Below, piece after piece: positions 1 to 64,000 of a DNA stretch of 64,000 bases; position 1 is the first letter of the stretch; each line of letters opens with the position of its first letter. Location: the NCBI GenBank assembly GCA_029167225.1, contig JARFNK010000019.1, forward strand, positions 1 through 64,000, written 5' to 3'. The DNA is from Sphingobium arseniciresistens (lineage in GTDB: Bacteria; Pseudomonadota; Alphaproteobacteria; Sphingomonadales; Sphingomonadaceae). The position numbers and the translations under genes are program-made. Under the pieces are notes generated by a model, which was not told the origin of the DNA, did not search any database, and worked only from the letters and a program-made list of their open reading frames with translations.

Positions 1-112
1 ACCATTTCGCAGCAGCCGCCTGATCGGCGCAGAGCGACAGCCTACCTCTGACTGCCGCCAATCTTTGCAACAGAGCCCTTAACACTTATATGGTCTATCT
101 GTAAGATTGAAC

Positions 113-133
113 TATGATATCTGAAACATCATA
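113..133 (+). promoter_or_regulatory. inverted repeat upstream of HTH gene
   Basis: TATGAT (113-118) and ATCATA (128-133) form a perfect 6-base inverted repeat with a 9-base spacer. It ends 7 bases before the ATG of the XRE-type regulator at 141. This is the usual place for an autoregulatory operator. The repeat is seen; binding by the neighbour's product is inferred. Confidence 0.4.
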
Positions 134-140
134 AAGGCAT

Positions 141-428
141 ATGATTACCTCACAACAGATGCGGGCGGCGCGCGCCCTGCTTGGGATCGACCAGAAGGAA
201 TTGGCCGCGCTGGCAGGCGTATCACTGCCGACGATCCAGCGTATGGAAGCGTCCGATGGACAGGTCCGAGGTGTCGTGGAAACTCTCGTCAGGGTTATTT
301 CCGCTTTGGAGCGGGGCGGTGTCGAACTCATCGGTGACGATGCGCCCAGTCAGGGCAGGGGGCGCGGCGTGCGCCTGCGGGAAGTCGCCTCTTCCGCGAC
401 CAGGATGGACAAGGATAAGAGCGAATGA
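141..428 (+). CDS. XRE-family helix-turn-helix regulator
   Basis: A 95-residue protein with an XRE/Cro-type HTH in its first 60 residues (MRAARALLGIDQKELAALAG followed by VSLPTIQRMEA). It should be a small cytoplasmic DNA-binding repressor. The C-terminal third is basic and polar with no recognisable domain. AAAGG lies just before the ATG. It overlaps the next gene by 4 bases (ATGA), so the two are probably co-transcribed. An inverted repeat directly upstream suggests autoregulation. The family is clear; the target genes are not known. Confidence 0.8.
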   Translation: MITSQQMRAARALLGIDQKELAALAGVSLPTIQRMEASDGQVRGVVETLVRVISALERGGVELIGDDAPSQGRGRGVRLREVASSATRMDKDKSE

Positions 429-733
429 TGCAAGACAGTGACGATTATATCTATGACGAGGCTAGCGGTGAGTGGATGAGCGCCGCCGATCTGGCGCACC
501 GGAACGCGCCGGCCGGAGAGGTCGAGGTGCGCGATTCCGTCGGCAATTTGCTGACCGATGGAGACAGCGTTACGCTCATCAAGGATTTGACCGTGAAGGG
601 GGCTAATCAGACCCTCAAGCGCGGAACCGTCATTAAATCGATCCGCCTGACCGGCGATGCGCAGGAGATTGATTGTCGGTATGACGGCATCAAAGGTCTG
701 GTGCTGCGCGCTGAATTTGTACGCAAGCGCTGA
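425..733 (+). CDS. PhnA/YjdM-like protein without zinc-ribbon cysteines
   Basis: A 102-residue protein whose last 70 residues match the C-terminal domain of the PhnA/YjdM family (VRDSVGNLLTDGDSVTLIKD, LKRGTVIKSIRL, DGIKGLVLRAEFVRK). Family members normally carry an N-terminal zinc ribbon with four cysteines. Here the equivalent stretch (DDYIYDEASGEWMSAADLA) has none, so it should not bind zinc in that way. Despite the old name, YjdM has no established role in phosphonate breakdown. It is translationally coupled to the upstream HTH gene. Its cellular role is unknown. Confidence 0.75.
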   Translation: MMQDSDDYIYDEASGEWMSAADLAHRNAPAGEVEVRDSVGNLLTDGDSVTLIKDLTVKGANQTLKRGTVIKSIRLTGDAQEIDCRYDGIKGLVLRAEFVRKR

Positions 734-812
734 TCCATTATCATTGGCGCCGAACGCCGAGGGGCGAACCGTGGGAGCCGCGTCTACATTGGTGTTATAA
801 TCCGGAGGCCAT

Positions 813-1052
813 ATGAGCGAAATCGCTGAACGTGTTATCCAGATCGTGATCGAGCATATGGGGGTCTATCCCGATCAGGTGACACCCGAAGCCAGTTTTC
901 TCGACGACTTAGGAGGCGATAGTCTCGATGTCGTGGAACTGGTGATGGCTCTCGAAGATGAGTTCGGCATCACGATACCCGACGCGGATGTCGAGAAGAT
1001 CAGTACGGTGCAGGATGCCATCCGCTATGTCGAAGCGGCCACGCCTGGCTGA
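813..1052 (+). CDS. acyl carrier protein
   Basis: A 79-residue acidic protein with the acyl carrier protein fold and the phosphopantetheine attachment motif DSLD ([18 protein letters not shown]); the serine is the attachment site. A strong GGAGG lies 5 bases before the ATG. No fatty-acid synthase, ketosynthase or acyltransferase gene is adjacent, so this is an orphan copy and probably not the housekeeping AcpP, which normally sits beside fabF. It may serve an acyltransferase elsewhere on the replicon. The family assignment is secure; the partner is unknown. Confidence 0.9.
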
Positions 1053-1187
1053 ATCTGACCAATATTGGTTCGCAGACCGGAGACCGTATCGCGGAAGAAT
1101 AGGTATCCAATTCCGTTGCAGCGCGGCTTGATAGGCCGCATTTCGCGGAAATGATCCACTGCATCGATTCGGCCAGTGCGCCATACG

Positions 1188-1778
1188 TCAGGGCGCCGCG
1201 GGAACTGGCGGCAGGGGGAGGCGCATGCGCAAATCAAGGATGCGACGGGTTTTCTGGATAGTCATGGAAACCGCCGCGCCAGTGACCCCAAACTGCTTGC
1301 CGATCTCCGGCCCGCTCAGCCCTTCCTCATCGTGAAGTCTGAGCATTGTCTCGCCGAGTGCGAATCTTTCCGATCGCCTGGCAGCAGCCTGAGTCATCAT
1401 CCGCAGATCACGCGATAGCGAAGATCCCAAAAGATCGAGTGCGGGCGGTTCACGTTCGCAAGTCCACCGATTGTGAAAATGCCAACCATAGCGATCCATG
1501 GCCGCCGCGATTTCGCAGTAAGAGATCCGGCCAAGATTGTGCAGGCGGAAGATGCTGGCCCGTTCGCAACGGGAAAGATCGCTCAGATGCATCTTTTCGA
1601 TCGGAACCCCGCCTACGGTTGATGCGGGGTCGGTCGGCCTGTCCAGCTTCCCCAGGCAGTTCCGTGTACGGGAAGAAATGACATGCCAGGCTTCGAGTGC
1701 GAGAATGGAGACATCTTGAGTTGGCTCCATCAAACCCGGTTCGGTCTGCGACATCCTGCGCAACATCTCCAAATTCAT
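1188..1778 (-). CDS. putative HTH regulator, unknown family
   Basis: A 196-residue protein. A helix-turn-helix-like segment lies near the C-terminus (LSGPEIGKQFGVTGAAVSMT, about residues 153-172), followed by a basic tail. A second helical stretch in the middle (ISYCEIAAAMDRYGWHF) could be another DNA-contacting element. The product looks like a sigma-region-4 or Cro-like DNA-binding protein, but no named family was recognised. It stands alone on the minus strand between the ACP gene and a small plus-strand gene. The start is the longest ATG and could lie further inside. Confidence 0.5.
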   Translation of the reverse strand: MNLEMLRRMSQTEPGLMEPTQDVSILALEAWHVISSRTRNCLGKLDRPTDPASTVGGVPIEKMHLSDLSRCERASIFRLHNLGRISYCEIAAAMDRYGWHFHNRWTCEREPPALDLLGSSLSRDLRMMTQAAARRSERFALGETMLRLHDEEGLSGPEIGKQFGVTGAAVSMTIQKTRRILDLRMRLPLPPVPAAP

Positions 1779-1956
1779 TTCGTCCTGGATAATATCAACT
1801 CTGCATCATTCCGGCGAGACGTCGTATCTGCAAAACCACCGGCGATTGTGACGATACCCAGGCCGGGCAGCAGAGCAGCGCATTCCTTGCCATGTCGTCC
1901 CAGCTAGCCGATAAAGACCGGGGCGGCAGACGCCTCGCGGATCGCGAGAATGGGAC

Positions 1957-2199
1957 TTGAGTGCAGCTACCTTTTACAATGAGCGCGCTGCGGCTGAACG
2001 CGTCGCAGCTGAAAAAGAAATATTGCCGCAACGCCGCCAACAGCACAAGCGCTCTGCCGAGCGATGGGAAGAAATGGCTCGGTCCGCCCAAGAGACGGAG
2101 CGCCGTACCGCCATCAACGAAGCCGATAAGCGGGCGAAGACCGCGTCTGACCAGCAGGGCGAAGTTGCTCCCAGATTGCTAACGCGGCGTGCCCGCTAG
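1957..2199 (+). CDS. small charged helical protein, hypothetical
   Basis: An 80-residue, highly charged protein rich in Glu, Arg and Ala (FYNERAAAERVAAEKEILPQ, RRQQHKRSAERWEEMARSAQ), predicted to be one long helix. It opens with TTG in this frame, and no clear ribosome site was seen. It has no membrane segment or cysteine. Composition and length fit the small orphan proteins common in sphingomonad accessory DNA. No function can be assigned from sequence. Confidence 0.45.
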   Translation: MSAATFYNERAAAERVAAEKEILPQRRQQHKRSAERWEEMARSAQETERRTAINEADKRAKTASDQQGEVAPRLLTRRAR

Positions 2200-2311
2200 G
2201 TTCCGCACACATGAGGGGGCGACCGGCGAGCATCAGTAAAGCGCTGCCAGGCGTTGCCGCTGAAACATATTGTCGACGCGGGCAGCGCATAGGTGGGCCG
2301 GGGTGCACTGT

Positions 2312-4090
2312 TCACCCGCCTAATTCGCCGGCACGAGCAGATGTTCCGACAGTAGAGGCCGAAAGCAGAACCTGCGCTGCTTTCTTTTCGGGAGAGTCAT
2401 AGGGACCATAGAGCACCGGCCCCAGAAGCTTGCGAGCAAGATCGGGCTTTCCCTGCCGAATCAACTCGCTGCCCAGAAGCATCCGCGGCGTCGGCGCTCC
2501 CGGAACCGCAGCGGCGAGTTTGGCCAGGATTGCTACCGCGGCATCGGGCACCTTTGCGCCAGCTCTTGCGTAGCTTTGAAAGTTGGCGATCGCCGCGACA
2601 GGATTGCGCGGATCGGATTGAAGCGCCAGTGCTATCGTCTCGCGTGCTGCGGCCAGAGCGCTGTCGCGGTCGTCGGCAGGACCAGTTAAGGCCTCGTCTG
2701 TCTGAGCAATGCCTTTCCACGCCAGCGCACGGACGTTTCCGGGTTCCTGGGCGAGAACGCGGTTGGCATCCCGCCGGCATTCTTCGGAAAGCGCAGCGCG
2801 ACACTCCGCTTCCGTAGCCACCAGCATCGCGCCGACATCAAAGGGTGCCTGGGTCGCTTCTGCCCGCACAGTAGATATCCAAGCGAGAGAGGCAGATCGA
2901 GAATGGTCGGCCTCCGGCAGGCTGCCGGAGGCGTCGGGCGGTGGCAGATTGCCGAGCCGGAGCTTCGCCTTGAGGGTGGTAACCTGGACCGGCGAAAGCA
3001 CGGCTACTAAAGGCGTTCCCTGGACAACGGATGGCGCGGAGGTCGCATAGGCCTTCGCTCTCGAAGCGTAACCCATAATCTCTCGGTTGAGTCTCCCGGG
3101 GTCTTTGAAAACCCGAGCGGCTTCAGCCAGAGGTGCTCCCTGTCGGATCGCGGCCATATATTGGGCGAACTGTGCCTGAAGCGCCGGCTTGGGGTTGGAA
3201 AATACGAAGAAATGCGTGATCAACCAGGCGTGGTAAGGGGTCCAGGTCATCCGGCGCGATCGCCAGTCAAAATAGCCGCCTGTCAGTACGTCCCGCGCGT
3301 TCACATCGCCGTAGGAGCGGAAGACCTGGCGAGAGAGTTCGGGCGGCTTGGCATAATCGAGCGACCCGTCTTTTCTGACTTCGATCGTCGAGAACAGCGC
3401 GCCTATCCCATCGAGATACCAGCGGGGATAGGGGGCCGGAACATTCGAGAGGATGAAGTGCTGCGCGAAAGCGGAGTAGACGATCGATTCCCAGGACCTC
3501 ACCACCGGAGGAAGATAGGGCTCCCTCTTCCCGATGCAGTCCGTGCCTTGGGCGGCCAAATCCTCGCAGAAACGATCGTGGGCAAGGCTGGTATTGAGGT
3601 CGACAAGCTGGTCGCTGCGGGCAATGGCCAACACCGCGCCGTCCGCACGAGGATCGTAATAGCGTTGGTTCGAAAAGCTCCTCGCGAAAGGACCTTCTTC
3701 CGCGCGGATGTTTCGCAGCCCTAATTCTTCTAGATCGCCGCGCGAACCGAACAGGGTGATTTCGAGCTTCGGCGCACCATCCTGCTGTCCGGCGGCGCCG
3801 TAAAGCCGCGTCATCAGCGCATGCAGCCGCTCCACATTGCCGGCGACCCGGACCAGTTCGGGTTCGCTTCCGTCGCTGAAGATGACGACATGATCGGTTT
3901 CGGCCCGCTTCCACCCGCTACGCTTTTGCGCATGCTTTTGCGCCGTGACGACGATGTCGGGATCGGCTTTCCCGCCCGCGGGGGCGCGGGCGACATCATC
4001 TGTCTGAGTGCCGCGCGCCGGCGCTGCAATCAACAACGACTGCGTGAGCAATGCGACGATGCTCAGGCAAGACCAACGTCCGATCGACAT
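2312..4090 (-). CDS. secreted gluzincin-like protein with degenerate active site and TPR-like tail
   Basis: A 592-residue protein with a signal peptide (LSIVALLTQSLLIAAPARG) and probably periplasmic. Residues of about 60-330 resemble the DUF1570/peptidase-MA type: a phosphorylase-like start (TDHVVIFSDGSEPELVRVAG) and a late motif PRWYLDGIGALFS that parallels the 'P.WL.EG.A.YF' of gluzincins. The HExxH helix is replaced by ESIVYSAFAQH and the second Glu by Asp, so zinc hydrolysis is doubtful. The C-terminal 200 residues look like TPR repeats. It is divergent from the RiPP operon at 4397 and shares its intergenic region, which suggests a joint role in peptide handling. That link is inferred. 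Confidence 0.6.
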   Translation of the reverse strand: MSIGRWSCLSIVALLTQSLLIAAPARGTQTDDVARAPAGGKADPDIVVTAQKHAQKRSGWKRAETDHVVIFSDGSEPELVRVAGNVERLHALMTRLYGAAGQQDGAPKLEITLFGSRGDLEELGLRNIRAEEGPFARSFSNQRYYDPRADGAVLAIARSDQLVDLNTSLAHDRFCEDLAAQGTDCIGKREPYLPPVVRSWESIVYSAFAQHFILSNVPAPYPRWYLDGIGALFSTIEVRKDGSLDYAKPPELSRQVFRSYGDVNARDVLTGGYFDWRSRRMTWTPYHAWLITHFFVFSNPKPALQAQFAQYMAAIRQGAPLAEAARVFKDPGRLNREIMGYASRAKAYATSAPSVVQGTPLVAVLSPVQVTTLKAKLRLGNLPPPDASGSLPEADHSRSASLAWISTVRAEATQAPFDVGAMLVATEAECRAALSEECRRDANRVLAQEPGNVRALAWKGIAQTDEALTGPADDRDSALAAARETIALALQSDPRNPVAAIANFQSYARAGAKVPDAAVAILAKLAAAVPGAPTPRMLLGSELIRQGKPDLARKLLGPVLYGPYDSPEKKAAQVLLSASTVGTSARAGELGG

Positions 4091-4396
4091 GCAATAGGCC
4101 TCGCGATCCAGCGCTACGCGCGCTCCAGATTGATAGAGTTGGAGTATGCACGACGCTCACTACCTTTTCCAGCGCATCAACGCGACATCCCTGGAAATGG
4201 AGATAAAGGGATGCCGGATCAGTTCGTGCATGTTGAAAGTTGGATAATAATGCAGTGTTGTCAGTCGTAACGAAGGTTACCTAAAAGGTAATCATCATTC
4301 TATATTAGCTTCACCGCGAATCCATTTGACTCGCCCCTGCGAAAATAAATATCCTTCCTGTGCCATGTGTGGCTACTCGCAAGACAGGAGCTGTTT
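4091..4396. promoter_or_regulatory. divergent intergenic region, RiPP promoter candidate
   Basis: A 306-base non-coding stretch between two divergent genes, more AT-rich than its surroundings from about 4230. TTGACT (4326-4331) followed by TAAATAT-like bases near 4346-4352 is a weak promoter candidate for the plus-strand RiPP operon; its spacing of about 14 is short. AGGAG at 4386-4390 is the ribosome site of the precursor gene. No further peptide gene with a plausible ribosome site was seen here. Confidence 0.3.
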
Positions 4397-4606
4397 ATGT
4401 CCGGTTCTGTTCGATCGATTCATTCGCTGCTTGCCCGAGAATTAACGATCTCCGAAATCAAAATGGTGTCCGGTGGCCAAACCTGCGGTGAAGGCAACAC
4501 CGAGGTCACCACCGAGCCTACTTATTGCGATACCGCCGGCGGTTCGCCCTGGGATACGTCGGATCGATGTGACGACGATGGAAGCTGGGATGTCAGCTGC
4601 GACTGA
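4397..4606 (+). CDS. RiPP precursor peptide with double-glycine leader
   Basis: A 69-residue peptide starting at an ATG with AGGAG seven bases upstream. Residues 1-27 form a double-glycine leader ending ELTISEIKMVSGG, the class cut by C39 peptidases. The predicted 42-residue core begins QTCGEGNTEVTTEPTYC and ends DDDGSWDVSCD. It is rich in Asp, Glu, Thr and Ser and has four cysteines. Thr/Ser with Asp/Glu are what graspetide ATP-grasp ligases join as esters, which fits the ligase encoded at 5508. The cysteines may form disulfides or be modified. Fic, ATP-grasp and C39 exporter genes follow on the same strand. The final structure cannot be read from sequence. Confidence 0.75.
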   Translation: MSGSVRSIHSLLARELTISEIKMVSGGQTCGEGNTEVTTEPTYCDTAGGSPWDTSDRCDDDGSWDVSCD

Positions 4607-4632
4607 AGTCGAAGACTATATTGCCTCTGACG

Positions 4633-5490
4633 ATGCCAAGCCCAGCAACAGGGGGCACGGAAGATAGAAAAATCTGGTCGCCTGTTGCACCCGGCTTCCG
4701 ATACCGAAATAGACATTCGCTCGATTGGCGGTCCCTCGAAAACCGGATCGTCCGGCTCAACGAACAATACAGGCATTCCCCCTGGCGCTGCTTCGGCAAC
4801 GAAGCGAAATGCGCATTGCTGTTGCGCGCCGGATTGCGCGTTCCGGGCTCGCTCGATTTTTCCGCTCCGGCCGCGTTCGAAGCGCCGCAGCTCGATCGGT
4901 TTCTGATCAGGCCCGGCATCGAACCGATTGTATATACCAGCTGGCAGCGGTTTTCGGCTTGGCAGATCGACCAGCATTGGATCGAGCAGGTAGCCGCGTT
5001 GCTGACCGGCACGAACAGGAAGATGCGAAGCGCACGCGTCGACAAGTCGGCCATTTGTGGTCTTGCGCCAATGCGATATGCGCGATTGGACGACATTCCC
5101 TTCTGGCCTGAGGCGATCGCGGCAATTCAAAACTGTAAGGGCCTTACCCCTGTGCAGGAGGCAGTGCTGACCCACGCCACGTTCGTCCTGTATCACCCGC
5201 TCGATGATGGCAATGGCCGTGTCGCGCGATCGCTGTTTCACGCTTCGCTGCGCCGCCGGGACCAGATCGACGCCCCTTTTCTACCGCTTGGACCAAGCTT
5301 CTACAGTGCGTCCTATCTCAAGCTGGGGCTTCTGCGCAGATTGTCCCAAACTGGCGACTGGGACGCCTATCTGGATCGCGTGCACCCCATAATCGAATTT
5401 GCGATTTCGCTTCTGGAGCATGTCGATGACGCGGACGCGCTGTCGGGCAGCATAAGTGCATTATCGCAGACAATGACATCACCGGATTGA
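4633..5490 (+). CDS. Fic-domain protein in RiPP operon
   Basis: A 285-residue protein with the Fic signature HPLDDGNGRVAR; the catalytic His is residue 188. Fic enzymes transfer AMP or another phosphate-containing group from a nucleotide to a hydroxyl side chain. The N-terminal 150 residues match no family I recognise. No clear [S/T]xxxE[G/N] inhibitory helix was seen. The ATG at 4633 was preferred to the upstream TTG at 4621. It lies between the precursor and ATP-grasp genes, so it probably modifies the precursor or its final product, or acts as a self-protection or toxin element. The fold is secure; the substrate is inferred from context only. Confidence 0.8.
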   Translation: MPSPATGGTEDRKIWSPVAPGFRYRNRHSLDWRSLENRIVRLNEQYRHSPWRCFGNEAKCALLLRAGLRVPGSLDFSAPAAFEAPQLDRFLIRPGIEPIVYTSWQRFSAWQIDQHWIEQVAALLTGTNRKMRSARVDKSAICGLAPMRYARLDDIPFWPEAIAAIQNCKGLTPVQEAVLTHATFVLYHPLDDGNGRVARSLFHASLRRRDQIDAPFLPLGPSFYSASYLKLGLLRRLSQTGDWDAYLDRVHPIIEFAISLLEHVDDADALSGSISALSQTMTSPD

Positions 5491-5507
5491 CAAGCGAGGT
5501 GCAAGCG

Positions 5508-6671
5508 ATGGACAAACGCATTCTCATTGTGACCAAGCTCAACGATGAGCATGCCCATCTCATCGCGACGGGCCTCGAGATGATGGGCGTGACACCGAGC
5601 ATCTTCCGCTTCGGCATGATGCCTGTTCACGAAACCCATACGATTTCATTGGGCGATAAGGTGACATTCGACGTCGAAGGCACCGCGCTCCTCGACGAAG
5701 ATATCCCTTATGATCGGGTCTGGCTGCGACGCATCGGTGGCTCGTCGGTCAAGTTGCTGGACGTTCAGGAAAGCGACAAAGCCTATGTCTCCAATATAAT
5801 GATCGCCTATCGCGCGTCGCTTTTTGCCTTTCTGGATCGTCTTGCCGCCGAGCGGCCCGGTGTTATGGTCAACGGATATTGGGGAAAGTTGGCGGCGGAA
5901 AGCAAGGTGCTGCAACTCTGGCAGGCGCGCAAAGTCGGCCTGTCGGTACCCGCAACATTGCAGTCCAACGACATTGAGGCAATCCGACGCTTCCAAGACG
6001 AGCACGGCGGGCGCATTATCTGTAAACCTCTCATCCCGCAGATGTGGCAAGGCGAGGATAGCCTGGCATTTGCCTATACCTCGATCATGCCGCCGGTCGC
6101 CTCGTTGCCGGCCGAAGCTCTTTCCCTGCACCCGGCCATTTACCAGCCCTATGTCGAAAAGGCGTTTGAAGCCCGGGTGATCATCTTCGGCGGTCGGCAA
6201 TTCGGCATAAAGATCGATTCCCAGAGCGACCCTTTGTCGATTGTCGACTGGCGCGGAAAGCGCCTTCTCAAAGACAATAATGACAATTACCGATTGCCGC
6301 CGGAAGTCTTCGCGCAATGTCTGGATTTGATGCGGGCGCTGGGCATTTCCTATGGCGCATTCGACTTCATTGTCACGCCCGCCGGCGATCATGTCTTTTT
6401 GGAAGTGAACGAAGCCGGCCAATTCCTGTTCGTCGAGGACTGCGCGCCCGGGGACAAGATAGCCCACGCCTTCTGCCATTTTCTCATTCACGGGACCCTG
6501 CAGGACTGGAGAGACGAGGACGTGACTTTCACGCTGAAGGATTTGCTGTCCTCGGCCGACGCGCTGGCCCGCAAGCAGGCGGATTCCCTCTACCGCGACC
6601 ACGACCGAACCTCCCGGATATCCAGGATGGATGATCTTGTGGGATCGCATTACGTGTCCGACGCGCGCTGA
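5508..6671 (+). CDS. ATP-grasp peptide ligase (graspetide maturase-like)
   Basis: A 387-residue protein. The N-terminal pre-ATP-grasp part opens RILIVTKLNDEHAHLIATGL and contains RVWLRRIGG. The ATP-grasp core has IICKPLIPQMWQ, a substrate/phosphate region (ARVIIFGGRQFGIKI) and the metal-binding end DHVFLEVNEAGQFLFVED. This resembles the MvdC/MvdD-type enzymes that join Asp/Glu side chains to Thr/Ser or Lys in graspetides. The ATG at 5508 has GCGAGGTG upstream and follows the Fic gene by 17 bases. Its probable substrate is the acidic, Thr-rich core of the peptide at 4397. The family is fairly sure; the linkage chemistry is inferred. Confidence 0.78.
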   Translation: MDKRILIVTKLNDEHAHLIATGLEMMGVTPSIFRFGMMPVHETHTISLGDKVTFDVEGTALLDEDIPYDRVWLRRIGGSSVKLLDVQESDKAYVSNIMIAYRASLFAFLDRLAAERPGVMVNGYWGKLAAESKVLQLWQARKVGLSVPATLQSNDIEAIRRFQDEHGGRIICKPLIPQMWQGEDSLAFAYTSIMPPVASLPAEALSLHPAIYQPYVEKAFEARVIIFGGRQFGIKIDSQSDPLSIVDWRGKRLLKDNNDNYRLPPEVFAQCLDLMRALGISYGAFDFIVTPAGDHVFLEVNEAGQFLFVEDCAPGDKIAHAFCHFLIHGTLQDWRDEDVTFTLKDLLSSADALARKQADSLYRDHDRTSRISRMDDLVGSHYVSDAR

Positions 6672-6673
6672 AC

Positions 6674-6985
6674 ATGTGCCCACTCGCTTCCGCGCACCCC
6701 CCGCCTCTTCACGAGGCTGACGCACAGGGCAGCGGCACATCGACCCTGTTTCGATCCGAAATATTCCGCGCGCGCCGGGCACGGGATAATGCGATCAAGA
6801 TTCCCGTGATGCCCTGGGCTTGGATTGCCCTGCTGGGTGCCGTCCTGTCTGCCGAGCTGGTCGGCCTCTACGCGATCATTCTGATGCAGTTCGATGTCCC
6901 GTTTGAAGCCGTTGCCGGGCGGCGCTTGGCCAAGCCAGCAGACCGTGCCGCTCCGGCGCCAGACCTATTGTCGCGCAATCCGTGA
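6674..6985 (+). CDS. short membrane protein resembling the HlyD adaptor N-terminus
   Basis: A 103-residue protein with one transmembrane helix (WAWIALLGAVLSAELVGLYA). Its beginning, TLFRSEIFRARRARDNAIKI, resembles the cytoplasmic start of HlyD/CvaA-type periplasmic adaptors ('LFR.E.L.AR....G'), which normally continue for about 350 residues. Here the protein ends about 35 residues after the helix, so the barrel and hairpin domains are absent. It starts 2 bases after the ATP-grasp stop and overlaps the ABC exporter start, so it is part of the operon. It may be a remnant or a minimal exporter partner. The HlyD likeness rests on a short stretch. Confidence 0.55.
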   Translation: MCPLASAHPPPLHEADAQGSGTSTLFRSEIFRARRARDNAIKIPVMPWAWIALLGAVLSAELVGLYAIILMQFDVPFEAVAGRRLAKPADRAAPAPDLLSRNP

Positions 6986-9108
6986 TGTTCATTCCCCTCG
7001 CCGCGGGCCGCCGTTCCCGGCGCATCGAGATGGTGCGCCAGACGGAATCGGGCGAATGTGGCCTCGCGGCGCTGGCGATGATCGCCAATTTTCACGGTAA
7101 CCCCATCAGCCTTCCCGAACTACGCCGACGGTTTCGCGCCTCCAGTCGTGGAAGCACGCTGGAATTTCTGATGCACATGGCCGGGGCGATCGGCTTCTCC
7201 GCAAGACCTATCAGCATCCCGCTGGAAGGTCTTGCGCACATCCACCTGCCGGCCATCCTGCATTGGAACATGAACCACTTTGTCGTCGTCGAGCGCATCC
7301 GGGCCGACAAGGCCCTCATTCATGATCCCGAGGGAATATCCGACTGGCTCCCCCTGGAGGCGGTATCCCGGCATTTTACTGGCATAGCGCTGGAATTACT
7401 GCAGGTCAGGCAATTCGATCAGGCGCAGCCGCGACCCCGCCTCGACCCCATCAAATTGCTTCAGGGCGCTTCGGGAATTCGGCGCTCGCTGGTCCAGATA
7501 CTGACCCTCAGCATATTCCTCGAACTCTATACCTTGATCTCCCCTTTTTACCTGCGATTTGCGGTCGATGTCGTGCTGCCGTCGCGCGGCCTGAATTTGA
7601 TGACCGTACTGGCGATCGGCTTCGCCCTGTTGACTGCCACCAATGCGCTGACCTCGCTGCTACGATCTCTGGTGATCGCCTTCTCCAATGCTGCGGTCGG
7701 CCACACGCTCTACGTCAATGTGGCGCGTAAGCTCCTGCGATTGCCCATCGATTGGTATGAGCGGCGGCACATTGGTGATGTGATGTCGCGCCTCCAATCG
7801 ACCGCCCCGATCAGACAATTCCTCACGGAAAACAGTATCGGTGCATTCATCGATGGGTGCCTTGGCGCGCTCAGCCTGGTGGTGATGCTGACGTACAGCT
7901 TGCAATTGTCGATGGTGGCCATCGGCTTTCTGGTGATGATTTTGATCGGGAAGATGGCGTTTCTTGCCCCAAAGCAGCGTGCCCAAGAGACAGCCATAGC
8001 GATGACCGGCCGAGAACAATCGGTAATGATGGAGACGCTCAGGGGGATAACGACCTTGCGCGTTCTGGGCGGAGAGGATGATCGGCTGCAATATTGGCAC
8101 CGCCGGCTTGCCGATTCCGTCGCGGCTAATCTGTCTGTCGCCCGGGTGAATGTGTGGCAAGATTCCGTCGGAACATCGCTGAACGCCCTCGAATCGGTCA
8201 TATCCATCTATCTTGCTATCGGGCTTGTGCTGTCTGCCGATTTCAGTCTGGGCATGGTCTTTGCCTATATGGCCTACAAGACCCAGTTCCTACGCCGCAC
8301 ATCCTCCCTGCTGGACCAGATCATCGCCTTCAGGATGTTGAGGCTGCATGTGGACCGTCTTGCCGACATCATGCTTACTGACGAGGATAAGGCATTCGAT
8401 CGTGAGGCTATATCGGCCAGGACATTATCGGGCCGGGTTGAACTGCGCGGCGTGGGTTTCCGATATGCGCCTACCGATCCCTATGTGCTGTCGGGAGTCA
8501 ACCTCGTGATCGAGCCTGGAGAGCATGTGGCGATCACCGGGCCGTCCGGCGAGGGAAAGAGTACGCTCATCAAGATCATTCTCGGCCTCATCGAACCGTC
8601 GGAGGGCGCCGTATTCGTCGATGATATCCGGCTCGAGGCGTTCGGGTTGAAACACTATCGGGCGCAAGTTGGCGCCGTCCTGCAGAATGACGGATTATTT
8701 GCCGGATCGATCGCCGAGAATATAGCGCTTTTCGATAAACTTTCGGACATGGACCGAGTTATCGCTTCCGCCAGGGCTGCGGCGTTGCACGACGACATTG
8801 CAGCAATGCCCATGGGCTATGAAACATTGGTCGGCGACATGGGCGCCGCGATCTCAGGCGGGCAGAAGCAACGACTCATACTGGCGCGCGCCCTCTACAG
8901 ACAGCCTCGCCTTCTCGTGATCGATGAAGGGACCTCGCATCTGGACGAGGACAAGGAGCGCCAGGTCAATGCGGCGATAGCGGCATTGGGCGTGACGCGA
9001 ATAGTCGTCGCGCACAGCAGGCAGACGATCTCCGCAGCGGATCGGATACTCCGCTTGTCTGATGGGAAATTGGAAGACGGACCTCATTCGGACATGGACG
9101 CAGAATAG
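6985..9108 (+). CDS. C39 peptidase-containing ABC exporter
   Basis: A 707-residue peptidase-containing ABC transporter. The N-terminal C39 domain has Gln19 and catalytic Cys25 (RQTESGECGLAAL), His98 (HWNMNHFVVV) and Asp114 (IHDPEG). A six-helix membrane domain follows. The nucleotide-binding domain has Walker A GPSGEGKST (about 519-527), signature ISGGQKQR (about 623) and Walker B LLVIDEGTSHLD. It should cut the double-glycine leader of the peptide at 4397 and export the core across the inner membrane. The start is ATG 6985, inside the upstream stop (TGATG); GTG 6982 is the alternative. A full-length HlyD adaptor is not encoded next to it. Confidence 0.93.
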   Translation: MFIPLAAGRRSRRIEMVRQTESGECGLAALAMIANFHGNPISLPELRRRFRASSRGSTLEFLMHMAGAIGFSARPISIPLEGLAHIHLPAILHWNMNHFVVVERIRADKALIHDPEGISDWLPLEAVSRHFTGIALELLQVRQFDQAQPRPRLDPIKLLQGASGIRRSLVQILTLSIFLELYTLISPFYLRFAVDVVLPSRGLNLMTVLAIGFALLTATNALTSLLRSLVIAFSNAAVGHTLYVNVARKLLRLPIDWYERRHIGDVMSRLQSTAPIRQFLTENSIGAFIDGCLGALSLVVMLTYSLQLSMVAIGFLVMILIGKMAFLAPKQRAQETAIAMTGREQSVMMETLRGITTLRVLGGEDDRLQYWHRRLADSVAANLSVARVNVWQDSVGTSLNALESVISIYLAIGLVLSADFSLGMVFAYMAYKTQFLRRTSSLLDQIIAFRMLRLHVDRLADIMLTDEDKAFDREAISARTLSGRVELRGVGFRYAPTDPYVLSGVNLVIEPGEHVAITGPSGEGKSTLIKIILGLIEPSEGAVFVDDIRLEAFGLKHYRAQVGAVLQNDGLFAGSIAENIALFDKLSDMDRVIASARAAALHDDIAAMPMGYETLVGDMGAAISGGQKQRLILARALYRQPRLLVIDEGTSHLDEDKERQVNAAIAALGVTRIVVAHSRQTISAADRILRLSDGKLEDGPHSDMDAE

Positions 9109-9365
9109 CTGCGTCCACTCCCGGCGAGATCTGGGGACGCATATACGAGGATTTCCGCTTCTTCTTCACCGCGGCTGCCCGTCCGGACTTGAACCCGCCT
9201 ACATCTCCAGCCCGAAGCACAAATCGTAGCGGAGTGAGAGAGCAAAGAATGAAGGGGAGGGATCTGGACGGATTTCTCTCGTGAAGTCGGGCCACCATAC
9301 TGATTGGCGGCCGGTTTAATGCTCAACGGATTTGTGCTATTTTGCCCTATGGAAAGGCTCTCCAA

Positions 9366-9767
9366 ATGCAGGATGTTCATCAGCTCGACCCGACGCCAGA
9401 GGAAACCTCCTCGCCAACGCCGTCTCCGCACGCTGCCGACTGGTTTTGGCGTCCATGGTATGCAAAGCTCATCTGGGCGCTGACGCTGCTCTACTGGATC
9501 GGTCTCGAGCTGATGATCGCTATCCCCTACGACCAGCTCAATATCTACCTGGCCAACACGATGGTGCTGCTGATCTTCGTCTTCAATCCGATCACGGTGA
9601 TCGCGGTCCTGGGGTATGGCTTTCTGAAGGCCAAAGTTGCATGCGGGGAATGGGTGATCACACCGGGACCACCCTCGCAAAGGCCAATTGGCGATCCTTA
9701 TACCGATCCAGCTGACGCCCGTTCCGGGATCCGGCATCTCAGGCACATCGGGGCGATAAAGGACTGA
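9366..9767 (+). CDS. small membrane protein at the tra operon end
   Basis: A 133-residue protein with two likely membrane helices (YAKLIWALTLLYWIGLELMI and LANTMVLLIFVFNPITVIAV) between polar, Pro-rich ends. GGAAAGG precedes the ATG at 9366. It converges on traG, with the stops 2 bases apart. Its position next to the transfer genes hints at an accessory role such as entry exclusion or surface function, but no family was recognised. It is unrelated in sequence to the RiPP exporter upstream. Confidence 0.55.
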   Translation: MQDVHQLDPTPEETSSPTPSPHAADWFWRPWYAKLIWALTLLYWIGLELMIAIPYDQLNIYLANTMVLLIFVFNPITVIAVLGYGFLKAKVACGEWVITPGPPSQRPIGDPYTDPADARSGIRHLRHIGAIKD

Positions 9768-9769
9768 CA

Positions 9770-12700
9770 TCATCGGTCCCGCCGCTCTTTGAAGCTGGGA
9801 TCGCCATCAGACATGCCATTGTCGCGATCAAACAACAGCCGCCCGGAACTCAAAATCGAGGACTGCTCCATCGAGATGACGGGCCCTGTAACATCGAATG
9901 TGCCACGCCCCGCGTCAGCTTGTCTCAGGTAACGGTTCCGCAGCCCTTCGTTACCTAGCACGCGTTCGCTGAGTTCATGCGCAAAGGCCTCCTCCGGACG
10001 ACCGGAACGAGCGGCTGCTCTTTCTGCTGAAGCAATCGCCTCGCGAACATCGTGATTTACGATATCTATTGAGGATTGGGCTGCAACGCCCGCTATCCCT
10101 CGATCAGAAAAGTCCACGCTTACCTTTCCGGTTATCGACCCAACAGCGCTGTCCTTTGCGCTTTCTTTTGCTTTATTTTCCTTGCCCCCCGATCCAACAC
10201 CGCGCGATACCGAAGCTGTGAGATCACCGGCAATGCTCTGACTATCCTGCGTTTGATGCTCCGCCGACCGCGAAAGCGACCGCTGCCATCCGGTCTGAAC
10301 CATGATCGCCGTCACATCGCGCTCGAGCGTATCGGCGACCTGCGGCTTGAGCCGCCAGTTGCCGCGCCGGTCCATTTCGAAGCCGCCGCGCAGCCAGCTG
10401 GCCATGGCGGCCTGGCCCTCGGCGCCGTTGCCCAGGAAATGCTCGATCGTATCGGGGCCCGCCTGCTTGCCGGCTTCGAACCGCGTGCTGGTGTCGTTGC
10501 GAGCCGACTGGCTGAACCCCGTGCTGCTGGAAACGAGCAAATCATTGTGCGCGAAGCTGAGCCGCGCGTGCCCCCCATTGGCGATCGCGCCGAGCTGGCC
10601 CTCGTTGATGAGGCCGCCGCGCCACATCTGCGCCGCAAGCTCCGGTGTCAGGTTGAGGCTGACATCGCCGTTCTGGCTCATCGCGATCTGTCGCTTGGAC
10701 ATTTCGACGCCATGCTCGCGCAGAAGCGCCTGCGTACGGGTGAGACGCTCCTTGTCGACGATCCCTGTCAGCCGCTCGTTGCGGGCGCGATCGGCGATGC
10801 CTTCCGCGCCGCCTTCGGCCATATCGACCTGGTTCCCGGTCGTTCCGGCGAGCGCGCGGATAAAGGAATCGAGCCGCGCGGCCTCACGAACCGATACGCC
10901 CGCCGCCGCCGCGCCTTCGGCAAAGCCGGCATTGTCCGCCTGTCGGCGCTGTTCGCCGATTTGCGCATGGCTGCGCACGCCGTCCGGACCGATCTCCCGC
11001 TGGGCGTCGAGCTTGCCCGAACGTTCTGCGAAATCATAGCCGGCAGACCCCCTCGTGCGCCCATAGACGCTCGTACCCTCCCGTGCCGCCTCGGCACTCG
11101 CGCCATCGGCCGTGCCGACCTGAACCGCGGCATTGTAGCTTTCCAGTGCGCGCAGCACCTGTGCCTCATTGCGCCCGGTCGAGCGCGACAGCTGGCTGAT
11201 CGCTGTCGATCGCGCCTCGCCCGACAGCGCATTGATGAACCCGATACGCCGGCTGGTCTCGGTAGCGGAAAGCCCGAGCATCGCGGCCGCCTGCCGCTGC
11301 CCCTGATTCCCGCCGGTCCGATGCGCCTCCTCGGTCGCGACATTGCCACGCTCGACAGCGGCAACCCTGTCGCCGGCATAGTCGCGCCGACCTTCCATCG
11401 CGCCCACCTGCGTCTGCGCCGCAGTCAGGTCGTTGCGCAGCATCTGCTCCTGATCGAAGGCATTGGCCGTCAGCTTGGCGAAGGTCGGATCAGCGCTTGC
11501 CTGCCCGATCACGGTAGACGCTTTGAGCGCGGCGTCCCTGGCATCATAGCCATTGCGCTCGAAATGCCGCTGCGCGCCCGATTGCATCATGTCATAGGCG
11601 CGCTGGTCGCCGAACGCCTTCCACTGCACCATGTTCTGCGCGAAGGCGGCAAAGGCCCGCTCACCGGGTTGCCCTTCCCCGAAATAGCTCGTGCCGAGTT
11701 TACGCAGTGAATCGCCTTGCGCGAAACCATGGATCGCTGTCGTTGCCGCGTTGCTGCGTATCGCGCGCGCGGTGGCGGGATCGCTCAGATCCCGTCCGAC
11801 AAGGACAGGGGATAGCCCGCCCAGTTCCCGCGCGGCATCGGTCCGCCCCAAGCCGAACGCCGCAGTTCCCGCCGCGCCGCCGCCGTGCTCGCCCATGACG
11901 GTTCCGGCCGCCCCAAACGCCCGGTCCAGGCCAAAGCTGCTGCGCTCGCCGAAATCGCCAAACCCTGACGAAGCCGAACGTCGCGCCTGGGTGCCGCCGG
12001 CCGAGGCCTGCGCCTCCAGCGCGGATGCATAGCCCTCGCTGGTGCCCACCGTCGCGGCCGCCATGCTGCCCTGGCCCTGCACACCGAGCATACCGGACGT
12101 GAAAGCGGTGAACATGTTGCCGGAGAAGCGGAACACCGTGAAAACGAACGCGCCGGCAAGGCCTGCCGCGGCAGTCCGGAACGACCCGAAGATGGCAAGC
12201 GCCTTCATCGCCGCCGAGGGCGCGAGGATCCAGCTGTCGGCCGCGACGTTGGTCGCGCGCAATTCGGCGAGCACATCCATCGCCCGGCCAAGGGTAAGCT
12301 GGTAGATGCCGGCATCGATGACGCCCCAGAGCGCCACGAACACGAAGAGGCCCAGCGCAAAGCTGGCAACCCTGAGGTTGATCGGCGTCAGGATGAAGAG
12401 CAGCGCGATCGGCATCATCATGAGCATGATCGCGAACACCGAGGCGCGGATCGTCGGCATCCACTCATTGGCGGTCGAGAGCGTGGCGAGCCCGTTTGAC
12501 TCGATCGCCCGGTTAGCCATCACCCGCGCGGTCGCTGCCGGGGAATCCTCGAACAGGACGTCGCCAACGGTCTGGCCCAGCAGCACGTTGGTCAGGAACT
12601 TCTGCCGGCTCATCGATTGTCCGAGCATCATGTCGCCCAATCCGTCGATTTGCTGGCGGCAGCGATCACGCTGGGTCGCCTGGGTCACGTCGAAGCCGGT

Positions 12701-13513
12701 ACGGGCACAGACCTGGTCGCTATAGGCGTCGAACAACGTGCTGTCAGCCAGCCGATCCGCAATATAGCCCCAGGCCGCATCGCAGCTCATCGTCGTCCCG
12801 GCCTTGTCACTTGCCGTATAGACCGTCGAAAATGTCGCCGGGCCGGCCATCGCCGCGAACGAGGCGGGAAGATCGGTCGAGGTCCGGAAGAGCTGATCGT
12901 CATCGACGCCATAGGCCGGCGAAACACGCGCCACCGGATAGCATTGCCGCACATAGTCTTTCACCGTCGCATCAAGGAACGTGTCGACGATCGGACTGCG
13001 TGGGGACACCGCGTTCAGAAACAGATCGAACGCATGACCGCCGGCGCCGAACTCGAGCTTCGCATTGGGATCAGTGGTATTGTCGTCGATGGTCTCGGCA
13101 AGCGCCCGTTCCATGAGGTTGGTGACGCCCGCGACCAGCACGATGAGATTGGGCACGTCGCCGACCGGCTGATAGGCGTTGCGCACGCGGTCGTAGATGT
13201 GGATCGTCCCGGTAGTGGCGATCATTCCGGCGAACAGGCCGATGCCGATCAGCATCTGAAAGCCGAAGGCGACAAGACCCATGCCGGAACCCTTGATGCT
13301 CGCCAGCACCGCGCCCAGAGCAATACCGGCCACCGCGATGATGACGACCAGCGTCTCATAGCGCGGGTCGCTGAAGATCATGGCGACGAGGTGGAAGGCA
13401 TCGACCGTTTCGGAAAAACCGTCCCAGGTGTGATAGCTGGCATCGATCGCCAGCGCGGGCGTGGCGCCCAGAAAGCCGAGGAGCGTGAGAAGAAGGCGGA
13501 TGAAGCGGCGCAT
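9770..13513 (-). CDS. traG: mating pair stabilisation / pilus assembly protein TraG
   Basis: About 1247 residues. The N-terminal half matches F-type TraG: a signal or anchor helix ending ATPALA, the opening YHTWDGFSETVDAFHLVAMIF, helices near residues 55-110 and a second helix group near 360-460 (FAIMLMMMPIALLFILTPIN). The long C-terminal part is polar, Ala/Gly-rich and periplasmic in F. TraG works in pilus assembly, mating pair stabilisation and entry exclusion at the inner membrane. The ATG at 13513 has GAGGAT six bases upstream and was preferred to GTG 13525, which overlaps the traH stop. It is the last gene of the minus-strand operon. Confidence 0.9.
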   Translation of the reverse strand: MRRFIRLLLTLLGFLGATPALAIDASYHTWDGFSETVDAFHLVAMIFSDPRYETLVVIIAVAGIALGAVLASIKGSGMGLVAFGFQMLIGIGLFAGMIATTGTIHIYDRVRNAYQPVGDVPNLIVLVAGVTNLMERALAETIDDNTTDPNAKLEFGAGGHAFDLFLNAVSPRSPIVDTFLDATVKDYVRQCYPVARVSPAYGVDDDQLFRTSTDLPASFAAMAGPATFSTVYTASDKAGTTMSCDAAWGYIADRLADSTLFDAYSDQVCARTGFDVTQATQRDRCRQQIDGLGDMMLGQSMSRQKFLTNVLLGQTVGDVLFEDSPAATARVMANRAIESNGLATLSTANEWMPTIRASVFAIMLMMMPIALLFILTPINLRVASFALGLFVFVALWGVIDAGIYQLTLGRAMDVLAELRATNVAADSWILAPSAAMKALAIFGSFRTAAAGLAGAFVFTVFRFSGNMFTAFTSGMLGVQGQGSMAAATVGTSEGYASALEAQASAGGTQARRSASSGFGDFGERSSFGLDRAFGAAGTVMGEHGGGAAGTAAFGLGRTDAARELGGLSPVLVGRDLSDPATARAIRSNAATTAIHGFAQGDSLRKLGTSYFGEGQPGERAFAAFAQNMVQWKAFGDQRAYDMMQSGAQRHFERNGYDARDAALKASTVIGQASADPTFAKLTANAFDQEQMLRNDLTAAQTQVGAMEGRRDYAGDRVAAVERGNVATEEAHRTGGNQGQRQAAAMLGLSATETSRRIGFINALSGEARSTAISQLSRSTGRNEAQVLRALESYNAAVQVGTADGASAEAAREGTSVYGRTRGSAGYDFAERSGKLDAQREIGPDGVRSHAQIGEQRRQADNAGFAEGAAAAGVSVREAARLDSFIRALAGTTGNQVDMAEGGAEGIADRARNERLTGIVDKERLTRTQALLREHGVEMSKRQIAMSQNGDVSLNLTPELAAQMWRGGLINEGQLGAIANGGHARLSFAHNDLLVSSSTGFSQSARNDTSTRFEAGKQAGPDTIEHFLGNGAEGQAAMASWLRGGFEMDRRGNWRLKPQVADTLERDVTAIMVQTGWQRSLSRSAEHQTQDSQSIAGDLTASVSRGVGSGGKENKAKESAKDSAVGSITGKVSVDFSDRGIAGVAAQSSIDIVNHDVREAIASAERAAARSGRPEEAFAHELSERVLGNEGLRNRYLRQADAGRGTFDVTGPVISMEQSSILSSGRLLFDRDNGMSDGDPSFKERRDR

Positions 13514-13521
13514 GACGATCC

Positions 13522-14946
13522 TCACCGGTTGCGATTGGCATTGGCGCCCGCAGCGTCGCGGGCATCACGATCGCGCTGGCGTACGACGCCGGCATAGCTC
13601 GCCGACAGGTTCGCCTGGCTCATCGCCGCCATGTAGGACTGGCGCATCTGCGCACGCTGACGCAGGACCTCGTCGCGCAGCTCGCGCAATTGCTCGATGC
13701 CCTTGGTCAGAATGCGGGTCTGGCAAATGTTGCTGTTCTCGGCATCGGCGGCGCCTGCGGTGGTCGCACCGCGCTCCGCATTCTGCAGCGCGAAGTCGAT
13801 CGACCGGGTCAGATCATTGAGCATCTGATAGGCGAGGGTGAGCGCGACCAGTTCGTCGGTATCGGCGATGACGCTGTCGGTCAGCCCTTGCCGCACGCCC
13901 CATTCGAGCAGGCGATAGACCGGCAGGGTCCGTACATTGGCGACGAACTGCTTTTCTTCGGTGGTGAGCGCTGACCGGGTACGGATCTTGGCCGCGACCG
14001 TCTCCATCCTTTCCCGCGCCAGAACCAGTGCGCCGCGTCCAGCGCCGTTCACCGAGCAATCCGCGGCGGTAGCGGGAATGTTGAGCGCACGGGTCGGAAC
14101 GCGGCCTGTCAGGAAATCGTCGGCGCTTTCGGTATCCTGGTGCGGGCAGGCGGGGATGGCCGAGAAGATCGGCACCTTGTCGTTCGCATCCCAGCGCATG
14201 TAGACGTCACCGACCCGGGCTCGCATGACGCCCGCCCAATCCGAAGCGCCAACCCGTGAGGCGGCATGCGCGAGTAGCGAGCCGGTCTTGAAGATGTCCG
14301 TGACCTCGGCCGGGCAATTGGCGAGCGCGTCTTTCAGATCCTCGGTCGGATTGCCCTTGTTGGCCTGGATCTTCTCGCGGCTCTGTTGCCAGCTGTTGGC
14401 ATAGCCTTCGCGGATCGACTTGTAGCCGGTCATCTCCTCGACGATGCCGGACATGTTGTCGTCGCCCTTGGCGATCTGGACCATGCGGTTGGCGAGGCGG
14501 CAGTCATTCACCTGGATCGAGTTCAGGTAATTGGTCGCCGCCTCCATCTTCGAGAGAATATTTCCCATTTTCTCGTCCAGCGTTTCGAGAAGATACTGGA
14601 AGGCGACCGCCGGTGCGGCCTGGAGGATCGTCTCCAGCTTCTGGACGAGATAGTCGGGATCGAGAAACGACATGCCGCCCAGAAACATGTCGATGCCGCC
14701 GCAGCCCGCCTTCACCTTGGGCAGGGTGAGGCTCATCAGATAATCGTCATGAACGTCGACCCGGCCCGACATGCCGCCCGCCGTCACATAGCCGCGGGTC
14801 TGGTCCTCGAAACTGCCGGGCGAAGTATAGGTGACATTATCGAACCAACTCTCGGCCCAGCTTTGCGCATGGGCCGGAACCGCCTGGCCGCACGAGGCGG
14901 CGATCAGGCAAAAAGCAAGAGTCGAACGGCGAAGATAATGTCCCAT
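13522..14946 (-). CDS. traH: conjugal transfer protein TraH
   Basis: A 474-residue protein with a signal peptide ending AVPAHAQ. TraH features include the early FDNVTYTSPGSFEDQTRGYV and GGMSGRVDV segments, the GCGGIDMFLGGMSFLDPDYL motif and a coiled-coil-prone C-terminus. In F-type systems TraH is a periplasmic or outer-membrane-associated protein needed for pilus assembly with TraF, TraW, TraU and TrbC. AGGAAG precedes the ATG. A 46-base gap separates it from the thioredoxin-like gene upstream. Confidence 0.92.
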   Translation of the reverse strand: MGHYLRRSTLAFCLIAASCGQAVPAHAQSWAESWFDNVTYTSPGSFEDQTRGYVTAGGMSGRVDVHDDYLMSLTLPKVKAGCGGIDMFLGGMSFLDPDYLVQKLETILQAAPAVAFQYLLETLDEKMGNILSKMEAATNYLNSIQVNDCRLANRMVQIAKGDDNMSGIVEEMTGYKSIREGYANSWQQSREKIQANKGNPTEDLKDALANCPAEVTDIFKTGSLLAHAASRVGASDWAGVMRARVGDVYMRWDANDKVPIFSAIPACPHQDTESADDFLTGRVPTRALNIPATAADCSVNGAGRGALVLARERMETVAAKIRTRSALTTEEKQFVANVRTLPVYRLLEWGVRQGLTDSVIADTDELVALTLAYQMLNDLTRSIDFALQNAERGATTAGAADAENSNICQTRILTKGIEQLRELRDEVLRQRAQMRQSYMAAMSQANLSASYAGVVRQRDRDARDAAGANANRNR

Positions 14947-14992
14947 GGCAGGCTTCCTGGTGAGGAGGAAGGGTGACGCCGCCCCGCCATGA

Positions 14993-15595
14993 TCAGCGTC
15001 CCTTCGGGCTGGAGGAGGCCGGCGCCCTCACGCCGACGATCCCGGTGAATTTCGACATGGCGCGAACGCCGACGGCGGCCCGGGCGCCGGTGAGCATCCG
15101 GGCGGCAAGCCAGGCATTGCGCGCGATATTGGCTTCGTGATCGGTGCCGATCGCGATGGGCACCATGCGGTTCGGATCGGTGACGGGGCGGACCCAGGCG
15201 ACCGGGTTTCCGACCCAGGGAAGACCAAGGCGTCCCGACCGCAGCATCGCCTCCTGGGGGCCGATCGTCCGAACCTGCCAGCCATACCGCGCGCGGAATG
15301 CCTGGAGCTTTGCCCAGAGGTCACCGCAGGGCAGGCAAGCCGGGGCGGTGCTGATCTCGATCACGTAAAGCGAAGCCTGACTGCGCAGCATGATCTGGAA
15401 GTCGGGAGGAAAATCGCGGGTGACCGGTACGCGCGAAAGCCACAGGCGCATGTCGGCGGCTGTCGCTACCGGATGAACGGCCGCTCGCATCGCGACCCCC
15501 CGGCTCACAGGCTGCGCATTGACGATTGCCGGCATTGCCAGCCAGGCCAGGGTCACAAGGGCAGTCGTGAGCCGGACTCGCCCGTGGCGGCTCAC
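14993..15595 (-). CDS. thioredoxin-like conjugation protein, TrbB-like
   Basis: A 200-residue protein starting at GTG 15595, overlapping the traF stop (GTGA). It has a signal peptide (LTTALVTLAWLAMPAIVNAQ) and a thioredoxin-like domain with a CxxC pair, C87-LP-C90 (TAPACLPCGDLW). In F-type operons TrbB is a periplasmic disulfide isomerase beside traF and traH, and position and fold agree. Sequence likeness to TrbB itself is limited, so the symbol is withheld. It probably helps oxidative folding of the Cys-rich TraN, TraU and TraH. The open frame extends further upstream inside traF but has no better start. Confidence 0.7.
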   Translation of the reverse strand: MSRHGRVRLTTALVTLAWLAMPAIVNAQPVSRGVAMRAAVHPVATAADMRLWLSRVPVTRDFPPDFQIMLRSQASLYVIEISTAPACLPCGDLWAKLQAFRARYGWQVRTIGPQEAMLRSGRLGLPWVGNPVAWVRPVTDPNRMVPIAIGTDHEANIARNAWLAARMLTGARAAVGVRAMSKFTGIVGVRAPASSSPKGR

Positions 15596-16473
15596 GGCCT
15601 GCGCTCCCTTGCATCGATGAGGTCGCCGCCCAGGACGCGCGGATCGGTCGATGAGACCGGCCCATTGGCCAGCGCATCGAAGAACCCGTCTTCCTCGCCC
15701 GCGCCGGTCAGCCACTGCTCGGGCCGGATGTCGCCGCTCAGCAACCTGACCGCCTGATAGGCCATCTGCGCGATGTTTGGGTAGGTCTCAACTCCGGCGG
15801 CGATCACCATGCGCTGGGCACTATTCCGCCGAATGACCATGGTGGTGGGAGTCACCTCTACCCCGAACCGCTGCCCCAGTTCCGGCTTGCGGTCGAGGTC
15901 CATGAGGCTGACCTGCCAGCCCATTTCGTCCTGAAAGCGCTGCACTATGGGCCACTGTACCTTGCAGTAGCCGCAGGACGTGCGAGCGAACATGACCAGC
16001 GCGAACTCTCCGGCGTGCGCGCGCAGATATTGGCGGCGGACCTGATCCTTCCGGGCGCCAAGCGCATCGCGGGCCTCGCCGACCAGAGGATTGGCCGCCC
16101 GGGCATTGAGCTCGGGATGGGTGAGCATGGCAAGCTGGGTGACGCCGGCGAAAGCACGAGCCTTGCGCCGCGCAAAATCCTGCAGACGCCAGAAATCGGC
16201 GACCGCGTCGATCGTCAGCACGGTCGCAGCATAGTCGCGCTGCTGCTCGATCAGGTTGCGGATTTTCGGCGGCGTCCAGGTCGCCAGTTCGGCCATTGGT
16301 GGGATCAGCGGCTTTACCAGCGCGTCAGGATCAGGCTTTTCCTCTTCGGGCCTGAGCGGTGCTTGATACCACCAATAGCCGCGCGCTTGTCGCTGCGCGA
16401 CATCCGTGGATTGGGCGGCCGCCGATCCTGCCAAAAATAGGATCGCGCCAGCGATCGCTGCGCACCGCTTCAC
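15592..16473 (-). CDS. traF: conjugal transfer protein TraF (thioredoxin fold)
   Basis: A 293-residue protein with a signal peptide (AIAGAILFLAGSAAAQ), then the TraF hallmark RGYWWYQAPL and a C-terminal thioredoxin domain with C167-GY-C170 (ARTSCGYCKVQ) and the cis-Pro loop VTPTTMVI. F plasmid TraF lacks the CxxC, but many relatives keep it, as here. It is periplasmic and needed for pilus assembly. The start is GTG 16473, overlapping the S26 peptidase stop, with GGAG upstream. Confidence 0.9.
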   Translation of the reverse strand: MKRCAAIAGAILFLAGSAAAQSTDVAQRQARGYWWYQAPLRPEEEKPDPDALVKPLIPPMAELATWTPPKIRNLIEQQRDYAATVLTIDAVADFWRLQDFARRKARAFAGVTQLAMLTHPELNARAANPLVGEARDALGARKDQVRRQYLRAHAGEFALVMFARTSCGYCKVQWPIVQRFQDEMGWQVSLMDLDRKPELGQRFGVEVTPTTMVIRRNSAQRMVIAAGVETYPNIAQMAYQAVRLLSGDIRPEQWLTGAGEEDGFFDALANGPVSSTDPRVLGGDLIDARERRP

Positions 16474-17066
16474 AGCAGTTTCTCCATCCGGGTGAGGCGA
16501 TCGATGGCGACCGGGCCATAATAGCGGCTGTCATATCCGTCGGGATGGCTCGACCCGACGAAGATCATGCCTTCCGGAATATTGGGGCTGACCGGCTGCC
16601 AGTGCCTGAGCGCTTTGCCGCTGCGCGTCGCAGGCTTGCTGACGCCCATCAGCCGGCCATTGCAATAGTACCAGCCATTGCGGCTCGGACCGAAGCTTGC
16701 AGGCTTCTCGACCATGACGATCCGGTCGCCCGGCATGCACAGCGCATATTTGGTGACGGCAACGGGCCTGGGGCCGGCAATCGCATCGGCGAGTGTGAAG
16801 GAGACGAGATCGCCGCGGTGCACTGGCCCCGTAGAGCGATGGACGACCCAGGCCTCGATCGAAGGCGTCATGACCAAGGTGATTTGCGGCATCGTTACCC
16901 AAGCGAAAAGGCCGATCGGCAATACGATCCCATAGGCCTTGAAGAGCTGGGCGGGCCGCGCCGGTTGTCCAAGGCCGCTCGCGCCCAGCGCTACGGCCGC
17001 CCGTAGCGGCAGGTCTTTCAGTTCATGCCAGGCGCGCTTACCGCCGTGCCAGATGAGCGAGAGCAT
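16470..17066 (-). CDS. S26 signal peptidase, TraF/TrhF type
   Basis: A 198-residue inner-membrane serine peptidase of family S26. It has an N-terminal helix (AYGIVLPIGLFAWVTMPQIT), Ser69 in TPSIEAW as nucleophile and Lys106 in VTKYALCMPGD as general base, then the late SSHPDGYDSRYYG motif. Relatives in conjugation operons (TrhF; TraF of RP4) process pilin or other transfer proteins. The ATG at 17066 has GGAGG seven bases upstream and fixes the start inside trbC. It is located between trbC and traF. Confidence 0.88.
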   Translation of the reverse strand: MLSLIWHGGKRAWHELKDLPLRAAVALGASGLGQPARPAQLFKAYGIVLPIGLFAWVTMPQITLVMTPSIEAWVVHRSTGPVHRGDLVSFTLADAIAGPRPVAVTKYALCMPGDRIVMVEKPASFGPSRNGWYYCNGRLMGVSKPATRSGKALRHWQPVSPNIPEGMIFVGSSHPDGYDSRYYGPVAIDRLTRMEKLL

Positions 17067-17940
17067 CCCGTACCTCCTCCCTGCCGCCGAGGCGGCCATA
17101 TTCCTCGAGAAGCCCCGACAAGGCGGCATCGCCCTGAACCAGATGCGCCGCGCGAGGACTTGCCTCGTCGCGCTCACAATAGGGGAGCGTCGGATCGCCG
17201 GGGATCATCGCGAGCGTGGGAACCCGGGCGACGCCATGTTGCCGAAAGACCAGCGGATCGACGATCAGTTGCACGTCCCGCATGGCGCAAGCCGGGCCTT
17301 CGCAGCCCGGATCGCGCCGCAGGATGGCGGCGGACAGCTTTGCCATCGGCGCCACTTGCCGCATTCCGCCCGGCATCCCGCGAAACGCCATGACCCCTCC
17401 GGCACGCTCGAGCTGCCCGGCATAGGTGCGCAGTGTCTCGATCGGCATTGATGAGGAGACGAACAGGACTGGCACCCAGTGTTTGCTCATGCCGGGCGAA
17501 ACCACTCCAGCCAGCGCCGCCGCTTCCGGCTGCTCCAGTCCGAGCGCCTGCGCGATCCGGCGACTGGCGGCGTCGCGCTCGGCTGCCAGGCGCTCGCGCG
17601 CGGCCGCGATGTCGGCCTGCGCGCGTTTCGCCATTTCCGGATCGTTCCTGCGGGCTTTCAGCCCCTCGAAAGCGCGGCGCTGCGCTGCGGCGTCGGGCCT
17701 GGCCGGCAGAACGGGTGAAGGCGAGGTTGATGCCCTGGTCTTGCCGACGGCGCGTTTCATCCGCTCCAGCGCCGCTTCGCCTTCATCCTGGATGCGCGCA
17801 CGCGCATTTTCGTTTTCCGTCTGATCGCCCCCGGCCTGCTGCTCAGCGGCCCGAGCGAAGGCGGGCACCGATAGGGACGCAAGCATGAGCCCTGCCAGAA
17901 GCAGAACGCGCCTAGTTGCTGATCGTCTGCATATAGGCAT
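17038..17940 (-). CDS. trbC: type F pilin assembly protein TrbC
   Basis: A 300-residue protein with a signal peptide (LLLAGLMLASLSVPAFARA), a charged helical region (about 35-135) and the TrbC core (VLFVSSSMPIETLRTYAGQL, RVPTLAMI). TrbC is a periplasmic protein of F-type systems needed for pilus assembly, often fused or adjacent to traW. The C-terminal core is a thioredoxin-like fold without CxxC. It overlaps traN downstream part by 29 bases and the S26 peptidase by 29 bases. The longest ATG was used; the signal peptide supports it. Confidence 0.88.
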   Translation of the reverse strand: MPICRRSATRRVLLLAGLMLASLSVPAFARAAEQQAGGDQTENENARARIQDEGEAALERMKRAVGKTRASTSPSPVLPARPDAAAQRRAFEGLKARRNDPEMAKRAQADIAAARERLAAERDAASRRIAQALGLEQPEAAALAGVVSPGMSKHWVPVLFVSSSMPIETLRTYAGQLERAGGVMAFRGMPGGMRQVAPMAKLSAAILRRDPGCEGPACAMRDVQLIVDPLVFRQHGVARVPTLAMIPGDPTLPYCERDEASPRAAHLVQGDAALSGLLEEYGRLGGREEVRDALAHLARR

Positions 17941-19021
17941 CGATCTTGTCCTTCATGTCGATCTGAATTTCGGATTGGGCGCGGGCTTCGACTTCCGCAT
18001 AATATTCGGAGAGGTCCATCCGCGAGAAATCGAGCGCCTGGAATTCCTCGGGCGTGAAGCCCCGGCAATAGGGCTGTTTGGCGGTGCCCCAACCGATGGC
18101 GCTGAAGGCCTTCAGCTGCGGACGCCCCTGTTCCTGGATGATCCGGCCAAGCTTGGTGTTGAAGCAGCAATGGCCCCGGGCCTTCTGCACGCAGATGCCA
18201 AGGATCTTCGAGGAGCAGTAGCTGCCGACCTCATGGCACATGCCCGAGCCGCGCAGCATGCCCACTTCCATATCCTGTTGATCACAGCCCTGGAGCAGCA
18301 CCTCGATCATGAAATTGACCGCAAGGCTGATCGCGATCGAGGTGGGGTCTATGCCGACGATGATCGCATTGGCGCCGGCGCTGGCCGCCTGGCTCGCGGT
18401 CGCACCTGCCTTGAAGGCTGTGTAGGCCGCTTTCATGCCGGTGAAGACGCCCTTGGCGACCGCGATCTTGGTCGAGATGGACGAGATCGAGCCGCCCATG
18501 CCGTCTTTCACGATCTTGCCCTTGTCCTTGCAGCAATTGGAGAAGGTCGTCTTGAGGCCGGCAGGACGGCAACGTGTGGCACGGCCGGAAAATATCTCGA
18601 TCGTGCCCAGACAATTGCCCTCGGCATCGACGGCGCCATCGGCTTCGACACCCGGATCGTCGATGACCGGATCGTCGATGACCGGATCGTCGACGATCGG
18701 GTTGGCGCTGGTGTCGATGCAGGCATTGGCCGAGCAGGCCGCTGCGCCGCCACTGGCAGGCACCTCGCAGCCGTATTGATCGCCAAGCGGGCAGTGCAGG
18801 GCGCCCGAGACGTCGGCCTCGCACATCGTCTGGCCGATCGGGCACATCCAGCCGCCCGACGCCGTCAGATGGCAGCTCGCCGTCTCGCCATCGTCGGCCG
18901 TATCACCATTGCCGTTGAGATCGACCGCGCAAAGCTGCTGTGCCGCGGCGTTCGACGGGCACAACACTATGCCCGCCATCAGCATTAGGGCTCCGCCGAG
19001 CAGGGTTATACGCGCGCTCAA
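17912..19021 (-). CDS. traN: TraN, downstream part (Cys-rich)
   Basis: A 369-residue protein with its own signal peptide (LLGGALMLMAGIVLCPSNAAA). Cys-rich segments match the C-terminal half of TraN (CPIGQTMC, FSNCCKDKGKIVKDGM, GMCHEVGSYCSSKILGICVQ, GHCCFNTKLGRIIQEQGRPQ). TraN is the outer-membrane mating-pair stabilisation adhesin. The gene overlaps the upstream part at 19018 by 4 bases (TTGA) and probably starts at TTG 19021. A DDPVI repeat (18661-18690) marks a flexible linker. Because it has its own signal peptide, the two halves look like separate proteins and not a simple frameshift. Confidence 0.85.
   Translation of the reverse strand: MSARITLLGGALMLMAGIVLCPSNAAAQQLCAVDLNGNGDTADDGETASCHLTASGGWMCPIGQTMCEADVSGALHCPLGDQYGCEVPASGGAAACSANACIDTSANPIVDDPVIDDPVIDDPGVEADGAVDAEGNCLGTIEIFSGRATRCRPAGLKTTFSNCCKDKGKIVKDGMGGSISSISTKIAVAKGVFTGMKAAYTAFKAGATASQAASAGANAIIVGIDPTSIAISLAVNFMIEVLLQGCDQQDMEVGMLRGSGMCHEVGSYCSSKILGICVQKARGHCCFNTKLGRIIQEQGRPQLKAFSAIGWGTAKQPYCRGFTPEEFQALDFSRMDLSEYYAEVEARAQSEIQIDMKDKIDAYMQTISN
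18661..18690. repeat. 15-base tandem repeat in traN
   Basis: Two perfect copies of CGATGACCGGATCGT (18661-18675 and 18676-18690) followed by a partial third copy. On the minus strand they encode the repeated residues DDPVI in the downstream TraN protein, giving an acidic linker between two Cys-rich parts. The length is a multiple of three, so copy-number change would keep the frame. Confidence 0.85.
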
Positions 19022-20949
19022 CGCACGCTGCTCGTGCAGACGAGGTCAGCACCGCCCAGGCGCACCGTCTGCATCATCACCGCCGCCTCGGGGAAATCGT
19101 CGAGACAGCCGCATCCCTGGACCAGTTCTTCGCCTTCACCGGCCGGGCAGACATTGCTGTCCTGGCACGCATGATAAAAGTAGTCCCAGCCCGTGGGATT
19201 GGTCTGCTTCGAGCCGGTCACGCCATCAAGTGCGGCGGCTGCGTTCACCATTGCCTTGCGGGTCTTGCAGATCGGCTCGCAGGCATTGACGCTGCCGCGG
19301 TCGGGCAGGGCAAAATTGCGCGTCGTGAGGCTATAGCCGCCATCGGCGGTTCTCACCCGGTCAGCGAGCACCGTCTCGGTCGAATGATCGATGATATAGG
19401 CGCCGCGCGAGAGATCCGGTTTCGTCGCCTGTCCCAGATCCACCGTGCACCGGTAGCCTCGCTCGCGCAGGAAGAAGTCGCGAGTGATCTGGGAGGAACA
19501 GGCGCCCGTTCCGAAAAGCCGGGTTTGCGGCAAGGGCGAAAGTCCGGTGTTCACGCCGCTGCGAAAGGTGGTGACCCCGTCCACCACTTCGTCCTGCAAC
19601 CGGCATTCGTTGTTCAAGATGTAGGCGCCGCAGGTGTCGACAAGCTGCTCGGTCGTCTTGCAGCCTGCATCCACATTGGCCTCAATCGACGCATAAGCTT
19701 CGCCGCCATCGGCGACCGCGACCCGCAGCCAGATATTGTGATCGCCCTGTGTCATCCGCGAAGTGAGATCGAGGCCGGGATAGGCGTAGAACGCACCCTT
19801 CTTTTCGCACTTGCCGGGCGGCAAGCCCGTACCGGGCCAGCTCTGCGGACCCGAGCCGACCAGTTCTCCATCGACACGGATCTGGGCCCAGTCGTCTGCG
19901 CCAAAGCGGGTCAGCAGCACCTGTCGAAGGCGACCGACGTCCTTGACGCGGAGCGTCATGTGAAAATCGAAGATCGAGCAGGAGCCGCCCGACAGGCTGT
20001 CGTCAGCAGGAGAACCCATCACAAAGGTGACTGTCCCTGGACTGGCGATCGTCGTCGCATAGCCACCGGAAGTGCGATCGATGATCTTGTCGGGCGTCAT
20101 CTCCTCGTGCGTGATCTGCCGGGTGACCGTGCAGTTCCGGCTCACTTCGGAGGTGCCGGTGCCGGTCGACGAGGCCGAGAGCGCCTGGAAAACGCTGCTC
20201 GCCTCTGCGGCGGCATAGGCGTCGCCGGCAATGGCGTTCGGATTTGCCTTATACGCCGTCGCACCGATCTGGGGCTGCGCCGCGCAGGCGGTCGTCCGTG
20301 CGCCGGTGTAGCGGATCACCGGTCCTTCGATGGAGGCCTGCGCGATGCCGATCCGCGCATCGGCGCTGGTGAGCGCGCCGACGACCCCGCCGCCGAGGTC
20401 CTTGAGCACGGAGGCCATGTTGCCCCAGACCAGATTGCTGCCGCAGCTGTTGTTGACGCAGTAACAACCGGCGAGATCGGTCAGCTCGACTTCGCTGAGC
20501 TTGAGCGACCCGGTGGCAGAGGTATCCCAGCGGAAGAAGCGGCAGGCGTCCCAGGTGCCGGGTGCACAGGAGATGATCCCGTTGGCGCAGATGCCCGAGG
20601 CAGGAACGGGCAGGGTCAGCGCTTCGTCGAAGCTGCCGTCGAGATCCCTGTCGCGCGAGATGCTGAGCGTGCCGATGTCGCCGGTCGCATTGGGCTGGGC
20701 GAGCAGTTCCAGCATTGTCGCGGTTTTCTGGCAGGCCAGGTTGGGCGTGAACGTCTTCGAGGAATCGACCGTCGTAATCGTCTGCCCGGCAAGACCCGGG
20801 GTCACGTAATTCTCGAGAATGGCATCGCTGTCCGCGCTTTTCTCGCGCGCGGCGGCCGCGGCGGCACGAGCCCGGTCTTCCGCCGTCTGCGCATGGGAAG
20901 GGATGGGCAGGCACAGCGCCGCGACAAGGGCGAGGACAGGGCGCCTCAT
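19018..20949 (-). CDS. traN: TraN, upstream part
   Basis: A 643-residue secreted protein (signal peptide VLALVAALCLPIPSHAQ) with the TraN pattern of cysteines and carbohydrate-binding-like folds (GSCSIFDFHMTLRV, DDWAQIRVDGELV, HNIWLRVAVADGGEAYASIE) and a Cys-rich C-terminus ending DLVCTSSVR. It forms the outer-membrane adhesin that stabilises donor-recipient contact, together with the protein encoded next. It overlaps both neighbours by 4 bases. In F, TraN is a single protein of about 600 residues; here the two genes together encode about 1010 residues. Confidence 0.85.
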   Translation of the reverse strand: MRRPVLALVAALCLPIPSHAQTAEDRARAAAAAAREKSADSDAILENYVTPGLAGQTITTVDSSKTFTPNLACQKTATMLELLAQPNATGDIGTLSISRDRDLDGSFDEALTLPVPASGICANGIISCAPGTWDACRFFRWDTSATGSLKLSEVELTDLAGCYCVNNSCGSNLVWGNMASVLKDLGGGVVGALTSADARIGIAQASIEGPVIRYTGARTTACAAQPQIGATAYKANPNAIAGDAYAAAEASSVFQALSASSTGTGTSEVSRNCTVTRQITHEEMTPDKIIDRTSGGYATTIASPGTVTFVMGSPADDSLSGGSCSIFDFHMTLRVKDVGRLRQVLLTRFGADDWAQIRVDGELVGSGPQSWPGTGLPPGKCEKKGAFYAYPGLDLTSRMTQGDHNIWLRVAVADGGEAYASIEANVDAGCKTTEQLVDTCGAYILNNECRLQDEVVDGVTTFRSGVNTGLSPLPQTRLFGTGACSSQITRDFFLRERGYRCTVDLGQATKPDLSRGAYIIDHSTETVLADRVRTADGGYSLTTRNFALPDRGSVNACEPICKTRKAMVNAAAALDGVTGSKQTNPTGWDYFYHACQDSNVCPAGEGEELVQGCGCLDDFPEAAVMMQTVRLGGADLVCTSSVR

Positions 20950-21275
20950 GGCCGGATCTCGCTCGGTACGATCAGCCGGGATCCACGTCGCAGCCGGAAC
21001 AGAAGAATCCCACCAGCACGCGCGGCGAGCTCCGCGCGAAACACTGCCTGTCCTTCAAAAACGGTCAGCGTGGCCACGACGACAGACGGCGAGGAGGGGC
21101 GCACCGCCTGTCCATCGTCTGTATTCACGGCCACGCCGACCGCCCGACCGACGCCGCAGGGGGGATGCGACGCCGGTCTAACCGCATGGGGTACACCCGG
21201 CGCAATGGAATGACGGGCAAGCCATCGGCTGTTCCCGGGCGATCCCATGTGGTCAGGAAAAGACGGGCCGGTCAT
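20946..21275 (-). CDS. small unknown protein between traU and traN
   Basis: A 109-residue protein starting at ATG 21275, which overlaps the traU stop (ATGA), and ending at an ATGA overlap with traN. Start and stop are thus both coupled to neighbours, which is strong evidence that it is translated. The C-terminal half has the best-formed sequence (VVVATLTVFEGQAVFRAELA, GGILLFRLRRGSRLIVP), with a short hydrophobic strand pattern but no certain membrane helix. No family was recognised. It may be an assembly factor specific to this branch of F-type systems. Confidence 0.65.
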   Translation of the reverse strand: MTGPSFPDHMGSPGNSRWLARHSIAPGVPHAVRPASHPPCGVGRAVGVAVNTDDGQAVRPSSPSVVVATLTVFEGQAVFRAELAARAGGILLFRLRRGSRLIVPSEIRP

Positions 21276-22285
21276 GGCGTTGAGACCCCGGCGCAGCAGA
21301 TCGTCTTTTCGAACAGCATGAATTGGGCATTGTCCTTGCCCGGTGCATGCTTGGCACTGGTCCACAGGGCGCCGGGACGGCCGACATTGACGCACTGGCC
21401 GCCCTTGACCGGTTCCATCAGCTGGAACTTGTAACGGCTCTTGGTCCAGACGGGCTGGGGAATGAAGGAACAGCCGTCCGCCGAACTGACGGTAAGTGCG
21501 CCGAGCCGGCCCATCATGAACACGCCGCGGGCGGCAAGGCCGGCCCAGGCCTCGACGCTGTCCCCGAAATGAATATCGCCAGCGATGGGATAGGTCGCAC
21601 CCCAGCTGCCCATGCACCAGAAAAGCGGATCGACGACCTTGCCCGCGGCGGCCGCGGCGCTGTCGGCCATGCAGGCGAGCCCCGCCGCCGGATTGCCGAA
21701 CAGGATCGCCTCGGGCTGGATGATCGCGCCCAGTGTCGCCGACTGCCAGGTCGGCAGGACCTCGGTGATGAGCGCGACATCGAAGCCGTTGTCCTCGATG
21801 CAGGGCAGGTCGGTGAACATGTCGAGCATCTTCCAGACCGGCGCGATATAATAGTGCATCTGCGCGAACATCTTGCGTGTATTGGTGCCGTCGGCGAGGC
21901 TGCTCTGGCTTCCCTGCAGCTTGCCGCCGGTCGGCATGATGTCTGCGCCCAGCGCCATCATGCAACCGGGCTCGGTCACCACGTCGACCATCCGGTTAGG
22001 TGACCAGAAGCTCACCTTCACCCCGAACCAGAAGGTGACGCCCTTGCGGCACGCGCACAAAGGCTTGGAAGCCGACTGCGCGTCGAGCGCCTTGCCGAGC
22101 GGATCACTGGGACCGACCTTCACGCCGCCAATGGTGATCGGGAAGATGCAGCTCCAGCGCACCTTGGTGATCGGGTTGAACACCGTGCCCGCCTCGCATT
22201 TGGAGGCATGAGCCGGAGCAGCGAGCGCCAGCGCGGCAGAACCGCACCCCAGCGCCAGCAGTCGGCGAAGGGACAATCCTTTCAT
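21272..22285 (-). CDS. traU: conjugal transfer protein TraU
   Basis: A 337-residue protein with a signal peptide ending APAHA. It has TraU hallmarks: Cys-rich opening (SKCEAGTVFNPITKVRWSCI, FPITIGGVKVG), CACRKGVTFWFGVKVSFW, VVTEPGCMM and a C-terminal KTICCAG. TraU is a periplasmic, disulfide-rich protein needed for DNA transfer and pilus assembly with TraW and TrbC. It starts at an ATGA overlap with traW. Confidence 0.93.
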   Translation of the reverse strand: MKGLSLRRLLALGCGSAALALAAPAHASKCEAGTVFNPITKVRWSCIFPITIGGVKVGPSDPLGKALDAQSASKPLCACRKGVTFWFGVKVSFWSPNRMVDVVTEPGCMMALGADIMPTGGKLQGSQSSLADGTNTRKMFAQMHYYIAPVWKMLDMFTDLPCIEDNGFDVALITEVLPTWQSATLGAIIQPEAILFGNPAAGLACMADSAAAAAGKVVDPLFWCMGSWGATYPIAGDIHFGDSVEAWAGLAARGVFMMGRLGALTVSSADGCSFIPQPVWTKSRYKFQLMEPVKGGQCVNVGRPGALWTSAKHAPGKDNAQFMLFEKTICCAGVSTP

Positions 22286-22941
22286 CGCGCGCCCCTCCGG
22301 TCTGTCTTGCTCCTGTCGACCTCGGTCAGCACCAGTTTCTGTCCCGCCTGGCTGACGATCACCGGCGCGACCGTCAGGCCGAGCCGCGCCTTGACCCGCT
22401 CCTCGAGCAGAAACAGTGCCCGCTCATGGCGTTCGCCAAGGGTGATTGCGTCGGCATCGCCGGGGCTGCCAGCCGCCAGCAGGATAAAGTCGGCCGGCCT
22501 CGCGGTCCGCAGCGCCCAGCCGAGGTCGCGTGGATGCACGACGAAAAGCCTCTGGGGCAGCGAGACGTAGGCGAGCGGATTGAAGCTGTAGCCTTTGGCG
22601 TAAAGCAGCTTGCCGTCCTGCAGGCGTATATCCTGGTCGAGCGTATAGAAGGGAACCACCGTGCGACTCCGATCGGCTCGCGCGATCCCGAGCGCCGCCG
22701 GCTTCATCGCGGACCAGCGTTCACGCGGACCGAAGGCGGTTTTCATGTCGGGAACCTGCGCCGCCCGGCCTTCGATCTCGTTTAGCGCATCGGGCTCGGC
22801 GATGGGCCAGGTGCGCCCTATTGTGCTCGTCTCCGCATCGAGCGACGTCGACATGAGCATTCCGGCCATGATCGCCGTCGATGTGAGAGCACCCAGGACA
22901 GGAGAGCGAAAGCAAGGCCCACGCCGGAATCTAGCGGCCAT
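22282..22941 (-). CDS. traW: conjugal transfer protein TraW
   Basis: A 219-residue protein. The ATG at 22941 has GGAG nine bases upstream and gives a signal-like helix (SPVLGALTSTAIMAGMLMST). The TraW body is recognisable from IGRTWPIAEPDALNEIEGRA, YTLDQDIRLQDGKLLYAKGY, FNPLAYVSLPQRLFVV and the late VAPVIVSQAGQKLVLTEV. It is periplasmic and needed for F pilus assembly. It overlaps the preceding small gene by 11 bases and traU by 4. Confidence 0.9.
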   Translation of the reverse strand: MAARFRRGPCFRSPVLGALTSTAIMAGMLMSTSLDAETSTIGRTWPIAEPDALNEIEGRAAQVPDMKTAFGPRERWSAMKPAALGIARADRSRTVVPFYTLDQDIRLQDGKLLYAKGYSFNPLAYVSLPQRLFVVHPRDLGWALRTARPADFILLAAGSPGDADAITLGERHERALFLLEERVKARLGLTVAPVIVSQAGQKLVLTEVDRSKTDRRGAR

Positions 22942-23167
22942 GGCGCCGTCTCCAATAAGGGCGAGGGCTCTCGCGATCCTCGCCAATCACAGCGCCGATC
23001 AGCGCGGCGGCGGCGATGATTGCGGTAATTACGACGAGCAGGCGGAATAGTCCGGGCACGTCCGGCAACTGCCAGGCGATAAAGGACTGGACCAGCAGCA
23101 GCCCCTGGCTCCCGACGATCAGGCGGATCGGCCCTGGTGCCGGCGTCGAGGAGAAGATGCCGTTCAT
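22931..23167 (-). CDS. small membrane protein in tra operon
   Basis: A 78-residue protein with one or two hydrophobic segments (PIRLIVGSQGLLLVQSFIAW and LFRLLVVITAIIAAAALIGA) and a basic C-terminus (RPYWRRRHGR). It starts at an ATGA overlap with the upstream gene and sits where F carries trbI between traC and traW. It is shorter than TrbI (about 128 residues) and I do not see convincing likeness, so no symbol is given. Probably an inner-membrane accessory protein of the pilus machine. Confidence 0.6.
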   Translation of the reverse strand: MNGIFSSTPAPGPIRLIVGSQGLLLVQSFIAWQLPDVPGLFRLLVVITAIIAAAALIGAVIGEDRESPRPYWRRRHGR

Positions 23168-23541
23168 GGCCGCCTCCAGCGCCTTGCGAAAGCGCGAACA
23201 TGTCGGGCCAGCGCATCCCAGGGAACGAGGATGAGGCCCGTCGAACCCGCGCCCATGCCGGCACAGATGCCGATGACCACGGCGCCCTGCAGCGGCGCAC
23301 CTAGGCTCGAGGCGGCCATGAACGCGAAGAGAGACGCGACCACCATGCTGCTGGTCACCAGGATGGTGTAGGTAGCCCTCGCGAACCGCCGTTCTGCTTC
23401 GATCACCGTGACGATCGCATGCGCCACCGCCGCGATACCGAGCGCCTGGTTATTGAGGCTGCGCGCATAGGCGAGGAGCGCGTGGATCTCAGCGCCCGCT
23501 TCGAACACAGTTTCGAAGTCCTCATCATGGTCCGGGTTCAT
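23164..23541 (-). CDS. small membrane protein in tra operon
   Basis: A 125-residue protein starting at ATG 23541 (ATGA overlap with the upstream gene). The N-terminal half is acidic then helical (NPDHDEDFETVFEAGAEIHA, HAIVTVIEAERRFARATYT). The C-terminal half has two hydrophobic helices (ILVTSSMVVASLFAFMAAS, GAVVIGICAGMGAGSTGLIL). It pairs with the similarly built protein upstream at 23538-23867. No family recognised; an inner-membrane accessory role is inferred from its place inside the operon. Confidence 0.6.
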   Translation of the reverse strand: MNPDHDEDFETVFEAGAEIHALLAYARSLNNQALGIAAVAHAIVTVIEAERRFARATYTILVTSSMVVASLFAFMAASSLGAPLQGAVVIGICAGMGAGSTGLILVPWDALARHVRAFARRWRRP

Positions 23542-23867
23542 CGCGCCCTCCACTGCGACAAGCACGAGAGGAGCATCCCGCAGGCGCCCGACAGGCCGAT
23601 CAGCAGCATCCCGCTTGCAAAGCATGCAGCGGCCACAATGAGCCCTGTGCGAACCGTCTGTAGCGGCGGCTGGTCCAGCGCGAGGCCGGCGGCGATCACA
23701 AGACCGCCCATCATGCAGGTTTCGATCGCCACCAGGCGCAGCCGCCACTGGAACGCGGCTGCCTCTGCGCGTTTTGCGACGCGGGCCTCGATGATCGCCT
23801 CGATGGCGGGGTCCTGCTCCCAGTCGATCGCCAGCTGGTCGGGATGAGGTTCGGACTTGGGCATCAT
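23538..23867 (-). CDS. small membrane protein downstream of traC
   Basis: A 109-residue protein beginning with two adjacent ATG codons (23867 or 23864) that overlap the traC stop. A soluble, charged N-terminus (LAIDWEQDPAIEAIIEARVA) precedes two hydrophobic helices (ETCMMGGLVIAAGLALDQP, TGLIVAAACFASGMLLIGLS). It resembles its downstream neighbour in layout, so the two may form a complex. No named Tra protein fits. Confidence 0.6.
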   Translation of the reverse strand: MMPKSEPHPDQLAIDWEQDPAIEAIIEARVAKRAEAAAFQWRLRLVAIETCMMGGLVIAAGLALDQPPLQTVRTGLIVAAACFASGMLLIGLSGACGMLLSCLSQWRAR

Positions 23868-26377
23868 GCCGCCCTCCCGGCCTGATGGGCACGACCGCCC
23901 AGCACCTCGACCGGATCGACACCGGCCAGTTCGCAGACGGCTTCCAGCGGATTACGGCCCGCCCGCACCAGCGCCTCGAAGGCGGCGACCTCGTTGGGCG
24001 CCGAGGTGTTGATCCAGTAGCTGAAGGGATCGACCACCAGGCGGGCAATGCCGAGCCCCAAAGGACTGTCGATGAATACCTCGGAATAATTCGGCTTGGC
24101 GTTGCGGACCGATTTCAGCAGATCGAGAACAAAGCCCGAATAGTCGAGGATCTTGTTGTCGACCGCCTTGTCGTAGGTGGAACCCTGCAGCAGGAACCGG
24201 GTCGCGGCGTTTTCGAGGATCACCTGGCCCGTACCACCGAAGAGCAGCAGGTCGTTCATGCTCTGCAGGACGATGCCAAAGCTGCCCTGATATTTGCGCG
24301 CGCGGCGATAACCCTGGCCGAATGCTTCGGCGAGGCGCGAGAGATCCTGCCCGTCACTTCGCGTCATGAACTGCGCGGCTTCGTCGCACAGGACGAAACG
24401 GGGTTTGTCACGCGCAGAGAGGTAGAGTTCCTGGGTGACGGCGTTCACGACCACCATCACGATCACGTTGAAGAGGTCGGGGAGCGCCTTCAGTCGTTCC
24501 AGTTCAAGCACCACGAACTCATCGCGGGAGATGTCGAAGGTCGAGGGGCCGTTGAAGAAATGCCCGTACGCGCCTTGCGACCCGAAGTCACGCAGGTTGA
24601 ACGCCAGTTCGCGCGCGACCGGCACGAGATGATCGACGCGGTCGAGATCGGAGACCGCATTGTCGGGATAGCGGCCCAGCCAGTCGCGCACCGCATCGAT
24701 GCCGTCCTCGCCGCGGCCGCTATCGACGGTCCATTGCACCGCGGACTTGAGCAGGTTCCATTCCGACGTGCTGACGGGTTTACGCGTCGATGCATTGGCC
24801 ATCTCGGCGACGATGGCGACGGCCATGGCGATCGCCGATTGCTTGTCCTCGCCGTCGAGCGCGAGCCCCATGTCGAAGGGATTGAGGACCAGGCGCTCCT
24901 CGCCGATGTCGATGTAACGGCCCGAGCAGAGCGTGCAGAGCTTGCGGTAGCTGCCGCCGATATCGATGATGCGGATAAGCGCGCCTTGCGCATAATATTG
25001 CTGGCACAGATTATTAAGCAGGAAGCTCTTGCCTGCGCCGCTCTCGGCCGAGACGATGAAATTGTAATTGTTGATGCGCGGATCAAAGAGATCGAGGGTG
25101 ATGAGCTGGCCCTTGCGCCCGACATAGAGAAGGGCAGGGCGGCCGCCGCCGCGAAAATCGGTCTGCACCGGCGCCATCAGGCAAGCGGCCTTCACCGGCA
25201 TGCGGAAGTCGCGTTCGAGCAGCTTCAAGGTACGCTTTTCGGGGTAAAGACCGAAGGGCAGGCTGGCTGCCAGCAGCACGGGGAGCAGATAGCTTTCCTC
25301 CTGCACCATGAAAGGCAGCGGCTCGGATTCCCACAGCCGTTTGGCCCGGGCTGCCATTTCGCGCGCCTGGGCGCTGTCGCGCCCGAACACCCACATGGTC
25401 GGGATCACCGAGACGAAGCGGCTGTTCGACGCCTCGTCGAGGATCCAGCCGATTTCCTCGATCTGCTTGCCAACCTCCACCGCGAAACTGCCCGCCGCCT
25501 TCTGCGCCGAGAGGATCTGCGCGCGCTTGTGGATCTCGAACTGCGAATGATCGAACAGAACCGACAGGCAGTAGAGGAATGGCCCGCCGATCTGATCGCT
25601 GTCCTCGGCGCTCCCGCGCATGCCCCCAAGCAACCGGTTCGCCCGCTCGGCGGTGATCCGCCGCGCGGGCGCCTTGGGCGTCAGGCAGCGCGCGACCTGG
25701 TTGCCGAGATAAACCTCGGATCCCTCGAAACAAAGATCAGGGCCTGCCTCGATGATCTGCCGCGCGATCGACGGCGCCGGCATGCCGCCTACGCTTTCGC
25801 TCAGGAACACGCCCGGCGCGGGCGCGAAGACACCGTTGAAGATCCGGCGGTAGAAGCTCACCAGTTCGTCCGGCGGCAGGCGCCGGATACCCATTTTCGC
25901 GAGTTGCTCCTCGACCTGGCGGCGCAGGTCCGCGCCAAGCTTCACCCGTGTCTTGATGACAAGGAACAGACGGAAGTCGCGGACCGGGATGGCGTGCAGC
26001 GCATCGAGACCTCTCGTTCCGTTACGCAGATAGTCCGCCGTGCGCCGCGCCGATGCCTGGACCAGGGGATCGGGACGCACCTTGAGATCGAGATAGGCGT
26101 CGAGCGCCGGGTCGATCAGCGGATCGGCGAAGGTGATGAGCTGGAGAACCGTGCCTTCGGGGAAGTGAATGTTTAAAAGACCGAGCAAAGCCTGCTGGAC
26201 ATGGGCGAACATATAGGCCGAAGGAACAAGTTCCCAGGCCTGGCCCCATCCATCGTCGATGCACAGGAAAGCCTCTTCTTCCTCGACCCAGGCGACCATC
26301 GGCAGGAAGTCCGAATAGGCATCGCGCGTAACGGCGGCGCGCAGGCGCTGATAGCTGAGGCTGCCGCGTCCACTCAT
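23864..26377 (-). CDS. traC: conjugation ATPase TraC (VirB4-like)
   Basis: An 837-residue cytoplasmic ATPase of the VirB4/TraC family. The N-terminal domain opens with FLPMVAWVEEEEAFLCIDDG. The ATPase domain has Walker A VSAESGAGKSFLLNNL and IIDIGGSYRKLC. Walker B is FVLCDEAAQFM, followed by a conserved GQGYRRARKYQGSFGIVLQS region. It powers pilus assembly at the inner membrane base of the channel. It starts at an ATGA overlap with traV. Confidence 0.95.
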   Translation of the reverse strand: MSGRGSLSYQRLRAAVTRDAYSDFLPMVAWVEEEEAFLCIDDGWGQAWELVPSAYMFAHVQQALLGLLNIHFPEGTVLQLITFADPLIDPALDAYLDLKVRPDPLVQASARRTADYLRNGTRGLDALHAIPVRDFRLFLVIKTRVKLGADLRRQVEEQLAKMGIRRLPPDELVSFYRRIFNGVFAPAPGVFLSESVGGMPAPSIARQIIEAGPDLCFEGSEVYLGNQVARCLTPKAPARRITAERANRLLGGMRGSAEDSDQIGGPFLYCLSVLFDHSQFEIHKRAQILSAQKAAGSFAVEVGKQIEEIGWILDEASNSRFVSVIPTMWVFGRDSAQAREMAARAKRLWESEPLPFMVQEESYLLPVLLAASLPFGLYPEKRTLKLLERDFRMPVKAACLMAPVQTDFRGGGRPALLYVGRKGQLITLDLFDPRINNYNFIVSAESGAGKSFLLNNLCQQYYAQGALIRIIDIGGSYRKLCTLCSGRYIDIGEERLVLNPFDMGLALDGEDKQSAIAMAVAIVAEMANASTRKPVSTSEWNLLKSAVQWTVDSGRGEDGIDAVRDWLGRYPDNAVSDLDRVDHLVPVARELAFNLRDFGSQGAYGHFFNGPSTFDISRDEFVVLELERLKALPDLFNVIVMVVVNAVTQELYLSARDKPRFVLCDEAAQFMTRSDGQDLSRLAEAFGQGYRRARKYQGSFGIVLQSMNDLLLFGGTGQVILENAATRFLLQGSTYDKAVDNKILDYSGFVLDLLKSVRNAKPNYSEVFIDSPLGLGIARLVVDPFSYWINTSAPNEVAAFEALVRAGRNPLEAVCELAGVDPVEVLGGRAHQAGRAA

Positions 26378-27018
26378 GGCCGGTTCTCCGGATCGAGGCT
26401 GAGCGGCATCTCCGGGGCCGGAACCTCGACGCTTCCTCCTGCGGGTTCGCGTACCGTCCGCAGCACCGGCGGGGCGGGCGTCCGGCCACCGGGCTCCACC
26501 AGATAATCGCCGACCACCCAGGCCGGCCGGTCGATGATCGAATAGACATAGCGCGCCATGTAGAGCCGGTCGGGCCGCTGCTTGTCCGCATAGGGCAGGA
26601 TCAATGTGCGGATCGTGCGCGAGGGGCGCAGCATGGGCGAGCCAGGGCCCTCGATCAGCGCGCCGACATTGCCTTGTCCGCTCTGGGGGGCAGCAACGCC
26701 TGTCGCGGTGGGCTTGTCGATCTTGCTACCCGGCGCGGGCGCCTTGCCCGTCTTACGCTCTGCGAGCATCTTGCGGTCATTGGTGACCGCAGGATCGGAT
26801 TTGGACGAGCGACCGGCGAGAGCGTCGGCATAGGCCTGATCGGGATGAATGCACTGGCCATGGTCGCTGTTCTTGCAGGAGAATTTCTCGCTATAGGGCG
26901 ACATCACCGATCCAACGGTGGCGCAGCCAGAAAGCCCGAGCAGCGGCAAGGCGAACAACGGCAGTGCGTGCAGCGCGCTGCGGCAAGTCCCGAAATGGGC
27001 GTGTAGCTGGTGTGGCAT
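26374..27018 (-). CDS. traV: outer-membrane lipoprotein TraV
   Basis: A 214-residue lipoprotein. Its signal ends in the lipobox LSGC, followed by the TraV-like ATVGSVMSPYSEKFSCKNSD and a second Cys (GQCIHP). The C-terminal segment (LYMARYVYSIIDRPAWVVGD) is typical of sphingomonad TraV. It corresponds to VirB7 and anchors the TraK-TraB core complex in the outer membrane. The ATG at 27018 has AGGAGG five bases upstream, which decides the start over the in-frame ATG at 27042. Confidence 0.88.
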   Translation of the reverse strand: MPHQLHAHFGTCRSALHALPLFALPLLGLSGCATVGSVMSPYSEKFSCKNSDHGQCIHPDQAYADALAGRSSKSDPAVTNDRKMLAERKTGKAPAPGSKIDKPTATGVAAPQSGQGNVGALIEGPGSPMLRPSRTIRTLILPYADKQRPDRLYMARYVYSIIDRPAWVVGDYLVEPGGRTPAPPVLRTVREPAGGSVEVPAPEMPLSLDPENRP

Positions 27019-27041
27019 GGTGCCTCCTGTCGTGATGCGCA

Positions 27042-28391
27042 TCAGAACTTCACTCCCGCGCCGGGTTTGATTTCGAGGGTTGCGCCTTCCTGGATCACCA
27101 CGACCACGTCCTTGGCCGCGCCTACCTCGACGATGGGACCGGCCTGCCGGGCGAGATCGAGATAGAAGTCAGTGAGCTTGTCCGAGGATTTGGCGAGGCC
27201 ACCGGCAATGCCGGTCTTCGCCGCGTCGCCGGCATCGAGCGTCCGCACCGTGCCCAGCGCTGAGGTCGAAGTGTTGCCGAAGGTGCTTTCGACCGATTGC
27301 GAAATGCCGCTGATGGTCCCGGCGATGAAGGCGCGCGCCAGCGTGGCGCCGGCCCGCGTCACCACCTTGCCCGACAATCCCTTCTTGCCGTCGGTATCGA
27401 CGAAGAAACCCTTGACCGGCTGATCGACCACGGAATGCTCGTCGAAATCGACGCAGGAAAGGGACACGAGCTGGACCTCGACCCGTTCCTTGGCGAGACT
27501 GCCGGTAGCGTTGCCGACGACGAAGCAACCGGCCAGGTTCGCCTTCACCTCATTGGGCAGAACGGCAGGCGCCTGCACCCGGGCGATGATCGGCTCGGGG
27601 TTACTGGTTGCGTCCCGGCTCGCCAGCGCGTCGATCCCCGTCAGGAGCCGCGCCTTCATGAAACCAGGCGGTAAATAGATCGTCCGATTCTTTTTTTTGG
27701 ACGAGGCTGGACCATCGGCCGCGCCCTGAGGCCCGCTTGTGCCCACGATCTGACCGGTCGCCGAACCGATCGCGCCGACCGTCTTCTCGACCGGCGGCGC
27801 GGGCGGGGCAGGCGGCGCCACTGGCCCGGTGGGCGGCGCTGGCAGCTTGTCGGCATCCGCGCTGATGTCGCCGGTCTCCGGGGGATAGGGGAGGGCGGGC
27901 ACGCTGCTGTCCGGGAGGGCAGGTGGAAGATCGCCATCGAGGCCCCCGACCGTCCTGCTGCCCGACAAGCGTGGCCCAGGGACGACCTTACCCTCCTCGA
28001 TCGCGCTGACCCGGTCGCCGAGCAGTTGCTGGCCATCGAGGACCTTCTTCAGATCGCCGCGCAGTTTCACCTCGAGGCTGTCGCCGCGCAGCCCCGCACC
28101 CATGTTGAGCGAGGAGGCAGGACTGGCAGGCTTCGTCTCCTCCTCGTTCCCCGAGACCGCATAGAGGCCGATCCCCAGCGCGCCGGCCGCGACGCCGACG
28201 GCAAGCTGGCGCGCACGCAGCTTCTGGCGGGCGGAAAGCTTGTTCCATTGCGCCTTCCAGTCGAGCAGTGCGGGCGAGGAGCGACGGATCGCGTCATCCC
28301 TTTCCAGCGCGCTTTCGCCCGCGAGATGGGCCTGATAGGGCGACAGTTCTTCCGGCGTCTGGGCCGGACCTTTGTCCATCTCGCCGCTCAT
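27042..28391 (-). CDS. traB: core complex protein TraB (VirB10-like)
   Basis: A 449-residue inner-membrane protein. It has a cytoplasmic N-terminus, one helix (LAVGVAAGALGIGLYAVSG, about 67-85), a Pro-rich periplasmic stretch (about 150-210) and a C-terminal VirB10-like domain (FMKARLLTGIDALASRD, GCFVVGNATGSLAKERVEVQ, DLARQAGPIVEVGAAKDVVV). TraB spans the envelope and transmits energy to the outer-membrane pore with TraK and TraV. It overlaps traK by ATGA. Confidence 0.93.
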   Translation of the reverse strand: MSGEMDKGPAQTPEELSPYQAHLAGESALERDDAIRRSSPALLDWKAQWNKLSARQKLRARQLAVGVAAGALGIGLYAVSGNEEETKPASPASSLNMGAGLRGDSLEVKLRGDLKKVLDGQQLLGDRVSAIEEGKVVPGPRLSGSRTVGGLDGDLPPALPDSSVPALPYPPETGDISADADKLPAPPTGPVAPPAPPAPPVEKTVGAIGSATGQIVGTSGPQGAADGPASSKKKNRTIYLPPGFMKARLLTGIDALASRDATSNPEPIIARVQAPAVLPNEVKANLAGCFVVGNATGSLAKERVEVQLVSLSCVDFDEHSVVDQPVKGFFVDTDGKKGLSGKVVTRAGATLARAFIAGTISGISQSVESTFGNTSTSALGTVRTLDAGDAAKTGIAGGLAKSSDKLTDFYLDLARQAGPIVEVGAAKDVVVVIQEGATLEIKPGAGVKF

Positions 28392-29164
28392 TGACCTGCT
28401 CCCCGGCGCACGACGACAAGGCGGGCCGTTTCACCGGCGTCGAGACGGACCCGGTCGAGGGTGAGCGAGAATATCCGTTCCCCAAGCACCGGATCGACAA
28501 GCAGCCGTTCGTCGAGCGTCACCGGCGCGGCTGCGCGCAGATGATATTCGGACGCCGAAAGCCCGGCGCCCTCAACCGCGATACGCCGCCGTTCGGTGAT
28601 CGACAGGCCCGGCGCAGCCGCTATGCCGACGGTGCCGCCGGACGGCGCGACCTCGCTGAACGAGGCAGGGATGCGATCGTCGAGCAGCGACAGCGTCATC
28701 GAGACTGCGCGATCCTCGTCGGCGAGCGCCGCCATGAGCTCATTGTTCGCCTGCGCGCGCTGGCGGGCGCCGGGCATCAGCACCACTGTCTGCGCTGGGA
28801 TTTCCGCCGGCTCGGCATAGAGTGGGTAAGTGGCGCCGTTGCAGTGCACGAAAAATTCGGACGGCTGCGTCACATAGCTGCGCGTGACCTGCCCGGCATC
28901 GTCGATCTCTCGGGCCAGGAACTTGATCCAGGCGTCCGCGCCGCCTTTCTCTACGGCAAGGCCCTTTTCGGCCGAGAATTTGATATCCTCGATCTCGCCG
29001 CCCTCGCATACGACATGGTTGATATCGCGATTGGACAGGCGGATCCGGCTCGTCTGGTCGGGAAGCGCATGGATCGTCTGTGCTGATGCCGGCACTGCCG
29101 CGATCAGCAGGGACAACGTCAGGGCATGGCGCATCGGCGCGCGGCGCTCAGCGTGTTTCGGCAT
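28388..29164 (-). CDS. traK: core complex protein TraK (VirB9-like secretin)
   Basis: A 258-residue secreted protein with a signal peptide (ALTLSLLIAAVPASAQ) and TraK motifs (TSRIRLSNRDINHVVCEGGE, KFSAEKGLAVEKGG, YVTQPSEFFVHCNGATYPLY). It forms the outer-membrane ring with TraV and TraB. The ATG at 29164 has GAGGAG seven bases upstream; ATG 29134 is an alternative closer to the signal helix. It overlaps traE by 17 bases. Confidence 0.9.
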   Translation of the reverse strand: MPKHAERRAPMRHALTLSLLIAAVPASAQTIHALPDQTSRIRLSNRDINHVVCEGGEIEDIKFSAEKGLAVEKGGADAWIKFLAREIDDAGQVTRSYVTQPSEFFVHCNGATYPLYAEPAEIPAQTVVLMPGARQRAQANNELMAALADEDRAVSMTLSLLDDRIPASFSEVAPSGGTVGIAAAPGLSITERRRIAVEGAGLSASEYHLRAAAPVTLDERLLVDPVLGERIFSLTLDRVRLDAGETARLVVVRRGAGQ

Positions 29165-29777
29165 CGAACTGCTCCTCGGAAAGGCGCGTCAGCCAGAAAC
29201 GGCCATTTTCAATGCCGTAGCCGATGCGCAAAATGCCCCGGAATTTGCGGATCACGCCGCCGATCACGCGCACCTTCTCGACCGGCACTACAATCTCATG
29301 GGCTGTCCAGCGCACCGGCTGATCATTGCGAATATAAGTCGCGATCGACAGGGTCGGGTTGTTCGCCAGCTCGTCCAGCACGCCATTGAGGCTGTCGCGC
29401 ATCGCACCATAGGCGGACGGATGTACGAGGCCGAGCAGCTCCTGGAACTGGCGGTCGGCCGAATAGGCTGACCAGGTGCCCGACAGCGCGACGATGTTGC
29501 GCGTCATCGCGACGATATAGGCTTCGGAGGGCTTGTTCCCCGAGACATGCAGATCTCCGGTGGCCCCGAACGGCACGATGATGGTCCGAGCATTCTGGTT
29601 GGTCGTGTAGATCACCACGCCGAGCACGGCGGTCACACCGAACATGCCGGCGATAGCGACCTTGAGCAGGCGGTTCTCCTCGAAGAGGTTTGCCGAGCCC
29701 TGCAAGTAGCGATGAATGCCGAAGCTGGCGGGCTTGCCGAGCAGCGGATCCTCCTGGCGCCCTTTGCGACCAAACAT
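29148..29777 (-). CDS. traE: pilus assembly protein TraE
   Basis: About 209 residues with an N-terminal anchor helix (LLKVAIAGMFGVTAVLGVVIYT) and the TraE domain (TIIVPFGATGDLHVSGNKPS, GRFWLTRLSEEQFDAE). TraE is the VirB8-like inner-membrane protein of F-type systems. Starts at GTG 29792, ATG 29783 and ATG 29777 share the frame. The last has AGGG eight bases upstream and gives the usual MFGRK opening, so it was chosen. Confidence 0.9.
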   Translation of the reverse strand: MFGRKGRQEDPLLGKPASFGIHRYLQGSANLFEENRLLKVAIAGMFGVTAVLGVVIYTTNQNARTIIVPFGATGDLHVSGNKPSEAYIVAMTRNIVALSGTWSAYSADRQFQELLGLVHPSAYGAMRDSLNGVLDELANNPTLSIATYIRNDQPVRWTAHEIVVPVEKVRVIGGVIRKFRGILRIGYGIENGRFWLTRLSEEQFDAETR

Positions 29778-29788
29778 GCCCATGGCCC

Positions 29789-30055
29789 TCACTCAAAGAA
29801 GCGGGTCTGTGTGGGACCCGGATAATGGGGAAAGGAGACGAGACCCCAGCGCCAGGCGAGATGAGGGAGAAAGCCCCTGGGCTTGGTCCGCTTCCACGGA
29901 ATGAAAAGGAGAAGGGCAGCGATAAGCGCCCAGCCGACAAGTCCGCCAACGATCGCGGCCACGAAAACACTCGAGGTCGCGAGCAGGAACTCGTCCGATC
30001 CGAACCACAGGATCTGGACCGGCCGATGCAGATATTGCGGAAGGCGTTCGTCCAT
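29789..30055 (-). CDS. traL: pilus assembly protein TraL
   Basis: An 88-residue membrane protein of the TraL family (RLPQYLHRPVQILWFGSDEF, a long hydrophobic region VFVAAIVGGLVGWALIAALL, then PRGFLPHLAWRWGLVSFPHY). It corresponds to VirB3, an inner-membrane partner of the TraC ATPase. GGAGGAGAAGGG precedes the ATG. It ends at a GTGA overlap with the open frame of traE. Confidence 0.92.
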   Translation of the reverse strand: MDERLPQYLHRPVQILWFGSDEFLLATSSVFVAAIVGGLVGWALIAALLLFIPWKRTKPRGFLPHLAWRWGLVSFPHYPGPTQTRFFE

Positions 30056-30184
30056 TGCCCTTCTCCTCCTGCTTCATGACACCTGCAAAGGTGTCGGTTT
30101 CCGGAGGCCGACCATCGGCCCCCAGCACGGTGCCGGTGCGAATACGACTGGCCGGTCAGCCAGTACGCAGCTGCCCGCGGCGTT

Positions 30185-30499
30185 TCAGACGACCATCCCG
30201 AAGGTCTGGAGAATGGAGTCAGCCTTGATGAGGCAGACGGCAGCGACGATGGTCGGGATACCGATCATGATGTTCGAGAAGAGGCGCGAGACGCCGAACA
30301 GGAAGGCGGCGACGCCGCCTACGAAGCCCATCGGCCCCTTCACGCCCTGGTTCACGACGATATCGTAGATATCGTAGCCGAGATCGCCCTGGGCCGGTGC
30401 CGAGAAGGCATGGGCCGGACCGCCGATCAGGGCGATCGCGCCCAAAGGGAAACCCAAATTGGCCACCGCCAGGGCCTTGTTACCGAGTTTACGCATCAT
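30185..30499 (-). CDS. traA: TraA-like pilin
   Basis: A 104-residue pilin precursor. The leader ends IGGPAHA, and cutting before FSAPAQG would give a mature pilin of about 75 residues with two hydrophobic helices (GPMGFVGGVAAFLFGVSRL, NIMIGIPTIVAAVCLIK) and a short loop between them. This is the TraA/VirB2 layout. The start is the first of two adjacent ATGs (30499), with GGAG seven bases upstream. The frame stays open for about 70 more codons upstream but without a good start. The S26 peptidase at 16470 is a candidate processing enzyme. Confidence 0.85.
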   Translation of the reverse strand: MMRKLGNKALAVANLGFPLGAIALIGGPAHAFSAPAQGDLGYDIYDIVVNQGVKGPMGFVGGVAAFLFGVSRLFSNIMIGIPTIVAAVCLIKADSILQTFGMVV

Positions 30500-30505
30500 G
30501 GCATT

Positions 30506-30520
30506 GCTCCAAAAAGGAGC
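30506..30520 (-). promoter_or_regulatory. hairpin covering the traA ribosome site
   Basis: GCTCC (30506-30510) and GGAGC (30516-30520) form a perfect 5-base stem with a loop of five identical bases. In the traA transcript the 3' arm GGAGC contains the GGAG ribosome site seven bases from the start codon. The hairpin could damp or gate pilin translation. The repeat is seen; regulation is inferred. Confidence 0.35.
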
Positions 30521-30695
30521 CGTCCAACCCAAGCCTGCCGGCATCGAATGAAGATCGGTGTCGGCCGGGGCGTCGGTGGACGGCTCCATGAGCCCGCCGC
30601 CGCCGGCATCCTGGTTCATCCGCTCGGCCACGAGGGGGCCAGGCCGGATGCCCTCCGGAATGAAAATGTGCGTCGACCCGAGGGCGTGCTCGCAT

Positions 30696-31532
30696 TCAGC
30701 GCTGCGCATCGGACGCTGCCTTGGCTAACGCCGGCTTAGCGTGCCGGTCGAGGAACGCTTCGAGTTCGGCCTGCTGGAAGCCGGAGATGAGCTTGCCGTC
30801 GGCGATCAGCGTCGGTGTACCGGAAACGCCGACCTTGGCGACGAGTTCGGCATCCTGTGCAACCTTGTCGCGCCCCGCGGCGCATTGCCGCAGCGCGGGC
30901 GGTGTCTGTCCTGAGTAGGCCGCTCGAAACGCCGCCTCGCGATCGGGGGAACACAGGATATGTTCCGCCTTGGCAGCCGCCGTCGGGTGGATGCCACTCA
31001 CGAAGAAGATGAGTCGCCTGACCGGCTTGCCCTCCGCAGCCTTGGCGCTCCAGAAGCGATCAAGCGCCTGGCAATAGGGACAGTCGGGGTCGGTGAACTC
31101 GATGACTGTGGGCGCATCTGCCGGGCCGATTGCCAGCGCTTTGGCGGGATCGATTGCCTTCAGGCGCCGGGTCGCGCCCTGTTCCTGTGCCAGCGCGGTC
31201 AAATTGATGCCATTGCGGTCATACACCGTGGCGAACAGGAGATGCTCGCTCTGCGGCGCGTAGTAGACGATCTTTCCGCCGGCGCTGGCCTGGTAGATGG
31301 GTCCTTCGACTGGTGCGGGGCCAAAATCCTCGAACTGAAGGTTCGTGAAGCTCTGCCGCAGCTTGATTTGGGCTTCGGCAGCAGCATCGCGAAGCGATGC
31401 CGAGCCTTGTGCGCCTCGGGCAGGCTCGTGCGTTTTCGGCGACACGTCTTGCGCTGCCGCGCCATGGAGAGGCATAATGCCTGTCACGAGAGCGACGAGT
31501 ATTGCCGCGGAACTGGAACGCGTTCTGGTCAT
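30696..31532 (-). CDS. dsbC: DsbC-like disulfide isomerase of the tra operon
   Basis: A 278-residue periplasmic protein. A signal peptide (AAILVALVTGIMPLHGAAAQ) is followed by an N-terminal dimerisation-like region and a thioredoxin domain with C151-PY-C154 (EFTDPDCPYCQALDRFW) and the cis-Pro loop GVSGTPTLI. It should refold Cys-rich transfer proteins such as TraN and TraU. It is the first gene of the minus-strand tra operon, with the promoter probably in the repeat region 31550-31846. The ATG at 31532 was chosen because it directly precedes the signal peptide. Confidence 0.88.
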   Translation of the reverse strand: MTRTRSSSAAILVALVTGIMPLHGAAAQDVSPKTHEPARGAQGSASLRDAAAEAQIKLRQSFTNLQFEDFGPAPVEGPIYQASAGGKIVYYAPQSEHLLFATVYDRNGINLTALAQEQGATRRLKAIDPAKALAIGPADAPTVIEFTDPDCPYCQALDRFWSAKAAEGKPVRRLIFFVSGIHPTAAAKAEHILCSPDREAAFRAAYSGQTPPALRQCAAGRDKVAQDAELVAKVGVSGTPTLIADGKLISGFQQAELEAFLDRHAKPALAKAASDAQR

Positions 31533-31668
31533 GACCGCTACTTTCCCTGAGTGAGGGTAAGACGGGCACCGGGCTGCCGATCGTTCGGAAATTCTCGCCC
31601 TTGCTGCCGTCTCGACACGGACTTGAGTGGCGGGAAATCCTGCCCTTGCACAAGGGATGAGGAATCTC

Positions 31669-31768
31669 ACTTCCGGTTTGAGGCACTTCAGTTCCGGTTA
31701 TCGGAAAATCACTTCCGCAAACCGGAAGTATATTTCCGGTTTCACCTTCTGTTCCTTCTCCCGGAAGC
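31669..31768. repeat. iterated ACTTCCGGTTT repeats upstream of the tra operon
   Basis: The 314-base gap 31533-31846 between divergent genes holds a cluster of related elements. They are ACTTCCGGTTT (31669-31679), GTTCCGGTTA (31691-31700), ACTTCCG (31711-31717), the exact inverse AAACCGGAAGT (31719-31729), ATTTCCGGTTT (31732-31742) and CCGGAAGC (near 31761-31768). The 11-base first and fourth elements are perfect inverted copies. Such iterons suit a regulator-binding region or an origin (oriT or oriV-like). The rest of the gap shows no gene. Confidence 0.6.
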
Positions 31769-31846
31769 GCTCATGTCATGCGGAATCGGTAGACTCGCAG
31801 GCATATCGACCGCGAAAGAATCGCTGCCTGCGTCGGGAGAACGACT

Positions 31847-32281
31847 ATGGGGAGTCAGCAGTCCAGGGCGTACAAGCTTCAACTGTCCGACGAGGGCATT
31901 CATCTGTTCCTGCAGTGCCATTGCCGGCTATGCCATCTCGCCGGGGATTTTCTGCCTTATGGAACGACACTGTTCATTGCCGTCGATCTTCTCCATCGAT
32001 GTGCGGCGGACGATCTCATCGCGGAATTACTCGACCCGAAGTTGGATCGCCTTGGCGGACGCAAGGTCCGGCATGTCGGCACATCCAACACTCTCTCACG
32101 CCTCGTCGATGACATTGTTCAAACCGCAGGCCGGTCGGAGGCCGTCCATCCGTTGCCCCAGGTCTGGCGACTCTACTTGTCCGCCCTCGTTCACATGCAG
32201 ACGACCGAAGACATCAAGGTCATTCAATGTTTTCGCGAGATGCCTCTCAAGACCGGACGCCCTTCCCACCGCTCCCCATGA
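31847..32281 (+). CDS. hypothetical protein with a CHCRLCH cluster
   Basis: A 144-residue protein. The N-terminal LSDEGIHLFLQCHCRLCHLA has a compact Cys/His cluster that could bind metal. It is followed by a helical middle (HRCAADDLIAELLDPKLDRL, SNTLSRLVDDIVQTAG). It starts near the iteron region and is divergent from the tra operon, a common place for a transfer regulator. No family was recognised, and coding is supported mainly by the long frame and plausible composition. Confidence 0.45.
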   Translation: MGSQQSRAYKLQLSDEGIHLFLQCHCRLCHLAGDFLPYGTTLFIAVDLLHRCAADDLIAELLDPKLDRLGGRKVRHVGTSNTLSRLVDDIVQTAGRSEAVHPLPQVWRLYLSALVHMQTTEDIKVIQCFREMPLKTGRPSHRSP

Positions 32282-32435
32282 TAGTTGCACACGCGGGACC
32301 AATTTTTGCCGTGGTTCGCAATTGGTCCCACACATGCAACATTCAGCATGTTGACGAGCGGTTTTATTTACAACAGATTGCTGCGCATAGGCGATGTGAC
32401 TTGGACTTTTGAGCCGCTGCCAGGGAGACCTGCAG

Positions 32436-32846
32436 ATGACGCTTCAAAGTCCCCAAGCGATCGATGGCGACATATTCTCATCGATCAAGGAGCTTTCGGG
32501 AAAGCTCGTTGAACGGTGGCGGCGCAGAGACCGAATTTCTCAACGCAGCCTCGGAAAATCTGTCGGCCGCACTGAACGCTGGATCCGCGAGCTCGAGGGC
32601 GGGGCCGGCACGGCCTCCCTTGAGGACCATATCCGCTGCGCGCATGCGCTGCGCAGAACATCGTCTCACCTGTTCATTTTCCTTCTTGCAGTGGAGCAAA
32701 AGATGGCCGTCCCTCACGAACTGCTTCTCCTGGACGACCTGTGGGAACTGGAGCGCGACATTGTTGACGTCGTGAGCCGTCACCAGGCAGCGGCTGTCGC
32801 TCGGCTCGCTTCAAGGGGTGGCCCTGCTGTCATACGCCCAGCGTGA
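32436..32846 (+). CDS. XRE-like HTH protein
   Basis: A 136-residue protein with an XRE-type helix-turn-helix at about residues 34-60 (RISQRSLGKSVGRTERWIRE). The C-terminal half contains two further helices (SSHLFIFLLAVEQKMAVPHE, LLLDDLWELERDIVDVVSRH). The ATG at 32436 has GGGAG eight bases upstream and was preferred to an upstream start at 32409. It may regulate the lasso or transfer genes on either side. Confidence 0.65.
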   Translation: MTLQSPQAIDGDIFSSIKELSGKLVERWRRRDRISQRSLGKSVGRTERWIRELEGGAGTASLEDHIRCAHALRRTSSHLFIFLLAVEQKMAVPHELLLLDDLWELERDIVDVVSRHQAAAVARLASRGGPAVIRPA

Positions 32847-32864
32847 TGAACGGCGCAGTCCGGC

Positions 32865-33491
32865 ATGTCTCCCGAGCCCGTCCTGGCCGAAAGGGCCTAC
32901 CTCCTGCTTAAGGCCGATATCATGGCCGGGCGGTTTGCGCCGGGCAGTATCCTCAACGAAAGGCAACTGGCCGCCGAATATGGCGTATCCGTGTCACCCC
33001 TCCGGGACGCCGCGCAGCGCCTGGTTGGCGAGTATATGCTCAAGATCGCTTCTGGCGGTGGCTTTCGCTTGCCGACGGTGACACCCGATGCCCTGCGCGA
33101 TCTCTACCGGTGGCACGGTCATCTGGTGCGCCTGATACTCAAGGCAAGCCGGCCGGCCGCTGCCCTCGAAGCGCAGCAGCCCTATGCCGTGACGGAAGCG
33201 GATGGGCACGCACTTGCGCTGGCGGCGACGAACCTGTTTCTGGCTATCGCGCATGCCTCCAATGATCAAGAACATAGAAGGGCTCTTCGATCAGCGACGG
33301 AACGACTCCACCTCGCCCGGCTCGGAGAAGTTCGGGTGTTGCGCAATCTACGGGAAGAACTGCAAGTGGTCGAGATCGCGACCATTTCTGGTCGAGGTCC
33401 CGACCGTTTTGAGGTTCTTTGGGCCTATCACCGACGACGAATTCGGCGCGTGGGTAGGATATGGGACGCGATCCTTTCATGGCCACAGTAA
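32865..33491 (+). CDS. GntR-family regulator
   Basis: A 208-residue protein with an N-terminal GntR winged helix (AYLLLKADIMAGRFAPGSIL, NERQLAAEYGVSVSPLRDAA) and a helical C-terminal effector-like domain (about 80-200) as in the FCD/VanR branch. It lies 166 bases upstream of the lasso precursor gene on the same strand. GntR dimers bind short palindromes, and an 18-base near-palindrome is present at 33571-33588 in front of that gene. It is therefore a good candidate regulator of the lasso operon. Confidence 0.78.
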   Translation: MSPEPVLAERAYLLLKADIMAGRFAPGSILNERQLAAEYGVSVSPLRDAAQRLVGEYMLKIASGGGFRLPTVTPDALRDLYRWHGHLVRLILKASRPAAALEAQQPYAVTEADGHALALAATNLFLAIAHASNDQEHRRALRSATERLHLARLGEVRVLRNLREELQVVEIATISGRGPDRFEVLWAYHRRRIRRVGRIWDAILSWPQ

Positions 33492-33570
33492 ATGAAATCA
33501 GATGGTTACATGGTGCCATCGTCTCCGAAAATGGCCTTCGCAAGGGACGGTACCAGTTAGTTGCGCACTT

Positions 33571-33588
33571 GCGACCTTATAAGATCGC
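33571..33588 (+). promoter_or_regulatory. near-palindrome before lasso precursor
   Basis: GCGACCTTATAAGATCGC is an 18-base palindrome with a single mismatched pair (arms GCGAcCTTA / TAAGaTCGC). It contains the -10-like TATAAG and lies 69 bases upstream of the lasso precursor start. Size and symmetry fit an operator for a GntR dimer encoded just upstream. No convincing -35 at normal spacing was found. Confidence 0.45.
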
Positions 33589-33657
33589 TGATCACGCAGC
33601 ACCTGATTTACCTTCGTGGAGCTGCAAATTCGCAGCATGTGCAAGAAGGAGGTAAGT

Positions 33658-33792
33658 ATGGAACGCGAAGACCATATCGACGCTGCTCTGATCGATCTCG
33701 GCGCGGTGGCCGAAGAAACCAAGGGCAGCAACGTCATCATGGATGATCGCCACGGTGGTCAGCTCCCCGGCTTGGGACTGTCGGACGACTGA
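33658..33792 (+). CDS. lasso peptide precursor
   Basis: A 44-residue precursor with a strong ribosome site (GGAGG). The leader of 22 residues ends AVAEETK, with the conserved Thr at position -2 before the core. The 22-residue core starts GSNVIMDD and ends GLGLSDD. Gly1 is the ring amine. Asp7 or Asp8 is the ring acid, giving a 7- or 8-residue macrolactam, with 8 more common in alphaproteobacteria. The tail contains HGGQLPG. The fused maturation protease and cyclase follow directly. I do not recognise this core among characterised lasso peptides. Confidence 0.88.
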   Translation: MEREDHIDAALIDLGAVAEETKGSNVIMDDRHGGQLPGLGLSDD

Positions 33793-33800
33793 AACAAGCG

Positions 33801-33826
33801 CGCGCGGGCCCCTTTTGGCCCGCGCG
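33801..33826 (+). terminator. hairpin between lasso precursor and maturation genes
   Basis: CGCGCGGGCC (33801-33810) and GGCCCGCGCG (33817-33826) form a perfect 10-base stem with loop CCTTTT, followed by TTTC. It lies 9 bases after the precursor stop. Hairpins here usually reduce read-through, so the precursor is made in excess over its enzymes; they also stabilise the short transcript. The T tract is short, so it is probably an attenuator. Confidence 0.7.
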
Positions 33827-33845
33827 TTTCGACAGGAATTCGATC

Positions 33846-34511
33846 ATGAGTCTGGCGCTCCGTGACAATCTCGAATTTTGCATAACAGGGGGACGTGCCA
33901 TCTTCCTGGACTTGGCAGCAGGCCGCTATTTCGCGCTCTCGGATCGCCATTTCGCAGCATTTCAGCGTTGGATAAGTGGTGAAGTCTCCCTCGAGGATGG
34001 CACAGACCGGCTCAATGGCCTTGTCAGCCAAGGAATCCTAATCGAAACGGATGGGGCAGATGTCAGGCCAAAAACCTCAATCTCAGGGATCGCTTTGCCG
34101 GCCGTACGCTTCCCTGTCACCCGGTTGCGAGCTTCACCGACATTGGTGGCCTGGATAATCTTCGATCGACTTCTATGGAGGCGACGCATAAAAAACTGGC
34201 CCTTCGTACGCTTGATCAAGAGCGTGCGAAAGTCGGCTCGGCCTGATCGACTTTCATCGAACTCAATCGTGCTGCCCAGGATCATCCGATCTTTTGAAAT
34301 CGCAGACCTTATTATTGGCAACCATGATCGCTGTCTGGAACGATCGCTGGCCCTAGTTGCGGCTTGTAGAAGATATGGTCTCGCCAACACGTTGGTCCTT
34401 GCCATTCAAGCCAATCCCTTCGCGGCTCATTGCTGGGTGCAGAACCAATCATATATCTTGAACGATCATCCAGATCGCGTGTCGATGTTCACTCCGATAC
34501 TGGCTCTATAA
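33846..34511 (+). CDS. lasso peptide maturation protein B (fused B1-B2)
   Basis: A 221-residue protein with both halves of the lasso B function. Residues 1-75 are a PqqD-like leader-recognition domain (CITGGRAIFLDLAAGRYFAL). Residues of about 95-221 are the transglutaminase-like Cys protease with Cys163 (HDRCLERSLAL), His195 (FAAHCWVQ) and Asp207 (YILNDHP). It removes the leader after the TK dipeptide of the peptide at 33658. Its stop overlaps the cyclase start (TAATG), so the two are coupled. Fused B proteins are the norm in proteobacterial lasso clusters. Confidence 0.9.
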   Translation: MSLALRDNLEFCITGGRAIFLDLAAGRYFALSDRHFAAFQRWISGEVSLEDGTDRLNGLVSQGILIETDGADVRPKTSISGIALPAVRFPVTRLRASPTLVAWIIFDRLLWRRRIKNWPFVRLIKSVRKSARPDRLSSNSIVLPRIIRSFEIADLIIGNHDRCLERSLALVAACRRYGLANTLVLAIQANPFAAHCWVQNQSYILNDHPDRVSMFTPILAL

Positions 34512-36292
34512 TGCGTTTGGAATATCTCCTTATCGTGGAGGCATCCAGGATGGCTGCAACGATGGAGCGATATTTTTCCGGGCGCACGGCTCTTGAGCTT
34601 CAGCACGCAAGCGACAATTTTATCCTATTCTCCAATATTCCAGCAGATGTGATAAATCTCCCTGAAAGGAACGGGGTCATAATCGGCAAAATATTCGACC
34701 GTAATGGATCCCCCCAACAGGTCGGAACGATTCCTGTCGTGGAAGGCGAACTCATTCAGAAAACCGCCGGTCGGCGTCTCATTAATAAATACTGGGGAAG
34801 CTATGTCGCTGCGATCGCTTCCAAAGAGGGGACTTACGTCTTACGCGATCCCTCAGGCGGGTTGCCTTGCTATTATATCCGTCAAAAGCGTCGCACGATC
34901 TTTTCTTCAGATGTCAACATTCTCCTCAATGCTGCCGGGTTCAGTCCGGAAGTAGACTGGGAAGCGGTCGGACAATCCTTGTACTTTAACCAGTTTCCCG
35001 CCGAAGCAACCGCTCTTGTTGGCGTAACCCAGATCCGCTGCGGAGAAGCTCTTCTTTTAGGAGACACGGGCATTGAAAAATCGCAGTATTGGGACCCTTG
35101 GGATCACATCCATGGCGCATCGGCAAGCGGCGAAGAGCTTGCCAAGCAGCTTTATCACATCGTTCGAAATACAATCAGCACCTGGGCTGCTGCATATCCC
35201 CGCGCCCTGATAAGCCTCTCGGGCGGCCTTGATTCCTCGATTGTCGCATCCTGCCTGGCGGCGGCTCAGGCGAACATTGCCTGCGTTACCGTTGTAACAC
35301 CGGACCCTGTCGGGGACGAGCGCGTCTATGCCAGGGCCGTTTCGCAGGCAATCGGCTCCGAACTGATTGAAATTTTCGAGCAGGTCGATCTCACCGACTA
35401 TACCAAATCGGTTGCAGAAAACATGCCGATGCCCTCTGGTAAGGCGCATGAACGCGCCTACAATGAGGCAATCCGAGAAGGTGTCACTCGGTCTTGCCCG
35501 AATGCATTCTTCGTGGGTGCCGGCGGCGACAACGTCTTTTATCTCACTCACTCTGCGCGACCTCTGGTCGACCGCTTTCAAGCAGAAGGTTGGTCGACCG
35601 GCATCTTACAGACATTGAACGATATTTGCACGATCACAGGGGCAAGTGCCTGGCAAGTTATCCGCGAAAGCTTCAGGCTAACCCGAATGCGGAATACCGG
35701 CATTCGCTGGCACGCTGTTCCGGACTATCTCTCCCCAGAATTTGTAAAGACCCGATGTGCTAAACCGCCTCAACATCCGTGGCTGACTCCGCCCGATGAT
35801 GTACCGCTCGGAAAAATTGGGCACGTAACAATGCTCCTGCGTGCGATGAATCATCTCGAACATCGCGATAAATCGCTTAATGTCCCGATGATCAGCCCTC
35901 TTCTTTCTCAGCCCATAATGGAATTCTGCTTGAGAGTTCCCTCATGGGAGGCTTGTGCCAACGGAAAGGATCGTGCCGTCGCGCGAACGGCCTTCGAACG
36001 CCATCTTCCACCAGCGGTTATCCGCCGCGGAGCAAAAGGAAGTCCCGACGGTTGGGTTGCTCAATTCATTGCAACTCACCGGCAAAGTATCGCCCACCGT
36101 CTTCTGGATGGCGAGCTTGTGCGACACGGAATTCTTGATCGCTCAGCGACGGAGGCCATACTTCGTCCCGGCGTCCGCCTCTCTCCAACAGACGCACCTC
36201 GCCTGATGGCTCTTTTGGACACCGAAGCATGGGTGCGGCATTGGTCACACGTCGAACGCACAGCCGGCGAGGGGCGAGCGGCGCCGCCGTGA
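34511..36292 (+). CDS. lasso peptide cyclase C (asparagine synthetase-like)
   Basis: A 593-residue protein of the asparagine synthetase B fold. The N-terminal glutaminase-like domain starts MRLEYLLIV without the catalytic Cys2, as in lasso C proteins. The synthetase domain has the PP-loop SGGLDSS (about 237-243) and an ATP-binding continuation (CVTVVTPDPVGDERVYARAV). It adenylates the core Asp side chain and closes the macrolactam with Gly1. The ATG at 34511 overlaps the B stop. Base composition is more AT-rich than in the tra genes, suggesting separate acquisition. Confidence 0.9.
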   Translation: MRLEYLLIVEASRMAATMERYFSGRTALELQHASDNFILFSNIPADVINLPERNGVIIGKIFDRNGSPQQVGTIPVVEGELIQKTAGRRLINKYWGSYVAAIASKEGTYVLRDPSGGLPCYYIRQKRRTIFSSDVNILLNAAGFSPEVDWEAVGQSLYFNQFPAEATALVGVTQIRCGEALLLGDTGIEKSQYWDPWDHIHGASASGEELAKQLYHIVRNTISTWAAAYPRALISLSGGLDSSIVASCLAAAQANIACVTVVTPDPVGDERVYARAVSQAIGSELIEIFEQVDLTDYTKSVAENMPMPSGKAHERAYNEAIREGVTRSCPNAFFVGAGGDNVFYLTHSARPLVDRFQAEGWSTGILQTLNDICTITGASAWQVIRESFRLTRMRNTGIRWHAVPDYLSPEFVKTRCAKPPQHPWLTPPDDVPLGKIGHVTMLLRAMNHLEHRDKSLNVPMISPLLSQPIMEFCLRVPSWEACANGKDRAVARTAFERHLPPAVIRRGAKGSPDGWVAQFIATHRQSIAHRLLDGELVRHGILDRSATEAILRPGVRLSPTDAPRLMALLDTEAWVRHWSHVERTAGEGRAAPP

Positions 36293-36341
36293 TCAAGACC
36301 AAGGTTTAAATCGGCCATGATTTCGTACGCGATGCCAACGA

Positions 36342-38459
36342 TTATTTGGCCCCCTGAGGTGCGTTTCTCCACGCTTCTCGCATTCTCTGCCAACGCGTGG
36401 CCTCGTCCATAAACATTCGATCTTCCGGTACGATGTCTTTTAGCCAGAAGTCGAACCAGGCGATATTTCGCCGATATAGGGCCAGCCGGTGGGCGGGTTC
36501 CGACTTAACATGGTTCTCGTTCGGGAAAATAAAGAGATCAACGGGCGTGCCGACCTGTTTCAGAGCCGTCACTGAGGCAAGGGCGGACAGATACTCATTG
36601 TCGGCGGCTTGGATCAGGACCGGCATTCGTACCCGAGCCGGCTGTTCCGCCCAGGAAATGCTAGACCAAAAATCCGGCCTGTGGTCCACAAGACGTGGCC
36701 AACCTCTTTCATGATATCCCTGCGAGATCGTAGGCCCTAAGGTGACGTCCTGACCGGGCTCCCAGCAGCAATCACCCACCGAGGCAGCTGAAAACAAGGT
36801 GCTATTGATCGCCGCAAACTGCACGGTCGTGGAGCCGTCGCTCAAACCAGTGATGCCGATCCTGGCCGAATCAACTAACCCCTTGTCGATCAAAGATCCG
36901 ACTGCAGCTTCCACTGCTGAAAGAATGTTCCTGCGGCCATTGAAATTCTTGTTGAATGAAGTGGTCCAGGCCTCGGCGGATTTCTGAGGAGCGATAACAC
37001 CAAGGTGATTGAGATTGTCTACAACGAGAACAAAATACCCACGACCAGCAAATGACTGGATTGGAAATTCGTCGCCGATACCGCCGCGTAGAAATCCTCG
37101 CGTTCTGTACTGCACAACTATAAGCGGGAAACGTCGCCCTGCCTCATAGTCGAGGGGGTAGACTATGTCCCCGTAGAATGGAACATTCATCTCATTGCGC
37201 CAGTTTAGTCGCTCCACCCGACCAAGATGACGCGACGAAAATTCAGGATTGGGATCATAGAGTCTCACCTCCTTCTTCTTGCCGAAGCCATATCTGACGA
37301 AATGCCGTGGCTCACGCGAGCGCTCCCGGAGGCAAACAAGGTCAGCTGCTACCGGTTGACATCCAAACAGCTCATCACTCGTCAAAAGGACGGGACGAGG
37401 TGCTCCACGCCCTGGGCGCCACTCATAAATCGCCGTGAGGCTTTGTGCCCAGCCTTCCCGCCGCGAAAAGCGGAGAACTTTGCCATCGTCGCTCCACCAG
37501 AGCGACGCTGACATATCGAGCTGGCAAGCGCTGAACTGGCAGGTAAGCGCCTGCTTCCCCCTGTTGATCACGAGCCTATAGTTGGGGGGAAAGACGGGGA
37601 GCCTTTCTCTTTCGGCCCAGGCCTCGGAGCCATCAGGATGCGACGAGTACGCAATTCTGCTCGCCAAGACGCCCGCAATGGGCGCAACGAGCGCTGCTTC
37701 AGAAGGGGAGGCCAAATGACTGGCACCGCGGTCAAGCTCGACGGTCATATACTGACGATCTGAAGCTGGCGTTTGCGGGCGTGCGCCACGTGCCGGAAAA
37801 GCCCGGTCGTCATAATGCCAACCGCTCAACGACTCGCGTTCAATGGCTGCACGTTTCTCTGCCAGTGCAGGACGAGCCGCATAAATAATGGACCGGCCAT
37901 CCGGTGTGATTCTAAAATCATCGACGTCGACCGGCGCATGCGTCACTTGCACCGCGTATCCGCCTTGAACATCCACGCGCCAGACCTGGGTAGTGCCGTT
38001 TACTCGCTTTAAATATGCGATCCACTTGCCATTCGGTGCCCATCGCGGCGTCACGGTGGCTGGCGCACCGAGCGGGAATTCAGCCCAGCCGTAATTGGCC
38101 GTAGCATCCAGGATCAATTCCCCGCCGACATCGAGCAGCCGTGTTTCTGATCCCGGCGACAATCCCACCATCATCAATCCCACGCAGTAGGCGTTGCGCG
38201 CGGGATCCGCCCGATGGATTTGAAAGGCAGCATAACGTTTATCAGGGGAAATCGTGAAGAGTTCGCGTCTGCGGTCGGGATAGCTTGGGCCGATGTCCCG
38301 CAGCGTCGCCAGAATTTCAGCTGTGACCGGACCTGTGGCTTGGCCGTCGGCGCCGTTTGACAAAAAGCCATTGCAGTCGCCTGCTGCCCAACTCGTGCTC
38401 GGCATGCAGGCAAAACCCAGCGTGAACGATGCCAATCCCATTGCGATAAGGGGGCGCAT
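36342..38459 (-). CDS. lasso peptide isopeptidase (S9 family)
   Basis: A 705-residue secreted protein with a signal peptide (LASFTLGFACMPSTSWAA), a beta-propeller half and a C-terminal alpha/beta hydrolase. The triad is Ser540 (GITGLSDGSTT), Asp620 (IQAADNEYL) and His650 (PNENHVKS). It matches the lasso isopeptidases (Atxe2 type) that open the isopeptide bond of the cognate threaded peptide. It starts one base after the receptor stop (TGAAATG-type coupling) and converges on the cyclase gene. Its substrate is most likely the product of 33658. Confidence 0.88.
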   Translation of the reverse strand: MRPLIAMGLASFTLGFACMPSTSWAAGDCNGFLSNGADGQATGPVTAEILATLRDIGPSYPDRRRELFTISPDKRYAAFQIHRADPARNAYCVGLMMVGLSPGSETRLLDVGGELILDATANYGWAEFPLGAPATVTPRWAPNGKWIAYLKRVNGTTQVWRVDVQGGYAVQVTHAPVDVDDFRITPDGRSIIYAARPALAEKRAAIERESLSGWHYDDRAFPARGARPQTPASDRQYMTVELDRGASHLASPSEAALVAPIAGVLASRIAYSSHPDGSEAWAERERLPVFPPNYRLVINRGKQALTCQFSACQLDMSASLWWSDDGKVLRFSRREGWAQSLTAIYEWRPGRGAPRPVLLTSDELFGCQPVAADLVCLRERSREPRHFVRYGFGKKKEVRLYDPNPEFSSRHLGRVERLNWRNEMNVPFYGDIVYPLDYEAGRRFPLIVVQYRTRGFLRGGIGDEFPIQSFAGRGYFVLVVDNLNHLGVIAPQKSAEAWTTSFNKNFNGRRNILSAVEAAVGSLIDKGLVDSARIGITGLSDGSTTVQFAAINSTLFSAASVGDCCWEPGQDVTLGPTISQGYHERGWPRLVDHRPDFWSSISWAEQPARVRMPVLIQAADNEYLSALASVTALKQVGTPVDLFIFPNENHVKSEPAHRLALYRRNIAWFDFWLKDIVPEDRMFMDEATRWQRMREAWRNAPQGAK

Positions 38460-38460
38460 T

Positions 38461-41043
38461 TCACCAAGCCTTGGACAAAGTGAGGCTGATAACGCGTCCA
38501 TATGTCGACTGATTGATCGAGTCATACCGCAGCCCGACTGGATCCGTTGTTCGGACTAGCGCGGGCTTCTCGTTGAAGAGATTCTGAACGCCGACCGTCC
38601 AGGTGACATTCGAATAAATTCCCCGACTAGCGGTCGTCTGTATTGTAGCAACCGTATCGAGCGTGACAAATGATCCCACTTTGACAAATGGTGAGTATCG
38701 GTTGTCCAAAGTGCTACCAATGTAGTTGCCGGTTGCCGTGAACGCGACATTGTCCCTTTTCCAACCGGCGTTAAGCCGGCCTCGCCAATGGGGAGGTCGA
38801 AAGATGACGCCCGCCTGCTCGATGGAAGGCTGAGACCTGGTCAATACCCTTCGACTGTCGAGGTAGCTGAGCGACCCTTTAAGCGCTATGCTTCCCGTTG
38901 TACCAAGATCACGGGAATAATCGACTGTGGCGTCGATCCCTTGAACGGCCTCGAGCGAAATGTTCTGCAACCGGTCATTTAGGATAGCGGATACGTTGGA
39001 TGCGCTAAAGCTCTGACCGCTAAAGTTCGAAAATACGCCGTTTATGCTATCGATCGTTGTCAGTACCTGCTCTGAAGTCGGATTGAGCTGGACGTAATCG
39101 GCATAGATTGATTGTAGCGCACTGGTAATCGGTGAAAGAGGGGAGCTTACGCGGTCGCGATAACGGATTCTGAAGTAGCTCACCCCTAGACGAAGCCCAT
39201 TTACAAACTTCGGCTCAACCGTTGTTGAAATAGTCCATGTGGTCGAACGTTCTGGCTTTAAATTGCTATTGCCACCATAGAGATAGAGGACAGGATAGCT
39301 GCTTTCGGGGGCCGGATTGAATATGCTTCCCCGCACCAATTGCGCATTCGATGTCTGCCCGGTCTGATAGAGTGTTGGAGCTTTGAAAGACTTTCCCCAG
39401 CTGGCCTTAAACTCAATCCCATCTATCGGTGCATAAATAAAACCAAGTTTTGGGGTTAGTATGCGCTGTATTTTACGATGGTCCTCATAGCGGATAGCGC
39501 CGACCATATTGAATTTATTGATTGCGGAAATATTGTTATGTGGTGAGACGAGCGGCAGGAAAATCTCACCATATCCGAACACAACATTTCGCGTTTCATC
39601 AAATATATTTATCGGAGCTTCTATACCTCCAACGAAACGGCGCGAGTCTACCCGGAGTTTATTCGATCGATAGCCGCCGCCGAGAGCCAGCCTCACATCG
39701 CCGCCGGGCAGAGAAAATAAGGGGCCTTCCCCGCCGACTTCGATTGTGCTCAACTGATTGGCATAGTCCGGTCTTGCGAGCGATATTTCTACGCCAGCGT
39801 CATAAGCACGATTTGCAATCGATGTGTCGCTTTTGCTATAGGTTCCAGCCACCCGGATCTCCCAGGTCGATGGTAGCGTGAACCGAAGAGACGGCGAAAT
39901 CGACCAGCTGTCTACTGTCGACGCCAACGCGTTACCGTCCGTATAACAGCTCGCCCCTACGATGTAGGGCATGCAGCTCGAGAACGCCCGGTGCATATAA
40001 TGCCCATCGATCTCGAAGGTCGCGGTGTTGCTGATTTGCTGCTGACCCGCGAGGATCAGACTGATTTGCTTCTGTGCTGGAATGAGCGTGGAGTCAGAAG
40101 GCAGATTGCTTGTATATGATCGATGGCGCGCTGCGATCTCGTCTGACTTTTGGTAATCTGCCGCAATCATGATCGACCCCGAACCCCAATCGGGGCCGCC
40201 AACCATATTATATTGCTGTGTGAAACCACCTCCATCGGTCGGTGCGCCAATGCGGGTGGACGTAATCAGGCCGTCCACGCTACGACGCAGAACGACATTG
40301 GCAACGCCGCCGACTGCATCCGATCCATAAAGCGCAGAGGCGCCATCCATGACGACGTCGACGCGCTCGATCGCTGCCAGCGGTATTGCCGAAATATCGA
40401 CAGCCTGGTCTGTTGCGTCAAACGCAACACGATGGCCATTGATGAGCGTGAGCGAGGCATCTGCCCCAAGTCCACGCAGATTCAGCGCCGAAGAGCCGGA
40501 CACATTTGTAAAACCCCCTTGGCCGCTTCCGGCGATCGTCGGGCTCTGGCCACCAGCGAAGTTCTGAGGGAGATCGCGGATAAGTTGGCCAAGGTCCGTT
40601 TGCCCAGACCGCATCGCATCTTCCCGCGTTACGGTCGTTACGGGCGAGGTCGAAGGCGCGCCACGAATTCGTGACCCGGTGACGACAATATTCTCACCTG
40701 AGTTCAATGCGTCATCTGATGCCGCTGAAAATCGCTGCCGAATGAGGATGGTCCCATCGCGTTCCACTGCTGTCAATCGGGTGCCTCTAAGTACCGTCTC
40801 GACCGCTTCAAGCGCAGTATAGGTCCCGTTGAGCGGTGGAGCTTGCCACCCCTTCACCGCTTCGGGGCGAAAGATGATTTCACGGCGGCTGGAACGCCCG
40901 ATTGCGCGTAACGCGCCGTCAAGGTCCTGCCGACCGAGATTCCATTCAAGCTTTTGTTCTGGTGCAGCTAACGCTGGTGTTGCCATGCCCATTAGCGCAT
41001 ACGCGAACATCGAACCGACCGGCCACCGTCCAAACTCTTTCAT
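38461..41043 (-). CDS. TonB-dependent receptor with N-terminal signalling domain
   Basis: An 860-residue outer-membrane receptor. A signal peptide (MFAYALMGMATPALA) precedes an STN signalling domain (about 30-100: LEWNLGRQDLDGALRAIGRS), a plug (NIVVTGSRIRG, LRGLGADASLTLINGHRV) and a beta-barrel ending in an aromatic residue (VISLTLSKAW). The STN domain signals to FecR and FecI encoded upstream. In lasso loci this receptor is thought to import the peptide for the isopeptidase. The ATG at 41043 has GGGGG upstream; earlier in-frame ATGs lack a signal peptide. Confidence 0.88.
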   Translation of the reverse strand: MKEFGRWPVGSMFAYALMGMATPALAAPEQKLEWNLGRQDLDGALRAIGRSSRREIIFRPEAVKGWQAPPLNGTYTALEAVETVLRGTRLTAVERDGTILIRQRFSAASDDALNSGENIVVTGSRIRGAPSTSPVTTVTREDAMRSGQTDLGQLIRDLPQNFAGGQSPTIAGSGQGGFTNVSGSSALNLRGLGADASLTLINGHRVAFDATDQAVDISAIPLAAIERVDVVMDGASALYGSDAVGGVANVVLRRSVDGLITSTRIGAPTDGGGFTQQYNMVGGPDWGSGSIMIAADYQKSDEIAARHRSYTSNLPSDSTLIPAQKQISLILAGQQQISNTATFEIDGHYMHRAFSSCMPYIVGASCYTDGNALASTVDSWSISPSLRFTLPSTWEIRVAGTYSKSDTSIANRAYDAGVEISLARPDYANQLSTIEVGGEGPLFSLPGGDVRLALGGGYRSNKLRVDSRRFVGGIEAPINIFDETRNVVFGYGEIFLPLVSPHNNISAINKFNMVGAIRYEDHRKIQRILTPKLGFIYAPIDGIEFKASWGKSFKAPTLYQTGQTSNAQLVRGSIFNPAPESSYPVLYLYGGNSNLKPERSTTWTISTTVEPKFVNGLRLGVSYFRIRYRDRVSSPLSPITSALQSIYADYVQLNPTSEQVLTTIDSINGVFSNFSGQSFSASNVSAILNDRLQNISLEAVQGIDATVDYSRDLGTTGSIALKGSLSYLDSRRVLTRSQPSIEQAGVIFRPPHWRGRLNAGWKRDNVAFTATGNYIGSTLDNRYSPFVKVGSFVTLDTVATIQTTASRGIYSNVTWTVGVQNLFNEKPALVRTTDPVGLRYDSINQSTYGRVISLTLSKAW

Positions 41044-41117
41044 CGTTGCCCCCAACGTCATTCCGGCCTCGTTCGAGACCGGTTCCATTGGGGGCAACGA
41101 CGAGCAAAGAGAGCCGA

Positions 41118-42227
41118 TTATGATGGCGGGCGACAATTTCCTTTTGGAAGGGCAGGGCACCGTCGGGCCAGTGCAATCGAGTTAGGCCCACTAATGACTG
41201 CCAGCCCCAGTACGTCCCCCAGATTGCGTGCCAGTCGCGCGCTGTCCGTGATACGGAAATTTCCCGAGACCCGAACATCATCTATATCGGGTGTTGCGCC
41301 CATCAAGGGAATGGCAGCATAGCGATTGGCCTCCGCGAACAGGTCTCCCAGACGAACATTCCTATATTCCTTCAATCCGTCAGGCCATTCACTGTCATTG
41401 GCCTGTGCCTTGACGACGTCGAGGGCAAGGGGTGTCGGAGCGTTGCGCAGTTCGACCTGCTGGCCTGGAGAGAGTCGAACCGTCGCTGGTGCACGCTCCG
41501 TTGCGGGGGCGTCTGTCGTGACGTCAACGGCTCCTCTCATTAATCGCACGACAATACGGTTGTCCGGGAAAAGGTTGACGTCAAAGATCGTCCCCCGTGC
41601 TGTCACTGTTCCGCGGCCGGCATAAACCGTAAAGGGCCGCCGCTCATGAGCGACGGTGAAACGGGCGCGCCCGCGCAGCAAGCGAAGATTTCTTCGCTCG
41701 GCGTCAAAATCCACCAGTACCAGGCTGTTCGTATCGAGCGCGACGACAGAACCGTCATCGAGACGAAACGATCGGATTTCGCCAGTGGCTGTAGCAATTT
41801 TCAGTTGGGCAGGGCCATCGGATGTGCCAGGCGCCGAGCCTATGGCAAGCGAGGGGTGTTTAATATCATCACGCGGCGAACCTGCAGCCCATTGCGCAAC
41901 AAGGGCAACGGCTCCGAGCATCGCCAGTATAAGCACCGCGCGTTTTTTCGTCTTGGACCGTGACAGGCTCTGCCGGATATCGTCGCCGGGCGCGGCATCG
42001 GAAGTGAAGGCGTCGTCCTCTGGCGGGTCCTTCAAACGCTTGCCGATGCTGTAGGCTTCTGCAATGCGGTTATAGGCGGCGCGGTGAAGCGCCCCGCGTG
42101 CCAGCCATGCTTCGAATGCCTTGCGTCTGACTTCTGCTTCCTCCGGGTTTCGCATGATAGCGAACCAGTCGGCTGCCTCTTCCCTGAGTTGTCCATGCTG
42201 ACGCGGCGGATCTGTGTCTTCCATCAT
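41118..42227 (-). CDS. FecR-family anti-sigma factor
   Basis: A 369-residue inner-membrane protein. The N-terminal cytoplasmic anti-sigma region (REEAADWFAIMRNPEEAEVR, FEAWLARGALHRAAYNRI) is of the DUF4880 type. One helix follows (AVLILAMLGAVALVAQWAAG), then the periplasmic FecR domain (RSFRLDDGSVVALDTNSLVL, VTARGTIFDVNLF). It carries the receptor's signal to the sigma factor encoded immediately upstream, which it overlaps by 4 bases (ATGA). Confidence 0.9.
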   Translation of the reverse strand: MMEDTDPPRQHGQLREEAADWFAIMRNPEEAEVRRKAFEAWLARGALHRAAYNRIAEAYSIGKRLKDPPEDDAFTSDAAPGDDIRQSLSRSKTKKRAVLILAMLGAVALVAQWAAGSPRDDIKHPSLAIGSAPGTSDGPAQLKIATATGEIRSFRLDDGSVVALDTNSLVLVDFDAERRNLRLLRGRARFTVAHERRPFTVYAGRGTVTARGTIFDVNLFPDNRIVVRLMRGAVDVTTDAPATERAPATVRLSPGQQVELRNAPTPLALDVVKAQANDSEWPDGLKEYRNVRLGDLFAEANRYAAIPLMGATPDIDDVRVSGNFRITDSARLARNLGDVLGLAVISGPNSIALARRCPALPKGNCRPPS

Positions 42228-42790
42228 TCCTGTTCCAGAGCTGCGTCGATATGGGCAAGCGCGCGGGCGACATGATATTGCACAGTGGGGATTGAAATTC
42301 CCATGCTTTCCGCGATCTCGCGGTAGGTCAGTTCCTCCACCCGGTGAGCCAGGAATATCTCTCGCGTCCGTTGAGGTAGCTCTTCCAGGGCGCGCCTGTA
42401 AATCCGCATCACGTCTTCGGCCTCGATGCGTGCGGCCTGATCCGGCGCGACTGCCACTTCGAAGTCTTCGCCGATCGGCACATGAAACGCCAGGAGACGG
42501 GTCTCGAGGCGCTTGTACCGATCCAGCAGAAGATTTCGGGCGATGCGCTGGAGATAGGCTGCCGGTCGTGGAAGACTAGTCTTGGCCATGCAGCCAACCA
42601 GACGGGCAAAGGATTCCTGTACGAGATCACCGGCGTCATCCCGCGAGCGTAAGCGGCTTTGAAAATATCGCTGCAGCCGCGGCGCTTCGGTTTCGTAGAT
42701 CTGTTGCACGTCCGCCATCCCGGCTCTTGGTTTTTTCTGAGCGACATCGTCTCTCAGGCCTTGTGGCAGATTGAAATTCTCAGACGACAT
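42224..42790 (-). CDS. ECF sigma factor, FecI type
   Basis: A 188-residue sigma factor with region 2 (YFQSRLRSRDDAGDLVQESF, LPRPAAYLQRIARNLLLDRY) and region 4 (EELPQRTREIFLAHRVEELT, YREIAESMGISIPTVQYHVA). It is paired with FecR and a TonB receptor and should direct transcription of this operon, possibly including its own genes. The ATG at 42790 has GAGGA upstream and was chosen over GTG 42808. Confidence 0.9.
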   Translation of the reverse strand: MSSENFNLPQGLRDDVAQKKPRAGMADVQQIYETEAPRLQRYFQSRLRSRDDAGDLVQESFARLVGCMAKTSLPRPAAYLQRIARNLLLDRYKRLETRLLAFHVPIGEDFEVAVAPDQAARIEAEDVMRIYRRALEELPQRTREIFLAHRVEELTYREIAESMGISIPTVQYHVARALAHIDAALEQE

Positions 42791-43286
42791 GAAATCACGG
42801 TTCCTCACGACGTGGCAGTGCCGTCCTTGCTAGTGCAAGGGAGAAGCGGTGTGAGGTGAGCCGAGTTGTCGCCCAACGACGCAACCGGCGCTCGACCCGT
42901 ATGTCGAGCTTCGAGATACCTGACAGGATAATCCTGCGGGCGGCTGCCAGATTCCAGCCCGCATTGGTATTATGCCGTGAGAGCAGGACTCAATCAAGCT
43001 GCCGGTATTCTTATCCTATCGGTACATCTCCATCTCTAACTTGGATGCTCGGCATGACGCGATAAAATGTCTGAGGTTTTGAGTGGATTCCAATCGTTCG
43101 CAGGCATGAAAATTATCCGGCATCACAGGCCGCTTCCAACACAGCGATGCATGTTCACCGCGCCCCATGCGGCGAATAAGGCCGGTAATTACCGCATAAC
43201 CAGCAGGACCGGGAGATATCCCGGGAGTCGCTGTCGGATTTCAATCCGCAAGCAGCATTTGGACGGCATCAGGCATCGTATCGGCT
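42791..43286. other. 496-base region without a clear gene
   Basis: No convincing gene was found between the FecI gene and the MNT-HEPN gene. It must hold the promoter of the fecI-fecR-receptor-isopeptidase operon. Two small palindromes lie just past the 3' end of the MNT-HEPN gene: CGGATT/AATCCG (43235-43248) and CCGGGA/TCCCGG (43209-43224). They may act as weak transcription stops. Short frames in the region lack ribosome sites and family likeness. Confidence 0.4.
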
Positions 43287-44225
43287 TCACGGCTCCGCTT
43301 TTGCGTCCGTCTCCGCAGCAATTTTCAACTTCGCAATGCGTTCCGAACAGACCTCATGCACGAGGGCGCCAAGTATCTCTATTCTTGTTTTGAGCCACTC
43401 GAGTTGTTCGGATGAAATCTCAAAATGTTTCGAATGCTGGCCTTTGCGATAAGCGTCCTTCAGCTTCTGATACATGGCGCGGTCGGCATGCGTTGCACGG
43501 GGCCAGGCATCAAATAGCCGCCTATCGAGGCCTTCTGCCATGCCCCTGAGAAATACGATGTTCGTGCTGCGCGGAGCGTAGAAGGTGAATGTCGTCAAAA
43601 CGCATCTGTAGAGTTTTTCAGTCGCTTGGTGAAAATCAAAAGCTGAGTCTTGATACCAGCCTCTTTCATAACCGATTTCAGCGAACGCAAAACGTCGCAT
43701 CGCCCCGGGAAACAAATCTTCGAAATATTCCTTCGCCATAAGATACGACTGTTCGGGCGTTTTGGGCTTAGGATTTGCGAGCGGCCGATCGTCGGACTGG
43801 TACAGGACCACACCATCCTTGGCGATCTCGGTGAACAAAAGCCGTCCATGGGAAAGGCCGTCATTCACCTGCTGCAGCGTATGCACGATGAAGTTGACCG
43901 GCGTGCGGATGATCTTCTCAACCTGATGGGCGTCGAAGAGGCGTTGTTCCGTTGCTTCCCAATAGAGCGCGCCGTCCGTCAATTCCTTCTGGTTGACGAT
44001 GACCAGGATATCGTAGTCCGACATGAACTGGTTTGCGTCGAAGGGCGCATCGACCCAATCGCCCCTGGCATAAGAGCCGAACAGGATGATCTTGAGGATC
44101 CGGGCCGACTTGCGCCGGCCCGTCGCCTCCTGGGTCGCCTCACGGAACCCCTGAAATAGCATCTCCACGACGCGGTCGAGCTCGCGCTGCTTGGCGCTCG
44201 GAAGATGATCGAGGTCGGTACGCAT
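43287..44225 (-). CDS. fused nucleotidyltransferase-HEPN protein
   Basis: A 312-residue protein. The N-terminal minimal nucleotidyltransferase domain has LFGSYARGDW and SDYDILVIV, the GS..RG and D.D metal-binding pattern. The C-terminal half is a helical HEPN-like domain (AMAKEYFEDLF-type start, YERGWYQDSAFDFHQATEKL). Separate MNT and HEPN proteins form toxin-antitoxin pairs in which MNT AMPylates HEPN; here the two parts are fused. It may be a self-contained stress or defence protein, or a tRNA- or antibiotic-modifying enzyme. The function is inferred. Confidence 0.78.
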   Translation of the reverse strand: MRTDLDHLPSAKQRELDRVVEMLFQGFREATQEATGRRKSARILKIILFGSYARGDWVDAPFDANQFMSDYDILVIVNQKELTDGALYWEATEQRLFDAHQVEKIIRTPVNFIVHTLQQVNDGLSHGRLLFTEIAKDGVVLYQSDDRPLANPKPKTPEQSYLMAKEYFEDLFPGAMRRFAFAEIGYERGWYQDSAFDFHQATEKLYRCVLTTFTFYAPRSTNIVFLRGMAEGLDRRLFDAWPRATHADRAMYQKLKDAYRKGQHSKHFEISSEQLEWLKTRIEILGALVHEVCSERIAKLKIAAETDAKAEP

Positions 44226-44267
44226 CAGTTCAATCTCTCATCCCGCTTTCCATCAACCGACACCCAC

Positions 44268-44669
44268 TCATCGCGCCAGTTCCACCACTACACCGACGTC
44301 CAGCGCTTCCCATGCCCGGTCGGACGTCACCGCGGTCGCATTTCGGCACAGCGCCAGAGCCAGGCAGGACCGGTCGCCAAGAGACAGGCCGATGTCGCGT
44401 GTTCCCGGGCGCAGCTTTCCGCCAACGTCAGCCTGATCACGATCAGCCGGCACAACGTCGATATCGAGTTCGGCCAGCATCATCTGCGCTTCAGCGGCAT
44501 CTACCCCGTGATCGGTGAGCTTTGCCAACACCTCATGGTAGTTTACCACCGACACCAGAGCACCGGTCAATCGCATTTCCACTTGGTCTGCGCCCGGTTC
44601 GCCAAACAGCAGGCACAGTAGGGCTGAGGCATCGAGAACATAAACGGCCTTTGCATCGACATCAGTCAC
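44268..44669 (-). CDS. PIN-domain toxin, VapC type
   Basis: A 133-residue PIN-domain ribonuclease. Acidic residues appear in YVLDASALLCLLFGE, NYHEVLAKL, SLGDRSCLALAL and VTSDRAWEAL, the four conserved positions of VapC. It starts at GTG 44669 and overlaps the AbrB-type antitoxin stop by 8 bases. Toxicity should be blocked by that antitoxin; together they stabilise the replicon or respond to stress. Confidence 0.85.
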   Translation of the reverse strand: MTDVDAKAVYVLDASALLCLLFGEPGADQVEMRLTGALVSVVNYHEVLAKLTDHGVDAAEAQMMLAELDIDVVPADRDQADVGGKLRPGTRDIGLSLGDRSCLALALCRNATAVTSDRAWEALDVGVVVELAR

Positions 44670-44910
44670 GTGCCGCTTCGGCCCGTCGCTCAGCGATCAA
44701 CTCCTCGGAAACAAGGCCCTCCTTGGGCGCAAATTCACGCAAACGCTCCTGCACTCGTCGAAGCGCGGAGCGGGCGGGGCGAATACGCACTTCGTCGCCA
44801 TTGACCTCGAAAAGAACGGTATCCCCATTCTGCAGCCCAAGCGAACGGCGAATATCCGCAGGAAGAGCGATCCGGCCTCCCGCAATAACCTTGCCTCGCA
44901 AGATGGTCAT
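44662..44910 (-). CDS. AbrB/SpoVT-type antitoxin
   Basis: An 82-residue protein with a swapped-hairpin AbrB domain (GKVIAGGRIALPADIRRSLG, DTVLFEVNGDEVRIRPA) and a helical C-terminus that should wrap the PIN toxin encoded next. The internal ATG 44910 gives the usual antitoxin length. The frame is open far upstream, through a winged-helix gene, with no stop between them, so a longer fusion protein is also possible. Confidence 0.8.
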   Translation of the reverse strand: MTILRGKVIAGGRIALPADIRRSLGLQNGDTVLFEVNGDEVRIRPARSALRRVQERLREFAPKEGLVSEELIAERRAEAARD

Positions 44911-45474
44911 GTCACTTATGTCCTGAAGGGTACCAACCCGCTGATCGTACCTCATCTTCATGATAGGCATCAAGTTGCCAGATTGTCCGGACGCACAGAT
45001 TTCCGAACTCAGGCTGAGGCATTGCTCGATCAGCAAGTCGATCGCCTCTTCCAGAACCTGCTGCGTTGAATGTGCGAGCATGAGATCAGTGCATCGGCCG
45101 TCGACGGGATCGTCCTCGCGCACAACGGCCCCTAACTGCTCCAACCGGACCGAGCGACGATGTGCTGTCGACGCTGCATGCTCGGGTGAGAAGCAAGCCG
45201 GGTATATTCTTTCTCCCTCGATCCCGGCGATATAGATTTCGAGCAAATAAGCCAGATAGAGGCTCGACGACAGCTTCGTGCCCATCTTCCTGTTGAGGAT
45301 GGTCATCATTTTTAGAAAGGTCCGACATGCCGTTGCCCGGCAGGCCGGAGTCCAGCCATCGTCTCCAGACTTCTCTCCCGATGCTATCGACGCAGAAAGC
45401 ATGAGCGCCCTCCGGGCACGAGTTTGGGACGCAATCCGGGCCTGCTGCACATGCAGGCTGCGCCAGTAAGGCAA
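44911..45474 (-). CDS. winged-helix regulator reading into the antitoxin
   Basis: About 188 codons in the same frame as the antitoxin. The segment has a MarR-like winged helix typical of sphingomonads: FLKMMTILNRKMGTKLSSSL, AASTAHRRSVRLEQLGAVVR, EDDPVDGRCTDLMLAHS. The start is uncertain: TTG 45474, just after the RadC-like stop, or ATG 45402. A regulator of this size should end near 44950, but no stop occurs before the AbrB domain. Either the stop was lost or this is a natural fusion of DNA-binding and antitoxin parts. Confidence 0.6.
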
Positions 45475-45484
45475 TTTGGGCCGG

Positions 45485-46153
45485 TCACAGATAACCTGCC
45501 TTTCGAAAGCTGGTCGTCCCATTGCGCGCCACCACCAGATGGTCATGGACAACGACGTTCAGGCATCTGGCCGCTTTCGCGATCCTTTCCGTCAAATCGC
45601 GATCTGCCCGCGATGGCTTGGAACAGCCGGATGGATGATTATGGACCAGCAAAATCGCCGTTGCCTCCAGATCGAGGCAGCGCTTCAGAATTTCGCGGGG
45701 CCATGCATAGACGGCCGAGACCGTTCCCATGCCCAGCACCTCGTCTGCGATCAACTCATTGTTTGCGTTGAGGAACAACACCCGCAACTGTTCGATCGGC
45801 TCGTAGGCCATGCGGCCACGCAGATAGTCGAGCACAAGCTGATCGCTGGACAATATCGGACGCTGCATCAGTTGGCCGCGGAGCATCTGGGTCATGGCCC
45901 GTCTGAAGCAGAGGAAGGTTTGTTCAATCTCGATCGCGTCATCCAGCAGTTCGATCCGTTCTGCTGAACGTGCCGATATCGCTTCGCCGAGCGAGCCGAA
46001 GCGGGTAAAGAGGCGTTCCGAGAGTTCCCGCGCACGCGCGGGACAGGTTAGGCCGATCAGCTCTTCCAGGACTCGTCGACACCCAGGCGCGTCAGTCGCC
46101 TCCGGTGTCGCCAGGTCGCGATCACCAGTGCCAGTTGAGCAAGCCACCCCCAT
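45485..46153 (-). CDS. RadC-like JAB-domain protein
   Basis: About 222 residues. The C-terminal JAMM/MPN+ motif LLVHNHPSGCSKPSRADRDL is intact, and the preceding core LRVLFLNANNELIADEVLG fits RadC/DUF2466. The N-terminal helical part (CRRVLEELIGLTCPARAREL) resembles an HhH region. RadC-like proteins are common on plasmids and phages and their role is unsettled. The start is uncertain: ATG 46153 was taken, which overlaps the upstream membrane protein gene by 97 bases. Confidence 0.8.
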   Translation of the reverse strand: MGVACSTGTGDRDLATPEATDAPGCRRVLEELIGLTCPARARELSERLFTRFGSLGEAISARSAERIELLDDAIEIEQTFLCFRRAMTQMLRGQLMQRPILSSDQLVLDYLRGRMAYEPIEQLRVLFLNANNELIADEVLGMGTVSAVYAWPREILKRCLDLEATAILLVHNHPSGCSKPSRADRDLTERIAKAARCLNVVVHDHLVVARNGTTSFRKAGYL

Positions 46154-46554
46154 AGCGCCAGCCCGTGCATATAGGCACGAGGAATCACTTCGGGCGCGAT
46201 CGCGAGCGCAACATGGATGATGACTTCCGCGCCCAGTATCGAGGCGATCCATATCGGCCAAAACCGGGTGCTGCGTACTGAAAGCCATAAGAAAATACCC
46301 ATTATCGATATGTCGATGACAAGAATGCCGGCTTCGACATCCTGAAAGCGGGTAGCGAGGGGAGACGCCAGAAGAACCGTCAGGCTCGCACCTCCCAGAA
46401 GGGTGACCGCACCGATCTTCTCGGGCTGGTCACCCCTTCTAAATGCATAGGCGCTGCTCAGAAGCAGAAATGCCAGGAACAGGGCTTGTCTCGTCATGAT
46501 CCAAAGGAACGACAAATGCATTGGTTCGTCAATTTCCCCCGGCACATACCTCAC
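46057..46554 (-). CDS. membrane protein, hypothetical
   Basis: A 165-residue protein with four to five hydrophobic helices (ALFLAFLLLSSAYAF, VTLLGGASLTVLLASPLATR, ILVIDISIMGIFLWLSV, WIASILGAEVIIHVALAIA, HGLALWGWLAQLALVIATWR). It probably starts at GTG 46554, overlapping the upstream stop (GTGA); ATG 46521 is an alternative. No function recognised. It is coupled to a small helical protein upstream and to the RadC-like gene downstream. Confidence 0.6.
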   Translation of the reverse strand: MRYVPGEIDEPMHLSFLWIMTRQALFLAFLLLSSAYAFRRGDQPEKIGAVTLLGGASLTVLLASPLATRFQDVEAGILVIDISIMGIFLWLSVRSTRFWPIWIASILGAEVIIHVALAIAPEVIPRAYMHGLALWGWLAQLALVIATWRHRRRLTRLGVDESWKS

Positions 46555-46895
46555 ACTGCACGAAGATGTTGTCCCTCGGGCCGGGTTCCCGCCGATGCTA
46601 CCTTGAGTAGGTCGCCATAGCTGGTCTCCGGCAAGCCGATCGCATCACTTGCCTGCTTGAGGTTGGCATGTGTGGTGACGATCTTCTGTCGGGTTTCGGC
46701 CATGAGCAGCATAGCCGATGCGGAACTCTGGATCGCATCCTGGCCGATCATGGCCGAGAGGCGGGCGTCCAGCCGTGCAATGGGTAGTGCCGCGTTGAGT
46801 TCGGCGATGCGGGCGGCTGCAATATCGATGGCCTCTTCGGCGGCGAACAGCCGTTCGGCTACATGCTTGGCGATGGATTGGCGTTGAGCGCGCAT
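46551..46895 (-). CDS. small helical protein, hypothetical
   Basis: A 114-residue Ala-rich helical protein (RLFAAEEAIDIAAARIAELN, SASAMLLMAETRQKIVTTHA). It has no membrane segment, cysteine or recognised domain. It is translationally coupled to the membrane protein downstream (GTGA). A role is not inferable. Confidence 0.6.
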   Translation of the reverse strand: MRAQRQSIAKHVAERLFAAEEAIDIAAARIAELNAALPIARLDARLSAMIGQDAIQSSASAMLLMAETRQKIVTTHANLKQASDAIGLPETSYGDLLKVASAGTRPEGQHLRAV

Positions 46896-46957
46896 GGTTT
46901 CTCCTTCCTGCTCCGCTCGGAGCAGGTCATGTCGATGGATTTTCCTGGAGTGCTGCT

Positions 46958-47509
46958 CTATTTTTCTACGAGACCGTTGAGCGCCAACAGCAAGGAAAAG
47001 CCGGCGCCTACGGCAAAAAGCAGCAATGTTGTGAGGATCGCGAAAACGATCAGTATGAAAGGGCCACTCAGCTCATTACGGTGCCTCCCGGCTACGCGAA
47101 ACGGCACAATGTCGAGCAAGGAAAAGCTTTGTTCGCGAACGCCATAGGGCTTTTGTTCATTCGCGAAAATTATCTCGCCTTCGCCTTGTACTGCATCGTC
47201 GTCCGCCTGGGTTTCGGTGACGCCAGTTGGCACGGGAGTCGGGTCATCGAAAATAACCATTGATTGGGGGGGTATGTTTTGCCCCCCCTTACGCGTTTCC
47301 CATTCCACGAAGAGTTGCGCCGATTTCCACTTCGACACATTGCCGAGCTGCCTGCGGATTTCCAGGATGTGATTGTTGACCGTGTTGGGCGAGATGCCCA
47401 AAGCACGCCCGATCTCTTTTGAGGAGCTGCCTTTAGCGGCCTCTCGCAGACAATCGCCCTTTCGAGGGCTGAGCCGCTCGAATATCTCTGAATAGTCGTT
47501 CTCGTTCAA
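46958..47509 (-). CDS. LuxR-type HTH protein with C-terminal membrane anchor
   Basis: A 183-residue protein. Residues of about 10-60 form a LuxR/GerE helix-turn-helix (LSPRKGDCLREAAKGSSSKE, IGRALGISPNTVNNHILEIR). A polar linker follows, and the C-terminus is a strong membrane helix (FILIVFAILTTLLLFAVGAG). There is no receiver or autoinducer domain. A DNA-binding domain tethered to the inner membrane suggests ToxR-like signalling or membrane control by an unknown partner. Confidence 0.75.
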   Translation of the reverse strand: MNENDYSEIFERLSPRKGDCLREAAKGSSSKEIGRALGISPNTVNNHILEIRRQLGNVSKWKSAQLFVEWETRKGGQNIPPQSMVIFDDPTPVPTGVTETQADDDAVQGEGEIIFANEQKPYGVREQSFSLLDIVPFRVAGRHRNELSGPFILIVFAILTTLLLFAVGAGFSLLLALNGLVEK

Positions 47510-47881
47510 GGGTGGTTCCCTTTCGCCGATTTACGGCGATCGCAAGCTGCGTCCTCTCCCACCTTCTTCAATCAATCTGTTGGCAGCCTCCGAGCGCCTC
47601 CATTCTGTTTCAAGTGAAAATCTTTATAAAACATAGCTGCGCTGCATTCGGTTTGACAGATTATTTCGCAATTGGCTGGCGCACGGCTCGTGCGGTGTAA
47701 GCGTCGGCCAATCGAAGGATGGGGCGCACGCCGAACGATATGCAAGGTGGGTGGCTAGCGTTGTGCCCCGGGTTTGTCTGAAGAGGCAACGGGGTCGGAG
47801 GAGAACGATACTCGCACGACCATGGCTCGGAAAAGGGAAGCGGGGGGTGAGCAGGGGAGCTTCCGATAGGAACGAACCATC
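47510..47881. promoter_or_regulatory. divergent intergenic region with purine-rich leader
   Basis: A 372-base stretch between the divergent LuxR-like and sigma-like genes with no convincing gene. Its last 50 bases (47831-47881) contain AAAAGGGAAGCGGGGGGTGA and an inverted repeat GGAAGC (47836-47841) / GCTTCC (47859-47864). The end GAACGAACCATC precedes the start codon. Similar leaders precede the genes at 49979, 53151 and 58638. Confidence 0.4.
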
Positions 47882-48367
47882 ATGCACAATTCTCAAATAG
47901 TTTCGCTGCTTCACGACCTTAGAGCCCATCTTCTCGGCCGGACCTGGTTGCGGTCCCGCCACAAGGCCGCTCCATTGCTTCGCCGTCTCGACGCTGTTGC
48001 AGATCAACTGAGCGGAGTCAGGCATCCGGCAATCGCAGTTGCGCGGGCGAGGTTGGAGGGCGCCCCTGTCCTGCGCATCGACATTGACGAGGCCCATGTC
48101 GAGGAGACCCCGCAGGGCGTGTGGGTCAGGGGATGGATCTGGGTAGAGCAGCAAGCCTTGCGATCCTGCGACGCGATGCAAGAGGCTAAATTCCGCAGTG
48201 CCCTTGCGGACCTGCCGCAACAAAGCCGCGTCATATACCTCGCTCATTGCATCGAAGGCCTCACCTATCCGGCGATAGCCGCCAAACTGGATCTCGACGT
48301 GGCTGACGTCCAGCACGAGTTGGCGGCGGCGCTTCTGGCACTATCGATAGCTCTTGATGAGACATGA
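47882..48367 (+). CDS. sigma-70 region-4-like protein
   Basis: A 161-residue protein. The C-terminal third resembles sigma factor region 4 (ALADLPQQSRVIYLAHCIEG, LTYPAIAAKLDLDVADVQHE). The first 100 residues lack region 2 and instead hold a small basic helical part and a strand-rich segment (DIDEAHVEETPQGVWVRGWI). It cannot be a complete ECF sigma factor and is probably a plasmid-specific regulator. It overlaps the Toprim gene by ATGA. Confidence 0.65.
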   Translation: MHNSQIVSLLHDLRAHLLGRTWLRSRHKAAPLLRRLDAVADQLSGVRHPAIAVARARLEGAPVLRIDIDEAHVEETPQGVWVRGWIWVEQQALRSCDAMQEAKFRSALADLPQQSRVIYLAHCIEGLTYPAIAAKLDLDVADVQHELAAALLALSIALDET

Positions 48368-49269
48368 ATGGTGCAACGTTTGAGCGTGCGACGATGAAAG
48401 CTGTCCAACTGGAGTTACAGGGGGCGAACCTGTGCCAGCGGCTGGGAGGGAAATGGCATAAGGATCGGGGACTATGCCTGTGCCCCGCCCATGATGACCA
48501 CAGTCCCAGCCTTTCGATCCGGGTCGGCAGACGCGCGTTGCTGTTCAAATGCTTCGCGGGCTGCGATACGCTGGACGTCTTGCGAGCGATCCGGCGTCTG
48601 CGCCTCCTGCTTCCTGATGGGCCCATATCGGTCCCATCGGACCATATCCATATCCCTCGAACGGGCGCCGGGCCGGCGCTGCGGACATGGGGTGCGTCCG
48701 CCCCACTCGCCGCGACACCCGCTGAAATCTATCTCGCCAATCGCCGGCTCAAGCCGCCCTGGCATGATCTGCGCTACAATGCGCGCACACCGCTCGGGCG
48801 GGGTAGGGCTGTAGCGTTCCGTCCAGCGTTGATCGCCGCGGTGCGCGAACGGCGCCGGATCGTCGCTATCCACCGCACCTTCCTGGATCCCGCGACCGCC
48901 ACGCGCGCAGGTGATCTTGCCGAACCACGCATGATGCTCGGGCGTCCCGGCCGTGGCGCGGTCCAGCTTATGCCCGCCGGGCGGGTCCTTGGCCTTGCAG
49001 AAGGTATAGAAACGGCGCTCGCCGCGATACGATTGCACCGGATTCCGGTCTGGGCGATCCTCGGGACAGAACGGGCTGGCCATATCCTGCTGCCCGATCG
49101 GCTCGAACGTCTCGTTCTGCTCTTCGACAGGGACGCGGCCGGCTGGAAGGCCAACCAACGCGCCCATCTCGCTTATCGCCGCCCTGGTCTGGAAATCATC
49201 AGCCCGTGGCCGTCGCTGCCGAACAATGATTGGGCGGATGTGCTGCAAACTTTGCCGCACGCAACCTGA
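48364..49269 (+). CDS. CHC2/Toprim primase-like protein
   Basis: A 301-residue protein. A zinc-finger-like N-terminus (CLCPAHDDHSPSLSIRVGRR, LLFKCFAGCDTLDVLRAI) resembles the CHC2 finger of DnaG. The C-terminal part is Toprim-like (GLAEGIETALAA, LVLLFDRDAAGWKANQRAHL). Such proteins on plasmids and phages are taken as primase or DNA-processing enzymes. It is coupled to the sigma-like gene by ATGA. Primer synthesis has not been shown for this branch. Confidence 0.82.
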   Translation: MNGATFERATMKAVQLELQGANLCQRLGGKWHKDRGLCLCPAHDDHSPSLSIRVGRRALLFKCFAGCDTLDVLRAIRRLRLLLPDGPISVPSDHIHIPRTGAGPALRTWGASAPLAATPAEIYLANRRLKPPWHDLRYNARTPLGRGRAVAFRPALIAAVRERRRIVAIHRTFLDPATATRAGDLAEPRMMLGRPGRGAVQLMPAGRVLGLAEGIETALAAIRLHRIPVWAILGTERAGHILLPDRLERLVLLFDRDAAGWKANQRAHLAYRRPGLEIISPWPSLPNNDWADVLQTLPHAT

Positions 49270-49326
49270 CGGCGATAGGTGAGGAGACGCTACCCCGCCC
49301 ATCACAGGGCAGGGCAGCGACGCCGA

Positions 49327-49602
49327 TCAGCCGTTCAGACGATCCTTGACCGCCTTGGCGGGCGTGAATGTCAGCTTCTTCGAAGCCTTGATCGAAATGG
49401 TCTCGCCCGTTGCCGGATTGCGGCCGTCGCGCGCAGGTGTGTCCTTGACCTTGAACTTGCCGAAGCCGTTCAGCGAAATCTCTTCCCCTTTGGCGGCCGC
49501 GTCGGCGATCGTCCCAAAGACCGCGTCGACAAGCTTGCGCGCATCGGCCTTGGTCAATCCATGAGACGTACCAAGTGCTTCGGCCAGTTCGGAATTGTTC
49601 AT
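49327..49602 (-). CDS. HU-family DNA-binding protein
   Basis: A 91-residue HU/IHF-family protein (NNSELAEALGTSHGLTKADA, GEEISLNGFGKFKVKDTPAR, RNPATGETISIKASKKLTF). It bends DNA as a dimer and is a common plasmid-borne nucleoid protein. AGGAGG lies six bases before ATG 49602 and directly abuts ATG 49608, so 49602 is preferred. It is divergent from the ParB-like gene. Confidence 0.93.
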   Translation of the reverse strand: MNNSELAEALGTSHGLTKADARKLVDAVFGTIADAAAKGEEISLNGFGKFKVKDTPARDGRNPATGETISIKASKKLTFTPAKAVKDRLNG

Positions 49603-49978
49603 AATCATCCTCCTGAAAATTGCGAAGCTAGCGTTCATAGCGCCGCGCCGGCCTGCCGTCACGGGCCAAACGGCAAGGGTAAAAAGGAGACGGGCGAGAT
49701 AGCGAACCGCCAGCTCCGGCGAGCCCATTTGCATACCGGTCTAAAGGTGTTCAGCCCGTCGCGCCCATTTTCTCCTAAAGACTGGGCGGATGCATTCGAG
49801 GAAATGCAGGGCGCCAATGCGGAAACCTGTTCACAGCCGTGAGCGCACGAGCCCTTCCAGCGCTGACAATCTATATCGCCGGCGGTCCCGTCTCGTGCAG
49901 TCCCCGGCGCAGCGCAGCAAAAGGGAAGGGAGAGAGGATGGGCGGTTCGATGAGCGAGCCGCACCAATGGAGAAACCC
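49603..49978. promoter_or_regulatory. intergenic region between HU and ParB-like gene
   Basis: A 376-base stretch with no convincing gene; it should hold the divergent promoters. The last 60 bases form a purine-rich leader, AAAAGGGAAGGGAGAGAGG (about 49918-49937). An 8-base stem follows: GCGGTTCG (49942-49949), loop ATGAG, CGAGCCGC (49955-49962), with one G-U pair. Then comes the GGAG ribosome site. The arrangement is like the leaders of the genes at 53151 and 58638. Confidence 0.4.
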
Positions 49979-52021
49979 ATGTCCCAGACTCCCATTCCCG
50001 TACCCGCTGCCAATCTCACCAAGTCACCCGTCAATGTCCGAAACCGCAGTGACGCGGACGCCGACGCGGAACTCGAAGCCAGCATCCTTGCCCATGGTCT
50101 CATCCAGAATCTGGTCGGCGTACCGGTTTCGCGCAAGAAGGGCCACTACCGGATCACCGCCGGTGGTCGCCGCCTCGATGCCGTGCATCGCCTGATCGAA
50201 AAGGGAAGCCTGCCGGCCGATCACGCGATCCCCGTGCTGGTCCTCGACAACGCCAAGAATGGCCGCGAAGTTAGCCTCGTTGAAAATTTCGAACGGCTTC
50301 CGATGGGACCGGGCGAGGAATGCCGTGCCTTCAGGGATATCATCGAGGTTGAAGGCAAGACAGCGGCTGACGTCGCCAAGCGGTTCGGGCTTACCGAACG
50401 CTTCGTGATGGGCCGTCTGCGTCTCGCCAACCTTGCCGAGCCGATCTTTGAGGCGCTCGAGAATGGCGAGATCACGCTCGATGTCGCCAAGGCCTACTGC
50501 ACCACGGCTGACAGCGCGCGCCAGAAAGCGATCTGGGACATGCTCTCGGACAGCTATTGCGGCCATTCCGTCAGTGAGATCCGCCGCCGCATCAAGGACT
50601 ATAGCTATCGGGGAAATGACCCCCGCGTCTTGCTGGTCGGCCGTGATGCTTACGCGGCCGCCGGCGGGCGGGTCGAGGACGCCGACCTCTATTCGAACGC
50701 GGACGACGAGCGCTGGATCGACACCCACATCGTTGACGAGCTCGCCATGATGAAACTCGCCGCCGAAGCGGACATGCTGCGCGAGCGGGAAGGCTTTGCC
50801 GAGGTCCGTCCCGTCGCCAACACCCGCGTCCCCTATATGGATATCTACGCCCTGACGCCCTTGCCGGTCGAGGCGCCAGCGCTCAGCAAGGAGCAGGAAC
50901 AGCGCAGGGTCGAAATCGAGGACGAGCTGGCCGAACTGGAAGCGGAACTCGAGGATGAAAGCTATGAGCCGGATGAAGAGGACCAGAATCACTACAACGC
51001 CCTCCAGACCGAGCTGTCGGCCATCGTCGAACGCGAGCCCATCGTCGATGCCGAGCAGAAGGCAAGCGCGCTGGCCTATCTCGTGATCGGGCCGGACGGC
51101 CAGCCGCATATTCACCAGGAATTGTTTGTTGCGCCCGTCGGCACCGATGAAGAAGGCGACGATGACGAGGATGGAAGCCTTGAGGATGGCGAAACCGACG
51201 GTGAAATTCTCGCCGACGAGGCCGGTGAGGACGAAGCGCGGAACAGCGGCCCGGTGATGAGCCAGCGCCTGCGCGAAATGCTGGCGATGATGAAAACCGA
51301 ACTGCTGGCGGTCCATGTCGCCAGCAATCCCGCGTTCGCGCTGGATCTGGGCACCTTCATCATGGTCGACCGCGAATGCCGCTTTTCATCCTCCGAGATT
51401 CCGAGCGATCTCCGCGCCTCGGCGCCCGCCCGTCTCCTCGCGGATTTCAAGCCCGGGACGGCCGCTGCGGGGGAATGGCTGAAGCTCGATGAGGCGCTCG
51501 ACCGAAGCTGGGTCAATCACCAGGCCATCACGGATCGCTACGACGCCTTCTGTGCGCTTTCCGATGAAGCGCGCGCAGCCTGGCTCAGCTGGGCGATCGC
51601 GCGCACGCTGCAGGCCGTCCCGATCGGCCGTCGCGAGGCGACCTTCCTCGATCACCTCGGAACGAAGCTCGGGATCGATGTCGCCGCCTGGTGGCGCCCG
51701 ACCGCACTCACCTACTTCGACAAGCTGACCAAACCCGCCATTCTGAGCCTGTTCCAGGAGATCGGTGGACTGGAGCTGCAATCGCGCTACGCCGGTTCCA
51801 AGAAGCACGATCTTTCGGCTTCGGCCGAGCGGCTTTTCGGAGGCGACGTCATCATCGAACCCGAGATCAAGGAACGGGCGCTTGCATGGCTTCCGGAAGC
51901 CATGCGCTTTGGCCCGGCGGAAATCGCTGGTGAACCGGACGCGTCGGGGGACGATCACGACACGTCACCCGCTGGAATCGTCGACGCCGACAACGACGAT
52001 CAGATCTCTCAGGCTGCCTGA
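49979..52021 (+). CDS. ParB-like nuclease-domain protein
   Basis: A 680-residue protein. The ParB/Sulfiredoxin-like N-terminal domain (VNVRNRSDADADAELEASIL, HYRITAGGRRLDAVHRLIEK, VSLVENFERLPMGPGEE) is followed by a ParB HTH (KTAADVAKRFGLTERFVMGR). The long C-terminal part includes an acidic stretch (DEEGDDDEDGSLEDGETDGE) and is absent from chromosomal ParB. No ParA is adjacent, so a role in partition is not certain; these large ParB-like proteins are standard on sphingomonad plasmids. GGAG precedes ATG 49979. Confidence 0.88.
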   Translation: MSQTPIPVPAANLTKSPVNVRNRSDADADAELEASILAHGLIQNLVGVPVSRKKGHYRITAGGRRLDAVHRLIEKGSLPADHAIPVLVLDNAKNGREVSLVENFERLPMGPGEECRAFRDIIEVEGKTAADVAKRFGLTERFVMGRLRLANLAEPIFEALENGEITLDVAKAYCTTADSARQKAIWDMLSDSYCGHSVSEIRRRIKDYSYRGNDPRVLLVGRDAYAAAGGRVEDADLYSNADDERWIDTHIVDELAMMKLAAEADMLREREGFAEVRPVANTRVPYMDIYALTPLPVEAPALSKEQEQRRVEIEDELAELEAELEDESYEPDEEDQNHYNALQTELSAIVEREPIVDAEQKASALAYLVIGPDGQPHIHQELFVAPVGTDEEGDDDEDGSLEDGETDGEILADEAGEDEARNSGPVMSQRLREMLAMMKTELLAVHVASNPAFALDLGTFIMVDRECRFSSSEIPSDLRASAPARLLADFKPGTAAAGEWLKLDEALDRSWVNHQAITDRYDAFCALSDEARAAWLSWAIARTLQAVPIGRREATFLDHLGTKLGIDVAAWWRPTALTYFDKLTKPAILSLFQEIGGLELQSRYAGSKKHDLSASAERLFGGDVIIEPEIKERALAWLPEAMRFGPAEIAGEPDASGDDHDTSPAGIVDADNDDQISQAA

Positions 52022-52227
52022 TCGGACTTGGGGGGATGGGCTGCAGCTTGTCCCCCTGGCTTCGAGGTGAACTGCTTGCCAACGCCCTTGGCGCCATCAT
52101 TGGCTGCTACGCGCCCTCTATGGCCATTCTCGGAATGAACCTGACGGCGAGGGCGTTCTGGCCAGTGAAATGCCGCGCTTCACTATCACGGCATCGCTGC
52201 TCGCCGGGACATGCCCGGCGCCCTTTC

Positions 52228-52536
52228 CTACGACTCGTCGCTCAGCAGGCTCTCGTAATTCCTGCCGCCGTAGAAGATTCCGACTATGATCACCACCGCC
52301 TCTTCCACCGCAAAGGCGATCGTCACGCGGCGGCGCCAGCTGATCGTGCGTAGGCCGGGCCGCAGATCGTCGCGCATCGTGCCGCGACGGGGAAAATCGG
52401 TCAGCTCGCCGATATGTCCGACGATGCCATCGGTGAAGCGCTGCGCGATGTCCGGCGACGCGGCAGCGGCGATATAGTCGTATATGGAATCGAGATGATC
52501 ACGCGCTTCGGGTGTGAGGATAATGGAATGGGCCAC
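52228..52536 (-). CDS. ParE/RelE-family toxin
   Basis: A 102-residue toxin of the ParE/RelE fold (LTPEARDHLDSIYDYIAAAA, FPRRGTMRDDLRPGLRTISW, VVIIVGIFYGGRNYE). It lies 2 bases downstream of its ParD-like antitoxin. ParE members act on gyrase; RelE members cut mRNA. The GTMRDDL segment is typical of ParE. Role: plasmid stabilisation. Confidence 0.88.
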   Translation of the reverse strand: MAHSIILTPEARDHLDSIYDYIAAAASPDIAQRFTDGIVGHIGELTDFPRRGTMRDDLRPGLRTISWRRRVTIAFAVEEAVVIIVGIFYGGRNYESLLSDES

Positions 52537-52538
52537 GT

Positions 52539-52817
52539 TCAGCCGCGTTTGGCGGCCCGCTTGTGGCGTTCGGCGAGCCCGGCACGCACATCTTCAAGCG
52601 GAATCCCGCGCGACGGATCAGCCTTATAGGCATCATAGGCAGGGACGACCTCGTTGCGCAGCCATTGCTCCACGGCGCGGTCCCGCGCCTGAAGCGCGCG
52701 CAGCCCGTCGCGAATGACTTCGCTCTCGCTGGCATATTCGCCCGACGCCACCTTGGCGCGGACCTGCGCCGCCATGTCGTTTGGCAGCGTTACGCTGAAC
52801 TGTTGAGTCGTTCGCAT
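52539..52817 (-). CDS. ParD-like antitoxin
   Basis: A 92-residue ribbon-helix-helix antitoxin (QQFSVTLPNDMAAQVRAKVA, YASESEVIRDGLRALQARDR) with a C-terminal toxin-binding tail. It precedes the ParE-like toxin in a two-gene operon. AAGGAG lies upstream of ATG 52817. It should repress its own promoter as well as neutralise the toxin. Confidence 0.88.
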   Translation of the reverse strand: MRTTQQFSVTLPNDMAAQVRAKVASGEYASESEVIRDGLRALQARDRAVEQWLRNEVVPAYDAYKADPSRGIPLEDVRAGLAERHKRAAKRG

Positions 52818-53112
52818 GGATGGGCACTCCTTATGGATATGATTTAATCCTATTCGCGCTCGCCTTCAAGATTGGTGGCAGCAGCGTCCCTGCGAACAGG
52901 CCGCGGGGCAATGCCGGGTTGGGGTTTGCTGCCCGCCGTCGCCCCATGGTCGGCCCCTAGTCACCATCACTCATTCCACACATCAGTCGAGTCGCAGCAC
53001 GCCGCCTTCGCCCTCGCGCCTGAGGGACGTGTGCGCCGTCGAAACCGGTCGAAATCTCCGTCCCGGATCCGGCCGCGCAAATCGATGCACCCCAATGGAG
53101 GAGAGCGGGAAG

Positions 53113-53139
53113 GGGACAGGAGGATTGTCCTGTTGTCCC
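53113..53139 (+). promoter_or_regulatory. leader hairpin before Strawberry-notch gene
   Basis: Outer stem GGGA/TCCC and inner stem CAGGA/TCCTG (53117-53121 with 53128-53132) enclose the loop GGATTG; TTG bulges on the 3' side. It is preceded by GGGAAGGGG and followed 11 bases later by the start codon. The same build, including GATTG in the loop and a TTG on the 3' side, occurs before the gene at 58638. Confidence 0.4.
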
Positions 53140-53150
53140 AAGAGGTGCCC

Positions 53151-56100
53151 ATGAACTTGCCCCAACTTGCCCTGTCGCAGACCCGAGACAGCGCTGCATG
53201 CCTGTCTGACGTCGCCCGCTCCCTTTGCCACCGTTTGCGCAACGGCGCCGCCGTCAGTCGCCGGGACCTCAAGCGATTGATGACCGAGGCTTTCGGCGAG
53301 GACGATGCCGGTGGCCTCTGGTCGATGCGCGATGCTTATGACGCATTGGAAACCGCCCAGGTCCTGCTTCTCGCCGATCCGCAAAGCCCGCTCCTTGACG
53401 GCACGCCCGCTGAGATCTTCGAGCGCCTGCGGCAGTTCGAGCGCGGTTTGCCGACCCAGACCTACCGCTCGGAAAAGCAGGTCGATCTCCAGCAGTTCAG
53501 CACGCCGATCACCCTGGCCTGGCTCGTGGCCATGGCGGCGCGCTGTGGACCCGACGACATATTGCTCGAACCCTCCGCCGGCACCGGCATGCTGGCGGTC
53601 CATGGCCTGCGGGCAGCCGCGCATCTGCTTCTCAACGAACATGATCCGACCCGCGCCGACCTCCTGTCCCAAAATCTCGGTCAGATCGTCACCCGCCATG
53701 ATGGCGAACATATCCATGATCTGTTGGTCAGTGAGCGGCAGCCGACGCTGGTGCTGATCAACCCGCCCTTCAGTCGCAGCACCGGACGCGGGATCGACCG
53801 CCATGCCGGCGCGCGCCATCTGCGCGCAGCGCTGGCCTGTCTCGCGCCGGGCGGGCGATGCGTCGCCATCATGCCGACCAGCTTCTCACCCGAGGGCTTG
53901 GCAGCGCTTGGCTACAATGCCGTCGCCGAGCTTGTGCCGCCCCGCGTCGAACTTACCATTTCGGGCAGTCCCTATACCAAGCATGGCACTGGGATCGATG
54001 TACGGTTGCTGGTCTTCGACAAGGGATGGACCGGCACGCCCAAGCGCCACTTCGCCAGTAATATCGAAGCTGCGCTGCACCTCGTGCTTGCCATGCCCGA
54101 TCGGCTCGATCCTGTAGAGCCGCCGCCGCTTGCCCCGCCGCCGGCGGTTGCTGCGCCCCGTTCACTTGTCTCCGCTGCCCAATCGCCCGCCATGCTCTTC
54201 GCGCGAATGAACGGTCAAAGGCTTGCGCCACCCTCGCGGATCGCCGCCACGGCGGATGAGGCGCGACCGATCAGCTATGCCGCACACTGGACGCCGCTTG
54301 CGCCTGGGGAGACCGTAGGCATTTATTCCGCCTGGCGCCTCGCGCGCATCGCCATCGAAAATGCCTCCCGGCATCCCGATGACCTGGTTGAATCCATCGC
54401 CATGGCTTCGGTGTCGCTTCCGGTGCCGCGCTACCAGCCCATGCTCCAGGACCGGGCGACCAGGGCGCTGTCCGAGGCGCAACTCGAAACCATCATCTAC
54501 GCGGGCGAAGCGCATGAGCGCGATCTCACGGGGCGCTTCTCGGCCAATCTGGCGGGCGATCGACTGATCGAGGACAGGGACGGCCAACTCTATCGCACCG
54601 GCTTCTTCATTGCCGACGGCACCGGGGTCGGCAAGGGCCGCGAGGCGGCCGGCATCATTCTTGACCAGTGGAACCGCGGCAATCGCCGCGCGATCTGGAT
54701 TTCCATGGCCGACCTCATCGAAGACGCACGGCGCGACTGGACGGCACTGGGCGGCCTCGCCATCGATATCCAGCCGATCGCAAGTTTCCCTCTTGGCAAA
54801 CCGATCACGATGGCAAACGGCATCGTCTTCCTGACCTATGCCGCCCTGCGATCCGCCCGTCATGATACGGCATCGCGCCTGCAGCAATTGCTGGATTGGA
54901 CCGGCGAGGACTTTGTCGGCGTGATCGTCTTCGACGAATCCCATGCCATGGCCCATGCCGGCGGAACGGAAACGGATTACGGGAAGGCTCAAGGGTCGGA
55001 ACAGGGGCTGGCAGGCGTCCGGTTGCAAAATGCCCTGCCTCGGGCCCGCATTCTCTACATGTCCGCCACCGGCGCGGCCAGGCCCGAAAACCTCTCTTAT
55101 GCCGTTCGCCTCGGCCTGTGGGGACCAGGCACGGCCTTTGTCACGCGCGACATGTTCATGAAGGCGATGGAGGAGGGCGGCATCGCGGCGCTTGAGGTCG
55201 TGTGTCGGGACCTCAAGGCGATGGGCCTCTATACCGCCCGGGCCCTAAGCTTCGCGGGCGTCGAATATGAGCCGCTCGAACATGTGCTGACACCCGACCA
55301 GATCGCGATCTACGACGCCTATGCGGATAGCTGGAGCATCATTCATCGCGGGCTTCGCGATGTGCTGGCCGAGATCGGCATCGTCGACCGAATATCGGGC
55401 AAGACGCAGAACGCGCGGGCTCGCGGATCGGCGCTCAGTTCCTTTGAATCGGCCAAGTTAAGGTTCTTTTCCAGCCTTCTCGTGAGCCTCAAAATTCCCT
55501 CGCTCATCAAAGCGATCGAACAGGAACTGGCGTCGGACAACGTCGTACTGGTGCAACTCGCGAGTACCGGTGAGGCCATCATGGATCGGCGGCTCTCGGA
55601 ACTCTCCGCGCAAGAGAGGGCCATGTTGGATGTTCAGGTTTCGCCCAAAGAGACCCTTATCGACTATTTGAAGAATGCCTTTCCCATACGCCAGATGCGG
55701 GTCTTTCGTGCGGACGATGGCGCCGCGCGCGCCGAACCGATGATCGATGCTGACGGTAATCCGGTGTTGTGCAGGCAGGCGATCTCCGCTCGAGACGCAC
55801 TGATCGAGGATCTGTGCGCGCTCCCCGCAATTCCCACCGCGCTGGACGCCCTGATCGCGCATTTCGCACCCGACCGTGTCGCCGAGATCACCGGGCGCTC
55901 GCGGCGCATCGTGACCGATGCCACCGGAAAACAGAAAATCGAGAGGCGGGGCGCCCGCGCCAACGTCCTCGAAGTCCACGCCTTCCAGAATGGAAGCAAG
56001 CCGATCGCCGCCTTTTCGCTCGCGGGCAGTACCGGCCGCTCCATGCATTCCGACCGGAACTGCCCGACCGCCCACCGTCGGCGTGCGCATTTCCTTCTTG

Positions 56101-57431
56101 AGCTGGGCTTCCGCATCCTTTCGGCCGTACAGGGCTTCGGGCGCAGTCATCGCACCAATCAGATGACGGCGCCTGTCTATCGGCCGCTCACTACGAATTG
56201 CCGCGGCGAGCGCCGCTTCCTCAGCACCATCATCCGCGGTCTCGAAGCATTGGGCGCCTTGACGAGAGGGCAGCGCCAGGCTGGATCGCAAAATCTCTTC
56301 GACCCTTCCGACAATCTGGAATCGGACTATGCGCGCGACGCACTCACGCAATGGTTCCACCTCCTCTACGAGGGCAAGCTGCGCAGTGTTTCGCTCGAGG
56401 CCTTTCATGAGATGACGGGACTTGAGCTGTGCGACGAGGGCGGGGAACTGCTGGAACGCCTGCCTTCCATCCATCGCTGGCTCAACCGCATCCTGGCGCT
56501 GCGGATCGCCACTCAGAATAGTATATTCGAGGAGTTTCTGGGGCTGGTCGAGGATCGCGTCGAAGCGGCGCGCTCGGCGGGCACGCTGGATCTGGGTATC
56601 GAGACCATCCGCGCCGACCGCATGGACCTGCTGTCCAATCAACTCTTGCGCACCGATCCCGTGACCGGCGCCGAGACGCGGCTATTGCGCCTCGAACTGC
56701 ACCGGCGGCCGCCGATCACCAGCTGGGCCATGCTTCAGCTTGAATGCAAGAATGCGGACGATATCGCCTGGCTTCGCAACGCCCGCTCCGGCCGTGTGGC
56801 ACTGCGCGTGCCGACATGGCCGGGTCAGGATGAAGAGGGCAACTGGATGGAGCGATGCTATCTTCTTCGCGCCACCGGCCAGTCCCGCATGGAGGTCGCA
56901 ACACTGGCGGCCAGCCACTGGAGCGAGATCGACCGCGACACATTCCAGCACCTCTGGGAGCAGGAGGCGGCCGAAGCCGGCAAGAATCTTCTGGTCGAGA
57001 CAATTACGCTCGCGACCGGGCTGCTATTGCCCGTCTGGAACAAGCTGCCCGAAGATGATGTGCGCGTGTGGCGGATCGACGATGGCGCAGGTACGTCGAT
57101 CCTGGGACGTATCATCCATCCGGCCGCCATCGAACGGCTCGAAAGGGAATTCGGACTAGATGGCGGCATTGCCCTTGGTCCTGAAGAAATCATCGCCGGC
57201 GCGCGTGCGGGCAGCGGCGTTCCGATCCCTGGACTTGGCACGGCAAGGCTCGCGCGCGTTTACGTCAACGACAGTCCCCGTCTCGAGATCCGGGACTATC
57301 GCCCCGAAGATCGGAACTGGCTGAAGGCCTCCGGCGCATTCAGCGAAGTGGTGCAGTTCAAAACCAGATTGTTCCTGCCGCCGGAGCGGGCGCGGGACAT
57401 CCTTGCCAGGATCATTGCCGAGCGCCGCTGA
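53151..57431 (+). CDS. methylase-helicase of the Strawberry notch family
   Basis: A 1426-residue protein with three parts. The first is an N-terminal adenine-methyltransferase-like domain (LEPSAGTGMLAVHG at about 138, motif IV NPPFSR at about 202). The second is an SNF2-like helicase domain (Walker A GTGVGKGREAAG at about 489, FDESHAMAH as DExH at about 593). The third is the Strawberry notch C-terminal domain (SLAGSTGRSMHSDRNCPTAH, VQGFGRSHRTNQM at about 996). Such giant proteins are found on plasmids and phages and may protect or remodel incoming DNA. GAGGTG precedes ATG 53151. Activity is unproven. Confidence 0.88.
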   Translation: MNLPQLALSQTRDSAACLSDVARSLCHRLRNGAAVSRRDLKRLMTEAFGEDDAGGLWSMRDAYDALETAQVLLLADPQSPLLDGTPAEIFERLRQFERGLPTQTYRSEKQVDLQQFSTPITLAWLVAMAARCGPDDILLEPSAGTGMLAVHGLRAAAHLLLNEHDPTRADLLSQNLGQIVTRHDGEHIHDLLVSERQPTLVLINPPFSRSTGRGIDRHAGARHLRAALACLAPGGRCVAIMPTSFSPEGLAALGYNAVAELVPPRVELTISGSPYTKHGTGIDVRLLVFDKGWTGTPKRHFASNIEAALHLVLAMPDRLDPVEPPPLAPPPAVAAPRSLVSAAQSPAMLFARMNGQRLAPPSRIAATADEARPISYAAHWTPLAPGETVGIYSAWRLARIAIENASRHPDDLVESIAMASVSLPVPRYQPMLQDRATRALSEAQLETIIYAGEAHERDLTGRFSANLAGDRLIEDRDGQLYRTGFFIADGTGVGKGREAAGIILDQWNRGNRRAIWISMADLIEDARRDWTALGGLAIDIQPIASFPLGKPITMANGIVFLTYAALRSARHDTASRLQQLLDWTGEDFVGVIVFDESHAMAHAGGTETDYGKAQGSEQGLAGVRLQNALPRARILYMSATGAARPENLSYAVRLGLWGPGTAFVTRDMFMKAMEEGGIAALEVVCRDLKAMGLYTARALSFAGVEYEPLEHVLTPDQIAIYDAYADSWSIIHRGLRDVLAEIGIVDRISGKTQNARARGSALSSFESAKLRFFSSLLVSLKIPSLIKAIEQELASDNVVLVQLASTGEAIMDRRLSELSAQERAMLDVQVSPKETLIDYLKNAFPIRQMRVFRADDGAARAEPMIDADGNPVLCRQAISARDALIEDLCALPAIPTALDALIAHFAPDRVAEITGRSRRIVTDATGKQKIERRGARANVLEVHAFQNGSKPIAAFSLAGSTGRSMHSDRNCPTAHRRRAHFLLELGFRILSAVQGFGRSHRTNQMTAPVYRPLTTNCRGERRFLSTIIRGLEALGALTRGQRQAGSQNLFDPSDNLESDYARDALTQWFHLLYEGKLRSVSLEAFHEMTGLELCDEGGELLERLPSIHRWLNRILALRIATQNSIFEEFLGLVEDRVEAARSAGTLDLGIETIRADRMDLLSNQLLRTDPVTGAETRLLRLELHRRPPITSWAMLQLECKNADDIAWLRNARSGRVALRVPTWPGQDEEGNWMERCYLLRATGQSRMEVATLAASHWSEIDRDTFQHLWEQEAAEAGKNLLVETITLATGLLLPVWNKLPEDDVRVWRIDDGAGTSILGRIIHPAAIERLEREFGLDGGIALGPEEIIAGARAGSGVPIPGLGTARLARVYVNDSPRLEIRDYRPEDRNWLKASGAFSEVVQFKTRLFLPPERARDILARIIAERR

Positions 57432-57509
57432 TCCCGGCTTTCCCAAGTCCGTGAAGCGCCGGACAGAAGAAGTACGACCTGTTTCCTTACGCACTTCGCG
57501 GAAAGATCA

Positions 57510-58445
57510 TCATTCCGCCGGTGCCGGCACCTCCGCCTCGGCGCCGTCCTGTTCGACCGCCGCAGTGCGGGGCCGGGGCGCCTTCGGCTTCGTGGATGGA
57601 GTGGCCTTCACGGCTGAGGCTTTCGCACCGGCCTTCTTCTTGGCCGCCGGTTTTCCAGCCTCCGCTGTTGCCGGTGCGGCCGGAGCTTCCTCCGCCGGCG
57701 CCGGCGTCGGCGATTTCGCCTTCACCGACGCCTTCTTAACCGGCACCTTCTTCACAGCGGATTTCTTCGCGGCTGCTTTCTTGGTCACCGATTTTGCCGT
57801 CGCAGCGACCGCTTCGCCCTGCGCAGGCGCAGCTAGCGGCTCCGGCATCGGCCCGGGTGCAGCGGTCCCGGCCTTGTCGCCGCCGGCAAGAGCAGCTCCG
57901 ACACGGACGCGACGGGACTTTTTCTCTGGGGCAGGGGCCGCTTCGGCCACGGGTGCGATCTCAGGCACAGCCGCGGTCGCCGCCGAAGATCCAGCCTCAG
58001 CCACTGGCGCTGCTTCGACTACGGACGCTTCGGCCGCCGACGTTGCACCAACACGCCTCCCAAGCCCAAGCTGCTGGGCGACGGCGCGTCGATGCTCCGA
58101 ATAGGCCGGCGCGACCATTGGATAATCCTTGGGAAGATTATAGCGTTCGCGATATTCCGCCGGTGTCAGACCGTTTGTCGCCAGATGCCGCTTCAGCGTC
58201 TTGTACGGCTTGCCGTCGAGCATGCTGATGATGTGCTCACGCGAGCTCAGGCTTTTGCGGATCGACACCGCCGGAGCATATTCGGGCGCTGCTGATGCCT
58301 CTACCGTGGCTTTCCGTTCCAGGGCGTCACGGGTCGCTCCAATGATCCCGGCAATGTCGCCCGCCGGCACCTGATTGTTCGAGAAATAGGCGCTCAATAA
58401 CTGCACCGTCATTGCGGTGAAATCGGGCTGCTCGGTGTCGGCCAC
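57510..58445 (-). CDS. MucR-family regulator with histone H1-like tail
   Basis: A 311-residue protein. Residues 1 to about 125 are a MucR/Ros zinc-finger regulator (QLLSAYFSNNQVPAGDIAGI, SREHIISMLDGKPYKTLKRH, LTPAEYRERYNLPKDYPMV). The remaining about 185 residues are Ala/Pro/Lys-rich and disordered, with KKAAAKKSAVKKVPVKKASV resembling histone H1 tails. MucR normally has about 140 residues and already bridges AT-rich DNA. GTG 58445 with GGGAG upstream was chosen over ATG 58472. The cysteine finger of Ros is replaced, as in many sphingomonad MucR proteins. Confidence 0.85.
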   Translation of the reverse strand: MADTEQPDFTAMTVQLLSAYFSNNQVPAGDIAGIIGATRDALERKATVEASAAPEYAPAVSIRKSLSSREHIISMLDGKPYKTLKRHLATNGLTPAEYRERYNLPKDYPMVAPAYSEHRRAVAQQLGLGRRVGATSAAEASVVEAAPVAEAGSSAATAAVPEIAPVAEAAPAPEKKSRRVRVGAALAGGDKAGTAAPGPMPEPLAAPAQGEAVAATAKSVTKKAAAKKSAVKKVPVKKASVKAKSPTPAPAEEAPAAPATAEAGKPAAKKKAGAKASAVKATPSTKPKAPRPRTAAVEQDGAEAEVPAPAE

Positions 58446-58588
58446 GGTAAACTCCCTGAATTGGAAGGCCATGAAGATGGCGGTGTGGGAAGAAGTTTGC
58501 GCCCGACAGCTAAACGGCAATCCGCTGCTCATGCAAGTGTCCCGTGCATCACGTTCGCATAGGTCCGAAAATGGGGAGGGGAGCAAGA

Positions 58589-58623
58589 GGGGAAGATCAG
58601 GACCGATTGAAGGTCTTGTTTCC
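58589..58623 (+). promoter_or_regulatory. leader hairpin before gene at 58638
   Basis: GGGGAA (58589-58594) pairs with TTTCC (58619-58623). CAGGACC (58598-58604) pairs with GGTCTTG (58612-58618), allowing one G-U pair. The loop is GATTGAA. The purine-rich ATGGGGAGGGGAGCAAGAGG precedes it and GGCGAACC follows, next to the start codon. It parallels the hairpin at 53113-53139. Confidence 0.4.
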
Positions 58624-58637
58624 AGGAAAGGCGAACC

Positions 58638-59123
58638 ATGGCCGACCGCGTATCTGCCCACATCATGATCGGGGGCATGCTTGCCCGCTCCGGATATCCC
58701 GGGCTCATCCAGGCTATCGAGAAGGATAATCCCGCTATCGATTGGGATGGCACGTCGTTCAATCCTTCAGATCTACCCATCGATACGCCCCTTGCACTGA
58801 CGGATCATGACGTCGCCAATGGTCGTTTCGAAGAGATCGAACATGTCTGTCGCCGCCATGGTCTTCACTATGTTCGCTGGTCCGGCGGCTATCCCGGCAG
58901 CTTCCCGTCTGTTCGAATGCTCTACCTGGGCCATGGCGAACCAAAGCAAGTTCTGACAACCGAGGAGGACGAGCAGGTCTTCCCGATCGAACGCATCAGG
59001 GAGTTGGGAAGCATCGAGGCGCTCGAAACGGAATATCGGCTTGCTCGCACTAACCCGCCCCCGCTGGTCCTGGTCGATGACGATTCCAGCGATCCCACTC
59101 TTTCGGAGATGGTCCATGGCTGA
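58638..59123 (+). CDS. hypothetical plasmid protein
   Basis: A 161-residue soluble protein (SAHIMIGGMLARSGYPGLIQ, IEHVCRRHGLHYVRWSGGYP, GSFPSVRMLYLGHGEPKQVL). It has an alpha/beta look and an acidic C-terminus, with no signal or membrane segment. No family was recognised. It has a leader hairpin like that of the Strawberry-notch gene and overlaps the next gene by 8 bases, so the two are co-translated. Confidence 0.65.
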   Translation: MADRVSAHIMIGGMLARSGYPGLIQAIEKDNPAIDWDGTSFNPSDLPIDTPLALTDHDVANGRFEEIEHVCRRHGLHYVRWSGGYPGSFPSVRMLYLGHGEPKQVLTTEEDEQVFPIERIRELGSIEALETEYRLARTNPPPLVLVDDDSSDPTLSEMVHG

Positions 59124-59778
59124 TCATCATGTCCAGGGATCCTTCGCTTTTACCTGCACGGCAGCCGAAAGCGCGCTGATCGAGGAGGCATGGCAGCATG
59201 CTGCCGACCTGCTGGGTGACTTCACGCCCGGCGAACCGAGCGCGGAGTTTCTCGCCGCCTTCATGCCGACGGACCTCGCCAATCCGTTCAACGGCCTGCT
59301 CGCGATCTTCGATGATCCCGCCTTTCCCGATTTCGGCGCGGAGATCGAAATTGAGGGCGGCGCAGACTGTGTCGTCTCGATCTACGGCACCACGGACTTC
59401 CAGCCAGGCCCGATCGCCGAACTCATCCGCCGTTGTTGCCAGGAGAGCTTGAAGGCCAAACCCATTGGTTTCGACTGGAGCTATAGCTGCTCCCGTCCTC
59501 GTCGCGACAGCTTCGGGGGAGGATGGTGCGCGATATTCGCCGACCATGTCGAGTTCGGCACCACGCAGGAGCAACTGGCGCGACGACTGGCCAATTCCGT
59601 TACCCCGCCAATACCGTACGCGCCCGATCCATGGATCGACGACCCCGACCACCCATCCGTCGACTGGGCAGCCGAGGTTCTGAATGGAGACACGCGTCTC
59701 GGCTATCTCGACTGGGCGCTCGCTCGCGCTAACGCAGGCGATAACGGCCACGCCCTGACTGCACCGCTGCCAGCCTGA
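59116..59778 (+). CDS. hypothetical plasmid protein
   Basis: A 220-residue acidic soluble protein starting at ATG 59116 within the end of the previous gene. Segments such as FTCTAAESALIEEAWQHAAD, ADCVVSIYGTTDFQPGPIAE and GFDWSYSCSRPRRDSFGGGW suggest a compact alpha/beta domain. No named family was recognised. It belongs to the same small operon as 58638 and probably 59822. Confidence 0.65.
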   Translation: MADHHVQGSFAFTCTAAESALIEEAWQHAADLLGDFTPGEPSAEFLAAFMPTDLANPFNGLLAIFDDPAFPDFGAEIEIEGGADCVVSIYGTTDFQPGPIAELIRRCCQESLKAKPIGFDWSYSCSRPRRDSFGGGWCAIFADHVEFGTTQEQLARRLANSVTPPIPYAPDPWIDDPDHPSVDWAAEVLNGDTRLGYLDWALARANAGDNGHALTAPLPA

Positions 59779-59821
59779 CCGGCCCACTCCCCGAATTTTC
59801 TCGAAGCACAAGGACATTATC

Positions 59822-60526
59822 ATGACCGACGCCATCGCGCCGGGCGCATCCACGCGCCTGTATAGCCAGACCGAACATGATGAACGCGGGAACTTCCATT
59901 ATGAAGGCGACCTTTATCGTGCCGGTGAAGCGCTGCCGCCGCTTGCCTCGCGGATCGAACGCCATCTGGCCGGGCATTTCGCCACAACCACCTTCGCGAT
60001 CCGCACCGAGAAATTTGCCGGGGGGCGCAAGGTCATCGCGGAGATCCTCGATACCCCGACCGACCTGACTGGCCGCGACGCGCAGAACGCCTTCATCGTC
60101 GAGATACGCGATCAGATGGAACGGTTCGGATTCACGAGGACGAATCCGCTGCAAGATTTCTGGTCATGCAGTTTCTATTGCGACGTGCGCATAGGCCAGG
60201 CCTATTGGGCGGCGTTGGCAAAACGTCAGGGTAGCCGCAATCCGGTCGATACGGTGACATCGCTGGCGGCGTTCAAGAAGCAGATCAAGGCCGGTGACAG
60301 GCTGAAACTGATCGACGCGCCGGCCGGTCATCGCCTGCTTGGAACGAACCGCGAGATCACGAAGGTGCGCTCGGGCGATCTGATCCTCGAAGGACGCTCC
60401 TATCTCAGCTTTCCCCGAGCGTCGGCTTTTGCCTGTGACGGCCGCCTGATCCGGATCGCCATCGGCTCGGAATATGCTCCGGATGATCACCTGCTGTACG
60501 AGTGGACTCGCCAGTCCGCGGCCTGA
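59822..60526 (+). CDS. hypothetical plasmid protein
   Basis: A 234-residue protein. The N-terminal half (YSQTEHDERGNFHYEGDLYR, AGHFATTTFAIRTEKFAGGR) has an alpha/beta pattern. The C-terminal half (IKAGDRLKLIDAPAGHRLLG, TREI/TKVRSGDLILEGRSYL) looks like a small beta-barrel. The architecture recalls large polyvalent-protein associated domains seen on plasmids and phages, but this is not certain. AAGGAC precedes the ATG. Confidence 0.6.
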   Translation: MTDAIAPGASTRLYSQTEHDERGNFHYEGDLYRAGEALPPLASRIERHLAGHFATTTFAIRTEKFAGGRKVIAEILDTPTDLTGRDAQNAFIVEIRDQMERFGFTRTNPLQDFWSCSFYCDVRIGQAYWAALAKRQGSRNPVDTVTSLAAFKKQIKAGDRLKLIDAPAGHRLLGTNREITKVRSGDLILEGRSYLSFPRASAFACDGRLIRIAIGSEYAPDDHLLYEWTRQSAA

Positions 60527-60660
60527 GCAGAGCCAGATCTTCAGGGCATGATCTCTGCAGACCGCCTGCAATCCCGGACAGCTGTAAAAACAAGGGTGTG
60601 GCAACCCCTGCGATCGCCGCGCGCTCCCGACTCCCCCTCATAACCGACCCGGAGGCTCCG

Positions 60661-61479
60661 ATGCATGAGCCCTATCTCAAGGCGATGGCAGCGCTGCTCC
60701 GCCGCAGCCAGCCGCGCCATGACCTCTACACCGTTTTCGGTCACTGCATGGAGGCGATGGCGCTCGCCATGGCCAACAGCGTCGATCTGCGCCAACGCGA
60801 GCCGCGCGAGGCTCGCTATCTCGATATTGTCGGCTGCTACCGGCCAGATGTGCTCGATCTGTTTCCGCGAGTCCTCGCCGAACTGGTGCAGGCTCTCGAA
60901 GTCGGTCCAGGCGACGTGCTGGGCGCCCTGTTTCACGACCTTGAGCTTCACAACAAGGCGCGAGGGCAATTCTTCACGCCCTATACGCTCAGTCGTTTCA
61001 TGGCCGAGGTAACTATCGGAAATCCGGAAAGCGTAAAGGCGATCATCGGCGATCATGGCTTCGTGACCGTCATGGAGCCGGCATGTGGCGCGGGGTCAAT
61101 GGTCATCGCGCTCGCGCAAGCCATGAACGATCTCGGCATAAACTATCAGCGCCATCTTCACGTCACCGCGATCGATATCGACCCGCGCGCGATCCACATG
61201 GCCTATGTCCAGCTCTCGCTGCTGCATGTGCCGGCACATCTCATGGTCGGGAACTCACTTTCGGGCGAAACAGCCGAGCATTGGTACACGCCGGCCCATA
61301 TTCTGGGTGGGTGGAACGCCCGGCTCGCCTGTCGACGACGCCATGAACCCACTGGCGAAGCGCGTGTGCATGTTGTCGAAGCGCCACCCGCGCCAGTCCC
61401 GATGAGCCACCCGGTTCCACCGTTGTGCGAGCCGCGCTCCGCGCCGTCGGCCACGCCGCAACAACTGACCCTTTTCTGA
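60661..61479 (+). CDS. N6-DNA-methylase-like protein
   Basis: A 272-residue protein related to HsdM-type methylases, with the region before motif I (KARGQFFTPYTLSRFMAEVT) and SAM motif I MEPACGAGSMVIALAQA intact and motif II-like VTAIDIDPRAIHMAYVQLSL. The catalytic NPPY/F motif expected next is not visible; the equivalent region reads VGNSLSGETAEHWY. It may bind SAM without methylating adenine, or act on another target. GGAGG lies shortly before the ATG. It ends in a Pro-rich tail with QQLTLF, a form that resembles sliding-clamp-binding peptides. Confidence 0.75.
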   Translation: MHEPYLKAMAALLRRSQPRHDLYTVFGHCMEAMALAMANSVDLRQREPREARYLDIVGCYRPDVLDLFPRVLAELVQALEVGPGDVLGALFHDLELHNKARGQFFTPYTLSRFMAEVTIGNPESVKAIIGDHGFVTVMEPACGAGSMVIALAQAMNDLGINYQRHLHVTAIDIDPRAIHMAYVQLSLLHVPAHLMVGNSLSGETAEHWYTPAHILGGWNARLACRRRHEPTGEARVHVVEAPPAPVPMSHPVPPLCEPRSAPSATPQQLTLF

Positions 61480-61511
61480 CCATCAAGGATTTCACATTGC
61501 AGGAGACCGGC

Positions 61512-61853
61512 ATGTTCCATCATGTCCATATCACCGCGCTCAGCCGAACGCCGGCCGGGATGACAGTCATAACGCTGGCCATCTGCGGACCGCGCGGCGG
61601 CATGCGCGCCGTCGAGGATATTTCGCTCGAAGAAGCCGAGAAAATGGCGGCGCGGCTTCAGGTTGCGATCACTGCCGCGCGCGCCGGGCTCGGCACGGAT
61701 CCGGCCGACGCCTTCGTCCAGGATGTCATCGCGCGGCTCGGCGACCCCGCTCTTGCTCTCGATCCCTCTTTCCGAAAATGGTGCGGCGCAAATCATGGCC
61801 TGCTAAGTGCTCGGGCGGCCGCGGAACGCTGGTGCTGCTGGCGCGTCGCCTGA
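61512..61853 (+). CDS. small hypothetical protein
   Basis: A 113-residue protein. AGGAG lies upstream of ATG 61512. The sequence has a short alpha/beta N-terminus (HVHITALSRTPAGMTVITLA) and a helical segment (EDISLEEAEKMAARLQVAIT). It lies between the methylase-like and TGT-like genes and ends 5 bases before the latter. No family recognised. Confidence 0.55.
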   Translation: MFHHVHITALSRTPAGMTVITLAICGPRGGMRAVEDISLEEAEKMAARLQVAITAARAGLGTDPADAFVQDVIARLGDPALALDPSFRKWCGANHGLLSARAAAERWCCWRVA

Positions 61854-61858
61854 GCCCT

Positions 61859-62818
61859 ATGGCGATCGAGATCATGGTAGGCCTGCCGCACCTGCGCGAG
61901 GGGCCGATATTGAACCGCGCCCGTGCCATGCAGGTGCCGACCCTTATCTCCGCGAATGCGCTGTCGCGCTGGAACCGCCGCAAGGGCTGGCCCGAATGGC
62001 ACGGATGGCGCCTCGACCTGCTGAAAAATGCCGACGGATTGCCCAGCCTGTCATTGGACAGTGCCGGATTCGTGGCTTTATCCCATTATCGCGGATATCC
62101 TTGGGCGACCGAACAGTATCTCGATCTCGCCGCAAACTATCCGTTCCGCTGGTTCGCCAGCATGGACTATTGCGTCGAACCTGAAATCGCGCCCGATCGC
62201 GAAGAGGTACGGGACCGAATTTCGAGAACCATCCGGGTCAATCGCGATTGCTGGCGCGGCGCGCATGACCGCGGCATTGCCCATCGGTTCATGCCGGTAG
62301 TGCAGGGCAGGGTTGCGGGCGACTATGAAAATTGCATCAAGGCGCTTGGCGATATCATCGATGCCGTACCTCTGATCGGTATCGGCTCGATGTGCCGAAG
62401 GCCCGTAGGCGGCAGTGATGGCGTGATCGCCATTTTCGAGCTGCCCGGGCTCGAACATCGCATCCAGACAGTCGACTTCCAGGCTTTCGGAATTGCCAGC
62501 AGGATCGAGGCGCGCCAGCGCGGCATCTCCAAGACAGACGCCCTCGTCGCCGATCATATGGAAAGTTGGACACGCCGCCAATATGCGCGGCCGACCCACG
62601 CACGCACACCCATACAGGGCGAACTGCCACTCGGCCCCGATGACCGCGCGCCACGCGATCCGTGGGAGGGGGCGATCGCACAGGCACGCGCCGAAATTCG
62701 GGCGCTGATCGAAGAGGCGCAACTTTCGCACGACGAAATTTCTGACGCCTGGATCGCGCAGTGGGCGGCCAATCTCTTTCAGGCCGAACCGCTTGTATCC
62801 TCGGCAAGCCCTCAATGA
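61859..62818 (+). CDS. queuine tRNA-ribosyltransferase-like (DpdA-like) protein
   Basis: A 319-residue TIM-barrel-like protein. Motifs match the transglycosylase fold: LSLDSAGFVAL (Asp67, like the 'DSGGFQ' loop of TGT), ASMDYC (Asp103), MPVVQG (145-150) and LIGIGSMCRR (172-181), like the 'VQGG' and 'GG' loops of TGT. The C-terminal zinc site of bacterial TGT is not seen. DpdA relatives insert 7-deazaguanine bases into DNA, so a DNA target is plausible. No deazaguanine synthesis genes are adjacent. ATG 61859 was chosen; the frame is open back to 61778. Confidence 0.7.
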   Translation: MAIEIMVGLPHLREGPILNRARAMQVPTLISANALSRWNRRKGWPEWHGWRLDLLKNADGLPSLSLDSAGFVALSHYRGYPWATEQYLDLAANYPFRWFASMDYCVEPEIAPDREEVRDRISRTIRVNRDCWRGAHDRGIAHRFMPVVQGRVAGDYENCIKALGDIIDAVPLIGIGSMCRRPVGGSDGVIAIFELPGLEHRIQTVDFQAFGIASRIEARQRGISKTDALVADHMESWTRRQYARPTHARTPIQGELPLGPDDRAPRDPWEGAIAQARAEIRALIEEAQLSHDEISDAWIAQWAANLFQAEPLVSSASPQ

Positions 62819-62835
62819 TCCGCCACGGCGAAAGC

Positions 62836-63120
62836 ATGAAACGGATCCTGCCCGGTCTATATGCGGGGAACGAGGTCAGGGCCGAGCGCCATCATCGCGG
62901 CTGGGCATGTCAGATGAAGTGCGGCCAGCTCGGTCGCCAACTCTGGTTTGAATATTCTCCGCACGGACTGTGGACCGCCATCGGCACCTAGCGCACCCTG
63001 GACACGGGACTCTGGGTGGCCGCGCGCCTTCGCGCCGGAACGCATTTCTGGGATGAAAGCTGCCAGACCGCCCGCCTATATGGTGAAGACGTCTATTCCA
63101 TTCTGCGCGATGAGGCGTGA
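62836..63120 (+). pseudogene. small gene with in-frame TAG
   Basis: The frame starts at ATG 62836 (MKRILPGLYAGNEVRAERHH) and meets TAG at 62989-62991. It stays open in the same frame for 42 more codons (RTLDTGLWVAARLRAGTHFW ... YSILRDEA) to TGA at 63118-63120. Composition on both sides is alike, so it reads as one protein of about 94 residues interrupted by a single base change. Read-through or a sequencing error could also explain it. Function unknown. Confidence 0.6.
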
Positions 63121-63141
63121 CGCGAACAGGTGAACCACCGG

Positions 63142-63699
63142 TCAATAAAGAATGAGGCCCGTCCCCGGCATAAGTTGATCCAGAAAATCGAAATCGCGCC
63201 GGTTTCCCGTCAGCAGATCGCAGCCGGTCGCTGCAGCCTGAAGAAACAGCAGGGCATCGTTGAACAGCGCGATGGAATGCGGCTGACCGGAAAGGCGTGT
63301 TACCATTCCCGCGAGCATACCGGCTTCCCCGAACACGCGCGCCGAAGGTACGCTCAGGCGATGCTCGGGAATATCGTCGATTGTCCGCCCCAGCATCTTG
63401 AGAACAGACGCCGTGCGCTTGTCAGCCGGATCGAGCGCACCCATCAGATGGGTCATTTCGCCAAGCGCCACGCTTGAATGGTTGACGATCCGGTTTTCGA
63501 GCAAGCGATCTACTTCGATCGGCGTCTTGCCCTGAAGCACGTCAATATAGACACAAGTGTCGAGCAGGAGCTCCCGGCCGATGACTGTTGTCTTGCTGGC
63601 AAGCGGCAATTTCCCTTCGGGCCGCCGCGCCAATGTTGCTGCCGTCCGCTGCGGCCTGATCCTGCGCAGCGACGCCTTGCGGTCAAACCCCAAGCGCAA
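63142..63699 (-). CDS. PIN-domain toxin
   Basis: Up to 185 residues. PIN-domain acidic positions appear in LLLDTCVYIDVLQ, ALGEMTHLMGAL, LFNDALLFLQAA and DLLTGNRRDFDFLD. The longest frame begins at TTG 63699, overlapping the antitoxin end by 17 bases. The first 40 residues are basic and could be untranslated if a later start is used. It forms a toxin-antitoxin pair with the gene upstream. Confidence 0.8.
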   Translation of the reverse strand: MRLGFDRKASLRRIRPQRTAATLARRPEGKLPLASKTTVIGRELLLDTCVYIDVLQGKTPIEVDRLLENRIVNHSSVALGEMTHLMGALDPADKRTASVLKMLGRTIDDIPEHRLSVPSARVFGEAGMLAGMVTRLSGQPHSIALFNDALLFLQAAATGCDLLTGNRRDFDFLDQLMPGTGLILY

Positions 63700-63955
63700 T
63701 ATCCGAAGGAATCGAGCCCTTCCGGCCTACCAGCCTTGCCCCGAAATCATCCTCGAGCGCTACTTTGGCAAGAGCATATTCGACGAGATCGGTTGTTGAG
63801 GCGATACCGCTGCGCATCTTGGCGCGATCGATGAGTTCACGCGGCACGCGTGCGCCAAGTGCGCTGTTCATGCCGGTCAGCAAGCCTGCCGCTTTTGCGG
63901 CGGCCACGACCGCTTCATGTCGCTGGGACAGATGATCTTCGTGCTTTGTCGCCAT
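63683..63955 (-). CDS. antitoxin partner of PIN toxin
   Basis: A 90-residue protein. ATG 63955 has AAAGGAG six bases upstream. The middle (LGARVPRELIDRAKMRSGIA, STTDLVEYALAKVALEDD) is a ribbon-helix-helix-like DNA-binding element with a toxin-binding C-terminus. It lies directly upstream of the PIN toxin and has a palindromic operator in front. The family name is not certain. Confidence 0.75.
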   Translation of the reverse strand: MATKHEDHLSQRHEAVVAAAKAAGLLTGMNSALGARVPRELIDRAKMRSGIASTTDLVEYALAKVALEDDFGARLVGRKGSIPSDIALGV

Positions 63956-63975
63956 CAGAAACTCCTTTGCGTTAA

Positions 63976-63993
63976 ACATATACGCCGATATGT
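63976..63993 (-). promoter_or_regulatory. operator palindrome of PIN antitoxin
   Basis: ACATAT (63976-63981) and ATATGT (63988-63993) are perfect inverted arms around ACGCCG, 21 bases upstream of the antitoxin start. Autorepression through such a palindrome is usual in toxin-antitoxin operons. The window ends 7 bases later, so the full promoter is not visible. Confidence 0.55.
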
Positions 63994-64000
63994 AAAACAT

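Follow-up and report, generated by a model that had tools for sequence, protein, structure and literature searches.

Microcin C7 is a peptide-nucleotide antibiotic whose C-terminus receives AMP from a ThiF-like enzyme, and peptide clusters of the MccH47/MccE492 type use C39-ABC export. AMP-transferase Fic proteins carry the motif HPFx[D/E]GNGRxxR, in which GNGR marks the AMP-transferase form as distinct from the Doc-kinase form, and Fic proteins of toxin-antitoxin modules come with a cognate antitoxin gene or an internal [ST]xxxE[GN] inhibitory helix. In graspetides (microviridins, plesiocin and kin) an Mvd/Mdn-type ATP-grasp ligase adjoins a small precursor, and DxR residues are a functional feature of these ligases. 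C39-ABC and HlyD genes rank among the commonest neighbours of graspetide ligases, and Fic is missing from the 18 associated families in Table 1 of the same paper, as is the term from its main text (PMC8939145). Class IIb siderophore microcins (MccH47, MccE492; MchC/MceJ) resemble the locus described below in that their maturation protein, the SelO-like MchC, comes from an AMP-transferase family; MchC acts in microcin maturation and is reported to represent a distant SelO subfamily (PMC3281104).

The window analysed here, a 64,000-nucleotide stretch of Sphingobium arseniciresistens DNA, shares with graspetide clusters the ligase and adjoining small precursor and differs from them by a Fic gene inside the operon, an arrangement of which we found no description in the literature searched. 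The operon comprises five tightly packed plus-strand genes, separated by 26, 17, 2 and -4 bp as calculated from their coordinates, with the Fic gene placed between those of the precursor and the ligase:

2312..4090, minus strand: 592-aa gene divergent from the operon, weak TPR match
4275..4293, no strand: palindrome GGTTACCTAAAAGGTAATC, upstream of the operon
4397..4606, plus strand: precursor peptide, 69 aa, with a double-glycine leader (...LTISEIKMVSGG, followed by QTCGEG...)
4633..5490, plus strand: Fic protein, 285 aa, Pfam PF02661, motif HPLDDGNGRVAR
5508..6671, plus strand: graspetide-type ATP-grasp ligase, 387 aa, from NCBIfam models and PDB matches
6674..6985, plus strand: membrane protein, 103 aa, one hydrophobic stretch
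6982..9108, plus strand: C39 peptidase/ABC exporter, 708 aa, Pfam Peptidase_C39, ABC_membrane and ABC_tran

The identities that the initial annotation had given to these five adjacent genes are confirmed by coordinates and by Pfam, NCBIfam and PDB matches. Because two further Sphingobium genomes, G467 and G450 (Sphingobium sp. AS12), share the block at 90-91% DNA identity and contain the whole operon in the same order, the five reading frames are not chance occurrences; the AS12 operon is also one of seven loci returned by a scan of the genome collection with a Fic alignment. The block conserved in both relatives begins at 2269 and takes in the 592-aa gene, whose Pfam TPR_19 match is below the cut-off. 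The palindrome is likewise present in both relatives, where change is limited to its two central bases, and is a possible operator. The replicon bearing the operon is a probable conjugative plasmid of Sphingobium.

The predicted 42-aa core of the precursor contains 7 Thr, 4 Ser, 1 Tyr, 8 Asp, 3 Glu and 4 Cys and no Lys, and its gene differs from that of each relative by seven synonymous and no non-synonymous changes; a tblastn search of plasmids with the precursor returned three matches, all non-significant. Cut behind the double glycine, the reduced core has a calculated monoisotopic mass of 4474.66 Da. NCBIfam MvdD, SAV_5884 and MvdC models match the ligase with E-values of 6.5e-43 to 1.3e-40, all below their cut-offs, and since the MvdD-type model (E=6.5e-43) scores 147 bits where its equivalog cut-off is 475, the enzyme is, judged by these profiles, a divergent member of the Mvd/Mdn family. 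Its best PDB matches (E about 1e-28) include 5ig8, 5ig9 and 7m4s, which we take to be microviridin-type ligases, and the DxR residues D247 and R249 are invariant in an alignment of five ligases. The exporter matches Peptidase_C39 with E=4e-30, whereas the 103-aa membrane protein has no match in Pfam or NCBIfam and aligns to HlyD in hhalign with E 0.0018 and a probability of only 15% over 31 columns; it could represent a shortened HlyD-type adaptor, or else serve in immunity. With a short adjacent precursor that combines a leader with a core in which Thr/Ser and Asp/Glu are abundant, and with a double-glycine leader and a C39-ABC exporter encoded together, the locus is by its gene content a graspetide-type operon with an exported peptide.

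The Fic protein passes the Pfam Fic cut-off of 24 bits with a score of 29.7 bits (E=1.2e-6). Its motif HPLDDGNGRVAR has L in place of F and retains the catalytic letters, and all eight Fic proteins scanned have an intact active-site motif. It shares the HPxxDGNGRxxR core motif of SoFic, FICD and IbpA but is short, sits in a peptide operon and is similar to them over the core only; its PDB matches are Fic proteins, with similarity confined to the core, and its N-terminal half has no Pfam match. Compared with the two relatives, omega is 0.11-0.29 across Fic, ligase and exporter and 0.22-0.29 for Fic itself, indicating purifying selection.

The gene set, the intact motifs, the conservation, the purifying selection and the recurrence of a Fic or SelO/MchC-like gene in some related clusters (see below) together suggest that Fic very probably belongs to the peptide pathway. 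A role of Fic on the peptide, AMP as the transferred group and the receiving residue are inferences from these data, and we give the reading that Fic AMPylates the peptide itself a probability of roughly one half. In this pathway, the ATP-grasp ligase would close side-chain rings on the precursor, expected to be esters between Thr/Ser and Asp/Glu because the core has no Lys; Fic would move AMP from ATP onto a peptide hydroxyl, perhaps that of the single Tyr or of a Thr or Ser; the C39 domain would cut the leader off behind the Gly-Gly site; and the finished peptide would leave through the ABC exporter. The cores of all three Fic-bearing clusters have exactly one Tyr, which makes this residue our tentative choice of site, although with three cases the agreement may be chance. 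The earlier reading of a graspetide-type operon with Fic as a working part thus stands as very probable, and of the two groups that it proposed for the core, phosphate is less likely than AMP, since the window motif has the AMP-transferase GNGR and not the Doc-kinase form.

To place the operon among its relatives, we examined 31 separate ATP-grasp loci in addition to that of the window, made up of 17/17, 7/7 and 5/5 matches and 2/74 plasmid records (in the locus list L126 duplicates L077 and L063 is present twice; counts are of distinct loci), searching ORFs of at least 60 aa with a profile built from 43 Fics. Five sphingomonad lineages combine ATP-grasp with C39, the latter confirmed by Pfam for the window and G043 and elsewhere by full-length similarity to these: three have Fic, a fourth has a SelO/MchC-like gene and one has neither. 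No Fic occurs within 8 kb of the 25 ATP-grasp loci lacking C39 in the sequence available, which is shorter than 7 kb on one side in seven of them (L055, L063, L065, L122, L123, L124 and L129) and shorter than 2 kb in four (L063, L065, L123 and L124). The difference gives a Fisher p of 0.0025, or 0.015 with the window lineage left out (2/4 against 0/25), values to be read with the C39 subset having been defined after the data were seen, the lineages being few and the 25 loci being counted singly and not as lineages. Five more plasmid ATP-grasp loci (of 61 records) were also examined: two plasmid-borne graspetide clusters with C39, one from Legionella adelaidensis and one from Alteromonas, the latter with an IS-interrupted ligase, have neither Fic nor a SelO-like gene and bring the count to 3/7 lineages, and with the three further loci lacking C39 p becomes about 0.005, or 0.027 without the window lineage. 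The conserved co-occurrence of Fic with ATP-grasp genes by which the initial annotation had proposed to judge a pathway role gives a divided picture: most of the ATP-grasp clusters examined have no Fic, and Fic is found in part of the C39-bearing subset.

A second Fic clade (27-35% identity; tree support 99/98) adjoins ATP-grasp/C39 clusters in two genomes, G043 and G424. In G043 a precursor, a CEPC-motif gene and Fic are divergent from ATP-grasp, a short gene that looks adaptor-like by eye and C39, and this Fic is the sole Fic gene in a 3.9-Mb genome. G424 has a cluster of ATP-grasp, HlyD and C39 genes, with Fic at a distance of 1.9 kb from the ATP-grasp gene and two opposite-strand genes standing between Fic and precursor. 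Precursors of the relatives were for the most part identified by eye, the best phmmer match having E 0.011. Under uniform placement, closeness as observed would arise by chance with a probability of about 0.001 (G043) and 0.003 (G424). On the Sphingomonas plasmid pISP0, a locus retrieved through Fic similarity alone, a second-clade Fic lies 1 bp downstream of a broken C39-type ABC exporter remnant. Furthermore, the ATP-grasp/HlyD/C39 cluster of G110 has no Fic and instead a SelO/MchC-like gene that overlaps the C39 gene by 4 bp, its Pfam match reaching only E=0.002, below the cut-off; the SelO-like family is another AMP-transferase family with, by prediction, the same chemistry as Fic. Given two Fic clades and a SelO/MchC-like gene in related clusters, Fic probably joined ATP-grasp/C39 clusters twice as part of the pathway, the Fic tree, which carries a long-branch warning for L080 and L131, being still compatible with a single origin.

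The cluster of G431, whose ATP-grasp is 34-35% identical and in the genus search the nearest relative past the near-copies, has C39 and neither Fic nor a SelO-like gene, with no Fic match anywhere in the genome; a DUF6624 similarity between neighbours in G431 and G424 was not found. Among ten genomes of the genus of G043, two have an ATP-grasp match, G043 itself and G182, whose locus has no C39 and no Fic.

The best-surviving alternative, though an unlikely one, is that Fic is a self-protection gene, its product attaching AMP to whatever the peptide attacks inside the producing cell. Its location between precursor and ligase is compatible with this, and no operon gene matches a known immunity family in Pfam or NCBIfam. 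However, AMPylation of targets such as gyrase is generally toxic, no recognised gene of the operon undoes it, and the immunity role could fall instead to the 103-aa membrane protein. In favour of self-protection, gyrase can be AMPylated by bacterial Fic proteins (PMC13327609); against it, G110 has its SelO/MchC-like gene in a similar place, and MchC is described as acting in peptide maturation (PMC3281104). Somewhat less probable still, Fic could act as a regulator or partner by modifying a protein of the pathway (ATP-grasp ligase, exporter or leader) and leave the core peptide alone; graspetide ligases dependent on partner proteins are reported (PMC13097080), yet a mere structural partner would not need the active site that all eight Fics keep intact. 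We consider it improbable that Fic only activates the core, with the AMP ester of a Ser or Thr leaving in a dehydration, after which Cys adds or another change occurs, so that the product has no AMP: Cys residues number 4 in the window core and 5 in the G043 core, alongside Ser/Thr or Thr, but the G424 core has 0, and Pfam and NCBIfam gave no match to a lyase or cyclase family in the operon. That Fic is a chance neighbour or a plasmid toxin-antitoxin-like gene landed in the operon is the least probable reading, for although the window copy lies on a probable plasmid, the pISP0 copy on a plasmid and other relatives of the window Fic stand alone, the gene order is identical in three genomes under purifying selection on Fic, the second clade occupies a like setting at improbable closeness, [ST]xxxE[GN] is absent in a motif scan from the window Fic and six of the seven others (G424's has one), and the preceding gene is the precursor and no recognised antitoxin.

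The idea that Fic marks graspetide clusters in general was rejected: the window Fic matched 31 of 397 family genomes, and beyond the window itself only G349 and G327 stood clearly above the remaining matches. These two and the Fic of Sphingomonas glacialis (28-31%) are its nearest relatives past the near-copies, with no RiPP genes nearby in the sequence seen, the G327 contig being 7.3 kb and that of S. glacialis stopping 2 kb past Fic. The genus search (94 genomes) gave a strong Fic match in the window lineage only (three genomes), and in the class search 39 of 385 genomes matched at E<=1e-9, those other than the window in frames of 286-733 aa and only from model position 93 onward. A G004 match to the second clade proved an ordinary Fic, plasmid Fics from one Rahnella, one Gluconobacter and one Sphingobium have no recognised RiPP genes in their annotation, and one ordinary Fic lies 8.7 kb from an ATP-grasp locus without C39. 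A seven-row tree that united the three Fic-linked exporters (86/93) was dropped as evidence because closer plasmid exporters have neither Fic nor ATP-grasp within 7 kb: among six plasmid exporters (of 862 records), three are 49-50% and three 41-42% identical to that of the window, compared with only 41% for G424 and G043, none of the six has either gene within that distance, and all five annotated ones have HlyD.

If Fic does AMPylate the peptide, a family known to modify proteins in signalling and in toxicity would also serve to tailor peptides, graspetides would acquire a nucleotide substituent, and the SelO-like MchC of siderophore microcins might, as Fic, transfer AMP to an exported peptide. 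The product would be alike in kind to microcin C7, the enzymes being unrelated. More tentatively, AMP transfer could be a step repeatedly recruited by C39-exported graspetides in sphingomonads, through two Fic clades and a SelO/MchC-like family, yielding nucleotide-bearing cyclic peptides, a RiPP modification class of which we found no description in the literature searched. To our knowledge, siderophore microcin clusters have no ATP-grasp ligase, and we know of no report of MchC chemistry on the peptide as AMP transfer. The MchC-like gene of class IIb siderophore microcins is shared by the G110 cluster and had no match in the window, and C39-ABC export is encoded in two plasmid relatives.

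The candidate peptide operon comprises five adjacent genes whose intergenic gaps measure 26, 17, 2 and −4 bp:

4397–9108, plus strand: double-glycine precursor, Fic protein, ATP-grasp ligase, short membrane protein and C39-ABC exporter, in that order

The encoded Fic protein passes the Pfam cut-off (29.7 bits against 24) and keeps the family's catalytic letters (HPLDDGNGRVAR); the layout described in the initial annotation, five neighbouring plus-strand genes including a Fic gene with an intact motif, holds. The ATP-grasp protein matches three models, MvdD, SAV_5884 and MvdC, with E-values between 6.5e-43 and 1.3e-40, all below cut-offs, and structurally solved ATP-grasp ligases at ~1e-28. When 94 genus genomes, the window's included, were searched with this protein, eight matched, and two besides the window's carry it at 94–95% identity together with all five operon genes in unchanged order. 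In both near-copies the conserved block, which takes in a divergent 592-aa gene, retains 90–91% DNA identity, and the palindrome upstream of the operon is kept, differing in its centre alone. The precursor shows 0 non-synonymous and 7 synonymous changes against each near-copy, with omega values of 0.22–0.29 for the Fic protein, 0.13–0.16 for the ligase, 0.11–0.14 for the exporter and 0.42–0.53 for the short membrane protein.

To place this arrangement among related clusters, we surveyed 31 distinct ATP-grasp loci beside the window: 17/17 from 397 family genomes, 7/7 from 94 genus genomes, 5/5 from 385 class genomes and two plasmid loci from 74 records. A C39 exporter is present at six of the 31, which, with near-copies and the window merged into one, make up five lineages. 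In the three genomes of the window's lineage, and in the genomes G424 and G043, a Fic gene lies no more than 2 kb from the ligase; none does so at the C39-containing clusters of G110 and G431. Where C39 is absent (25 loci), the available sequence out to ~8 kb yielded no Fic; that sequence falls under 7 kb on one side at seven loci and under 2 kb at four, and an ordinary Fic stands 8.7 kb from one of the 25. With the C39 split chosen post hoc and the 25 loci counted singly and not as lineages, Fisher's test gives p=0.0025 (3/5 against 0/25), or p=0.015 with the window's lineage left out (2/4 against 0/25). The co-occurrence check proposed in the initial annotation gives a divided outcome: Fic accompanies the cluster in three of five C39 lineages, but not in G110 and G431 nor, in the sequence covered, at the 25 loci lacking C39. 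One Fic was found in the whole genome of G043, three in that of G424 and none in those of G110 and G431; under uniform placement, a Fic would lie as near the cluster as observed with a chance of ~0.001 in G043 and ~0.003 in G424.

A single clade (support 99/98) unites the Fic proteins of G043, G424 and the Sphingomonas plasmid pISP0, separate from the window's Fic, which clusters with three standalone Fics (96/93), in an unrooted tree that carries a long-branch warning for the G424 and G043 loci (L080 and L131) and is still compatible with a single origin. The features flanking the second-clade genes include:

L131 4673–5026 (G043): 117-aa CEPC-motif gene, thioredoxin-like by eye, between Cys-rich precursor and Fic
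L080 10376–10873 (G424): DUF6932 protein resembling nucleotidyltransferases by eye, its gene tail-to-tail with Fic

In G043, the precursor comes first, followed on the same strand by the CEPC-motif gene (its product without a Pfam match), Fic and a gene resembling TonB receptors (Plug at E=0.008, short of the cut-off); the opposite strand carries the ATP-grasp gene, a short adaptor-like gene recognized by eye and C39. G424 is a weaker case of a Fic-cluster link, since its Fic lies 1.9 kb from the ligase, past two opposite-strand genes. The plasmid pISP0, retrieved through Fic similarity alone, has no recognisable ATP-grasp gene. What remains of an ABC exporter lies 1 bp upstream of its Fic; an IS5 element splits this remnant, its C39 part is missing, and it shows more similarity to the C39 exporters than the two other ABC proteins in the comparison. 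A search of 229 family genomes for second-clade Fics returned G043 and one ordinary Fic, and nothing else.

The ATP-grasp/HlyD/C39 cluster of G110 is without Fic and contains a SelO-matching gene (Pfam E=0.002, below cut-off) that overlaps the C39 gene by 4 bp; a separate, ordinary SelO lies elsewhere in that genome, and no SelO/MchC-like gene was found in the window or at any other ATP-grasp locus tested. Relatives of the protein occur in 21 plasmid records (best E 8e-20), several bearing the annotation SelO-family, MchC or bacteriocin maturation protein. Two of these relatives align with it at 31% identity over ~280 residues; both belong to peptide clusters on Vibrionaceae plasmids, one of which also has a radical SAM and a glycosyltransferase gene:

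L157 and L158: SelO/MchC-like, HlyC-type acyltransferase, HlyD and C39-type exporter genes

SelO is AMP-transferring according to the abstract of PMC12663964 and the Pfam family name, and MchC, a distant SelO subfamily, is required for microcin maturation according to PMC3281104. Because enzymes of differing families and the same predicted chemistry (two Fic clades, one SelO-like protein) occur in one kind of cluster, the sequences suggest that AMP transfer is the useful function there; the peptide would be its likeliest substrate, given that MchC acts in maturation. Three clusters count against this shared reading, as neither a Fic nor a SelO-like gene is present in the G431 cluster with C39 or in two C39 graspetide clusters on plasmids, one from Legionella adelaidensis and one from Alteromonas, where an IS element splits the ligase of the Alteromonas cluster. 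With the two plasmid clusters added, Fic is found in 3/7 lineages and Fic or SelO-like in 4/7. DUF6624 proteins adjoin ATP-grasp peptide clusters in the Sphingobium genome G431 (L076 12611–13717) and on a Xylella plasmid (L161 6975–7550).

The initial annotation knew of no characterised RiPP pathway with a Fic enzyme in its operon, and our searches of the open-licence literature agree: they returned no Fic together with graspetides, with a RiPP precursor peptide or with an ATP-grasp and C39 peptidase RiPP, and no graspetide from Sphingobium. The word "Fic" is absent from the main text of the graspetide papers PMC8939145 and PMC13097080, AMPylation, RiPP and Fic are co-mentioned in one paper, by its title and abstract a Staphylococcus pan-genome study, and SelO is mentioned in none of the 20 best-ranked of 244 open-licence papers matched on SelO, RiPP or ATP-grasp.

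The contig is 104,748 bases long, of which the window covers the first 64 kb, and comes from a 6.6-Mb genome with an estimated contamination of 6%. As an IS6100 match at the window's start is followed by the F-type conjugation genes TraG, TraH and TraC, the contig is probably a conjugative plasmid. Further features of the window include a second RiPP cluster, lasso-peptide-like, at 33846–36292, in which no precursor was identified:

813–1052: isolated acyl carrier protein gene close to the start of the contig
within 33846–36292: asparagine-synthase-type cyclase, matching NCBIfam lasso/macrolactam cyclase models below cut-off
within 33846–36292: 221-aa protein that may be PqqD/transglutaminase B-like, its gene overlapping the cyclase gene
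38461–42808: consecutive genes for a TonB-dependent receptor, a FecR-like anti-sigma factor and an ECF sigma factor, close to the lasso-like cluster
43287–44225: nucleotidyltransferase-HEPN gene

In Sphingomonas glacialis, a gene resembling the last of these by eye (L083 11320–12252) lies ~0.6 kb to one side of the standalone Fic, and TonB/FecR/sigma-like genes lie on the other.
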